DNA of 64,000 nt, taken from Capsaspora owczarzaki ATCC 30864 (taxonomy: Eukaryota; Opisthokonta; Filasterea). Every line of letters starts with the position of its first letter. The stretch's first letter is position 1. The stretch spans positions 65,626 through 129,625 of the forward strand of contig NW_011887298.1 in NCBI RefSeq assembly GCF_000151315.2, in the 5' to 3' direction. The translations under genes were made by a program, and so were the position numbers. Under the pieces are notes generated by a model. It ran no database searches, was not told where the DNA came from, and saw nothing but the letters and a program-made list of their open reading frames with translations. Positions 1-64,000 of this stretch are shown in pieces.

Positions 1-511
1 TTTTTTTGGACGTCCCACTCGACGTCACCAGACGCTGCAGCTCGTAGCACCATGCACCACTGGATGACAAAACACCACGTCGACAGCACAGCGCCGAGAG
101 TCATGGTGTGAGCGCGCTGGGAAGTGCGATGAACGACTTCGACCCTCGTCGCGTGATGGGGGTTTGAAAATGTCGCTCTTTTTTTTTTTTTTTTTTTTTT
201 TAGATGTCGCAGGCAGTGCGAAAAGAAGCGAAAAACAAAAAACCAAAACGGACACAAACAACACTCGCGCCATGCGAGAAGGTGCAGAAGGAGATGGAAA
301 AGAGTTTTGCAGAGTTGGAGGTCGTAAGCAAGCGGGGTTGGGGAGAGAGAGAGAGAGAGAGGACGAAAGAAAAAAAAAAAAAGAAAAAAAAAAAGGAACA
401 TGACCCAAGTTACAATGGATTGGACGATTAAAAAAAATAATAATAAAAATAATAAAAAAAAGAAAAAAAACGAAAAAAGAGAACCCAAAGCTGAACGGGG
501 GGCTCACGTAC

Positions 512-724
512 CAGTCGCTGGCGCTTGCTGGTGGCGGTGCGGGACTCAGGAGCATGGTTGGCCGAGCGGGAGCCAGAGGGGCGGCCGCGCTGGGGGGACG
601 AGCCGGTGGTGGTGGACGTCGTCACGCCTGCCTTGTCGGCTGCCGCTGTCACGGTGGTCGCAGTCAGGCTAGCAAAGGTGAACGGTATGCCTGCACGCAT
701 CTGCGCTTCCAAGGGGAGTTCCAT
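512..724 (-). CDS. Possible first coding exon of an unidentified minus-strand gene (partial)
   Basis: Reading down from an ATG at 724 there are 71 open codons, beginning MELPLEAQMRAGIPF and becoming rich in Thr, Ser, Ala and Arg. They end at a strong donor (CTG|GTACGTGAG, exon end at 512). The sequence downstream on this strand (about 200-510) is A/T-rich and low-complexity, as expected of an intron. An acceptor-like AG near 190 leads into sequence with one frame open to the window edge, but its phase does not match this exon. I do not recognise the product, and no conserved domain is visible. It could be the start of a gene running off the left edge, or a chance open frame; the donor quality is the main support. 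Confidence 0.25.
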
Positions 725-2126
725 GGCGAATTTTGTGTTGAGCTTGGAAGAAAAACAAAAAGGCTTGTTTTGTTCTGATGATGATAATCGTTGCGAGCAA
801 CAGAGCTGCCGACAATCAGGTGAACAAGGGGAAGGAAGAGAAGGGGAAAATAGTGAGGTGTCGCCTGCTCGAAAAAAAGAAAAAAGAAAAAAAAGGGGGG
901 TCAAAGGACGAATGACGCGCCAAATTAGGATTCTGCGACTCAAAATGAGAGTAAATACGAGTCATGCGCAAAATGCATCTCATCGCAAGCAGCAAACATG
1001 GGGGTAGGAGAAAGGAGGTCGAGCGAGGTTGGCAGTGGATCATGTGAAGCGCGGACAAAATGAAGCGGTGAAAGACGCAAAAAAAAAGAAAAAAAAAAAG
1101 GAAAAAAAAAAAAACAGGACACGTTGATGCATTCACAGTAATAACAATCATTGGCGTTTTCGATCGATGCGAGTGATGCGTGAGTGAGTGAGTGAGTTTT
1201 TTTGTGTGTTTTTTTGAAAATAGCAGCGACGGCAGCTGCTTGGGTTTTATTTAGCGGCTGACTTGAGTTTGCATTTGGGGAAGGTCTCTGCAACGGTTTG
1301 GGGAAGGGGCGACGGCCTTTTCGCACCCCTTTTCGATGGCTTTGCCTTCATTTTGAAGCCATGTACATGAGGCATGCATGCAGTTGGCTGCGGTCTGGCG
1401 AACAACCCTCCCAAAAAAAAAAAAAAGCGCGAAAAAATAAACAATAAATAATAATAAATCACAAAATGATGAGGCCATCGAGCGCAACAAAACTCAAAAT
1501 AACAACACGCGACATGGTGCAACTCTGGTCATGCGCCGATCAGAGACTCGAGTCGCAAGTGCTGCGGGGGAGTTTTGAGCATTGGTGACGGGTTCGTTTG
1601 CTGTGTTTGATGTTGCAGAGAGCGATTAAAGCGATAATGAAACGGACCACAATGAGAAAAAAAGCAAAAAGGAAAAAGTGCAAAAAAAAAAAAAAAAAAA
1701 AAAGCCGATGTGCGGCTGCTGCCTGAACCTAGATCTAGAATCACTACTGAAGCGTACGAAACGTATGCGGAAGTGTCGTTTGCTATGAATATAGTGAAGA
1801 ATGAGGGGGAAGACCGATTAGGGATGGAGTGCAGTTCGTAACAGTGCCCTTGTGTGTGTTTGTGGCTGCGGTTCCGGATTGGATTAGGAAAAGCCACAAA
1901 AACACACCACGCCCCGCACTCTGCCCCGAGCCGTGGCTTTTTTTTCTGAGGGCGAGCAAATGTCACCCACATGTCAGGCCTTCAATTATCAGCGGACCAT
2001 GCAAGCGGGGGTTTGGTGGTTTTTGCCAACTCGGGAAAGTTGGCCTTTTAATCAGGAGAGCCAAAAAAACCGGAAAAACACAAAAAACACAAAAAGTCGA
2101 AGGACAAACATGTGGGCCGGTTTCGC
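725..2126. other. Intergenic stretch, low complexity, no gene seen
   Basis: This 1.4 kb lies between the possible exon at 512-724 and the 3' end of the photolyase. It holds several A- or T-runs (near 1080-1114, 1415-1427 and 1679-1702) and a short GTGA run near 1185-1196. Open frames here are short and of biased composition. It probably contains the photolyase 3' UTR and the promoter of the left-edge gene. Confidence 0.5.
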
Positions 2127-4717
2127 TCACGACGTGCTGCGGTTGGAGGTGGTCGTCGTCGCTCGTGCATAATTCGAGCCGCGATCGATGCCTCCAGCCG
2201 CAGCTCCGCGCCGTTTGGCAGCCTGCTGGGACGATGGCGTCGACGGAAATCTTGCAGTGTACTTTGCCACGTCAAACTTGCGCTGGCATCCTTTCAGGTT
2301 CATGAATCGAATCTTGCCAAAGATGGGCTATGGAAGTGTGAAAGGATTGTAGCGAAGAAGGGAAGTGCAACCACGAAAAAAAAACCCACAAAAGAGAGTC
2401 GTGATCAGTTCTCCAAACAGAAACAACGCGCAGTCTCGTGCATCAACCAACAAACAACCAGACGAAATCGATCGCACACGTACACGCTCTCCCCAGCCCT
2501 GGTCGTGGATGCCGCAGATGGACCACATGCAACCTGTAGAGATCAAGACAGCAAATGCAAAACATCGCACAAAAAACCCGCAAAGCGAAAAGTGAGGGTT
2601 TTTTTTTCCCCGCCCACTCTTCGAAACATTGAAAACATTGGCTGTGCGCCTCGTACCGACATAGCCGTTGGGATCCCGGCCATCCAGATTGTACTTGTCG
2701 TTTAGATGAATGGCAATGCGGAGGGCCTCGCTCGGACTCGCAGTCCACTCGAGGATTTTCTTGGCCCAGTACATGCGCATGAAACCGTGCATTTTGCCCT
2801 CGCGCACCATCTCGAGCTGCGCCGCATTCCAGAGCAAGTCGTGCGTCGTGGCCGACTCGAGCTCCTCTTCAGTGTAGACAAACTCACGGGCATCTCCAGC
2901 GTGTGCTTGCAGCGTTTCTTGCGCCCAAGCCGAAGCGCCTGCGATCGAGTCGTAGTTGGGGTTGTAAAAGCAAAAGTTGTCCGACAGCTCGCGACGGACG
3001 AGCGCTTCCTCGACAAACACATCAACCGACTCACGACATCGAGCATGGGCTGCATACGCAACGAGAATGGCGCGCTGCGGCGCAATCTGACCAAAGTGAA
3101 AGTAGGGCGACAGGTTGGACAGCACGCGCTCGTTTGGGTCGTTGCGGACTGCGCCAAAGTACCGCATTCGCTGCTCCACAAACGTGCGCAGCGTAGTCAT
3201 GCCAGCCCGCGTGCCAGGGACAATGTCGGGCACAGCGGTAATGGTCCGGTTCACTTGGAGCGACGCACGCGCCGCGTCCCAATCAACCGGCGCAGACAGG
3301 CCCGATTGGAAGTGGGCGTTGCTGGAAGCAGCGGAACTGGCGCGAGCAGACTGTGGCGATGACGGTGATTGGCGAGCCGAACAGGGGTGAGCTGCAACCT
3401 CTGGAAACTCGGTGAGAAACTCACTCAACAGTTTGTGGAGCTTGGGGCGGATTGTCCTTGCTGCGTACTCGAGCTTGGGCGAAGCGTGCCAGCAAGGGAC
3501 GACGTTGTGAGCATCGAGCTGGATGAGCGGAATTCCAGTATGTGACTGGGTGGCACCGGTGGTCGCGATTGTCGTTTGGGCCAAGCTATTCGCCAGCTCG
3601 GTGGTCCAGCGTTGGATGACTCGCACGGGCGAGAAATCCGTCACCACAGCGCCAAGTCGCTTTGATTCGACAAAGCCTGGCAGGTGCTCTGCCGCGGTTC
3701 CCGTAAAGAGGTGAAAGGAAATGTTCAAGCCACGCAGCGCCTGTTTGAAAGAAAGGCACAGAATACAATAAACAAGACCGGCTTTTCACCACCACATGTA
3801 AATCCCACACCCCCTCGGTGCTCGCTTACAGTTTCAACCTCACGCAATCCTTCCATCATAAAATCGTATTGTCGAATTGTAGCATCCAGAAAGTGTGGGA
3901 CAAGACAGAATCCGACAAACAATGGAACTCGGTGCTGAATGGCGAGTTGCTGCGCGTAGATCAGCGCCCAGTTGTCTGCACACCAACAGACACGTGAAAT
4001 AAGCTGCTGACACACACAACCTGCAGCCATGCATACTGACCTTGCACGCGCTGATCGCGACTCATCCAGTACAACACTCCATCGTGTCCGCTCGGAATCG
4101 GCATGGGAGGTGCTGAAGCGTCCGCTCCAGTTGGCAAAATTCGTCGGATGCGCCGTTCGTCCACCATCTTGGGTTTGGTCACGTATGGAGGTGCGTGCAG
4201 CAACGAGCCCAGCTGGAGCAACGGGTTGGACGATGGAGGCGAGGGATTTTGATCCGTGTCACCGTCCGCGTCGGACTCTTGTCTCGCGTGCTTGGGTTGG
4301 TCTGGATGATTGCAATAGACCATGTTCAACCAAAAAATGCACCCATCAAAGTGAGAAGCAAGCAAAATTTGTGGCAGACTGTGTGAGTAGTATCGCATCG
4401 CATTGCTTAAAGCCCAAGCAAGTGCACTACTCGGGCGCCTTCACCCGCCAGGGAGCCCAAACGACAAAAGCAACACCAACATAGTCGAAAAATAACAAAC
4501 AGTGGAGCGCGCTTCGAAGGGAATGGCTACAGGAGCAAGAGAACGCTGGCTTACGGGAGGGTGAAGCATCGACGCTTGCCCTGCGCTTTGCCCTGGTGCC
4601 GACGGTCGCGCTTGCCTCGCTCGATGCTGGCGTCGCTGCAGCAGATGCTGCCTTGACCGCCGCTGCTTCCCCGACGGCAGTTGCGGCCGCGCGCACTGGA
4701 ATCGACCAACGTGGCAT
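2127..4717 (-). CDS. Class II CPD photolyase (deoxyribodipyrimidine photo-lyase)
   Basis: The enzyme uses FAD and blue light to split cyclobutane pyrimidine dimers in DNA. Six exons join in phase: 4717-4555, 4301-4041, 3975-3830, 3740-2657, 2533-2484 and 2327-2127. Class II landmarks appear in order: [18 protein letters not shown] at the photolyase domain start, [15 protein letters not shown], the segment [64 protein letters not shown], and [20 protein letters not shown] near the end. An N-terminal Ala/Ser/Lys/Arg-rich segment of about 55 residues before the domain could serve for nuclear or organellar targeting, but this is not shown. The product is about 635 residues, longer than usual for class II because of this segment and an Ala/Ser-rich linker near the middle. 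A tail of about 35 residues after KFDV is Arg/Ala/Thr-rich. It is tandem with the TBC-TLDc gene, 238 bp apart. Family assignment is very secure. Confidence 0.95.
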
Positions 4718-4955
4718 GACGACAAACTCTTGAAAAAAGCCCGAACGAAAAAAATCGAAAAAAACAAAGTCGCACGAGTTCTTTTTGGGACGTTTGGCGT
4801 TTTGAGTTCTGAACAAGGAGAGTGGGGTGAACAAGAAAAGGTTGCTTATTGTGGTACAAACGAACAATTACTCACACATACACACACTCACAATCAGAGA
4901 CGCTCACCCCACGAACAACCAAACAAACGAGTGGAACACACAAAAGAACAAACAC

Positions 4956-5672
4956 TCAATAATCGATAAATGCATGGGCTTCAACCACTACACACTTGAA
5001 GCTCGAAGGACCGCCAGTCAAGGGCTCATTGTCGAAGGTTGTGCATCGCCCCGTGGTTCCGCTATTGAGCTCCGAGTCGAGGAAGATGGCATTGTCCGTG
5101 CCGCCGCCGCCAATGACCAGGTTTTCGTTGGTGGCGTGCAAAAAGTAGTCGTCGACCTTCATGTTGAGAGGAGCGCTGATGCCGACCCACGGGAACTTGC
5201 GAGCAGCCGGTCGCAGGGTGAAGACGAACGACTCGCCGCTTCCAAAGAAGGCGCGCGTGTTGTGGCGATCCGTCCAGGGATGCGAGGCGAACGCACCAAA
5301 GATGGCGCCCTCGGCCGTCTTGAAGACGAGAAGCGTCGGCGCTGCATCCTGACACTTGAGATAGAGGGTCTTGAGGCTGTAGCCGTCGGTCGCGGTCGTG
5401 TACAAACGCTCAAGGTTGGAAATACGGAAGCGCAACGGAATCCACGCCCAGAGCACCTGCATGTCATCGTCTGTCAGCAGCTCGTCAGAGACCAGTGCAG
5501 GCGGAGTCGAAAGCCCTCCTGGAAGTGGGCTCGGGGCCTGGATGGTCGGGCGTGGCTTGTGAGAGAACTCGCGCGCAAGGACTGCCTCTTCGCTCTCGCT
5601 GGTGGTCGATGCGCTGCGCGTGGCGCGTGCATGCACCACCTCAGTCGTGGCTGCCTGTTGCTGCTCCTTCTT

Positions 5673-5708
<36 letters not shown>

Positions 5709-7687
5709 TTGCTTTTGCACCTTGCCTTTGCTTTGCCTGTCCAGGAACTGTGCCGCTGCAGCTTCGACGTGCCTTCTCGACATGGACAAGCGAAAGCTCA
5801 TGCGGACCAGCTGGTCGACACGCTGCAAATGTTTGACCGTGTCCGTGACTGTCTTGGCCAGGCCGGCCATGGTGGCAGACTCGTAGGCGCGCGATTCAGA
5901 CGCGGCCAGAATGGCAATCGACACGCGATAGAGGATTTTCGGCCCTTCGTTGAGGTAGCAGTCAATGATGGCCGAAATCGCAGGGAAGGGCAAGAGCTCG
6001 GTAAACCAGAGAATCCACTTGTCGACCAGCATTTCAAAGCGCTCATTCTCAGAGTCAATGTGCCCAATGTAACGCGACAGATCGGGCAGGTACTTTTCGA
6101 CGAGTTGGCCAATCGTGCCTCCGACCGTCTCGACTTGCTTGTGCGAGCTGAACAGGTTTTCAAACTTTTTCGAGTTCAGCAGCATCATCACACATGCGTA
6201 TGTCTGCGCTTCGGAGGTAAAGTGCATAAACACGGCCACGAAAAGAGGCAGCATGGGGCAGTGCACGAGGTCGGGACGCGCATCGCCAATCACGCACAGA
6301 ATGCGGCGCGCAATCAGCCTGCCCGACTGGTTGAGCCAAAACCGATCGATGGTCGCGGCGCTGGCCCCAAACAGCGGTGCGTTTTGGAGCAATGCCATGT
6401 GAAACTGCAGACGCACCGAGGCCGACTCGTTCAAGGGCACAGAGTACACGTGCTGCTGCGTGCCGTGGTGCAAGTTGTGATGGCCAGCGCCCGTCTTGGT
6501 ACTTGTTGGGACGGGCTTTGAGGGTTCGCCAAACAGTCGCCAGGCGGTATTCAGGTACGCCTGCTCCACCGCCGCCAAGTCGGCGAGTGAAATGTTGAGC
6601 AACCTCGGCCAGACCCAGTGACGGTGCTCGTACGGGACGCCATGGCGGAGGATTTGCTTGGTCTTTTCCGGAGCCAGGCCAAACAGTCCGTTGTCTGCTG
6701 GCCAGACCGAGCGAGCGACCTGTGGAGGAATCAAGCGTGAAAATGACAAGTTTTGCAGGTCAGTCAAGTGCATGGTTTCATGATACCTGAAATTCCAACC
6801 ATCACGATAAACAAGCAAACAACAACAGCAACAACAAGAACAAAAAAGACCAACCTGCTCAGCGCGGAGTGCGCACGCGCCCTTCAGGTGATCCGAAAAT
6901 GCCTCTCGGTCAACCCAGGGCGAGCAAATGTCGTCAGGCAAGCGAATCTTGTCGGGCGCACCTTCCGAGAAGGACGGCAGCGACATGAGATTACCACTGC
7001 TTCGGTTTGGACGAATGGCCGCAGACCGCGACATTGCCTCTGAGCGTTTCTGCTCGCGCTGCTTGGCTGTAATCCAAAACGACCGAAGCGTGTCGCGCGC
7101 GCTCTTTGTGGAGCCGTCCTGCGCGGCGCCCATTGCCGCCAGTGCCTCGACTTCAAGAGGCGCCTGTGCTGGGTGGTGTCGGTGGAGCGGCCGTGGTTGT
7201 TGTTGCTGTTGTTGCTGATCCTGATCCTGAGCCTGATTCTGGGTGACCTCGTCCACCCGAGCCTCACGAATCAACCGCAACGACGGCTTCTGCGTCTGCG
7301 TCTGCGCTGCTGCGCCCACCGTGTTCAGTCCCGAGCCAACACTGCTGCTGCTGCTGGCTGTTGCAGACACTGGGCTGAGTGCGACGGGCGGGGCGGTGCG
7401 CGTCTCCGACCTGCTGCGCTGGCGCATCATTCCAAACTGCAGCCCAGCGCTGCTCGACCCTGCCGAGAGTGACGTCGGCAGCTCGCCGCTCGACGCCCGC
7501 GGCTTGCTCGCCATCGGGCTGCTGCTGGTGGTAGCTGTGGACGGGTCGCTGGTCCTGCCGCTGCTCGACTGCGCAGATGCGGTGGTTGGCGCTGCGGTTT
7601 CAACGACAATGACTGTCGGCGGCGACTGTGACGAGTGAGGCTGCTGCTGCTGCTGCTGCTGCTTGGTGGCTGGCAGACCTTTCGACG

Positions 7688-7724
<37 letters not shown>

Positions 7725-7979
7725 GGCTGGGTCTGACGAGGCGCTCGAGCTGCTTGACTGACTGCTGTTGTTGTTGAGCAAACTGCCCAGCGACGAGTCG
7801 ATAAAGCCAAACGCTTGCGCAAACCGAGACATTGCGCTCTGTGCCAGCGAAGGCGCAGCAGCCGCTGGAGGGGCGGCCGTGGGTGCTGAGGATGCTGGTA
7901 CGTCCGTCGCGGGCGCCTGTGGACCCGAGCCAGAGCCAGAGCCAGAGCCAGTGCTAGACAGCGGCTGTTGGTGAGACAT
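4956..7979 (-). CDS. TBC and TLDc domain protein (TBC1D24/Skywalker-like)
   Basis: Two exons, 7979-6855 and 6719-4956, give 962 residues. The N-terminal 370 residues are low-complexity (Gly/Ser, long Gln runs). A TBC fold follows, starting near HGVPYEHRHWVWPRLL (about residue 397) and running to about 640, then a Gln-rich linker, then a C-terminal TLDc domain (about 800-962) with LYTTATDGYSLKTLY, FGAFASHPW and FFGSGESFVF. TBC followed by TLDc is the architecture of TBC1D24, a membrane-trafficking protein linked to ARF6/Rab biology and oxidative-stress resistance. The catalytic R-finger and Q-finger motifs of active Rab GAPs are not evident: the usual YxQG segment reads HCPM. TBC1D24 is likewise degenerate, so a scaffold or lipid-binding role is likely. 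The 135-nt intron has no stop in frame. The final residues AHAFIDY precede TGA at 4958-4956. Confidence 0.9.
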
Positions 7980-8206
7980 TGCGATGAAAACTGCCAAGAA
8001 ACAGATCAAACAAAAAAAGATAAAAAAAAGTGGATTGAATTCAACGTTGAGAGTGCGAATCAACAACAGTCCTCACACGCTGGGCGGAATCATGGTCCTG
8101 CAAATCAAGATGGAGTGGAATGATCTAGAAGAAGCGGAAGGGGGCGGGGGATGTGCTGTAACTGCTCACAAAGACAAAAACACGAAAACACAAATCTCAA
8201 CAGCAA

Positions 8207-9664
8207 TCATCGCGCTTTCCAGAACATCAGACCCATGGCCGCAGTCAGCGTAAACCAGGTGAGTGCGTATTGCATGTGCTCGTTGCGGACAGTCACGCGG
8301 GTTTGTCCAGGAATCGGAAGCGTGCCAAATCGCCAGTTGTCTGGACAAAAACGATGGTGTTGGGTCAATTCGACGTGTTGCCATTGTGCATGCACTTTCA
8401 AAGCAGCATAACACGAAAGCAAGGCGGCACACGGAAGAACGTACCAGCCGTGACATCCAGCATGACAGGCTCTGTGTCAAGGATTTGTGCCATTCGAGGA
8501 ATGTCTGCGACAATCATGCGCTTACTTCCGCTGCCGTCGAGTTTAATGAATTTGCTCTTCTGCAAGGGACAAGCAAGGAGCAAATGCGGAGAGCCGGGGG
8601 GGGGGGGTGTTGTGTAAATTGTCATGAGCCGAGAAACGAAACAAAAGTCGTTCGATTTGATTGGAAAGCTTGCCTTTTCAATTGGACGCAACACGGCGGT
8701 CATTTGTTGCTCGCCGACGATCTAAAGCAGTCAACGTGTCAAAGTGATCAAGCAAAGGTCAGTCGCCAGGCAACGCGAGCACACCCCCTTTTTTTTTCTC
8801 TTTGCAATTCGAGCAAGTCCAAAATCGCCCGCCTTACAAGTGTTTCTGGGCGCGCCTGAGGCAGCTCCTTCTCACGAGGAACCCAGCCTCGGTTGATAAG
8901 AACCCACTTGCCAGTGTCACTGCACAAACCAGGTGTGTTGGCCAAAGGCAAACAAGCAAAGTCCCTTGATCGTGAGCGACTTGAGATGGCACATCGCAAT
9001 TCGCCCACCGGTGCAGCTCTCGAAGCAGCTAAACTACCTCGCCCGATCATCCACTCCATCATCCACACCTCACCTCATCTTAAACGCAGTGACGACTTGA
9101 AATCCGAGGTCGGATTGCGGCGGTGCGTTCGTTTCGCGCCTTGGTCCAATGTAAATCTCGCGCTCGTGATCGAACGATCCCTTCACGTTGAATCTTGAAT
9201 ATGCATACTGGTCGAGCGTGTCTTCTTGAGCAAGGCTGTGCGTCATTGACAAAGAGCAGCATCATTCATGTCAGCATGATTCTCAACCTTCGTCGCAAGA
9301 GCGATCTCAAACTGCAGCCAGCCACCACCGTCGCTCTCCCAGCCACGTTGAAATGATGAAGCACTCTTCTTGACTGATGAGACTCAAGAATGGCGCTCGT
9401 TTGCCTTGGGGTGAGCGAGCCGACGCGATCTGCTCGCTGGCACTCTCAATCTTAACCTAACTCGCTCTCACACTACTACTCTCTCTGCTCTCTGCTCTCC
9501 GCTCTCGCTGCTCACCTGAGGTCGAATGGCTGTGGCGTCGCCTGCTGCTTGGCCTCCATTTCAGCGACAATGCCTTCCTTCCACTTGAGCCGCTGGACTT
9601 GCCACACGCCGAGTCCGAATGTGATTGCCGGCAGCACCAGCACCACGCGCTTGACTTGCGACAT
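8207..9664 (-). CDS. SURF1: SURF1, cytochrome c oxidase assembly factor
   Basis: SURF1 is an inner mitochondrial membrane protein needed for early complex IV assembly. Six exons close in phase: 9664-9516, 9235-9074, 8919-8838, 8721-8674, 8559-8445 and 8340-8207, giving 229 residues. Visible family features are the first membrane segment with FGLGVWQVQRLKWK (residues about 8-28), FNVKGSFDHEREIYIGPR, KWVLINRGWVPREK, and the C-terminal PIPGQTRVTVRNEHMQYALTW followed by the second membrane helix. Exon 4 is only 48 nt, and the intron after it has a GC donor (AAG|GCAAGC) in place of GT; no alternative GT lies nearby. A second in-frame ATG at 9718 would add 18 residues. It diverges from the coiled-coil gene that starts at 9905. 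Confidence 0.95.
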
Positions 9665-9904
9665 GTCAATAACAACAAACTGGATGTCGATTGAGATTGG
9701 ACTGAGCACAGCAAGCATTTATTGTAGATTTCTAAGATTTCTAAGATTTCTAAAATTGTTTGTTGATGCGTTTGGTGAAATCAAAGCAAACGAACAAACA
9801 AACAAAACGCGACATACGGAAAATGAACGGAACGGATCAGCACGGCGACGAAGCGGCCAAGTCCAGTCATATTTTGTTGTTTTGACAAACCAGAAACCAC
9901 AGCC
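9665..9904. promoter_or_regulatory. Short shared promoter between SURF1 and the coiled-coil gene
   Basis: Only 240 bp separate the two divergent start codons, so the core promoters must overlap or abut. A small tandem repeat of about nine bases (TAAGATTTC units) lies at 9724-9754. I see no clear TATA box. Confidence 0.55.
9724..9754. repeat. Minisatellite with TAAGATTTC-like units
   Basis: About three near-identical nine-base units occur inside the divergent promoter, just upstream of the SURF1 start. If the alternative ATG at 9718 is used, they fall in the 5' UTR or at the transcription start. Confidence 0.7.
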
Positions 9905-11221
9905 ATGCCAGTCATTGAGCAAAACCAGCCGCACCTCGGTGGCGATGACGCGACGATCGACGAGGTCGAAACCGGCTCCGGCTACCAAATTCGCTCGCGC
10001 ATGCCAAAGTTCGACAAGGCCAACGCCAGCAGCAACATCCCGCAAATGAACTCTACCAGTGCCTCGGAAATTGATGTCCAGAAGCTGCTGGAAGAAGCCG
10101 ACACCATTACGCGACGTGCCGCAATCGGCAAGCGGGCTGCGCTCGAGGCGGCGCAAATCCACAAAGACCTGAGGTTCCAGGCCGAGCAGATGCGCGACAG
10201 CACCGTCCTGCTAGAGCAGGTGAGTGCATTCGAAATGCGGGTGCAGAGGGGGGGGTGCCAACAATGTTGGTCTGATCGACGCGACGGGAGCGCAACGGAG
10301 GCGAAACGGAAGGGAAGCGGAGCGTTCATCTTGACCTGTATTTTCACGGCGATCTGAGACGAATGCACCAAAACGCATGTGCGAACATGTCGAATTCTTT
10401 TCATAGAACAGACTTGCTTGCCTGCATTCTGAGTAATCCACTCAGCAACCAAAGCAAAACAACTCTCACAGCCAGTTTCACAAACAAACAAAACAAACAA
10501 AAAAACGCAACCTGCACATTTTAAGACCTTTGCTCCTCACCTGTGCCAACGACAACACTCACTGCTATAGGAAGCTCAAGCCAAGGAAAAGGAGTTGCTC
10601 GACGAGCGCGAAAAGCTCCGGACTGAAGAGCAAGAGCTCGAACGCCAGCGTTCGCTCAAGCACAACGACGTTCTGCAGAAGGAGGCGCTGCGCGCGCAAG
10701 CGAAAGCAGACGTGCTCTTGCAGCAAAAGAAGCGCGAGTATGCGCTGCAACTCATCCAGCGCCACCAGGAGGGCACAGATCTCGCCGCCGCCGAGATGCA
10801 ACGCCTGGAGCTCGAGGTGCAGGAGGCCGATCTGCTTCGCCAGCGCGCCGAGCTGGTCAAGGCAAGAAAGCCCATTGCGTCGTGGATTCCCACCGAGATC
10901 AAGCCCATCAAGGTGATGGTGAATGTGCTCCCAGAGGACATTCCCGAGGCGCGCGTCGTGACTGAGAATGTTGCCAAGGGCGCTTCGGCTGGCTCGATCA
11001 TTGGCACGCGCATGATCACCCCGAAGCCTCCGCCGGTGCATACGTCTACCGTCAAATCCACCAGCACGAAAACTTCCAAAACAGTCGCCGAGTCCAAGTC
11101 GCACCACATGGCCGGGCTTTGGAGGCCTCACAAGGAGTTTGACATGTCCAACATCCAGCTCGAGGAGCCGATCATCCAGAACAAGTGGGGTCCCGAGGAC
11201 TTTCGTCAGTCGTCGGTTTGA
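9905..11221 (+). CDS. Coiled-coil protein of unknown function
   Basis: Two exons, 9905-10219 and 10571-11221, join in phase 0 and encode 321 residues. From about residue 55 to 215 the sequence is a long helix rich in Glu, Lys, Gln, Arg and Ala with heptad-like spacing (LLEEADTITRRAAIGKRAAL, then KEKELLDEREKLRTEEQELE and later repeats), so a continuous coiled coil is very likely. The last 100 residues are non-helical, with a Pro-rich start (WIPTEIKPIKVMVNVLPED), a Ser/Thr/Lys linker and a conserved-looking ending, GLWRPHKEFDMSNIQLEEPI then WGPEDF. No signal peptide or membrane helix is visible. I do not recognise the family; similar charged coils occur in cilium-, flagellum- or cytoskeleton-associated proteins, but nothing here proves that. 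It shares a 240 bp promoter with SURF1. Confidence 0.85.
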
Positions 11222-11532
11222 GGACGGCGTGCACGACTAGCGACACTCTCTGAAGCGCAGTCAATCAGTCACCCTAGTACACGACAGTATTTTGCTGCAA
11301 AGCAGTTTGAAAACAACATGTTTTTTGTCTTTGGCGTTTTAAGTTGCTGCTTGTCCTTGTTCGTTCTTCCCCTTGCTTTTTGAAAGTTCACATCCATCTC
11401 TGCAACAACCCAACACTAACATCTTCGAGAAACGAACAATTGTAAAATATAGCACGTTGTGTTTTTTTGTCACGGAAGAGAGTACATGAAACGACAATCA
11501 CAATTTCGAGCAAATAACAGCAGCCCCCATTA

Positions 11533-14075
11533 TCAACTTGAGTAGTCGAGAATGACAGTGTATAGCGAGTATACAAAACATCCAAACGTCACTACCATGA
11601 TGCCGATGGCGTATCCGTCGTGCGAAAAGTGCCAAGAATACGGTGTCTTTTCTGCTGCCGGGCCAAACTGAATTGCACAAGGATGTTGGAGTGAGAACGC
11701 ACAAAGCAAAAGCCATTCGAGTTCTCCAAAGGCGATCGCAAAAACAGCAGCATCTTCTTACTCTTCGGATGCACACACGCTTGGAGAAGTATTGCAACAG
11801 ACATGGCGCAAAGAAGGCCAAAACAAACCCGAACAGGCCTTCAAACTCGAGCACTAGGAGGAGGACGAAAACCAGTTAGCGCACAATGCCACAGCCCCCC
11901 CCCCCAAAAAAAAAAAAGCCGAAACAGAAACGCAACAGCTACAACAAACATCCTCACCTTTGCTCACGTCTCGGACCAACGCGGCACCGCCAATGGCCAG
12001 CAGCGCGAGACTAATGCGCAAAACATAGTTGAGCTTCTTGCGGGAAATCTTTTGCAGGAGGGATGCTGGTGCAGCGTTCGCCAGGGACTCGGCGAGGGAA
12101 ATCGCATACAGCGGGAAGGCGGCACTGACGGTGATGGTCGGGAAGAGCACAATGAGGTAGGAGACGACCTGCGCCCACACTGGGGTCGACTCACCAGTCG
12201 AGGCTTCGCCAGAGTAGGTCTTCCAGTTTAGGGTCACAACGCTTTGCACACTGTCGGAAAAGTACATGGCGCAGAGTGCCGACAGGAGAGCGTAAAACAG
12301 GAAGGTGGAGCTCAACGCGGCGCCAAAGATGCGGCGCGTCTTCATCTTATCGCGGACGAGCACAACAAAGCCAGGCGCACCTGGGTGAGCGACCTGCGCG
12401 ACAATGGCCGTCGTGAAAATCTTGCCAAATCCGCTAATCTCAAACAATCGAGACGTGTCAAAGTACGGGGCCGAAGTGCTGACGTTGGGCAGGGCGGTCG
12501 AGTAGGGCGCGTGGTCCACAGCGACGAGCACCGTAATGATCATGACAATCATGCAAAAGAAAGCGAACAGAGTCAGAGACATTTGCAGCTTGCGCTGGGC
12601 CGTGAGGTCGAGACACACAATCGGAATCATGATGGTGGCATAGAGGGCAAGGAAAAAGTAGTATGCGTGGACGCAGTACGCGTCGGCGCCCGAGGACGTG
12701 ACCGTCTGGCAGACAGTGCCGATATCAGGCTGGACGGAATGGTAGCCCGAAAGGAACGTGAGCGGAATGACCACCGAAAGCGCCGAGGCAAAGATGGAGC
12801 TGTACAGCCACATTGCGCCGCAGTTGTACAAAAAGATGGAGAGCTCGTAAAAGCGCCGGACGGGGTGGATGAAGCCGTTTGCATCGGCAAAGCGAGCCCA
12901 CCACGAGCTCGGCTCGACGTAGATGGCCAAGAACAGCCCACACAGCTCGCTGACCTCAAACTTGCGACCAGAGTAGCCGATCGTCATGCGCTCTTGCACC
13001 ATGGCGAGCTCTTCTGCCGCCTGCGCGGACGACACTGCGGAATTGGACGCGGCGAGTCTGGCAGAGTAGGATGAGCTGAACGTGCCGTGCGACGACAGGC
13101 GGTTAGTTGCCGACGACGCGGCAGGCCTGACGAGCGCAGCGTGCTCGCTGTCATTGCGATCGTTGATTGCCATTGGCTCGGCAAACCCATCGAGGGTGTC
13201 CGCGAACGCCTCCGCGCGTGCACATGCCTCGATCAGAAAGCACAGCGTGACAAAGCACAGGAAGCTGGCAATGAACAGCAGGATGATGCTCAGCACCACG
13301 CCACCGTTGTAGAATGCGAACGGCAACCCGAGAATGCCTGTTTTTTTTGTTCCAAAACACAAAACAACCCGAATGAAGTTGATTGTGAGTTTCAGGATAG
13401 TTTCAGACCTGTGGTGTGGTTGGTTGGCTTGATGCGCATTTGTGGCATGGAAGGGCATTCGCCCCTCGCAGCGACGTCCCGGTATCAAGGGTGCCGGTTT
13501 GGAGTCGTGGTTGGCTTCCGACGGGCAGTGATATTGAAACCTGGCTTGATCGAATGGACGAAAGGGGGGGGGGGTCGAGCGACGTATGGTGGGTGGAGTG
13601 TGTAGTAGAGGTGAGGAGCTGCTTACCTGCGCCAATGATCATGTTGACGGTGAATGCGTAGGCGACCATTGGACTGTAGCCTGCGAGCCAAAGTGATGAT
13701 ACATCGCCAGTGAGTGAAAGAGCGAGGACGGAGGGTGGGTTTTCGCACTGTGGACTGTGGTGGAAGACAGAGCGCCCCAATGCAATGCAAATTCAAACAG
13801 GACGCGCATGTATGCAAGTCCAGCTCAATCCATCCACCGCCGTCAACATGAATCATCATCAATCGTGCTATCGTGAGGCGAATGACAAGGAAGGAAGAGG
13901 CCAGAATGAAGAAGACGGAAGACGGAAGACGGAAGACGGAAGACGGAAGACGCTGGGCTCAAATGCAACAACAGTGGGAAAAGTACAAACCGTTGGCTCG
14001 TGCGCCAGACTTGGAAAGACCCTCGTGGCCGCCGTTGACACCGCCGTCAAGCAGCGATCGTTGCTCGTCGCTCAT
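11533..14075 (-). CDS. Amino-acid transporter of the SLC38/AVT (AAAP) family
   Basis: Five exons (14075-13991, 13680-13627, 13337-11958, 11853-11762, 11667-11533) close in phase to 581 residues. The N-terminus (MSDEQRSLLDGGVNGGHEG) is soluble and, as in this family, leads into the first helix SPMVAYAFTVNMIIGAGILG, whose N-x-I-G-x-G-I-L signature is the AAAP substrate-site helix. About eleven hydrophobic segments follow; the first two are separated from the rest by an Ala/Ser-rich hydrophilic loop of about 100 residues, longer than in typical SLC38 members. The C-terminal exon encodes a final helix (GIMVVTFGCFVYSLYTVIL). Such carriers move neutral or cationic amino acids across plasma or lysosomal/vacuolar membranes coupled to H+ or Na+. 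Substrate and membrane cannot be told from sequence. Only 158 bp separates it from the upstream CENP-P gene. Confidence 0.92.
13911..13952. repeat. Tandem 7-mer minisatellite (GAAGACG)
   Basis: Six copies of a seven-base unit stand in a row inside the first intron of the transporter gene. The intron lies between exons ending at 13991 and starting at 13680. Confidence 0.85.
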
Positions 14076-14233
14076 TCAAGTCTGAAGATGGAAGAAGGAA
14101 GAAAGAAGAAGAAAAACTCCAGCGGTGGTCAAACTGAAAGGAAGCCGACGAAGAGGAACAAAAGAGGACTGACTGCAACTCAGTTTTCAACACTTCCATT
14201 TGGCGTGTACATTGAAACAAGCACACATTCAGC

Positions 14234-16015
14234 TCATGCAGGACCACAGAGAACCTCAATTACTTGCTCAACGGCCGATTGAAGCCCTCGTGCTCGGATG
14301 AGCTGCTGGAATTCGTCGGGAAGGGCGTCGAGCGAGACCTTGTCGGCTTTGGTCACTGAAGGAGCCGTGGACCAACAGGCATCATCGTGAAGAGGTACAA
14401 ATGTTAGCAACTGCAGCCTGCGAGTGCCCGACGCTCAATTGGGCGCGAGAATCACAACCAACGCGCAAGCATTCTTACACTCATCGGTCTTGCGCGCCCG
14501 TAAATGAATTGTGCATCGTACGTGCCCACTCGGAAGCACAGTCATAATCCAAATCAACGAAACAGCAAACCTGCAGAGGTAAAACAGCAAACCGGTGAGC
14601 AGTGGCAGCGACGGGCAATTCCCTAAAATCATCAAACAACGCAACGCAACATTTTACTTGAATGCTGGAAACGGCTTGATATTCAATACTGGACCACATC
14701 GAACTCCATGTGGTAGGGTGATTTGTGCTGGATAGCGCTCGTACATTGCATAAAACAAGACCTGGCGCTGCGCATTCCACTCGGCGTACTGAACAAATCC
14801 GTGGAAGAACGCCTGCAGCGACCTTTCTTTTTCGACTCTGCGATTCGTAGGAGGGAAGGGCAGTGAGAAGAGAGCATGTCTAGAGCGCCGCGATACAATG
14901 TCCTAGCACAGCGCCAATGCACCAGCTCAAAAATCACATGAACAACGTACGAATCGAGAAAATCTCGCAACTCTATACGCGCCTCCTCCGGCACATCGAC
15001 CGCCAGGTCGCTAATCACCATGTCTGGCTCGAGAACTCGGAACGTCAAGTCAAAGCTAAGATCATGGCAAGTGCCTCGCAGAGAGTATGTTCGGCACCAC
15101 TCTGGAAAAGAGGAAACGCACAGATCAGTTTGAGCGTGCAACATTCACTCAACGTCTCAACAACACCAAAAAAGCGGCCCTACTATTTGGCTCTGTGTCT
15201 GGCTCGACGACACTCGATGCTTGCTGGAACGTGATTCCCGTGAACGTCGCGAGCGCCTTCAACTGGGCATGGATGCAATGAAAAACAAAAAAAAAGCAAA
15301 GGAACAACAACCATGTCAGTGTCGGGGGAATTTTACAAATACATCGCCCCCAAACGAGCTCAACAAGCTTCGGCACCGAGTGTTGTCGTTGACAAGCTCC
15401 ATCTTGACATGCATGAGCAATGCCCCGACAGAGTGAATCCTCGAGCATTCAATTTCAATTTTGGCGCCAAAACAAACCCCCTCGCAAACTGACCTGTCCC
15501 AGTCCAAGCACTGACGCAGAGCCAGCTTCGCCGCTTCCGTCGTGGCCAGTATCTCGCCGTTGTGCTGCTGCACTGATCTCGGCAGTGAGTTCACGCTGCA
15601 GCTGGTGGTTGCTCGAGCGGAGGAGCTGCTGCCTGAAACACAAAGTGAGCGGAAGCGTTTTCGTCCAACCCCTCACTCCAAGCCCCACGCACCCCACACC
15701 ACACCACACACACACACACAATGCTTTTGCATACATGACTGCTTCGATGTTGCTCTGGCGATCGCGCTCGGCAGCGTCGTCCTGGTCGAGCAGCACTCGC
15801 TCCATTCCGGCAATCTCGCGGCGCAGCTGGGCAATCTCTGCCTCGAGCGCCGCGCGTTCGTCGGCCGCCGCGTGCGACGGAGCAGCAGCGACTGCAGTGG
15901 TGCCTGCTCTGGCCAGCTGGCGGTCGCGCGCGGCCTCGCGCTCCATCGCTGTGGTGACGTGGTCGACCTGCACTGCCGCTGCATTGACGATCGCTGCTGC
16001 GTCTGATCTCGGCAT
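14234..16015 (-). CDS. CENPP: CENP-P homologue, constitutive centromere-associated network subunit
   Basis: CENP-P pairs with CENP-O in the inner kinetochore. My model has eight exons: 16015-15735, 15628-15494, 15439-15337, 15262-15184, 15101-14951, 14837-14658, 14570-14479 and 14355-14234 (380 residues). An N-terminal coiled coil (about 45-90) precedes two RWD-like modules. Family landmarks match human CENP-P as I recall it: LKALATFTGIT (human LSFLSTLTGIN), YSLRGTCHDLSFDLTFRVLE (human HRLSGNCHMVTFQLEFQILE), SLQAFFHGFVQYAEWNAQRQ and MYERYPAQI (human FRSLHFFVEWFEYRKR and LKEKYPDAV), FAVSLIWIMTV, and a C-terminal helix ending in a leucine-rich stretch. All phases close. The 15494-15635 exon is the weak point: a second frame is also open there and gives a good coil, so residues about 94-138 may be misassigned. 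The C-terminal two thirds are secure. Confidence 0.82.
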
Positions 16016-16820
16016 GAGTGATTGGTCTCAAAAATCAGCAGTGTAGAAGGGGCTAGGGGTTGATGAAGATCAAGTGATGCTAGGGGAGGAGTGGGGTTTT
16101 GCTTTTGCTGCTGATCCATTGTGGTGGATTTCAATGATCCTCCATTGCCAAAATGCATGACGCTTGAATGTCACTCTTCTTCTTGAATCCATTCATCCGC
16201 TCCATACAAATGCTTGCTTCGTCTGCGCTACGCCTCGTCCTCGCTCCCTCGCTCTGTCAGTTGCATTGCACACACTCCCCTCCATTTTTCACTCTTGCCC
16301 CCCCCCCCTGCTCCCTCCCTCCACTTCCAACCCCCTCCCAACCCCTGATCGCTCTGATCGCTCTGATCGCTCTTTGCTGTGTTGCTGTTGATTGATTGAT
16401 TGATGGATGAATTGATCGACGTGGCGTGTTTTTTTATTTTTATCTTTTTATTTATTTTTATTTCCAGCGTTTTTTTCCAATGGCAAAGACCAATACTCTG
16501 ATCATCATCATCACTGCGGTTTGCTTTGTGATGATCCCAATCCATGCGCACGAACGCGTCCTGTGTCTGTGCCTCAGCTCGCTCGCTCGTTTGAGACATT
16601 GACAAAGCGCGACCCTTTTGCTTCCAACTGTTTTTCCCTCATTGGTCGCCCGCACTCACTCTCACTCTCACTCTCACTACACTCACCTACCTCACTCAAC
16701 TCTTACTCAACTCTTACTACACTCACTCACTACGCTCACTTCACTACACTCTGCCCTCTGCACTCGGCACGTCAACTTGCACTCTGCTTCTGATACATGC
16801 GACGTGTCCTCACTCTCACG

Positions 16821-16862
<42 letters not shown>

Positions 16863-16874
16863 CTCACTCACTCG
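16016..16874. promoter_or_regulatory. Divergent intergenic region, CENP-P and PEP mutase, with simple repeats
   Basis: The region separates the start codons of two divergent genes. It contains three units of TGATCGCTC at 16346-16373, T-rich runs near 16428-16462, and CT-rich CTCACT arrays at about 16651-16745 and 16808-16874. The second array abuts the chosen PEP mutase start, so it is probably 5' UTR or core promoter. Open frames through the array are artefacts of the repeat. Confidence 0.55.
16651..16874 (+). repeat. Degenerate CTCACT hexamer array
   Basis: CTCACT units, often perfect over 30-50 bases, are broken by short unique stretches. The array ends exactly at the proposed ATG of the PEP mutase gene (16875). 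Confidence 0.85.
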
Positions 16875-18057
16875 ATGCTTACCTCTGTTCTTTTTCGTCG
16901 TCTTTTTGTGGGGTTAGGCAACGCTGTTGCAAACAACGCCATCCGCGCCGCGTCCACCTCGGCTTCAGCCTCCAAGCCAAAGGTAACTGTAAAAATCCAT
17001 CACCACCACTTTCCATTGCACATCCAGCCCAATGCAAATCAACAAAGGACTCACGACGTGATCATGTCACACCTTTTGGCAGAAAACCACCCAGCTCAAG
17101 CAGATGCTCACCTCCAACAACCTCGAGTTCCTTATGGAGGCCCACAACGGCCTCAGTGCCAAGATTGTCGAGGAAGCAGGTATGTACAACAAAACGTCAT
17201 TGGATCCCGCTGATGATGCACTACTTCCAACTCACTCCAATTCTCATTCCCCAAAAAACCCAACCATCAACAAACGAATAGGCTTCAAGGGCATCTGGGG
17301 CTCGGGCCTCTCCATCTCGGCATCGCTGGGCGTTCGCGACTCGAACGAGGCGTCGTACACTCAGGTCTTGGAGGTGCTCGAGTACATGTCGGACGCAACC
17401 ACCATCCCGATTCTGCTCGACGGTGACACTGGCTACGGCAACTTTAACAACGCCCGCCGCCTCGTCACCAAGCTCGAGCAGCGTGGCGTCGCTGGCGTCT
17501 GCATGGAGGACAAGACCTTCCCCAAGACCAACTCGCTCCTCGACGGCCGTGCCCAGCCCCTGGCCGACATTGAAGAGTTCTCGGGCAAGATCCGCGCCTG
17601 CAAGGACACCCAGAAGGACGCCGACTTTTGCGTCGTCGCCCGCGTCGAGGCTTTCATTGCCGGCTGGCCGCTTGAGGAGGCGCTGCGTCGCGCCGAGGCC
17701 TACCACAAGGCCGGCGCCGACGCCGTGCTCATCCACAGCAAAAAGAAGGACCCCTCCGACATTGAGGCCTTCATGAAGGCCTGGAACAACCGCGCTCCCG
17801 TCGTCATTGTGCCCACCAACTACTACACCACCCCGACCGACCGATTCCGCGAGCTCGGCATCTCGACCATCATCTGGGCCAACCACAACATGCGCACCGC
17901 CATCTCGTCCATGCAGGCCACCACCAAGCAGATCTTCCAGGACCAGTCCCTCAAGAACGTCGAGACCAAGATTGCCACCGTCAAGGAGGTCTTCAGGCTG
18001 CAGAACGACCAGGAGCTGACCAAGGCCGAGGACAAGTACCTGCCAAAGGAGAAGTAA
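16875..18057 (+). CDS. Phosphoenolpyruvate phosphomutase (PEP mutase)
   Basis: This enzyme rearranges phosphoenolpyruvate to phosphonopyruvate, forming the C-P bond that starts phosphonate synthesis. Exons 16875-16982, 17083-17179 and 17282-18057 close in phase to 326 residues. The body matches the mollusc enzyme closely as I remember it: [40 protein letters not shown], the Mg-binding [12 protein letters not shown], the gating loop [32 protein letters not shown], and the ending [10 protein letters not shown]. The DKxFPKTNS loop separates true PEP mutases from isocitrate or methylisocitrate lyases, which carry KKCGH there. The first exon encodes a basic, Ser/Ala-rich leader ([18 protein letters not shown]...) that resembles a mitochondrial presequence. 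The next pathway enzyme, phosphonopyruvate decarboxylase, is not in this window. Confidence 0.93.
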
Positions 18058-18325
18058 AAAAAAGCAAAAGCTGAAAATTGAAGTACAAAAGGGGTTGATG
18101 ACCGATTTTTGTGTTGTTTTTGGTAACAAAAAAAAAATGCTTGAACGTGCTTCATTCTCCCGTGCTTTTTGTTTGTTTGATTGTTTGTAGTACTAGTAGT
18201 AGTTTGTAGTTGTAGTAGTCGCAGTAGTAGTTCAACAACCAAAAACAAACACTCCCTCTTTGCAAAGAAATGCGTCGAGCTTGTTTATGCTATATTTACA
18301 TGTTATCATTTTTTTTTTCGTTTCG

Positions 18326-20779
18326 TTACAGGTGGCTCCGAAGGTGCTGTTCATTGGGCAGCGGGGCTGAATGATCGGCCATGGCCCACACTTTCTCGAG
18401 CAGAGGATTGCGCGGATAGGCGTCGGTGAGCCGAGCGTTGATGGCCATCCATTCTGTGATTGGAATGGACGAACTGCTCGCGCCATACGTTCGATGGAAC
18501 AAGCCAGCCTCGGCAAATATGGGCTCAAGCAACGCGCACGGAATCGTAAAGTTAATACGAGGCAGAGTTAGCCCGTCGTCGAGCTTGCCCAGACTTGCTG
18601 CCAGTCCAAGCATTCTGCCAGTGACACCATCAAACAGGGCGCCGCCGCTCCCGCCTTTATGCAACGGAGCCGACGATTGAATGAGAGCAGGGACAACGTT
18701 GGACGGAGTAGCAGGCTCTGTCTCGTCCGTCGGCGTTGATGAGGTGGTGGCAGCAAAGGCTGGCAGCTTGACCACGTTCGATAACATGCCAATGGTAGCC
18801 GAAGGAGCAAGCTCTGCTCGAGGTCCGAGAAGAGAATGTCCAAGTACAAGCACGGTAGCTCCTACAGAAGGAGATGTGTCAGTGGATTCAAGCTGGATCG
18901 GACACACGTGCGGCGGCAAGGAGCGCCGACGAGAAGGGCTCCATTGGATGGCCAGGAGCGCAACATCTGGATGGTGATTGCACACAAACACCGGGAATGC
19001 TGGGTACCATTCAAACAAGGATGTCTGGTTTCTTGGCAGGCTCACTCGCACGCGCAACTCTACATTTCGCATCAGCTTTGGCAGCGGCTTTGAGGTAGCG
19101 CGACCTGGCCATTGGTGAAAGGTTGAGTCAGGCTCGCGACTTTTGGTCAGGTATGGCTGGACTGCATGCGCGTTCGTGAGAACGAGACCACTGGATGATA
19201 GCACAACGCCAGTAGCCCACATTGAGCCAACGTGAATCAAGACGATGGATTTTTCTCGCTGTTCGACCAGCTCTGGGAGGAGTGGAGGCAAACAGAGATT
19301 CCATTGTTGCTCGGGTCGAGCACCGGCAGAGGCAGAGGCAGTGACAGCAGCAGCGGCCCAACAGCGAGAAATCCGGCCAAACCAGCCCACCGACGGAGAA
19401 GCCGTCTGCGGCGCTTTTCGTGGCGCCTCGGCCACCAGACATTGGGAGGTAGATTGCGCTGTAGCAGAGCCTCCGAGTCGTTGATGACCGCTTGCCTCGA
19501 GTAAATGCCAGCACCGCATCACGCTGGGCAGCGGCAAAATCAAATTCAAGTCCCCCAGCAGTCCTGCGGCATCCTGAGCGAGGGATCCAGCGACCAACCC
19601 CAGCAGATGGCCGCTCGCAGCACGCACAGCCATGGCGCCTTCCATGCCTTCCAGGCAGCGTGCATCAGTGACATACAAGGCCGGAGGAGGAGAAGCAGCG
19701 GTAGCAGCAGCAGCAGTAGAGAAAGCCACATCTTTCGCGACTGCTTGCTCCGACCCAGCATGCACAACGTTGCTGATCACGCCGTTGCTCATACTGTTGA
19801 AAAATGCCGCAGGACTGAGGAATCCGTACGGCGCACCAATCAGCACAAGGGACTCGCCTTTCCGGCCTGGAGCATTCCGATATGCAGCTGATTCACGTAC
19901 CCAACGACTGAGTGGTGGAAGCAAAGAAGGCTGCTGCTGCTGCATGCTTGTTGCGACGATGCTGGGATCTCGCGCTACTCGAACAAACAAAATCGAAATG
20001 GCTAAATGCTGGAGCTCGTGGCAGTTGCTATCGTGGTTCAAAACGTGCGTGTTTCCTGGGGCGTCTTGCTGCGATTGCGCACTGAGCGCCTGAGACGCCC
20101 CGCTCGAGCCTTTCACGAGCGGAGTCTTTGGACGCGCAAACGAACGCAGCAATCGCGATCCAGCGACCGAATCTAGGCAAATGCGCCCCAATGCCTCCAC
20201 TGCATCGGCCATATCTGCGTCCGTGGAGGCACGTGAGGCGGTTGTCTGAGTTTCTGAGGAAACCCGACCACAAGTGACAATTGCGATGGCCGTTGCTCTC
20301 AGCCACTGCACAGGCGGGACTGTCGCTTGGCTACCACCACCACCACCACCACCACCGGTGGCGCCTGGGCGTAGTTGTGCTTGAGCCTTGTCATGTAGCT
20401 TGACATCCATCACGAGCTCTGGAACGAGATGCACGACATCCGTCGGCTCAGACTGCTGGTTGGGCGGTGAGTTGTTGGACCAGTCCCACCGCGGAACCGT
20501 CAGACTACCGCTGTCATTGAGCCCGTCGTCGTCATCGTGTGCATTTCTTGCGATGCCGGCCGGTGCATTGGGACGGGCGGTGCGACGATGGCTCGATCTC
20601 GTTACGACCGGCCAGAGCAGCCCGCCAGACGTCGCCACCACAGCCTCGCCACCACGCCGCGGGTCGGTCAGCAGCACGCCAGACCCGCTGTGGAATGGGA
20701 TGACGGTCGATGTCGGCGTGCGCGGATCGGCAGTCACCGCGAGTCGCACGATCGCTCCGTGCGCTTGAGCCAACTCCAT
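18326..20779 (-). CDS. TYSND1: Peroxisomal processing protease, TYSND1-like (trypsin fold)
   Basis: One uninterrupted frame encodes 817 residues. The C-terminal half is a trypsin-type serine protease with the triad visible: His in GLVLTNAHAVQPYL, Asp in HHPDVALLAIQW, and Ser in HKGGSGGALFDGVTG. The protein ends in SHL, a variant peroxisomal targeting signal type 1. TYSND1 in animals and DEG15 in plants remove the N-terminal PTS2 leader and process some PTS1 proteins such as beta-oxidation enzymes, which fits a protease with this ending. The N-terminal half is a degenerate second protease-like module with scattered Ser/Thr/Ala-rich insertions, as in the family. It is convergent with PEP mutase (268 bp between stops) and is one of the few intronless genes here. 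Confidence 0.88.
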   Translation of the reverse strand: MELAQAHGAIVRLAVTADPRTPTSTVIPFHSGSGVLLTDPRRGGEAVVATSGGLLWPVVTRSSHRRTARPNAPAGIARNAHDDDDGLNDSGSLTVPRWDWSNNSPPNQQSEPTDVVHLVPELVMDVKLHDKAQAQLRPGATGGGGGGGGSQATVPPVQWLRATAIAIVTCGRVSSETQTTASRASTDADMADAVEALGRICLDSVAGSRLLRSFARPKTPLVKGSSGASQALSAQSQQDAPGNTHVLNHDSNCHELQHLAISILFVRVARDPSIVATSMQQQQPSLLPPLSRWVRESAAYRNAPGRKGESLVLIGAPYGFLSPAAFFNSMSNGVISNVVHAGSEQAVAKDVAFSTAAAATAASPPPALYVTDARCLEGMEGAMAVRAASGHLLGLVAGSLAQDAAGLLGDLNLILPLPSVMRCWHLLEASGHQRLGGSATAQSTSQCLVAEAPRKAPQTASPSVGWFGRISRCWAAAAVTASASAGARPEQQWNLCLPPLLPELVEQREKSIVLIHVGSMWATGVVLSSSGLVLTNAHAVQPYLTKSREPDSTFHQWPGRATSKPLPKLMRNVELRVRVSLPRNQTSLFEWYPAFPVFVCNHHPDVALLAIQWSPSRRRSLPPHVCPIQLESTDTSPSVGATVLVLGHSLLGPRAELAPSATIGMLSNVVKLPAFAATTSSTPTDETEPATPSNVVPALIQSSAPLHKGGSGGALFDGVTGRMLGLAASLGKLDDGLTLPRINFTIPCALLEPIFAEAGLFHRTYGASSSSIPITEWMAINARLTDAYPRNPLLEKVWAMADHSAPLPNEQHLRSHL

Positions 20780-20991
20780 TGTCTTGTCTGAATGGTCAGC
20801 AACGGCTCTCGTCTCGCAGAGTGGTCGGTCTACAAACTTAAATCGAATAGAATGACTGTGGGACTGGATCTATTGGTCAGGCTGAGCTGTCTCTATAGAA
20901 CCCGGTTTGTTGTACTTTGTTCAAATTGCTCAGAAAGTGCACCGCGCCGATGATTTATTGCTACGATTCTGCCTGGCATAATCTCATCTCC

Positions 20992-22512
20992 CTAGCTGTT
21001 TGACACGCTGGGAAATGGGCGCAAGTCGGGAGCGACAATGGTTGTTTTGGCGTCAGGCTGGGCCAAGCACTCGTAGCTGTAGAAGCGAAACACAAAGCTG
21101 GGGTCGGTAAGATGAGCATGGAGTGCCAGGAAGCTGTCGAAGCTTTCTAACGCAGCAGAGTGGCCGTCTACGGAGCTGTCCAAGGCTGGTTGTGCGGTCG
21201 AGGCGCCCTGGGAATCAACTTCTTCGGCGTCTTCCAGTGGAAGAGCTGGGATTTCGGCCGATGCGTGCAACCGTGATCTTTCAAAGGATTCGCGGAAGAG
21301 CACAGCGTAAGCAGCCTCCAAGGTTGCGTGTGGGCACACACTTGGGGACGCGGAACCCAGGAGCACATCTTTTTGCCGCCCTTGCTCCCAGAGTTGGCGC
21401 AATCGCTGCGTGTGGTGTGCGAGTGTCCATTGGTGATTGATGGCACGCGAAATGAGTGTGCATGCGACATTATCACTGGCCGGGATGCTAAATTGACGAT
21501 CGACGTAAACGAGGCCCCGAGCAGCGAGCAAGTCTTCCTCGGCTGCAGCTGCTGCCGCGGTCTTCTCTGGTGCACCAGAGTAGGACTCGACCACGCGCAT
21601 CATCCAGAGAGAATGATCTCCGACGTCGATGGTAGCATGCACGGCGCATTCGATGGTCGCAAGACATCCATCCAGCATTGGGGTGCCAAATTCGGTTGTT
21701 GAGTGTTTGACCCGCTTCCACAGGTTTCTGCTCTCGCACCACCAGTACCGGGAGGGACGGTGAGTTGGAGGCAATGCCAGACAACAGCAACAACAAACAC
21801 AATCCTGAGCATAATGGCAACAAGCGTCACTTACTGCGCCGTCTCCACGTCGTCCACATTATAAGCAAATAAGGCTGCCAGAGGTGTCTGTGTCGCCGAC
21901 AGTACGTTGACAACACAGCGACCTGTTCGAGATATCATTTCGCTCATGGATGATCCGCGCCGAATGCTGAACGCAACGATCGGAGGTTGCAACGAGACGC
22001 TCGTGAGCGATCCGCACGTCAGTCCGCGGTAGATTGGGGTCTATGAGACGCACATTTCCCACAACAACAACAACAACAACAACAAAAATTCACAGGCATG
22101 TCAACCATGTTAGCACAATATCGACCTGATTTGGGTGAGCTGTCTGTCTGAGATTTTTGGGCTTTACTTTAGCTCGCCTGTTGCCGGCTGTGAGGACGAC
22201 GACTGGCGATGCGACCGAGCGCATTGCCGCCCTGAATGCGGCAGGCGTGTCTGCACCGGCAGCATTCGCATGCTGCATTGATGGATTTGCAGCAGCAGGT
22301 GGAGGTGACTGCATGGCGCAGGTGGCTGCCGATGACAGGCTCCGACAGTGGGACCGTCCAGCGATCGCAGCTGCTCCATGCACTGGTCCTGTTGGTACTA
22401 CTGCGCTTGCAGAGGAGCTTGAGATGCAGACGGGCGACGAAGCGAGCGACAGCAGACTCGGACGAGCACCGGCGACGCGACAGCTGCAACGCTGCACCAC
22501 TGCGATCAGCAT
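20992..22512 (-). CDS. Flavin reductase-like (FMN-binding split-barrel) protein with extra C-terminal domain
   Basis: Three exons (22512-22168, 22040-21835, 21730-20992) close in phase to 429 residues. After a Cys/Arg/Ser-rich leader that could target mitochondria, the split barrel begins at AAFRAAMRSVASPVVVLTA (about residue 95) and continues with YRGLTCGSLTSVSLQPPIVA and FSIRRGSSM, then GRCVVNVLSATQ. These are the flavin-binding strands of the family that reduces FMN/FAD with NAD(P)H. The barrel ends near VESYSG. About 150 further residues (YVDRQFSIPASDN, HTQRLRQLWEQGRQKDVLLG, LHAHLTDPSFVFRFYSYECL) do not resemble anything I know. The substrate partner is unknown; fungi and bacteria use such proteins to feed monooxygenases. 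It diverges from phosphorylase kinase, 364 bp between starts. Confidence 0.82.
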
Positions 22513-22812
22513 TTGGAAGGGTTGGCGGGGGGGGGGAGAGAGAGAGAAGGTCTGCAGAATCGCAATGATAAGAGTGCAAGAGTGCAAGAGTGAGAGAGAG
22601 TGAGAGAGAGAGTGAGAGAGAGTAGAATAAGAAAATAAGATCAAACAAACAAAAGCAGACTGACAAACAAAAGCTGCTCAGAAATAGCTGCTCAGAAGTT
22701 GCTCAGATTTCGCTTTTTGCTTCCAATCCAAGCTCAGTTCAGTCCAGTCCCGTCGCTCAATCTCAGATTCTGTCCTTCTCTCGCTCTCTCTCATCTTTTT
22801 CTCTCTGATCTT

Positions 22813-22848
<36 letters not shown>

Positions 22849-22876
22849 CTCGCTCTCGCTGACTCTCACTTTTTGA
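22513..22876. promoter_or_regulatory. Shared promoter, flavin reductase-like gene and phosphorylase kinase
   Basis: The region is dominated by GA-rich runs near 22588-22622 and a (CT)n run at about 22814-22845. Such GAGA/CT tracts are common nucleosome-depleted promoter sequence. No other gene is seen. Confidence 0.5.
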
Positions 22877-25800
22877 ATGAGCGACACGGCGACACAGCTC
22901 GACGGGTACTACCGCGCCGTCAAAGCGCTGATTCTGTCGCGGCAGAGCCCGACGACAGGCCTGTTTCCGCGCAATCCGCTGCGGCAGGACGCCTGGGTGC
23001 GCGACAATGTGTTTGTCGTGATGCCGGTCGTAGCGCTGGCAGTGGCCTACCGCGCAGTGGACCACGACGGCGGCAGACGGCACGAGCTCGAGCACTCGGC
23101 CATCAAGTGCATGCGCGGTCTCTTGTTCAGCATGATGAGCCAGGCTGCCAAGGTCGAGGAGTTTAAGCGCACGCAGTCCACCAAGAGCGCCCTCAACGCC
23201 AGGTACAATGCCGTGGCAGGCGACGCGTCCTCATACACGGCTGCTCCGTGGGCTCCATGGCCAAGCGAATCGCAAGGATCAAATGGCGGCGGATCGAGAG
23301 GAAGTGGCGCCGGACCATCATCATCCTCCTCCTCCAGTGGTGGTGCATCCAACCGATCGTCAACGGGAGGTAGTGCTAGTGCTGCGGCTGCTGCTGCTGC
23401 TGCTGCTGCGGCGGCGGCGGCTGCTCCTGCTCCAGCGACAAACCACCTCCAGTTGGACGCAACGTCGCTCTTCCTGCTGCAGCTGTCGCAGATGATTCTG
23501 CTCGGTCTGCGCGTCATTTACACATCGGACGAGGCTGCGTTCGTGCAGAACGTCGTATTCTACGTGGAGCGCGCGTACCGGACGCCCGATTTCGGAATGT
23601 GGGAGCGCGGCACCAAGGCGAACGTTGGCAGACCAGAGCTCAACGCCAGCTCGATTGCCATGGCCAAGGCCGCGCTGGAGGCCATCAACGGCATTGATCT
23701 CTTTTGTCTCAGCGCAGGTGCGGCGCAGTCCACCATGCACGTCGATCCCGACGCACACAACCGCAACCGAACAATCCTCGCGTCCCTGCTGCCGCGTGAA
23801 TCGAGCTCCAAAGAGACAGACGCAGCCCTGCTGGCCGTGCTCGGGTTTCCGGCATTCGCTGTGGACGACGTGCAGCTTCGCGTCACGACGCAAAACCAGG
23901 TGCTAAGCACGCTGTCTGGGCGCTACGGCTTGAAGCGCTTCCAGCGCGACGGCTACGGCTCTGTGCTGGAAGATGCCAATCACCCATTCTACTACGAGTC
24001 GACAGACTTGAAGAAATTCGACGGCATCGAGTGTCAATGGCCGCACTTGTTTGTCCTGCTGATGCTCGACGCGCAATTCACGGGCAAGCAAGCCCAGTTT
24101 GTCAAGTACCGCGACCTGCTCGAGCCGCTGCTCATCAATCCCGAGGACCTGTCGCACCTTGTTGAACAGCAGCAGACCAGCGCACACTCGCGGCAGGCCA
24201 GTCCATCGCAGCTGAGCGTTCTGCTTCCGCAAACCACCGCTGGCCCGCCCAAGGCCACTCCTGCCCAAGCCTTGCCTGGCGGAGGCAAAGTTGACTATGC
24301 CACACTATCGCCAGCAATGTTGGACGCAATCAAGTACGCCAAGGCAGCTCCGTCGTCGCACACTGGTGCCACGGCCGGCTGGAAACGTGCCATCAAGCTC
24401 ATTCCTGCCTTTTACTGGCTTCCTCGCGACAGCATTCTGCGCGAACGAGAGCAGCCTGGATCGCAAGAATACCTGCCATCCCTCACGTCCGGACATGCGC
24501 CTCTGCTCTATGGCCAAGCCCTGTACCTCCTGAGCTGCTTGATCGAGGACGGCTTGGTCAACGTGTCGGACATTGACCCCGTCGGTCGGCATTTGCCCCC
24601 GGTTGTTCGCCCGCGTCGCAACCTCCGTCATTCGGCATTCGCCAGCATCAACTCTCGTCAAAATTTGGTCGTTCAGGTCGCCCTCATTGCCGAGACCGAG
24701 CAACTCCAGTCCGACCTCGCTACCTACGGCATCACCACCCAGACGCCACAAGAAATCGATCCCATCTCAGTCCGTCCGCCATCTGTCCTGGTGGATGTCT
24801 TTCGACGGCTCGGCGTCAACAGCAAGCTTGGCCTGAGCGGTCGTCCTCTCCGACCCATGGGTGCTCTAGCGACTTCCAAGCTTTATCGCATCGGAGACCA
24901 CATTTTCGTCTTTTATCCCATCATCCTGGATAAGAGCGATTTTTACATGTCCATGGACGATTTGTTCCTGATTGACGCCATCAAAACGCAGCTGTCTTTT
25001 GTGTGCAAGAACTGGAACATGGTGGGTCGTCCGACGGTGACGCTGCTCATCCGCGAGCGAAGCATCAAGAGTCGACATTTCCAAAGTTTGCTCGAGTTCC
25101 TTGCCACCCTTCGTGATGGCATGTGTAATGGCGTGCACGTCATGCTTGGCCAGCTGCAGCAGTTCATGTCGACTTCTTGTGTCGAATACGTCGATTTTGC
25201 GCGCACTTCTGCCCCTCCCATCAATCAGGAGCTCACACTCGATGCCAGCGCGTCGGCTGCCATATCCGTTCCCTCCTCTGCTTCCCATCCTCAGTTGGGC
25301 GAGCCGTTCAACATTCTTGACATGCAGTTCCAGCTACGGCCGCCGACCCCTGCATCCCTACCGCCTGGCAGCCACCACCACCACCACCAGCAACAGCAAC
25401 AGCAACAGCAACACCACCACCATGGATCAAGGCTCCCTCCTGGTGGGGTGCAGCGCTCCATCACCGGCCTTTCCAACACTGCGTCGTCTGCCACTTCGAC
25501 TCCACTTCAAGACCATACCGAGTCGCAGTTTTCGCAGCCAATCGAACCTCCAGCAGCGACTCCCCAGCCATTCGCGCGCACCACGGCACCCTTTATCATC
25601 CCACCGCTGTCTCCTGCTGCACGGATCTATGCAGACATGCGCGTGCGACAACAAAGCTCCCTCGGCCTTGACTTTGAGGACGAGCTTGCGCCCACCCGAG
25701 TGTTGGAGAGCGATGATGCGATTTGCACGGCCGATACCGAAGATGATGTTGCCGTGGAAGATGATGCCGTCTGCACGCAACCAACGCGCGGTGCCACGCA

Positions 25801-28051
25801 CGACCTTGTGGCGCAACTGCAGGTATGTTGTTCAATCGCTGGTGGTTTTTTTTGTTTGTTTGTTCGTTTGTTTGTTCGTTTGTTAGTTGAGAGCACTTCC
25901 TCCCCCCCCCCGGACTGACGTGATTTGACGCATTTCACACTTATTAGACATCGCGGAAGATCAGCGAGCAGGTTGCCATCTTGCTCACATTGCTCCACAA
26001 TGAAGGCAAAATGTTTGCTCTCACTGTTCAGGACAAGTCGACGACTGTCGGTGCTTTGCTCGACGAGTTGTACGAGCGCGCTGCCTTCCTTCTGCGTTGG
26101 TATGGACATTGCATGCCCTTGTGTTCCGTATGAGGTTGAGCGGGGTGCCTCACTTTTAGTTTGTTTTGAACTGTTTTTTTTTTTTTCGTGCTTTTCTTTT
26201 GTTCTGCTTGTTCTGTTTTTTCGTTCATCGTTTCCTGGGGCAGGTCGCTCGTCCGACAAATCGCTGCCAGCCTTGGCAAGGTGGTCGACAGTTTGGCACC
26301 CTCAATCACGGAAATGCTCGTCCGCGGCAAGGTCGTCTCGCTCAGCTGCGCGGGTCACGACGAATTTATGATCAGCGACCCCATCACTCCCGCCGAGATT
26401 CGGGTACGGTTGGACGACTTTGGGGGGCTGGCTGCTCGTTTGGTTTTTTTTTTTCTTTCTTGTTTTTTTTTTTTTTTTTTTTTTGCTTCTCACACGATTC
26501 CTGCTTTTTTCTTCATCAAATGATCCTTAGGACGCAATCTACAAGTTTGCAACTCGGCATGACAAACGCGAGGTGGTCTTGCTGCAAGAAATGATCATTT
26601 ACCTGGCCAGCTTCGTCTCTGCAGACCCTCACATCTTCCATGGCATGCTTCGTGTTCGTGTCGGGTAAAGCTCATTGAATATTGCCGAGTGTTGCCTATC
26701 CAAAATGCTGTCCCAGTGCTCATCTGATTGGTGTCCGCAGCTGGATTATCGAGGCCATGAAAACCGAATTAGCGCGGAGCTTCAACGTGAGCTCTCACAA
26801 GTGGGTGACTGCCAAGGTAAGACCGAATTCACCGCAGCTGTTCGTTGTCCACGACAAGAACAAGAACCAACTCAAAGACAACAAAAAACACATGTCCACG
26901 TTTCGATTTTTTCTTGTTTTTCCTCGGACAGCTGATGAGCCTCAGTCCTTTCGAAATGAAGTCTTGGACCTTCCAAGTCCTCAGTCTGAACGACGAAGAG
27001 CTTGCACGATCAAGAAGCAGTTCTGTCAGTTCGGTTGGTTCAGACAGCAGTTCCTCCGACCAAGAGAAGTCTCGGAATCTCGAAAGCTCGCCAACCTCGC
27101 CGACGCCCTTTGATGTTCTCCGAGGCATGCATGCCTTCCGCGCTTTGCGCATCCGCGGTCGCTGGCTCCGTCGCCGCCATCTGAATGGCGCGTTGAATCG
27201 CATGCCGGACGATTTCTATCCGCGCGGTAAGGCTCTTGGAAGCTCTGCTATATTGTTGTGTTTGTGCTATGAGCTGCATACCTCATGTTTCATCGATTTT
27301 GCTCGGCTTTGGTTGGTGAAATCAGTTTGGCTCGTGCTTTCACGAACGCCTGGCATATCCTTTTCTGGTCACATTTTGCCGCAAATCCCAATCATCAACG
27401 ACATGACAGCCGGTGAACGTAACTTTGCCTTCAAGGTCGAGTCGCTGCTGAACAACATCATCGTGCCAGAGTATCGAGCCGTCGTTGTGGAGGTACAGGA
27501 AACAGCGTGAGAGGGTTGGATTGGCCACATTGTCTTTCTGATTTTGTCACTCACTCGTCGTCTGCCCTTTTGCAAACCCTGCCCCCGCCTCCTCCCACAT
27601 ACAGCTTCTCGTTGTACTCGCAATGATTCTTGAGCGCAATCCTGAACTGCGCTTTGCCCAAGTCATCCAGCTCGAAAAGGTTAGCGTGGGGAAGAAAAAC
27701 GAACTGTGACCTTCTGTCTGGTCAATGCCTTTGCTCATTCTCCGTGCGTTCTGCATTCATACACTTTTTTGCATTCTTCAGCTCATTTACGAAGCAGTCG
27801 ATTTGTTCTATGCGGAACACAACAATCCAAACTCTACCGCGCCCGCTGCCATGCTCGATCTCGATGATTCGATCGACGTCACTGGCGATCCCACACTTAC
27901 GGGCAAACCTCGGAACAAGGCCATGCTTGCATTCTTCAACACTCCTCCGTACGGCCCATTTGGAACGACCAACTACCTGGCCAAAGTCGTTGTCAATGTC
28001 GTTCAATGGTCTTCCATAACGGTGGAGAATTCCTCCTGCTGCATTTCCTGA
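22877..28051 (+). CDS. Phosphorylase b kinase regulatory subunit (alpha/beta type)
   Basis: Nine exons close in phase: 22877-25822, 25948-26099, 26244-26403, 26531-26664, 26741-26816, 26932-27226, 27326-27492, 27605-27679 and 27782-28051 (1424 residues). The N-terminal part is the GH15 glucoamylase-like domain (LDGYYRAVKALILSRQSPTTGLFP, DAWVRDNVFVVMPV, LKRFQRDGYGSVLED). It is interrupted at about residues 115-190 by a Gly/Ser/poly-Ala insert. The C-terminal part matches alpha/beta subunits: ITEMLVRGKVV, LASFVSADPHIFHGMLRVRVG, LRRRHLNGALNRMPDDFYPR-VWLVLSRTPGI, and FKVESLLNNIIVPEYRAVVVE. It ends in CCIS, a CaaX box, as in animal PHKA/PHKB, which are farnesylated. The complex phosphorylates glycogen phosphorylase; neither the gamma kinase nor calmodulin is encoded here. 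Whether this is alpha, beta or an unsplit ancestor is open. Confidence 0.93.
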
Positions 28052-28503
28052 GGCGCGTTTGTTTGTTTTGCTTGCTTGTTGTTTTTGCTTGCTTGTTGTT
28101 TTGCTTTTGTGAATATGAGAGTTCAGTTGGCCTTCTTTTATCATGCAGGTGCAACCGGAATCAGAGTGCTTGATTTTTATGAGCGGTTATTCAATGCTGT
28201 GCCCTTTTTCCCCCGATACTACAGCGTGCTTTGTAGAAAATTCACTTGATCCATACTTTACACAAAAAAAATTTGACTGGATTGTGTTGTACACGAGGCA
28301 CTGTCAACCAGGACAGCGCGTTCATGACAAGAATTCACACACGACAGAAAGATTCAACTAATTACGGAAAACAAATAGCAGGGGGGGGGGTGAAACTCAG
28401 TGGCCCGGTTCATTGGAACGGAGTTGGAGCCGGAAGAAAGCTTAAGACGCAACAATTAGGAAGGTAATAGATGGGGGGGTGGTTGGAACTTGGTCCTCCA
28501 AGC

Positions 28504-29214
28504 TCAATTTCGCTTGCGAATCACAGCGTTCTCACAACCAGTGGGACGAACTTCCCGTTCCCAGTCGTGGGGATAGTGATACTTGAGCACCTGGATGCCA
28601 TCGTGGGTGCTTGTCATCTGCAGACGGCCAAACTTGTACTCGGGCAGAGGGTCGCGAACCAGAGCTGCGGGGAAGATGTGGTACGTCCAGTAGTTGATAA
28701 AGAAGAGCCACGACTCGATGCCCATGCGATTCATCCATCCGTTCCCCCAGTAGTCGGTAAACAGCATGAGATCGGATCGAGAGCGGTCGTTCTCGATGCG
28801 GAAAAATCCGCCCCAGCCGCGGTAGTCAACCCTCAAGCCTTCTGCCCTGCATGCCGCAAAGAAGGCATCGGGATAGTGCGGCTTGAGGGTTTCCCACTCA
28901 ATGCCGAGATCAATGTCCGTGTCCCATGGAATGGGCCCCTGGTATCGGAGAGCGCCAATGTGCGAGCCGTAGACGAGCCAGTACTTGATGTGCAACTTGT
29001 CAAAAATGCGAATCAGGCGCTCGCCCATGTCCATCAGTGATTCGTAGTCTTCATCCGTCATGTCGCAGACAATCTGAGTATTTGGTTCGACGTGATTGTA
29101 CCAGGCCCATGACCGTGTGCTCAGCAAGTAGTAAATGACAAACAGGATGATGGCGACAACGGCGGTCAGCAATGACCGGGATCGTCGTAGGCGAGCAAAG
29201 GTAAAGCCTTGCAT
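28504..29214 (-). CDS. LicD-family type II membrane protein (putative phosphotransferase)
   Basis: A single exon of 236 residues starts at the ATG at 29214. A short basic cytosolic tail (MQGFTFARLRRSRSLL) leads to one membrane helix (about residues 15-35), giving type II topology with a luminal catalytic part. The core carries the LicD/fukutin-type nucleotidyltransferase motif: LVYGSHIGALRYQGPIPWDT followed by DIDLGIEWE, whose Asp residues bind metal. WGGFFRIENDRSRSDLMLF follows. Bacterial LicD moves phosphocholine; fukutin and FKRP move ribitol phosphate in the Golgi. The most likely site here is Golgi or ER, acting on glycans; the donor and acceptor are unknown. The gene is convergent with phosphorylase kinase and downstream (tandem) of EARS2. 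Confidence 0.82.
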   Translation of the reverse strand: MQGFTFARLRRSRSLLTAVVAIILFVIYYLLSTRSWAWYNHVEPNTQIVCDMTDEDYESLMDMGERLIRIFDKLHIKYWLVYGSHIGALRYQGPIPWDTDIDLGIEWETLKPHYPDAFFAACRAEGLRVDYRGWGGFFRIENDRSRSDLMLFTDYWGNGWMNRMGIESWLFFINYWTYHIFPAALVRDPLPEYKFGRLQMTSTHDGIQVLKYHYPHDWEREVRPTGCENAVIRKRN

Positions 29215-29972
29215 GTGTTGTTTTGTTGATGTTGTGTTTTTTTTTTTGAGTCGAGCGCGCCTTGAAGTTTTTGTTTTGGGTTGTATGAGCAACCTTCCTT
29301 CTTCTTGAGTGTGGGTTGTTTTAGTCCAACGACGGCAACCACAAACGTAAAAGACAACAGAAAAACCTGTCAATCAAATCAATTGCATCAGAAAAAGTTA
29401 GCAACAAGAATGAGACTTTGAGAGAAAAGGGCAAACGTTCATGACACGAGGAGGAGCTGAGACGAGCAGCGCAACAAAAAGGAACTTGTATCAAAAGGAG
29501 AAAAAATCAAAGTGACAAACGAACGGAGTGAAAATACAAAAAAAAACCTGAAAAGCTCAGAAAACGATACAAAAATATAAAAAAATAAAGAACGAAACGT
29601 GTCAACGTGTCCTGTCGCTGCAATTCGTGCTGGTTTTTGCCGAGCAGCGCGATCTGCGCATCTCTGCGCCGTTGGCAAGTGACCAGAGCGGACTCTGACG
29701 CAGACCATCGCAACAACGCACGGGGAGGGGGGGGTCGCTGGGGACGGTGGCAGAACGCCAAACGCGAACGGTGGATGTGTGGAAGCGGTTCGATGAGAGG
29801 GCTCTGCATCCCCCTAACCCCACTCCACGCTCGCGCTCTCGGACGGTGCGCAACACGACTGTGCGTTGTGTGCACTACTGCGTGGCCATTCGGTAACTGA
29901 GACGACGCCGCGGCGGAGTCGGGAGAGAAGACCGTTGCAAAAGGCGAAAGAGTTCGGCCAAAGAAGCACTTC

Positions 29973-30006
<34 letters not shown>

Positions 30007-30326
30007 TGCGTGCGTGGCTTACAGTGAAAAAAAAAAAAAGGAGGACTGGAAAAGCTCAATCTGGGCGGCTTCTTTGCTCAGTGAAACGCGGAAAGGACAG
30101 CGAAAGAGCGGGTCGACCAACAGGCAAATTGAATGGAGAGCGCACAACAACAACAACTGGAAGAGCGTGGTTGCACAAAGAAAACCAACAAACAAAAAGG
30201 AAAAAAACAACAACAACAACAAAAAAAAAAAAAAAAAGCGCGCACTCAAGCTGCAATGCCAGTTCTACCCAAAAAGTCGCGGGCTGTTGAATCAAAAAGA
30301 AAATATACTGTATTGCAATGCTGCGT
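29215..30326. other. Low-complexity intergenic stretch, no gene seen
   Basis: This 1.1 kb lies between LicD and the last exon of EARS2, both minus strand. It has long A-runs at about 29973-30004 and 30222-30238 and shorter A-rich segments elsewhere. Open frames are poly-Lys or poly-Phe translations of those runs. It probably holds the LicD promoter and 5' UTR and the EARS2 3' UTR. Confidence 0.5.
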
Positions 30327-33321
<2,995 letters not shown>

Positions 33322-34138
33322 TCAGAATATTAGACAACGCGATCTATTGATACTGTGAATGCATTGAAAGGCAGTTGCAGAGACTGTACTGAGTTTGGGG
33401 AGACTTGACTGAGAGTTTGCGTCAACGAGAAGAAGACTGGAACTCGAATTCTCATCTCACCGACTCGGTACAAGCACACCACCAAAGGGGATGAGACAGA
33501 CGATAAAGATGATACAGCACAGTAGAATCTGGCAGTGGTGGCTTGTTGCGGTACTGCACATTGTGCTGGATTCGAAAAGGATTCGTCCAAATGCAAAAGA
33601 ACGAGCAAAATTGAAGATCGTTTTTGATCAATCCAGTCCTCCTTGTTGCAATATCAGCGGTGTGGTTTGAGTAGTGTTGCTCTTTGTTGTTGTTGTGGAC
33701 GATTGCTACGCGGCCAATTAATCAACGCCCTTGTGCAAAATCGAGCAAAACCCGCCAAACCACTCGCGGATTCGGCGCGCTGTCCGTTGCTCCCCTCGCC
33801 TCTATTCGTCGAGAGAGGGCTGTTCATTGTAAGGCGTCCAGAGATGAGCTGTAGTTGCTATGTTTGGCTGTTTGTTGTCGCGAGTGGTTTTTCCCTTCGC
33901 AAAAGCCAGAATGGGGGGGGTTCGGTCGGTTTCGGTTTCGGTTTCAATCAAAATCTCACGTTTAAGCGTTGATCTCCGACCTTTGATGCATTTTTCCCGC
34001 TTTCCTCGGCACAGGCACACGCTTCCATTGTCATTGCTGAGACAGAAGTCTGCTCTCGTTCGAGTAGCATCCGAAAACTGACTGACTGGCTGACTTGCAG
34101 AAAAAAACTCGGTCCAAGCCTGCCAAACATTGGACCAA
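33322..34138. promoter_or_regulatory. Divergent intergenic region, EARS2 and ankyrin gene
   Basis: About 0.8 kb without a recognisable gene. It contains a short (TTTCGG)n-like run at about 33922-33943. The two genes read outward from it, so it should hold both promoters. Confidence 0.45.
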
Positions 34139-35527
34139 ATGCGGTTTGATCACCCAAACAACCTGCTCCTCAGATACCATCCATCGCCCATTCATACCGT
34201 ACTCGCCTCGGCCATCGTCATTCTACCACATCCGTCGGAGCATTCTGCGAGCAGCGCGCGCAGCAGCATGACGAGTCGCATTGTCGCAGCAGCATCCGTG
34301 CCGCCCGAAACGGTGGAGTTGCTGCACGAGAGCCTTGCACACGGTGCCGATGTCAACGCCACCGACCAGTATGGTGTGAGCCCGCTACATCTCGCATGCT
34401 GCTCAGACTCGTTCCTAGAGATTTTAAGCCTCCTGCTGGAGCGAGGAGCCAACATTGCCGCGCGAACGTCCTTCTCGTCAACACCCTTGCATTGGGCTGC
34501 ACGGCATGCATCGCTGCAAACGGCACAACGGCTGGTCGAGGCTGGCGCAGACATTCTTGCTCGTGATCGCCACGGCTGGCTGCCACTCCACGATGCCGCT
34601 GCTGCTGGCAGTGGAGAGATGGTGCGGTTTCTGCTCGAGCAGCTGCGGTTGCAACATGCCGCAGTGGTCGTCAACGGTTTGGTTGGCCAGCTCAAGAACA
34701 ACACGAGCGGTAATGTTGTTGCTTGCATGCCATCGCGTGAAGAGGAACTCGCACATCTGGCTCCAGGGCTGGATCCATCTGTGCTGAAACCCGAGCCGGA
34801 CGAGGACGTGGTGCGCAGCCGTCTGGAATTGGAGCGGAGCGAATCCCAGCAGCAACTTCCAGAGTGCTGTTTGGATGCCCAGAAGGCGCTGCCCGTTGTG
34901 CACTCAATTCGCGAGTTTTGCCGATGCGTTGGGCGGACCATTTCGGATCCGATGCTGGGCAATCCCTGCTGCGGCGGCGGCGACTCGCGTTCCGAGCAAG
35001 GCCCTCTCACCGCTCGTACCAGCCCCGTACCACATGTAGACGACAGAGACATGTATGGCTCGACGCCTCTCCATGTTGCAGCTGCTTTCGACAAGATTGC
35101 AACAGTCCGGGAACTGGTGTATTCGGGCGGCGCCGATGTACACGCCCTCAACCACGACGGACTGACGCCCTTGCACAAGGCAGTCATTGCTGCTCCCGTC
35201 GTCAACTCTGAGGCAAGCATTCTGGTTGCACGGGAGCTGCTTTTGGCGGGTGCATGTGCGCACGCTCGCAAACTCAAAAAGCCTCCGCTGGGTGGTCAAG
35301 CGCCATCGTCTGCCTCCGCAAACATTATTGAAGCTGGAAGTGGCGGTTGTGCTGTGGCTCAAACATCGCCATGCGAACCATCCGGAACGCTCAACTTTGC
35401 AGGACCTTCGTGTCTGCACATTGCAGCAATGCAGGGCAATGTGTGGATGTGCCGCTTACTGCTCGAGTGCAAAGTCAACCCCGATGTTACATTTGTCGGC
35501 ACGCACCGAGGTTTGAATGCAAGTTGA
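34139..35527 (+). CDS. Ankyrin-repeat protein
   Basis: A single open exon gives 462 residues from the first ATG (34139) or 419 from the ATG at 34268, which lies closer to the repeats and is equally possible. Ankyrin repeats are clear: ADVNATDQYGVSPLHLACC, ANIAARTSFSSTPLHWAAR and ADILARDRHGWLPLHDAAAA in the first half. A linker of about 120 residues with Glu- and Cys-rich segments follows. A second set then appears: DMYGSTPLHVAAAFDKIATV, ADVHALNHDGLTPLHKAVIA, and SCLHIAAMQGNVWMCRLLLE near the end. No enzymatic domain is seen. The protein stops at GTHRGLNAS; a GT at that point could also be a donor into an unseen exon, so the C-terminus may be incomplete. The partner cannot be predicted. It is convergent with the Hsp70 gene. 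Confidence 0.8.
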   Translation: MRFDHPNNLLLRYHPSPIHTVLASAIVILPHPSEHSASSARSSMTSRIVAAASVPPETVELLHESLAHGADVNATDQYGVSPLHLACCSDSFLEILSLLLERGANIAARTSFSSTPLHWAARHASLQTAQRLVEAGADILARDRHGWLPLHDAAAAGSGEMVRFLLEQLRLQHAAVVVNGLVGQLKNNTSGNVVACMPSREEELAHLAPGLDPSVLKPEPDEDVVRSRLELERSESQQQLPECCLDAQKALPVVHSIREFCRCVGRTISDPMLGNPCCGGGDSRSEQGPLTARTSPVPHVDDRDMYGSTPLHVAAAFDKIATVRELVYSGGADVHALNHDGLTPLHKAVIAAPVVNSEASILVARELLLAGACAHARKLKKPPLGGQAPSSASANIIEAGSGGCAVAQTSPCEPSGTLNFAGPSCLHIAAMQGNVWMCRLLLECKVNPDVTFVGTHRGLNAS

Positions 35528-35803
35528 AGTGAAAAGGTTTGATATGCTGTTGTAAAAGTGACAAGACAAAACAAAAAAGACATTCGAAAATTTAGCTGAC
35601 ATTGAGAATCATGAGGACAGAAACAGAGAAATGCAAAAAAAAAAAGAAAAGAGTTGAAAAAGAATCGTCCAAACGCCACATCATCACCAAAACTTTGTCC
35701 AAACAAACAAAACAATAGGTTGCGGTTGACGACCCAGCTGTTTGCGGGTTGTTATCAATCAAGTAAGAAGAATCGACTCCAGGTCATGTTCTTGGGGCAT
35801 CGT

Positions 35804-38322
35804 TTACTTGGCCGACTGCAAGACGGAGACAGTGGAAGTCTTGCTACGGTCGCTGACGAGGGTAAGCGAGGCACGAACGTCGCCTTGAGCGGCATCGACA
35901 TCAACAGTCAGCTCAATGCGAGCCTGGCCCTTGGGGCCGGCGGGGACGTCGCGCAAGACAACCGAGGCGAGCTGGCGGTCCTGGTCGGCGTTCTCGGCCT
36001 TGGCCGGTCGCTCGACGAGCTTGAGGCTCACGCTGGTCTGGTTATCGTCGCTAGTCGAAAGAACGGTGGTGAATCGCACGGGCAGAGGGGTGCCAGCAGC
36101 AATCAGTTGGAAGTAGCCGGCGCCAGGGGTCGCGACACCGATCGCCGATGTGGTGGCCTTGGCAGAGGTTTGCTTCTCGTTCTCGGCAGCCTCCTCGGGG
36201 TGGAAGAGGAGGGCAGATTGAACGGCCGCACCGACGGCAAAGACTTCCTCGGGCAAGATCGAGGACAGGGGCTCCTTGCCCTCGAAAAGCTCGGCAATCA
36301 GGCGCTGGAGCTTGGGGATGCGGGAGCAGCCGCCGGCCAGAATAACCTCGTCGACGTCCTTGGGCTCAAGACCAGCGGCGGTCAGGGCGTTCTGGAGAGT
36401 CTCGACGGCCTGCTTGAGCAGGGGACCGCTGATAATTTCAAAGCGGCCGCGGTTGACGTTGCCGTTAAGATCCATGCCTTCGTACAAGGATTCGACCGAG
36501 CAGATGGCAGTCGAGCTGGAGCTAAGAGTGTGCTTGACCTGTGGTTGGAAGGGAACAAGATGGTGAACACAAAGAGTAAGCCAAGGTGATTCAACCAAGC
36601 CGAACGCGAACACAGAAAACAATTAAAAAAAAACGAAAGATCGACGCAAGCAACCACGACGTACGGGCTCAACAGCGGCACGCAGCTTGGCGACCGACTT
36701 TCGGCTCTCGGTGATGTCGACCTTGTTCTTCTTGGCGAACTCGGCAGCGAAATGCTTGACCTGTTGTTTAGGAGCAACAACAAAGTGCATGAGAACCACA
36801 GTTTGGCAAACAAAACCAAAAAAAAAACTGTCCAGAACCGGACGACGTACCAGCACTTCGTCGAGGGCAGCACCGCTGATGGCATCGGTGCGAGTGTGGT
36901 GAGCAACTTGGAAGAGGCCACCGACAACCTTGAGGACGGTGATGTCGAGCGAATGAGCGCCGAAATCAAAAACCTGGTCACAAGGGGAGAGAAGAGGGAG
37001 GGCAATGGTCAGTGTTTTGAGCAGAGCAAATGACAAGCAAGCGACGCGTTGTGGCCAAAAAAACCCACAAAAACAAACACACAAAAAAAAAATCCGTACA
37101 GCAAGAGTCTTGTTGGCGGTGCGCTCAACGTCAAAGCCGTAGGCAATGGCAGCAGCAACGGGCTCGCTAATCACGCGCTGGACGGTGATGCCGGCCTTGG
37201 TGGCGGCATCCTTAACAGTGGCACGACGAGCCTCGTCGAACTCGATCGGGACGGTGATAACGGCGTGCTGGACTTGGTTGCCGAGGAAGGCGTCTGCAAT
37301 CTCGCGCATCTTGCGGTAGACGCGGGTGCTGACATCTCGCGGCGAGTGGTGCTCAATCTTGCCGTCCAAGTCAATCTGCAAACAAAAAACAAGAAAAAAA
37401 GTGGTGAGCATGGAAATGGTTTGTTACAAAGCACAGAATCTCTCATGCACTATACCTCATAGTATGCCTCGCCATCACGCTCGACAATCTTGACGTTGGA
37501 GCGGCTCGAGTGCTTCTTGACCGACTCGTGCTCGACGGGCAGACCGGCAATGTGCTTGGGACCGGTGACGACGTGCGCGGGGAAGCGGAGCGCGGCGGCC
37601 TTTGCGGACGATCCGACAACTGGGTCCTGCTCGTCGTTGGTTCGATCCAAGTTTTGACAGTGAATGAGTGAGAGTGAGTGAAGCAGTGAAGAGTGAGTGA
37701 GCGTTTGCGAGGTTCTCTTTCCATCCATCGCCCACCCTCTCTCTCTCTCTTTCTCTCTCGTTCTCTCGCTCTCACTTCCTCCCTCATCTCCTGTGAAAGC
37801 ACACCCCCCCACACACACACACACACGCCCTCCCCCATCCCCATGGCCCTTCTTCATCGGCAATCACAGACACAAACGTTCCCATGTGCTGTGCTGGTTG
37901 GTGTCTTCACCATGTGGGACTTCTTTTTTTTTTTTTTTTTTTTTTTTTTTGTTGCTTTTTTTTTTTTTTGCTTTTGCTTGCATGGAGTTGTTGCTGCTCA
38001 CCTGGCCGATGGGGAAGTGGACAAAGGCAGGGGTGGTGCGGTCGCCGGCATCGGAGGCAATGACGTCGACGTTGGGGCGGCCGGTGGTTGTGTTGATCTC
38101 GTTGCGGCTGGCAGCGACGCATGCGTTCGACGAGCCCACGGCAATGCCAAAGCCAGGGCCAGCAATGACTGCGGACGGCGCTGGCGATGTCGCGGCTGTG
38201 GTGGCAGACGAGCCAGCAGCAGCAGCAGCAGCAGTACCAGCGGCTGAAGCGCGGGTGGGCGACGTGGAGCGCGGGGTTGCGCTGGCAGAGGACGAAGCGG
38301 ACGCGTTGTTGGAGCGAGCCAT
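35804..38322 (-). CDS. HSPA14: HSPA14/Ssz1-type atypical Hsp70 (ribosome-associated complex)
   Basis: Six exons (38322-38002, 37626-37456, 37375-37100, 36973-36851, 36760-36665, 36538-35804) close in phase to 573 residues. The nucleotide-binding domain has GFGIAVGSSNACVAA, VDVIASDAGDRTTPAFV, PVVGSSAKAAA, HAVITVPIEFDEARR, VISEPVAAAIAYGFD and VFDFGAHSLDITVLKV, where classical Hsp70s have the DLGGGT phosphate loop. TAICSVESLYEGMDLNGNVN and VILAGGCSRIPKLQRLIAEL follow. The substrate domain is short, as in HSPA14 and yeast Ssz1, which act with a J-protein (MPP11/Zuo1) on ribosomes to help nascent chains fold. A low-complexity Ala/Ser/Thr extension of about 57 residues precedes the domain and is absent from human HSPA14. 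The J-protein partner is not in the window. It diverges from the L-domain gene. Confidence 0.9.
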
Positions 38323-38965
38323 GTGTGTATGTGTGTGTCTGAGAATGAGGTCTGAGCCAAAAAATAAACAAAATGGGAAAACACGAAACACACAAAAGAA
38401 GTGATTACGGTAATCCGACAATCGGAGGGGGGTCAGAGATGGAAGGCGGGGAGGGGGGTGGGCAATGGGATTGGTGCAGTAAGCGAGCAGCGCGTCACAG
38501 TGTTCCATTCAGTCATTCAGTCGTTCAGTCATTCGTCGTACACTTGTTGCCATTTCCTTGTTTTTGTTTGTCTGTCCAGTCCTTTGTTGCCTTTCTGATT
38601 TTTTTCCATTCATCAGGTAACAGCAGGAAGGAGAGAACGACAACGCGTGCCCCGTTGCTTTGCTTGTCCTCTATTCGCTGCGAATGGCCATTCGAGCTTC
38701 CCTTCCCTTCCCATCATTCCTTACACATTGTCTATAAAGCCTCATTCATGCTGCTCACTTGTGTGTGTCTGTGGCAGAGAAGCTCCACAAAGCACGATTC
38801 TCAAGCCAAACCCCATTTCCAATTTCAATACCAAGCGAGTCCAGCCACCGCCCGCCACAAACACACCGCCCGACTCGCACTTGGACGAGCTGAAAAACCC
38901 AGTCGTGCAACCGAGTTGTCAAAGTCGACCCGAGGAGGGAAGGGGGCCGCGCGTACCGCTGTGCA
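38323..38965. promoter_or_regulatory. Divergent intergenic region, HSPA14 and L-domain gene
   Basis: 643 bp between two divergent starts. A G-rich segment lies at about 38427-38462, and ATTCAGTC units repeat near 38506-38533. No coding exon was recognised. Confidence 0.45.
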
Positions 38966-41637
38966 ATGGCGTCGTCATCGTCCCGCCGAAGCTCGAGCTC
39001 GCCACCGCGCTCCATCCCATCGACCGCCTCGACAAACAGCTTTGAGGCTGCGATGCATCGATCAAGCGACAATCTCATGCTGCCAGACGCCCGTCCTCTG
39101 GCATCGCAACCCGCCACCACAGCTCCTCCAATACACGCCCCGATGCCGCTCAGTGACTACCGCCTGGGCAGTGCGGCGCCAGACTTTATGGTCCCTTTGG
39201 CGGCACCAAGCACACATCGCGCATCCATCCGCAATAGTATTACGAATGACAGCCGGCCTGTAAGTTATATCGTCCAACCGTTGCAATGGACTTTTCTTGC
39301 TTCATTCATTTTGTGCCAACATGCCATCATCTTGCGACGNNNNNNNNNNNNNNNNNNNNNNNNNNNNNNNNNNNNNNNNNNNNNNNNNNNNNNNNNNNNN
39401 NNNNNNNNNNNNNNNNNNNNNNNNNNNNNNNNNNNNNNNCCACTTTCTTGACCTCTGACCTCCCCTTTGCCCCCACCGCAGTGAATGAACGCGACTCTGA
39501 TCACACCTTGGAACAAGAACAGGAAGCGCGCTGGATCTCACTGGGCCGGCGCATTATCGAACTTGAGCAGGACATGCGGAATCGGACTCCGCTCTCGAAA
39601 CACGCGTTTCGAGTGTTATTACTCGTGTTCGTTGCTCTCATCGTCACACTCAGCGTCTTGCTCAAGGTGCTCGTGCTGGACCGTGGTGATAGCGATCCCT
39701 GTCTCACAACCGACGTGCTGATTAGTAGCCAGGCCTCGATGGACACCTTCCTACAAAGCGGGTGCACGGTAGTCCGAAACCTCGCGCTTGTCAATCTCTC
39801 GCCTGAAGGAACAACGCCACTCGAGACGAGTGATGAATTGCATCTCCTGATGTCGCCTGATCAAGACCGAGCAGTTGACGCGGTCCCTTTGTCCCGTCTG
39901 GACTACTGGCAGTCCAAAATTGCCAACACTTCGTTTTCGGCCAACCGGCCGCCAATAGATGTCGCGGCGTTGAATTACAACGCGCCCGAGACGGACGCTA
40001 GGGCGTTTATGCTCGACGCCCCTGCATGGATGCTACTGTCCACTGCACTTGCAAACCTCCACACCATCAGCGGCGACTTTTCAGTCGTCAACTGCACCAT
40101 TCGGTCGCTTCGCATGACCGCGCTGACCAGCGTCGGCGGATCCATCACGATTCGACGCAACCCCTCTCTCGTGTCCCTGTACATGCCAGTCCTCCAGCAG
40201 GGCGCCGGCAACCTCGAGGTCGCCTACAATCCGTTTTTGCTTTACATGTACTTTCCTCAGCTGGTGCAGCTCGAAAACATGGCCATTTTGGCACAAATGT
40301 CACTACCCAAGCTTGACTTTCCCATGCTCCACAGCATCAGCGAGCTCTCAATCACATGGCAACCCTACTTGCACAACATCTCGTTCGGCCAACTCAACAC
40401 GGCCGACAATGTGAAGCTAATCATGTTGTACACGAGCGCCTTTGGGACCGAGTCTTGTGAGCTCCATTTTCCTTCCATGACGTATACCCAGTCGCTCCTC
40501 GTCAAGAACGTGTACCAGCTCGGCAAATTGGACGTGACATCTCTCGCGCAGGCCTCCTATTTGGACTTTTCCACCATCTTCATGGGCAAAACGCGCGTTC
40601 TTGTCTCATCCGACTCGGATGAAAACGTGACGCAAGTGCTTGTCGGAGATGAGCACTTTACATTCCCCAGCCTTGTGACCTCAGACTTGACCATCTCCTT
40701 CTCGAATGTGTTTGGGTGCATCGAACTGAACTTTCCGTCCTTGCTCACATGTGCACACTTTGCACTGGCGTCCAACACCTTTCTCAGCACTGTCAATATG
40801 CCCGCGCTAGTCACGGCAGACGAGTTGGACATTCGCTTCAACCCGAATCTGGTCAACGTGAGTGCCCCAATCCTCCGTCAGGTGACTTCGGCCTTCTTCC
40901 TGGTTGCAAACTGGGCCTTGAAGCGCGTTCTTTTTCCCGACCTTCAAGAGGCCACCGTGCTCGTCACTCTGTCCTATGATCTGGAGAATATTACGCTTGG
41001 CTTAACACGAGGAAGCGTTGCCATCGTCTCCAACCCGGTCCTGAAAGCCATCTCGCTCCCACGCCTGGACGCCGTTGCTATGCTGGCTATTCTGGACAAT
41101 CTGGTTCTCGAATCCATCTCGCTTCCAGTGCTCACCACAGTCGGAAGTGCGGGATATGTGGCAAACTCGCCACCACTGGGCCTGGCATGGATTATCGGTC
41201 ACGAGAACATTCTGGACAACTTCCCACCCAACAGGACCGCCTCCGACACGTATGAAATCGGGGCCCAGCTCGTCTCTGGCCTCCTCGCCATGTGGGCCAA
41301 CCCGCAACTCACAAACTTTTCCGCACCCCTCGCAAACTACGCCGTCAATGTTTTCGTCCAAAACAACCCGTCGCTTTGCTTCGACATGGATACTCTGCCC
41401 AGCCTACAAACGCTACAGGTGTCGTGTCTCCATGGCAATCGCCAGGGCTGTCTTGGGGCTGCAATCAACAACACCCTCAGCTCATGCAACACTCCTCCTG
41501 CTCCAAGCAGCTCCATCTCGTCCCGCATGGTTGGCAGCCAGCCCATTGCTTCGGCACCCTATAGCGCTGGTTCTGCCAGCATGCTCGGCGGCAACTCGCC
41601 TGTACGATGGAGGCGGCAAGGACTTCGTGGTGTTTGA
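38966..41637 (+). CDS. Type II membrane protein with receptor L-domain-like ectodomain (crosses an assembly gap)
   Basis: The first exon (38966-39259) encodes 98 Ser/Pro-rich cytosolic residues and ends at CCT|GTAAGT. A run of 100 N follows. The main exon starts at or before 39482 and runs to TGA at 41637. It opens with a charged helix (EQEARWISLGRRIIELEQDM) and one membrane segment (FRVLLLVFVALIVTLSVLLK), then about 650 extracellular residues with several N-glycosylation sequons. That region repeats a pattern of short hydrophobic strands, such as LTSVGGSITIRRNPSLVSLY, NMPALVTADELDIRFNPNL and LPVLTTVGSAGYVAN. This resembles the right-handed helix of receptor L domains (EGFR/insulin receptor type; also fungal Ecm33/Sps2) rather than LRRs. 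It ends in a Cys- and Ser-rich tail. The phases at the gap do not meet, so an exon or exon start is hidden there. Ligand and role are unknown. Confidence 0.75.
39340..39439. other. Assembly gap (100 N)
   Basis: Exactly 100 unknown bases, the usual placeholder for a gap of unknown size. It falls in an intron or exon of the L-domain gene; any translation across it is meaningless. Confidence 0.99.
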
Positions 41638-41777
41638 GTCGTTCCCATTCATTCAGAAAATCGATTTGTTTCATGTTTCATGTTTTGTTTTCATGTTTGT
41701 TTGTTTCATGTTTTTTTTTTCTCCAGTTACTCGCAATACGATCAGTCCTGGTTTGATTTTGTTTTGTTTTTGTTTGT

Positions 41778-44700
41778 ATGCAAACCAGCAGCAGCAGCGT
41801 TGCGCGGCGATGCTTGTCAATGCTCAGCAGCAGCAGCAGCAGCAGCAGCAACAGCAGTTCGACGACCCCGCTGCTCGGCCCACCAACCACCTCCCCTCGC
41901 GACGACACTGCACACGAGTCGTCATCCATCACGATGCCACCTGCGCAGCCTGCCCTTCCGCTCCAGAGCAGCCCTGCGTTCGTCCCGTCGTCCTCGTCCC
42001 TCTCTCAGCAGCAGCGCTTCCAGCCATCGACCGCTGAGCCCATCTCGGCCGCCGAGTTTGCTGCTGCCGCCCAGCAAGCAGGCATCACTCCCAAGTCCCA
42101 CATTGGTAAGGACATGCAGTCGCTTGCGGCGAAAGGGCGAAAGCGGGCGGGGGGGGTGGAGGACATCCCGCCATGTGCGATCGCCAAGCGTGCAACGACG
42201 CAACACCGTCAGACTTGCACAAATCGTGGTGTGTAGTGTGTTGACTTGTGCTGATGGACACCACTGTTTTTGCTATTGGTTCTTTTTTGCAGCGATCGCG
42301 GTGAGCGGCGGTCCGGACAGCATGGCGCTCGTGGCGCTTCTACACAGATACATGATGACCTCACGACTCGGCTCGAGTCAAGCGACATCCGCATCACAGC
42401 CATCAAACGAGACCGTTGCTGCTGCTGCTGCTGCTGCTGCAATGCCCAATACACCGACCGCCCGTGGTGGGAAACAGCGGCGTGACGAAGCCAAGTCTGC
42501 AATTCGATCCGGTTTGGCCAACAGCACCCAGGACCACACCTCCAACAAGAAGCCTCCTCGGAATCTGCTGGCATTCACGGTAGATCATGGATTTCGACCA
42601 GAAAGTGCTGACGAAGTCGTGTTTGTCAAAAAGTTGCTCGAGCGCCGATTCGGGATTCAAACCTACCCGCTCAAAATTACATGGCCTGACGGGTTGCCAA
42701 GCGGACCCAGCAAGCTCGGCGATGCTCGAGATCAGCGATACCAAATGATGGCCGATGAGCTGGTCAAGATGCGGCAAACCCTCGAGACGGCAGCGCAAAC
42801 AGCCAGTCCGACATTTGCTGCTCCGGCCGCCCATCTGCCGTATGCGAGCCACTATACTGCAGCGGATGTGGCGCTGTTCTCGCAACGCAGGCGTCGAACT
42901 GCTCAGCTGCTGGCTCAGTTGTGTGAAACGGCTGGCGGGGGAGGCGGAAAATTGCGCACTGCAGATTTGGCCAACATCGAAATCCCCACCATTCGCACTG
43001 GTCCCTTTGTTCGGGATCGACCGCCTCGTCTGGATGACGCCTGGATGAGTCATTATCTCCACTCGTTCATCATTGATCAAGCTCTATCCAAGGTGGATGC
43101 GGACATTCCTCCAAACGCCCCTGCCAAATCCATGTTTTCTCCGGTGTTGGCCGTGGCCCATCACGCCGATGATCGTCTCGAAAGTATGATTATGCGGTTT
43201 TCGCGCGCAAGTCAGATGGACGGGCTGAGAGGCCCAATGGCTTGGTACAATCGGCTTTCGCCAGACAACAGCAGTTTCTTTTCGATTGTTCGTCCGTTGC
43301 TGCCGTTTCCCAAAGCACGACTTGTTGCTACATGCGAGGCAATGGGCGTCCCCTATGTGCGGGACCCGAGCAACGATGATTTGGCATTCCGCCGCAATTC
43401 GGTTCGGTTCGCGCTGCGTGCTCTGCCAGGTGAAGTGGCAGCGGCAATTGCGACTTCCGAGACTCGCTCGACAATCCCTGCCTGTTCGCAGCAACCAGCA
43501 GCGCCACAAAAGCAGGGTCGATCAAATAAAGTTGCGTCGACCAGTGCTACTTCCAGCGCCAAAAGCGCAACAGCCACCACTCAACCATCGCTCGACCTCA
43601 TTGCTGGGCTGACCAGATTGCAACACAAGATCGTCACGACTTCGGAGCTAGTCGAACGTGAAGGTAAGATTGCCCCTTTGTCAATCTTGGAATCATGTTG
43701 TTCGAACTGGATAAGTGTGGCTGACAAGATTTTTTGATGTTGCCTTTTTTTTTTTTTTTTTTTGTTCGCTTTCTTTCGGTGTTTTTTTTTTTTTTTTTTT
43801 TGCTTGCAGTGCATGAAGCGCTGATAAAACACTCGATCGTCCATCCCCTTTTAGGCTGGTGCCTGCTGGGGTGGGAGCTATTCAGTCCAGCCGTCCCAGC
43901 TGACGTGGCGCTTCGGGCGGTCAAGCGAACTCTTGGGTACTACAGCAACGACACGGTACTGAGAGCCACAGCTGCAGGACTGACCCGGTTGCTGCAGGAC
44001 ATTCGCTCCTTTGATCGTGCTCAGTTTGGCGAGCGCGATAACAAGGGAAAGGCCAACAACTCCAGTGGCAGTCGCGGATGGTTCCACCCGTCCTTCCTGG
44101 CTCCGATTACTTGCACGTTGCCCAACGCCGATCTCCTCGAGAGGGTTTTTGGCTCGCGGCGGCGAGACCAATTTGTGCCGATTCGCTCTGCCAACCACTG
44201 CTCCATCAATGCCGTTCCTGAGGGAGTATTGTTTGTGAATTTGGCTCAAAACTCGCGCAGTCTGTTCGCCCCACCGCAACTCTCCTCGCCGTCCTCCGAC
44301 GGCTTTGTCACGGCCTCGTATGCAGTCAGGTTTGAGCACATGATGGATTTGACCATGACGCTGCGGCTACCAGAAGCAGTTGCTCACTCGTTGCGGACGA
44401 CACCGTCCACGGCCGAGCTCCAAGTGCGTGGGGGAACACGAGCGAATACGTTGCTCTCCAGCATCACCAAACCGCCTGGCCATCCGTTCCGAGGCGTTCC
44501 GTTTGTCCGGCGCTACTTGGCCTCCGAGGACGGCATGTATTTGCCATGGAACCTAAAGTTCACGGGCCAAGCCCATCGCTTCCGCAACGCCCTGCAACCG
44601 CATCTCCTCACCATTGAGGCCCTTCGTGGCGTCCCAGTCATTGCAGATCTCGATGGACCGATCGCCATTCCCCATTTTGGCGTGGTCTTGTGCGAGCAGA

Positions 44701-44795
44701 TTGTGGATTGCAGCGTACGCAATGTCGTCTGGTGGCGATCTCGGCGGACGAGTCCGGGCTTGGCCGAACTACTCCCAACTGGGTCAAGTTTGTAA
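41778..44795 (+). CDS. tRNA(Ile)-lysidine synthase, TilS-type (probably mitochondrial)
   Basis: TilS converts the wobble cytidine of tRNA-Ile(CAU) to lysidine so that it reads AUA. Exons 41778-42105, 42293-43663 and 43810-44795 close in phase to 894 residues. The PP-loop ATP site is IAVSGGPDSMALVALLHRY (about residues 110-128). FTVDHGFRPES, AVAHHADDRLESMIMRFSRA, and PYVRDPSNDDLAFRRNSVRF follow; all are TilS hallmarks. Bacterial TilS is about 430 residues; this one carries a Gln/Ser/poly-Ala region after the P-loop, a spacer of about 110 residues before HHADD, and a C-terminal half of about 350 residues of uncertain fold. The N-terminus (MQTSSSSVARRCLSML, then Ser-rich) resembles a mitochondrial leader. 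It starts only 140 bp after the L-domain gene ends. Confidence 0.9.
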
Positions 44796-44957
44796 ACAGC
44801 CACAGACTGCAAGCAATCCGATGCGTGCTTTGGGTCAACGATAAGACAATATTTGTTGAAAACAAAAGTTTACACAGCTTCATCGAATGCAAACGCAAAA
44901 ACAAAACAAACACACAATACGATAGTATTTGCACACGAGTTAGTGGTGGAACAGAGT

Positions 44958-46302
44958 TTAACTCACAACGGCGATGGGTTGGGGTTGGAAGGTGGGGTGA
45001 CCGTGCAGGTCAGACTCAGGCACTGTGGATGATGCCGCACTGGAAACAACTGGGGGCACACTGACTGCAGGCTCCAACGGAGAGCTCAAACACTCGTTGA
45101 TCAACTGTGCGTTGAATTCAACGGGGTCTTCAATGTACATTTGATGTCCACCGCCTCCAATCGTGATAATGTTGGTCTTGACCGACATGTGACGTTGCGC
45201 CTCCGCAGCGGGCCGATAATCCATCCAGTCATACAGACCGTACATGAAAGTGGTCGGCATGACCAATCCCGGCAGCCGGTCGAGCAGTGGCTTGCGAGCC
45301 CAGGCGCCCTGCACGATGCACAACAAAACAAAATTTTCAAAAAAAAATTGGTGAGCGCCCAACATAATAAAACCATCACATGCCCTCAGCACGGAGCACG
45401 TCACTGCAATGCAAGTTTCTTACAAACGAGAGAATAGTATTGAAGGCCAGCTCGCCGGATCCAGTCGCGGCGCTGATGTGATACAGGTAATTTTGCAGCA
45501 AGAGCCGCTCGTCCGGCGGGAGGTCAAACCGACGACCGACAGCAAACCTGACCAGGGCCGGTCCAAAGTGACCAGCGGCACGCACAAGAGACTGAGGAGT
45601 GACATTGGAGCTCCACATGCGCTCAATGATGGCAGCCAGCATGGGTCGCGATGCGCGCAGGCGGGATTCGAAGGCGGGCACCTCGGGTCTCTTTGGCACA
45701 CCGACAGGAGAAATGAGGACAAGCTTAGTGACACGATGGGGATACTTGAGTGCATACGTGGCAGACAGGAAACCTCCGAGCGAGTGACCGCACAGCACAA
45801 AGCTCTCAATGCCCATGCGCTGACGCCACAGCTCCAGAGACTCTACGAAAAAGTTCTCTGCTTCGTCGGCGTTCTTGGCAAGGAATGGCGGGCGCGACGA
45901 TCCGCCCATGCCGAGCCAGTCAATGGCATGAATGGTGAGACCGGGCGTGGAAGCCAACGCCGGCAGATTTCGGTAAAACACGCCAACGCCTGCGCCAAAT
46001 CCATGCGTGAGGACCACGACACGCTTGCGGCTATTGTGAAGTGTCCACTTGTGGTTGGCTTCCCGTTGCGAGGTTTCGGCGTTAAAGCTCAGAGTGTGGA
46101 TTGTTCTCAGCGGCTTGGACTTTGAGCATGACTTTGCGGCAGCCTGAGTCCCCGCCGCCGTGGACGCTGACGTAGCATCAATGTCAATGTCCCTGACTTG
46201 GAATGGCGTCTGTGCGTGGACCTTGGCGAGAAGCTCCTGCTCGGCCTTGGCCATTGCGGCCGATGACGTTGGCCAGTAGATTTGCGAGAGTGATTGGCCC
46301 AT
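44958..46302 (-). CDS. Alpha/beta hydrolase of the ABHD4/ABHD5/Cld1 family
   Basis: Two exons, 46302-45424 and 45308-44958, give 409 residues from the first in-frame ATG (MGQSLSQIYWPTSS). Motifs: VVVLTHGFGAGVGVFYRN (oxyanion region), HAIDWLGMGGSSRPPF, the nucleophile elbow FVLCGHSLGGFLSATYAL with Ser present, MYGLYDWMDYRPAAE around the acid residue, and the catalytic His in GGGGHQMYIEDP. ABHD5/CGI-58 has Asn in place of that Ser and is a lipase co-activator; here Ser is kept, as in ABHD4 and the yeast cardiolipin deacylase Cld1, so an active phospholipase or acylhydrolase is expected. The frame stays open a further 182 codons upstream to about 46848, with an Arg/Ser/Ala-rich, mitochondrial-leader-like composition but no ATG, so an unseen 5' exon is possible. 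It is convergent with TilS (162 bp). Confidence 0.85.
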
Positions 46303-46848
46303 TGCTGCGGCAGATGCAGACGCAGACGCAGTGACAGTCGCTGTGAGTTGGCACGCAGCAGCAGCAGCAGCAGTGACAGTTGTGGGGGGTGCTGCGCGGA
46401 GGAAGAAGCGGCCGTCGTTGCCGTCGTCGGACTTGAAGAGCAACAGCGAGCGAGCGGCACGGGCGAAGCGGTTGGCCTTGGCAGTCGATGCGCAGAGCAG
46501 CTGGCGGCGGGAGCACGACTTGCTCTGGATTGAGGAGGAGGAGGAGGAAGGAGCGGGCGAGGGAGCAGGAGCAGGAGCAGGAGTGGAGTGCTGCGGTTTC
46601 AATGCGGCGTGAAGCTGAGCTCGTCGGCGAAGAGGGACGTAAGCGAACGGAAGCTGATGTGGCAGCAGCTCAGCGGACGCAAACGAGAGCGATGATGGAG
46701 GAGTAGCTGTTGTTGTGGAAGGAAGAGTGAGCCGCTGCCTGGTTTGGGTTGAGTAGGACTTGGCTGGGGCTGGATTGGGGAAAACGCCGACAGGTGCGGG
46801 ATTTTGGACGACGGCGGCGGCGGTGGTGCAAGTGCGGAACAATCGCAC

Positions 46849-47228
46849 AGCAGCGCGATGGATGAGTTGGGGTGAAATTTCAGAAAATGAAATGGGGGCA
46901 AGTCAAAGAAGAGTGGGAAAAAAAAAAGGGTAGAGGTTGTGGGGAGCGGTCTTTGCTATTGAAATTGAGATTGAGATTGAGATTGAGATTGAGATTGAGA
47001 TTGAACGAAGCGTCGTAGAAAAAAACGCTCCCACATAGACCTGAATGAGGCGTGTATCGTCGTATGATGAGGTGTGGTGCTTGTAGAGGGGCGGCGCGAA
47101 GGCGAAGGGGGTGGGCTCAAAGAAGACCATTGAATTGCCAAATCTTGTCACTTGAACGGCACAGTATCAACCTCGTCCATCAAACAAAATCAAGGTCATA
47201 AGACAGGTTAAAATCGCATCACTCAGGA
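46849..47228. promoter_or_regulatory. Spacer with a GAGATT repeat between the START and ABHD genes
   Basis: 380 bp between two minus-strand genes. It holds about seven tandem GAGATT units at about 46963-47004. A possible 5' exon of the ABHD gene could lie here, but I could not place one. Confidence 0.4.
46963..47004. repeat. Tandem hexamer repeat (GAGATT)
   Basis: About seven uninterrupted copies, the first slightly degenerate, upstream of the ABHD gene. Confidence 0.85.
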
Positions 47229-48279
47229 CTACTTTCGGCCGGGGTAGTTGAGGCACGCCTTGTGCATTTGATCTGCAAAGAGAAATGACCAAACAAGAAG
47301 AACCCAAAAACAAGAACCCCGGCATCTCACTGAGCCAATCACTGTCACGATAGCACGGTCAACATCATGCCCACACATTTACTGGCTTCGTATAAACTCA
47401 CCCAAGAACGCTGGAACGCCCTTTTGGGCGGCCCAGTTGATCAGCCAGCTCGGGATGTGACCTTTGGGGTCGTCAAAGTACTCCATGAAGACCTGAGTGC
47501 CCAACGTACCGCCCGACGCCTTGCGCATGACAAGAGTTTGCGCATAACTATCGACTCGAACAACGCCCTTCACTTCGGCGAAAGCAGGGTGGTGGTGACA
47601 ACGCCCGATTGTAACGCTGACTTGGGTATCGCCGTCGCCCAGGAGTCGCGTTCGCATCCAGTACACGTAGTCTCGGTGTGCAAGTGGCCATGGATAGGCA
47701 ATTCGGCAATAGTGTCCGCCGTCTGCAAGCAAGGTAAAAGTGGAAGCAACAACAATCAGCCTGCGTTCGGCCTTTCGACAGTGTGACTGTCACGGAGCAT
47801 AAGGAAGAGATGCAGACTCCCACGCCCACGCGATTCACTGCTGGACTTTTGCTTGATTTTGTTTTGTTGAATCTCAGACATTTGGAAATTTGACGGCAAA
47901 ACGCTCGCCGACAAAAACGTTGTCCCAGTAGTATCCCCCTATCCCCAACCCCACCCAATCCACACACGCGCTCTCACCGTCGTGTGCGTAACTGACCAGT
48001 GTCTGGAATGGCGCGGATGTCCTTGATGTACTCGTCCCAGGTGCGGCGGTACTGGTGGTCGGTGTAGACTGCGAGACAGGTCGCCGGGTCGATTCCCGCC
48101 AACACGCCGACCACCTTGTACTCGTAGAGCGGCTCGCGCGGCCGCCGGTAGATGGTGAACTCTTTGTGTGTGACGAACGGCTCGTACCCAGTCAAATCGG
48201 GCGTGTCGAGCTCGGCGGCGGCGCTCTCAAACTCGGGCGCAGCGAGCGCTGGTTCACTGTGAGTTGATTGCTGCGCCAT
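47229..48279 (-). CDS. START-domain lipid-transfer protein, PCTP/STARD2-like
   Basis: Three exons (48279-47997, 47722-47402, 47272-47229) close in phase to 215 residues, almost exactly the length of human PCTP (about 214). A single START domain fills the protein: YEPFVTHKEFTIYRRP, YEYKVVGVLAGIDPATCLAV, YRRTWDEYIKDI, YCRIAYPWPLAHRDYVYWMR, and the C-terminal lid FMEYFDDPKGHIPSWLINWA leading into DQMHKACLNYPGRK. The PCTP equivalents are YPFPMSNRDYVY and PSWLINWAAKNGVP. Such proteins carry one phospholipid, usually phosphatidylcholine, between membranes in the cytosol. No leader or membrane segment is present. The ligand is inferred from the family. It diverges from the bHLH-zipper gene. Confidence 0.92.
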
Positions 48280-48971
48280 CCTTCCCTCAACAATAACAAC
48301 AACAACAACAGCAAACGAGAAACAATGAACAATGATAGAGTTGAATCAAAGAAGGAGAGTGAACGCATTGCACTTGTTTCGTTTGGAATTGGTCGATATA
48401 AACTGGCTCAGAAGGCGGTTGCAACACAGAAACTCAACCGAGAGCAACCATGAGTTTGGTGTAGCAGGCGTGCAAGTCATCGCCGAAGCCCTCCAACTGA
48501 ACACGGTGAAAATACAATTTCTGAGCAAGCCCGACGGAACCTGTCAAAATCCTTGTGCCTAACCCTAACCCTGACCCTCCAACCCAACCCACTCCCGCTC
48601 GTTCCCTGCGATATTTATCAAGATGGCCGCCTTGACACCAACACATTTTTTGCGCTCCAAGTGAGAAATAGTGCGCGACCCTTTTCTTTCCCTCTTCCTC
48701 TCTTCGCTCTTCGCTCTATGGCGTTGCATTGCCGGCCAATCGCGTTCGCTTTTGAAACGAGCAACTTTTTTTATTTTCCTTTTTTTTTTTTCCTTTTTTT
48801 TTTTTTTTTTTTTTTTCGTTTTCCAGTCATTTCCCAGTCTTTTTTTTCCTCTTGCTTTCAGCACAAGCATTTATTTTCATTGTTATATAGTTTGTCGTGT
48901 TTGTCCTCGCTTTTTTTTTTGCTGATACTATCGGTGTTCGGGGGGGTCATCGAGGGGAGTTCTCGAGTGGA
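48280..48971. promoter_or_regulatory. Divergent intergenic region, START gene and bHLH-zipper gene
   Basis: About 0.7 kb with a (CAA)n run near 48290-48310, a short telomere-like stretch at 48558-48578, and long T-runs at about 48780-48816. Both promoters should lie here. No additional gene was recognised. Confidence 0.45.
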
Positions 48972-50627
48972 ATGGACGCTGCTGCGATGACTGCTCCACC
49001 TGCGGCAACAACGACCGCGCTGCTGCAGCCCGTGTGCACCGTCCCACTGCTGAGCGCAAGCAGCATCCTCGATGGCTACGACCCATTCCACGTGTCGCAG
49101 GAGCTCACTGCGTTTGGCATTGACGACCCGACGCTCGCCTTCCTGCTCAACCCATTCGCGTGCGACCACCACGACCACGACCAAGACCAAGACCACGACC
49201 ACGACCACGACCAAGACCACGACCACGACCATGAACACAGCGACCACCACCACGACGGCCATCAACAAGCTGGCAATGCAGGAGACACACGGACTGGCGC
49301 TGCTGCTGCTGCCACTTCTTCTACTGATTTGGCGCCAATCCGCTCAGACGGTTTCCCGCCATCGGTGGTTTTGCAGCAGCCGCCATCGTCGCATCATCTG
49401 CAAGCCCTGCCAAATACATCACCATCCACATCATTAACTCAAGCACAAGCTATGGTCGCGCCAATGTGGACCATGAAATCGGAAGCTGCTGCTGCCAAGC
49501 ATCTGCAACCAGCGCCGGCAGCAGCGTTGAGCGAGCCCTTGCGAAAGCACCACCACCACCACGGGCACTGCCATCATCACATGTACCATGGTCCCAATGC
49601 AAGCGCCGCCATGGCCGAAGCAACGGCTGCTGCCCTTGCCGCGACTTCCCTGACAAGCTCGCAGGCCACGACGCCTTCTGACGCCAGTCCGCTCGACTTT
49701 GGCGATGAATCGGACGGCTCGGACGACCTCGACGCCGAAGACATGATGCAGTATCACAACGAAATCACTGCTTGCCTCTGCGACTTGCACAATGCTGTTG
49801 CCACGTCGTCAGACGAATCCACTTTGCTGTTTGCACACCCAGACGGATCGGGTCCATTGAGTGTGCCGCAGTCCACCAACATTCCAGTGGCCATGGGAGG
49901 CTTCTCTGGCGTACCTCCGTCGACACCGCAAGCTGTCAAGCCATCTGGCGCCCGTGTGCTGTGCCCGCTGCATCCTGCACCAGGCCGTGCGCAGTCCGGC
50001 CCTGTCGCAAACGCGGCGCACCAGCAGCAGCGAGCGCCAGTCGCACCCGCCGCTCCAACGCCAACACCAGCGGCCATCGCGCCCTCTGCCTCATCATCGG
50101 CACCGCCCGTGATTCTAGCTGCACCCCACACGACGAGCTTGCTCGCCAGCAAAAGCAACTACCTGCAAATATCCGAGGGGCATGCGTTCAATCTGGGCGT
50201 CGACTTTAACCCGGACATGGTCAAGGCCGTGGAAGATCGCAAAGTGATGCACAAAACCTCAGAGCGCCGTCGCCGCCATGACATGCAGGACGGCTACAGC
50301 CAGTTGAAACAGCTCGTGCCGTTGCCTCGTGCCAAAAAGGATCGACGATCCAGCAAAGCCACCGTCCTTCTCGATACGGTCGAGTATGTTAAAAAGCTGC
50401 AATACGAGTGCGCTCAGTGGCAACTCAAGTACGAGCACTTGCACGAAGAAAACCAAGAGCTCAAGAAAGCCCTGTCCGCCATGACCGGAGGCATTCTCAA
50501 GCACGTCCAAACAAACTCGTGCGGTACAACCGCCGCGCATGCCACCCATGATCACTACCATGCACAGCAGCAGTCCGAGCACCACGGGCATCAGCACGGG
50601 GGGGACGCCTATGGCCACGCGCCATAA
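48972..50627 (+). CDS. bHLH-leucine zipper transcription factor, Mlx/Mondo-like, His-rich
   Basis: A single exon of 551 residues. The bHLH-zipper lies near residues 420-510. The basic region HKTSERRRRHDMQ has the His-Glu-Arg spacing (H-x3-E-x3-R) of E-box (CACGTG-type) binders. Helix 1 is DGYSQLKQLVPLP, the loop and helix 2 are SSKATVLLDTVEYVKKLQYE, and a zipper-like helix (WQLKYEHLHEENQELKKAL) follows. GYxxL..LVP plus SKAxVL..TxxYV is closest to Mlx/MondoA among families I know, better than Max or MITF. Those factors sense sugar phosphates in animals, but no Mondo-type glucose-response module is visible. The N-terminal 400 residues are low complexity: a His/Asp repeat at 49168-49242, His-rich clusters further on, and an acidic patch (DFGDESDGSDDLDAEDMM). 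The C-terminus is also His-rich. Confidence 0.85.
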   Translation: MDAAAMTAPPAATTTALLQPVCTVPLLSASSILDGYDPFHVSQELTAFGIDDPTLAFLLNPFACDHHDHDQDQDHDHDHDQDHDHDHEHSDHHHDGHQQAGNAGDTRTGAAAAATSSTDLAPIRSDGFPPSVVLQQPPSSHHLQALPNTSPSTSLTQAQAMVAPMWTMKSEAAAAKHLQPAPAAALSEPLRKHHHHHGHCHHHMYHGPNASAAMAEATAAALAATSLTSSQATTPSDASPLDFGDESDGSDDLDAEDMMQYHNEITACLCDLHNAVATSSDESTLLFAHPDGSGPLSVPQSTNIPVAMGGFSGVPPSTPQAVKPSGARVLCPLHPAPGRAQSGPVANAAHQQQRAPVAPAAPTPTPAAIAPSASSSAPPVILAAPHTTSLLASKSNYLQISEGHAFNLGVDFNPDMVKAVEDRKVMHKTSERRRRHDMQDGYSQLKQLVPLPRAKKDRRSSKATVLLDTVEYVKKLQYECAQWQLKYEHLHEENQELKKALSAMTGGILKHVQTNSCGTTAAHATHDHYHAQQQSEHHGHQHGGDAYGHAP

Positions 50628-50826
50628 ACCGTCAACCATTGTTTCTATTTGCTTTGTTTGTTTGACGTGTTTGTGTGTTTTGGGTTTCTTTGAGCCTCTG
50701 TTTCAGTTTTCAGTACCGCACAGTATCTTGTCCTATTTCATAGTCCATATTCCATAGGTGATCATCCATCAGTCCAGCATTTTAGCATTGCATTGTTTCT
50801 CGAAACCTTTGACGAGAACTCGACCG

Positions 50827-51696
50827 ATGACGACTGCGGCCGACCTGACTGAGGAAGCGCGCCGCATTGCCCGCGACAAGGCGCGCATGGAGGCCGACCT
50901 GGCCGCGCTGCTGAGTGCGCTGTCGAGCCACGGTGCGGACATGGCGTCGCCGCTCGTGGACAGCGACGGGTTTCCGCGCAATGACATTGACGTCCACGCA
51001 GTGAGGTCGCTCCGGAACCAAGTCGTCGTCCTCCGCAACGACCTGCGCGCAATCATGAAGCAAGCAGAGGTCGCTCTGCAGGCACTGCACGCGTCAAAGC
51101 GATCCCAAGGTGCTGCTGCTGCTGCCCCGGCTCCAGCTCAGTCCGCTCCAGCTCCAAGTACAAGCACATTGAGCGACGCAATGACCGGTCTGACCGTCGC
51201 CCGCCAAGTCTCTGTGCCCGCCGATGCAGACGCCGCGCTGCTGCCATTTGCAAGAGTCGATCAAGTGGCGCCGTCGTCGCCAGCGAGCGCTGCAGGGCTC
51301 GTGATTGGCGATTTGCTGCTGCAGCTTGGCTCCATCCGCCGTCATAACTTTACCAATCTTGCATCGGTGGGCGAGGTTGTGCGTGCGAGCGAGAATGTCA
51401 GTGTTTGGCTGCGATGGTGCTCTCGTCTTGTTGTTGTTGTGGGCCAGTGGCGTGCATCCTATCTGACACCGATTTTGCGTTGCATCTCTGCAGGCTCCAG
51501 TCGACGTGTTGGTCGATCGACACAGCCAACTCCTTGCGCTCACATTGACACCACGGCGGTGGTCTGGCCAAGGTCTGCTCGGGTAAGGAGCGGCTGTTTC
51601 TCGGGAGAACGTGAGACTAGATTCGCTGCAAATTGAGCTCACTCGTTGCTGTCTCGCTTTTTCGCCCCCTGTAGATGCCGGATAGTCCCATTGTAA
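50827..51696 (+). CDS. PSMD9: 26S proteasome assembly chaperone PSMD9 (p27/Nas2)
   Basis: Three exons (50827-51396, 51494-51582, 51675-51696) close in phase to 226 residues, like human PSMD9 (about 223). The N-terminal helical hairpin holds DKARMEADLAALLSALSSHG, PLVDSDGFPRNDIDVHAVRS and RNDLRAIMKQAEVAL. An Ala/Pro linker leads to a PDZ domain (VDQVAPSSPASAAGLVIGDL, APVDVLVDRHSQLLALTLTP). The ending GQGLLGCRIVPL matches the family's GGGLLGCNIIPL tail. PSMD9 binds the Rpt5 C-terminus and guides assembly of the proteasome ATPase ring. The 22-nt last exon is short but exactly in phase. It is convergent with FAM72 (173 bp between stops). Confidence 0.95.
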
Positions 51697-51869
51697 CTTT
51701 TGGTAGACCTGCCGATCGATGGGATGCACCTTATTTTCGATTACTGTACATTATTTGCATGGAGATGTGGCCGCTCTGAATATACAAGCTGTCTGTGCGC
51801 CACAACAAAGTACTATTCCTCTCAGGTCTGTCCCTCACGACACAATCAACAACTGCATCCACGTTGAAT

Positions 51870-53121
51870 CTATCGGCAAGGCTTGGCCGAGTACGTGGCC
51901 GGAGCGTCTGGTTGAGCAGCCAGCTGCAACAACGGATCTTGCATTGGGCTCGGAAGCCGTCCCCACACCATCGCCGCCGGCTGGCCTGGAGCCTGACGGA
52001 TTGTAGCAATCGTGCATTGGCTGTGGAAAATCCACATGTGCCCATTGGTGCAGTCACCCAAACACCTCGTGCAAGGTGTTTCGACGTGGTAGCCGACAGC
52101 ATTGCCACACGTCAGGCAGGCTGCGTCCCGAACCAGACACCGACAAGTGGGTGCGTGTCGAGCATTCCCAATCAAGGCTACCGACGAAGGCTCTGCATCG
52201 GTGGAGTACAGCTCTTGGTTACAAGGCTCGGCGCGAAGCTTGCCGCCCATGCCACGATTCGTGATATTGGCCGAGCAATATCTGGCACCACCCACAACAA
52301 ATATATGCGTACATGCCAAAGTTCAAAGCAGATGAGTTGTCGATTCAGTTGACTGAGACCAATGAAGGGTCGTTGCTGGAAAAGGAACAAACTGTGCCTG
52401 CTACGCGCCACGCTCAAAGCGTCGTATGGCAATGATTCTCGGTCACTTACAAGCAATCTAATTGCACAACGAGCTCCGACGAGAATATTGTCGGTGATGA
52501 CGACGTCGTCTCAGCGGAGGAAACGTTTGTTGCGTTGTTTGTTGATGTTCTTCTTGTTCTTGTTGCTCGTTCAAGTTGAAGCCAGCGTCGGGGAGTTGGT
52601 TGCGATAGCGCCATTGCATCTGGAGAAGAAGGCTGCCTGTCGAGATCAAACAAGGACGCTCGGGCATTGCGGCGGCGTGCAAGGACGGAGGACGACAGCG
52701 TGACTGCGGTAGGTGTTGACAGGTTGTGACTTTGGTTCCTACTGTCGTCGCCTCGCTCTTCTGCGGCTGCTGCTGCGTGAGCATGGCCAGTCACGTCAGA
52801 GCTCCGACCTTGACGAGCACTGTCTTCATTTTCTGCGACGGAAGCAGGCGCGGGGGTCGCGCGAGCGCGAGGACTCGGTTCCTGGCGTGCTTGTTGATTC
52901 GTGACGGAGCTGCTCAGAACGTCACGTCCTATCGTGTGCTGCTGCTGCTGCTGCTGCTGCCAGGCACTAACGCCGCTCCACCAGTGCTCCTGGTGCTCGA
53001 GATGCCTTCTCATGTGTGGTTGGAGACTGGTTTCATCTGCAACTCCACCGTTGCTGCACGGCGTCGACGGCTGCGGCAGCCGAGCGAGTCGAGTGCGAGC
53101 AGGACGATACCGGGTTGGCAT
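51870..53121 (-). CDS. FAM72-domain protein with long N-terminal extension
   Basis: Exons 53121-52451 and 52281-51870 close in phase to 360 residues. The last about 145 form a FAM72 domain: VVQLDCLYCSANITNRGM (human VSILCCKFCKQVLSSRGM), ELYSTD, CRCLVRDAACLTCGNAVGYH (human [20 protein letters not shown]), PCTRCLGDCTNGHMWIFHSQ and VWGRLP. The paired cysteines look like a zinc site. The domain's first Cys pair is split by the intron. The first 220 residues are specific to this gene: Arg/Ser/Pro-rich with a Gln run and no fold I can see. Human FAM72A binds and promotes turnover of the uracil-DNA glycosylase UNG2. Whether that role exists here is unknown. An upstream in-frame Met near 53205 is possible. 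It diverges from ARMH3. Confidence 0.87.
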
Positions 53122-53575
53122 TGTTTTTGTGTGTGTTTGTTTGTTTGTTTGTTCGGCTGAACTTTGACAGACTGAACAAGCAAAATTCAGAGACAAATAG
53201 AGCACTTACTCGTGTACAGTACAGTGCAGTTCTGCTGCGGTGACCATTTCTGCTCCATTCCCATTCAACGCCAGATTGAACGCGCTGTTCTGTTGGGTGT
53301 GATCAAACGCAACACCCTCGCTGTCGTTGGTCGTCGGACGAAACAAATTATCTGCTTTCTCAGTCTTGGTTTTGATTTTTTGGGGGGTTTGGTTTTTTGT
53401 TGTTTTTTTTTTCACCTCTCTTTTTCTGAGTTTCTTGTCGTTTTTTTTTTTTTTTTTTTTCCTCCCTATTTTTTTTTTCTTTAAATCACCGCGCGTCGTG
53501 TTCGTTCGAGTTGTGACTGCGGTTGTCCTTGTTGTGTGGATTGATTGACATCCCCTCTCCCCTTATCACTCACGA
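53122..53575. promoter_or_regulatory. Shared promoter, FAM72 and ARMH3
   Basis: 454 bp between divergent starts, with T-runs at about 53400-53482 just upstream of ARMH3. No coding exon was recognised. Confidence 0.45.
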
Positions 53576-56500
53576 ATGATGCGCGAGATGGACGTGCGAG
53601 CGCCCGAAGCGCCGCTGCTGCACGTTGCCTCGTCGCCAGCAGCCATCGCAGCCGCAGCCGCAGCCGCAGCCGCAGCCACTGCACCGCCAGCCCCAAGCAC
53701 AGCCACGAGTGCAAGCACAGGCACAAGCACAAACGCAGGCACAGGCACTGCTGTTGGCGCGGTGGCTGCAGGCGGGCCTGGGACGCCAGCAGCGAGTCCC
53801 AACGCTTCAACAACGCTGCTGCTGAACAATAGCAGCACGACTCCTGCTGCTGCCGCGGCTGCTGCTGCCAGTGAGGCGCTCCTTGCAAAGAGCACTGCGG
53901 CTGCTGCTGCGGCGGCGGGCAAGAAAGGCCGGAAGGAGTCAAAGACGCCGCTCAAGGAGAAGTTTGTCCAAATCTACGAGGCCTTCTTCAATGTGAGCGC
54001 ACACCAACCGCGTAGTTGCCAATGAGATGAGGCGCAAATTGGAAGATGACGTGGCACGTCTGAGATTTATTTTGTTAAATTACCAGAGGGGGGTGACGTG
54101 GTGGCAAAGCGATTTGCCAACGAGTAGCTTTCCTGCAACGAACTGGCCTCACTTTCCATCTGAACTCACAATCTGAAACACAGGGTGACAATCCATCAAC
54201 CGCAAGCCCGCATTTCTGGGACGAGTTGTTTCTGCTCAAAGTCAACGCAGTGTTCTTGGATCGCTGCATCACGTCGCTCTCCGAGGAGCAACTCATGTCG
54301 CTCAAGGTGCGCGGTGTTGCGCTCTTGCTTGTTTGTTGCTAGTGCGCCTATGGGGGGAGGCACGAGCGTTGACCGTGCTGACGTTGTAATCTGGGACGGC
54401 AACGTTTGTTTGCTTTTGTGGGATTTTGCTTTCGACCTTGCAGGACATTACCAATTTGATTGTTTGCAGCGCCATCTCAGCGCTGCGCGACGACAATGCC
54501 ATTCGCGTAGCCAACGCTCTTCAGGTGTGTATTACATTGCTGCTTGACGGTTGCATACGGAGATGAATGGCATTTTGGGGGGGGGGGAGCAGGGGTCTGT
54601 TTTGTTGTTTTTTTGTTGGTTTTTTTTTTCTGTTTTGGTCGTGCTCCTCGACTCACTCTCATTCCACGCTCCACAGACACTTTGCATTGTTGCTCGCGCA
54701 GTGTCTACCAAAAAGTTCACTGGTCTGAGCTTTGATCCCATTCAGTTGCTCGTGCCAAGCGAAGATGCATCGGCTATTTTCACCGACTTGTTCGCCAGCA
54801 TTGCGTCGGTCCTCTCGTCGACACTTTCAACGCAAGTCAAGGCAATGGCTCTCAAGCTTCTGATTGTGTTTGCGACATTTAGCGAGGGCATCAACTCGAA
54901 CAGCATTCTTGAGCACATCATGCGCAACGATTTATTCGACGCTATTTTGCAGGTACGAGCCTTTGTGCTGATGTGACTTTCTTTTGTTTGAAGAAGAGCG
55001 AGCGCGCAAACTCGCCGTAGCTCATCTCCGTCCAACCCCTCAAGGAGGGGACCCAACTCACCTCTGCCATCGACAATGATTGGAAACAGACCTTGGTCGA
55101 AACCTCCACACGGGAACTACTTGCCCAAGATTCGCTCACGCTGATTGTGATTTTTGTCAACTACCGAAAATACGAAGTGCCGAATCCGTACGTCAAGCGG
55201 CTCTCCGAAGTTCACGACGAGCTGGTTTTGAATGTGAGGTCGCCATGGCTAATCATGCAGCCATATGGATTGCGTCGTTCTCATGCGTTGGTTGAATTCA
55301 TGTAGGCTCTTGGCTCTGTCATGTCCACCATGTATGCCAGCTATAATCGGTAAGAGCGCGTTGTTCGAGCGAATGAACAATTTCCTCTTCCACAAAACAT
55401 TGGTGTTTCATGTGTATGTGTGTTTTTGTGTTTGCCTTTGCCAGCTACTTTGATAACACTACAAATCCCGCCAAGTCGTCCAAAGGTGGCTTTCTCTCCT
55501 CGATTACAAGCTGGTTTGGAAGCACTACAACCAGTCCCACCACCAAGAGGTAGTGGATGCGGATCCGTGCATGGCTTGACAAGTCTTTTTTCCGACTCAC
55601 CTGTTTGTTGTCTCGTTTTGTTTTGGCAGTTGGAACCCTGAGACTCCGTGTCCCGTGCTCTTGACGTTGTACGAGGCGATTCATCTCAATCGCAATTTCT
55701 TCTCCGTCATGTGCTATCTCGATCCCATGCTGACGACTGATCTCGCCGTCATGATTGCACAAGCCAAGGATGCAAAAGGTTTGCGTGACTCGTTGGCATG
55801 ATGCCTGTGGCGTCGGAAGACTGCAGTGCTCTGACTTGCGATTATCCACCCTCTCCCTTCGCTTAGCCTCACCAACAGCCAATCCTGCTGCAGCGGCGCC
55901 GACTTCCGCTCCTGCTGCAACCACAGCCACTTCCACGGTAGTCCCTTCCAATCTGTTGTCGCGGTTTATGACGTTCTGTTCGTTTGTGTTTCAAGCAATC
56001 AAGGACGAGCCGTCCATCGAGAATGCCCGCCTTTGTGTATTAATTCTGCAATGCGTGTCGGAGGATGCCTACTCGAATGCCTTTTTGCATGACCCTAGCA
56101 CCAACATTCCGGTTTCGCTATATCGTCGGGTACGTTCCAATTGTTATTCGAATTGGCGCTTTTGATGACTGTCACATGTTTTCGCGGAAGTCTCAGTCTC
56201 ACACCCTTTGTCCCCCCCCCCCGCCTCTTGATTGCTGATGATGCTCCCCGTTTATTGGCAACACCAGCCCACCAGACATAAACGCCCGCTCCCGAATGTT
56301 GGAATTAGTGGAACGGGGCGTCCGCTGGTTTGCAGTGTGTTTGATCTCATGATTGAATTCATGGGCGGCAACCTGAAGCGCAACCTGTCCATCGATCTGT
56401 ATTGCAAATGTGTTGGCATCATTCATCGGCTCCTCTGCTACGAGAAGCGCTCTCGCGTTCGCCTGGCGTACACTTGGAAGGAAACGTGGACCTCGCTTGT

Positions 56501-57348
56501 GAATGTGTTGCGTTTCGTCCGCTCCAACGAGACCACTCTAATTGACAAGCACAATGTGTTTCTACTATACGATCAGGTGAGAAGGGCAATCTTTGTCAGA
56601 TTGTGTTTTTCGCTCGCGTGGTTGCCAACTGCTCATCGTTGCTCCTTGGCATGTCTGTTTGGATCAGATTGTGAGTGTCTTTAATCTGTTCATCACGTAT
56701 GGCGATACCTTCCTGGCAAACCCAACAAACTACGACGAACTTTACTACGAGATTATGCGTGTTCACGAAGTTTTCCACGCCCTGTATGAGGACGGTAAGA
56801 TTATTCTTGTCGAAAGTACCGATGCTTGCTGTTGCTCAATCAATTTTAACCCTTCCTGTCCCTTCAGCCAAACGTCATTACACGTCTGAAGGCGAGTGGC
56901 GCGATACGGCGCGGCGTGTCATGGCAAACATTGTGAACATTCTTTCCATCATCAATCACTTTTCGCCCAAGATTGAAGCCTGGACTGCTGAAAATCAAGT
57001 GGCCTCTGTGACCCCCGAGCAGGTACCGAGTTGTTGTTGTTCCTGTTGGTCTGACTGTTGGCACTTACACGCGTGCTGACTTGACTTGATGGGTTTTTTC
57101 TTTTGTTTTATTGGTTTATTTTTTGGTTGGTTTTTTTTCTTCTTGGTCGTGTTTAGGTGCTTGCTGTCATCAAAAACAATTACGACACACTGACCTTGAA
57201 GCTGCAAGACAACCTGGACCAGTACGACAAGTACGCTGAAAATCCTCGCGAAGTCTCCTTTTTCCGAACAGCCGTGCGTCACTTGGTGGTCGACACTCGA
57301 CATCACCACGCCACCACTCATTTTGATCCCCAAGAAGCCTCCATTTAA
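53576..57348 (+). CDS. ARMH3: ARMH3 (C10orf76) homologue, Golgi PI4P/GBF1-PI4KB effector
   Basis: Thirteen exons close in phase: 53576-53992, 54184-54306, 54444-54524, 54677-54952, 55021-55233, 55306-55349, 55445-55549, 55630-55778, 55867-56129, 56268-56576, 56668-56794, 56868-57022 and 57157-57348 (817 residues; human 689). The first about 120 residues are an Ala/Thr/Ser low-complexity extension. After that the whole chain follows the human protein: [135 protein letters not shown], and [19 protein letters not shown]. In human cells ARMH3 binds PI4KB and supports Golgi PI4P. The all-helical armadillo-like fold has no catalytic residues. Every junction is GT-AG. Confidence 0.96.
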
Positions 57349-58050
57349 TTCCTGCGTCCAGAGTGTTTGCACGCGCATTGTTTGAGCAGGCTGATGAGCT
57401 TGCTTTTTGCTTTTTAAGTTTTTGTTTGTTCTGCCACTACTTGTTTCAACATTGTGTTCCGCAGATCAGTGAGGGGCCCTTGAGATTGATGTTTGTTGTG
57501 CTATTTGTTGTATTTTTGACTGCTACTATGACAAGACAAGACGAGACGAACTTTTTGGCGACTACCAAAAACTATGAGCATTAAAAAACTAACGATCGAA
57601 ACTATGGGGTGGTTGGTCTGCGAAGACCGGACTGCGTGGAATCAAATGATAAAAGAGCGAGCGCAAGAGAAAAAAAAAAGGGGGGGGGGTATCAAAAGTG
57701 AGAGCGAAGAAGTAGAAACTAACGAAAGAACAGAACTGAGATATTGTCTCAGCAACCGCGACGGTCGCTCGTCGAGATTGAACGACAAGCCAAAGAAGGC
57801 GCTTGGCAGGAAACATCTGGCAGACTGTAGAAAGCGAATGTGCTTGCAGCAGAGTCCATTCCTGGATACGGAATCATGCAATGGCTGGACAATGAAGTGG
57901 GCCTCGGACAGTCTTGTTCTTGGTGCGACGATGATGATGATGGTGAGATTGGTGATTTTGGGTGATTTTTTGCGTATTTCAGTTCGCGGGCGCGGAAATG
58001 GCTGGGTAAAACCGCAGAGGTGGTGGGGTGCCAGCAGCGGTGCAAGCGGG
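57349..58050. other. Convergent 3' intergenic region
   Basis: 702 bp between the stops of ARMH3 (+) and the RRM gene (-). It contains no recognisable exon. It should hold both 3' UTRs and polyadenylation signals. Confidence 0.5.
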
Positions 58051-62434
<4,384 letters not shown>

Positions 62435-63762
62435 GCGTTAGACTGCTCGGCTTCTGTTTTTAGGCGATCGCTCAACAATTCTGTGCTTTCCCATCAAAAG
62501 CCCTGCTTCCAGTCTTCCGAGGGGCGGTGTGCTTCGCGATTTTTATCTCCTGGTGGGCGGGCGTGGAGCAATGCGTGGGGTGGGTGTTGGTGGCTGTTTC
62601 GTGATGACAAGGATACACATTCCTGTTAATCTGAAACAGCATTCAAAAAAAAATGGCGCATCCTTCATTTTTTTTTTCTTCAATTCTCGTTTCTTGCAAG
62701 ATGTGCTCACTTTGCTTGTTCGGTTGGTCGGATCTCGGCAGGCGGTCTTTGCAGTTATAGGCCATGTCCACAGTGCTACTTTACACGGTACCGAAGAGCT
62801 GGTGCGCGTTTTCTTCTCCGCCAAAAACAAAAGCTCGAAATCGCTGAAATTCAGTGTGAACAACTTGAGATTGGAGGCGTGCCCTGTTGGCTCGTCTCCC
62901 CCCCCCCCATCCCCTTATGCTGTTTGCACTGTCCTCATGTCTGCTTTTGGAGTCGGTGCTCTTAGTCTCTCGACAACCGCGAATCTCACTTGAACTGTGC
63001 GTCAAATGGCGAAAAAAAAAAGTCGAAATCTGTCTTAAACCTCCGTGGCGGTTCCCATCAGCCTGGCCCCCCTCATGTCACCAGGAAACCAGTGACCACC
63101 GGACACAGCATGCTGAGCCAGCCTACTTGCTAAGAGAGAGATTGACGTCAAGCGTACTCTTGTGCTCGGGCTCCAGTCCCTGGAAGGAGCGTTTGTCGCA
63201 CACGGACGAACGCTACTGAGCCGATTCTTTGCAGCACCGTTCCCAGTGATACTCGTCGAGCACAAGCGGTGGGCTTTGAGGATTCTTACAAGTGCTACTG
63301 CCTTCGAGATTGCGAGAGAGTCCATCACGAGGACCGGTAATGTGTTTGTTGGCGTTTTGGTGGGAGGTTTTGGCTGTCTGTCAAAGTCTGCCTCGTATTT
63401 CAGTCAATACACAATTTAACTTGCCACTGTTTCTGTTTGCTGCTGCTAGCTGTTGTTGTTGTTGTTGTTGTTGCTGTTGTTGTTGTTGGTGTTGGAGTTG
63501 GAGTTGTTGTTTTTCTCAAGCTTCGCAGCGGTCGCAGATGGTCGGCTTTCCCCGTTCTCTTTGTCTCTGAGCCGTCGCGTTCAATCTCTTCTCTTTGATC
63601 TCGCTTCAGTAGTCCCTCCCCTTTCATTCCCCTCCTTCATTCCCCTCCTTCATTCCCCGCACTTTAGCGACCAGTGTTTTATTATTTCCAGCAATGGACT
63701 CCAATCTCAATCCCCTTTTTTTTTTTTCCTTCTCTTTTTTTTTTTTTTTTTTTTTCTTCGCT
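62435..63762. other. Largely unassigned interval upstream of the two-RRM gene
   Basis: The interval contains one convincing coding-like frame at 63128-63419 (listed separately) and a second, weaker plus-strand frame at about 62700-62890 (LLVRLVGSRQAVFAVIGHVH, then ELVRVFFSAKNKSSKSLKFS). T-, C- and CTG-rich simple sequence separates them. A (TTG)n run lies at 63452-63488. I could not assemble a gene here. Confidence 0.4.
63128..63419 (+). CDS. Possible exon of an unidentified gene
   Basis: After an acceptor-like CAG, a plus-strand frame encodes LLAKREIDVKRTLVLGLQSL, then GAFVAHGRTLLSRFFAAPFP, VILVEHKRWALRILTSATAF and EIARESITRT. It either stops at 63419 or splices at ACCG|GTAATG. The composition is balanced and protein-like, with an amphipathic pattern, whereas the opposite strand reads as Arg/Ser-rich shadow sequence. 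I cannot name the family or find a matching upstream exon. The opposite strand also has an open frame (63035-63328), so the strand is not certain. Confidence 0.35.
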
Positions 63763-64000
63763 AATGCTGGTCGCTGCTTCGGCTGCTTCTGCCTCTGCTT
63801 CTGCTGCTGCTGCTGCTGCTGCTGCGACTGCGCGGCTCTCGTCCCCAGCAACAGTGCGCGGCTTCCACTGTGCGGCTGCCATCACGGCGGCCGTCGGGGC
63901 ACGGGCGATCCGAGCCGGCGGCTCCACCTGGACTGACTGGCAGCATGGCCAGTTCCGCGCCTCTTCGCTCGCAGCCCCTGTGCCGGCACGCGCGTCGTCG
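63763..64000 (+). CDS. 5' end of a gene with a mitochondrial-type leader (truncated by the window)
   Basis: An ATG at 63763 opens a frame that runs without a stop to the last base (79 codons). The translation begins MLVAASAASASASAAAAAAA, then TARLSSPATVRGFHCAAAIT, and continues VGARAIRAGGSTWTDWQHGQ. It is rich in Ala, Ser and Arg with no acidic residue in the first 55, and RGF-H is a plausible processing site, so a mitochondrial precursor is likely. The Ala run comes from a CTG/GCT repeat. The mature protein lies outside the window, so no function is proposed. A T-tract of about 35 bases precedes the start. Confidence 0.6.

Follow-up and report, generated by a model that had tools for sequence, protein, structure and literature searches.

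A seven-exon gene of Capsaspora owczarzaki predicted to encode an orthologue of the inner kinetochore subunit CENP-P

Results

The minus strand of positions 14234-16015 of the window (the whole 64-kb stretch of DNA that was analysed; G+C content 53.7%) carries a split gene whose product is, as judged from sequence comparison, almost certainly an orthologue of CENP-P (Ctf19 in yeast), a subunit of the inner kinetochore (CCAN). The assignment follows from homology to the CENP-P family model, from the single place that this model matches in the genome, and from the occurrence of CENP-O and of CENP-H, -I, -K, -L, and -N in the same genome. We conclude that the Capsaspora CENP-P is a real and ordinary orthologue. 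A fast-evolving kinetochore family thus gains a protist member.

Gene model

To assemble the gene, all three frames of the minus strand were read, and the coding segments were joined at consensus splice sites. A 347-residue protein encoded by seven exons was obtained; the preliminary description, which gave no exon list, had put the length at 380 residues. All six introns are of the GT-AG type, range from 82 to 231 bases in length, and keep the frame throughout, and no stop codon is found inside the model.

Exon 1 (15735-16015) begins with an ATG at 16015 and ends at the donor gtatgc. It encodes an N-terminus rich in alanine, glutamate, and arginine, which lies beyond the Pfam match and, judged by eye, is probably a coiled coil. 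Exon 2 occupies positions 15494-15632. Exon 3 (15184-15262), which contains the LKALATFTGIT stretch, falls within the alignment with human CENP-P. In the spliced protein, the match to Pfam CENP-P starts in exon 4 (14951-15101; contains RGTCHDLSFDLTFRVLE), at residue 172. Exon 5 (14658-14837) encodes FFHGFVQYAEW and MYERYP, and matches CENP-P without any splicing. It is followed by exon 6 (14479-14570; FAVSLIWIMTVLPSGHVRCTIHLRARKTDE) and by exon 7 (14234-14355), which encodes the C-terminal leucine-rich helix GLQSAVEQVIEVLCGPA and the stop codon, and is likewise covered by the human CENP-P alignment, up to human residue 284. The segments named in the preliminary description (LATFTGIT, the exon 4 segment, YAEW with MYERYP, and the C-terminal helix) are therefore all present, and in the order that it gave.

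The exons were evaluated with a codon usage model trained on 15 long open frames (10,163 codons) from the window and from fetched loci; a single CENP-I gene contributed three of these frames through its overlapping loci L008-L010, and is therefore counted repeatedly. Codon usage backs exons 1, 2, and 3 (0.43, 0.31, and 0.27 bits per codon, respectively) and, weakly, exon 4 (0.16 bits per codon). For exons 5, 6, and 7 the values are near zero (0.06, -0.10, and 0.04 bits per codon, respectively), so that it is homology that supports these three exons. Within exon 2, the frame of the model is favoured at positions 15625-15566, which supports the first half of the exon; thereafter, over approximately the last 30 codons, two frames score equally, and the 3' half of the exon and its donor are therefore uncertain. 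An alternative 3' end, noticed by eye, would carry exon 2 on in the second of these frames as far as a gtaaaa donor near 15329, and would likewise join exon 3 in frame; codon usage does not choose between this end and that of the model.

Similarity to the CENP-P family

When the spliced protein was compared with Pfam, a match to CENP-P (PF13096) with an E-value of 3.2e-17 was obtained (63.3 bits against a curated cut-off of 25 bits; positions 3-177 of the 177-position profile), CENP-P being the only family listed up to an E-value of 1. Splice sites were picked knowing the human CENP-P sequence, and this and other E-values of the spliced protein are somewhat favoured by that choice, while E-values of unspliced frames are unaffected. 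The preliminary description had spoken of a CENP-P-like inner kinetochore subunit in a unicellular eukaryote; this was right, and the firmer wording of a CENP-P orthologue is justified. Its remark that homology of this kind is hard to detect does not apply here, since an ordinary Pfam scan finds the spliced protein.

An unspliced six-frame search of the 27,456,641-base genome with the CENP-P model revealed one place at an E-value of 0.001 or less, which corresponds to exon 5 (E 1.1e-4; 25.9 bits, barely over the cut-off of 25). Searched as one open frame, exon 5 matched CENP-P with an E-value of 1.5e-6 (28.5 bits). Five further unspliced frames of the window were tested, including that of exon 4, and gave no CENP-P match. 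Since the spliced protein scores higher than exon 5 alone, the other exons contribute to the signal; a match of that extent along the profile is beyond any one exon. None of the 14 control genomes matched the CENP-P model, a weak control, as those named are all bacteria or archaea.

A search of PDB chains, with matches listed up to an E-value of 10, returned four distinct sequences. Two of them are human CENP-P (E 1.5e-14 and 1.6e-14; chains 28op_P and 7pb8_P, with 7r5s, 7qoo, and others), and the remaining two are unrelated (E 0.11 and 2). In the best alignment, residues 140-345 of the model (206 residues) are matched to residues 66-284 of the 288 residues of human CENP-P, with 27% identity in the pairwise alignment. 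Conserved blocks follow each other in the same order in the two proteins, and the C-terminal helix is common to both. The Capsaspora protein is 59 residues longer than its human counterpart, has a longer, alanine-rich N-terminus that does not align significantly, and differs by two shorter loops, one before and one after the RGTCH block. CENP-P and Ctf19 proteins diverge fast, and sequence searches usually miss the link between them. No yeast Ctf19 chain was listed among PDB matches up to an E-value of 10, either with phmmer or with a two-sequence profile.

Two other explanations of these matches were considered. RWD domains recur across several kinetochore proteins, as outlined in PMC9252888, and a different protein with such domains, for example CENP-O, KNL1, or an RWD protein that does not belong to the kinetochore, could merely resemble CENP-P. 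However, no Pfam family besides CENP-P was listed up to an E-value of 1, the only significant PDB matches are the two CENP-P sequences, and the CENP-O match in this genome lies elsewhere, at a locus of its own on a different contig; we regard a different RWD protein as very improbable.

The locus could also be a decayed CENP-P pseudogene; in favour of this view, codon usage is weak in exons 5-7, and exon 2 has a 3' half that is plausible in two frames. Decay is at odds with a 347-residue model that is free of stop codons and has GT-AG borders at six of six introns, and with similarity that runs on to the C-terminus; moreover, the genome search listed no second copy. The chance that the gene is a pseudogene appears very slight, and an orthologue of CENP-P remains the preferred reading.

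CENP-O and other inner kinetochore subunits

The genome was searched for 10 kinetochore families, including CENP-P. Seven were over their family cut-offs, one was just under, and two were not found. CENP-O was over the cut-off without splicing (E 1.6e-7), at a locus on contig C1; one of the 14 control genomes also matched the CENP-O model, under the cut-off. A partial spliced CENP-O model matched the Pfam family with an E-value of 2e-15, and its best PDB match was human CENP-O (E 0.0033). Also over their cut-offs, with no match in any of the 14 control genomes, were CENP-I (E 3.6e-36), CENP-H (E 3.6e-35), CENP-L (E 7.9e-30), CENP-K (E 2.9e-11), and CENP-N (E 5.6e-10; one TGA, perhaps in an intron, lies within the match). 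The CENP-H locus (L016) and CENP-P are on a common contig (C7), approximately 0.87 Mb apart. CENP-C was just under the cut-off (27.6 versus 29 bits; E 7.8e-5), and its model matches eight of the 14 controls, also under the cut-off. The genome thus retains much of the canonical inner kinetochore.

In the same exon-by-exon search, which can miss divergent coiled coils, the best matches to CENP-Q (E 0.205) and CENP-U (E 0.036) were under the cut-off. The CENP-Q match is, by eye, a generic coiled coil, and the CENP-Q model also matches five of the 14 controls, all prokaryotes, under the cut-off. The CENP-U match belongs to a frame of 219 residues in which a lysine-rich stretch was noted by eye. 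Both matches look spurious and were rejected. Of the three subunits that the preliminary description had proposed to look for, CENP-O was found and CENP-Q and CENP-U were not, which hints weakly that the latter two are absent from the genome.

Proposed role

In yeast, Ctf19, the CENP-P counterpart, has a double RWD domain, through which it pairs with the double RWD domain of Mcm21, the counterpart of CENP-O; Okp1/CENP-Q contacts the RWD-C surface of Ctf19 and helices of Mcm21 (as summarised in PMC5709738). In human cells, the P/O/R/Q/U subcomplex is loaded onto kinetochores in S phase, largely via CENP-L and CENP-K, according to the account given in PMC3445539. Both of these human docking partners are encoded in the Capsaspora genome.

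By analogy with the yeast and human proteins, the Capsaspora CENP-P would have an N-terminal coiled coil followed by two RWD domains, and would pair with CENP-O. The CENP-O/P pair may then dock on the rest of the CCAN, for which yeast uses Okp1/CENP-Q, and, once docked, would be expected to strengthen the link between chromosome and spindle in mitosis. A more specific scheme, in which CENP-Q and CENP-U were lost or replaced in a lineage that keeps CENP-O/P together with CENP-H, -I, -K, -L, and -N, so that CENP-O/P docks by a route unlike that of yeast, is in our opinion unlikely.

Age of the CENP-O/P branch

The preliminary description had also held that a CENP-P in this organism would place the CENP-O/P branch before animals. 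In this respect the gene adds nothing: Ctf19 and Mcm21 of yeast are already regarded as CENP-P and CENP-O, as stated in the summary given by PMC5709738, and CENP-O/P must for this reason be at least as old as the common ancestor of animals and fungi. The dating of the branch is thus unchanged.

One survey followed 70 kinetochore proteins across 90 eukaryotes and detected the CCAN in three of the five supergroups; it considers the CCAN likely to be ancestral, with three of the O/P/Q/R/U subunits probably later in origin, and its main text makes no mention of Capsaspora (PMC5579357). A later survey, of the relatives of animals, includes Capsaspora and describes Sphaeroforma as devoid of many CCAN parts (PMC11153136). 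Because animals and yeasts have CENP-P, and because the survey of 90 eukaryotes infers an older CCAN, a CENP-P in Capsaspora is expected, and a kinetochore specialist would anticipate the find. It is probably catalogued already, as the later survey covers kinetochore proteins in a set that includes the species (PMC11153136). Our own literature search returned nothing that joins CENP-P, CENP-O, and Capsaspora, a result that does not imply absence from print.

Neighbouring genes

The neighbour on the opposite strand (17062-18054, plus strand) reads away from CENP-P and encodes a PEP mutase domain (E 8.8e-61). On the minus strand, the open frame at positions 11857-13638 encodes an amino acid transporter domain (Aa_trans, E 7.5e-10); read in the same direction as CENP-P, this frame is probably the gene that follows it downstream. 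Elsewhere in the window, an open frame of 795 residues (39250-41634, plus strand) had no Pfam match at an E-value of 1e-5, and positions 4959-8072 of the minus strand encode a protein with TBC (Rab-GAP) and TLDc domains (E 3.6e-14 and 2e-36, respectively). Runt-domain genes are unusual outside animals; a search of the genome with the Runx family revealed two Runt-domain loci (L005 and L006), with E-values of 2.4e-46 and 2.2e-29, respectively.
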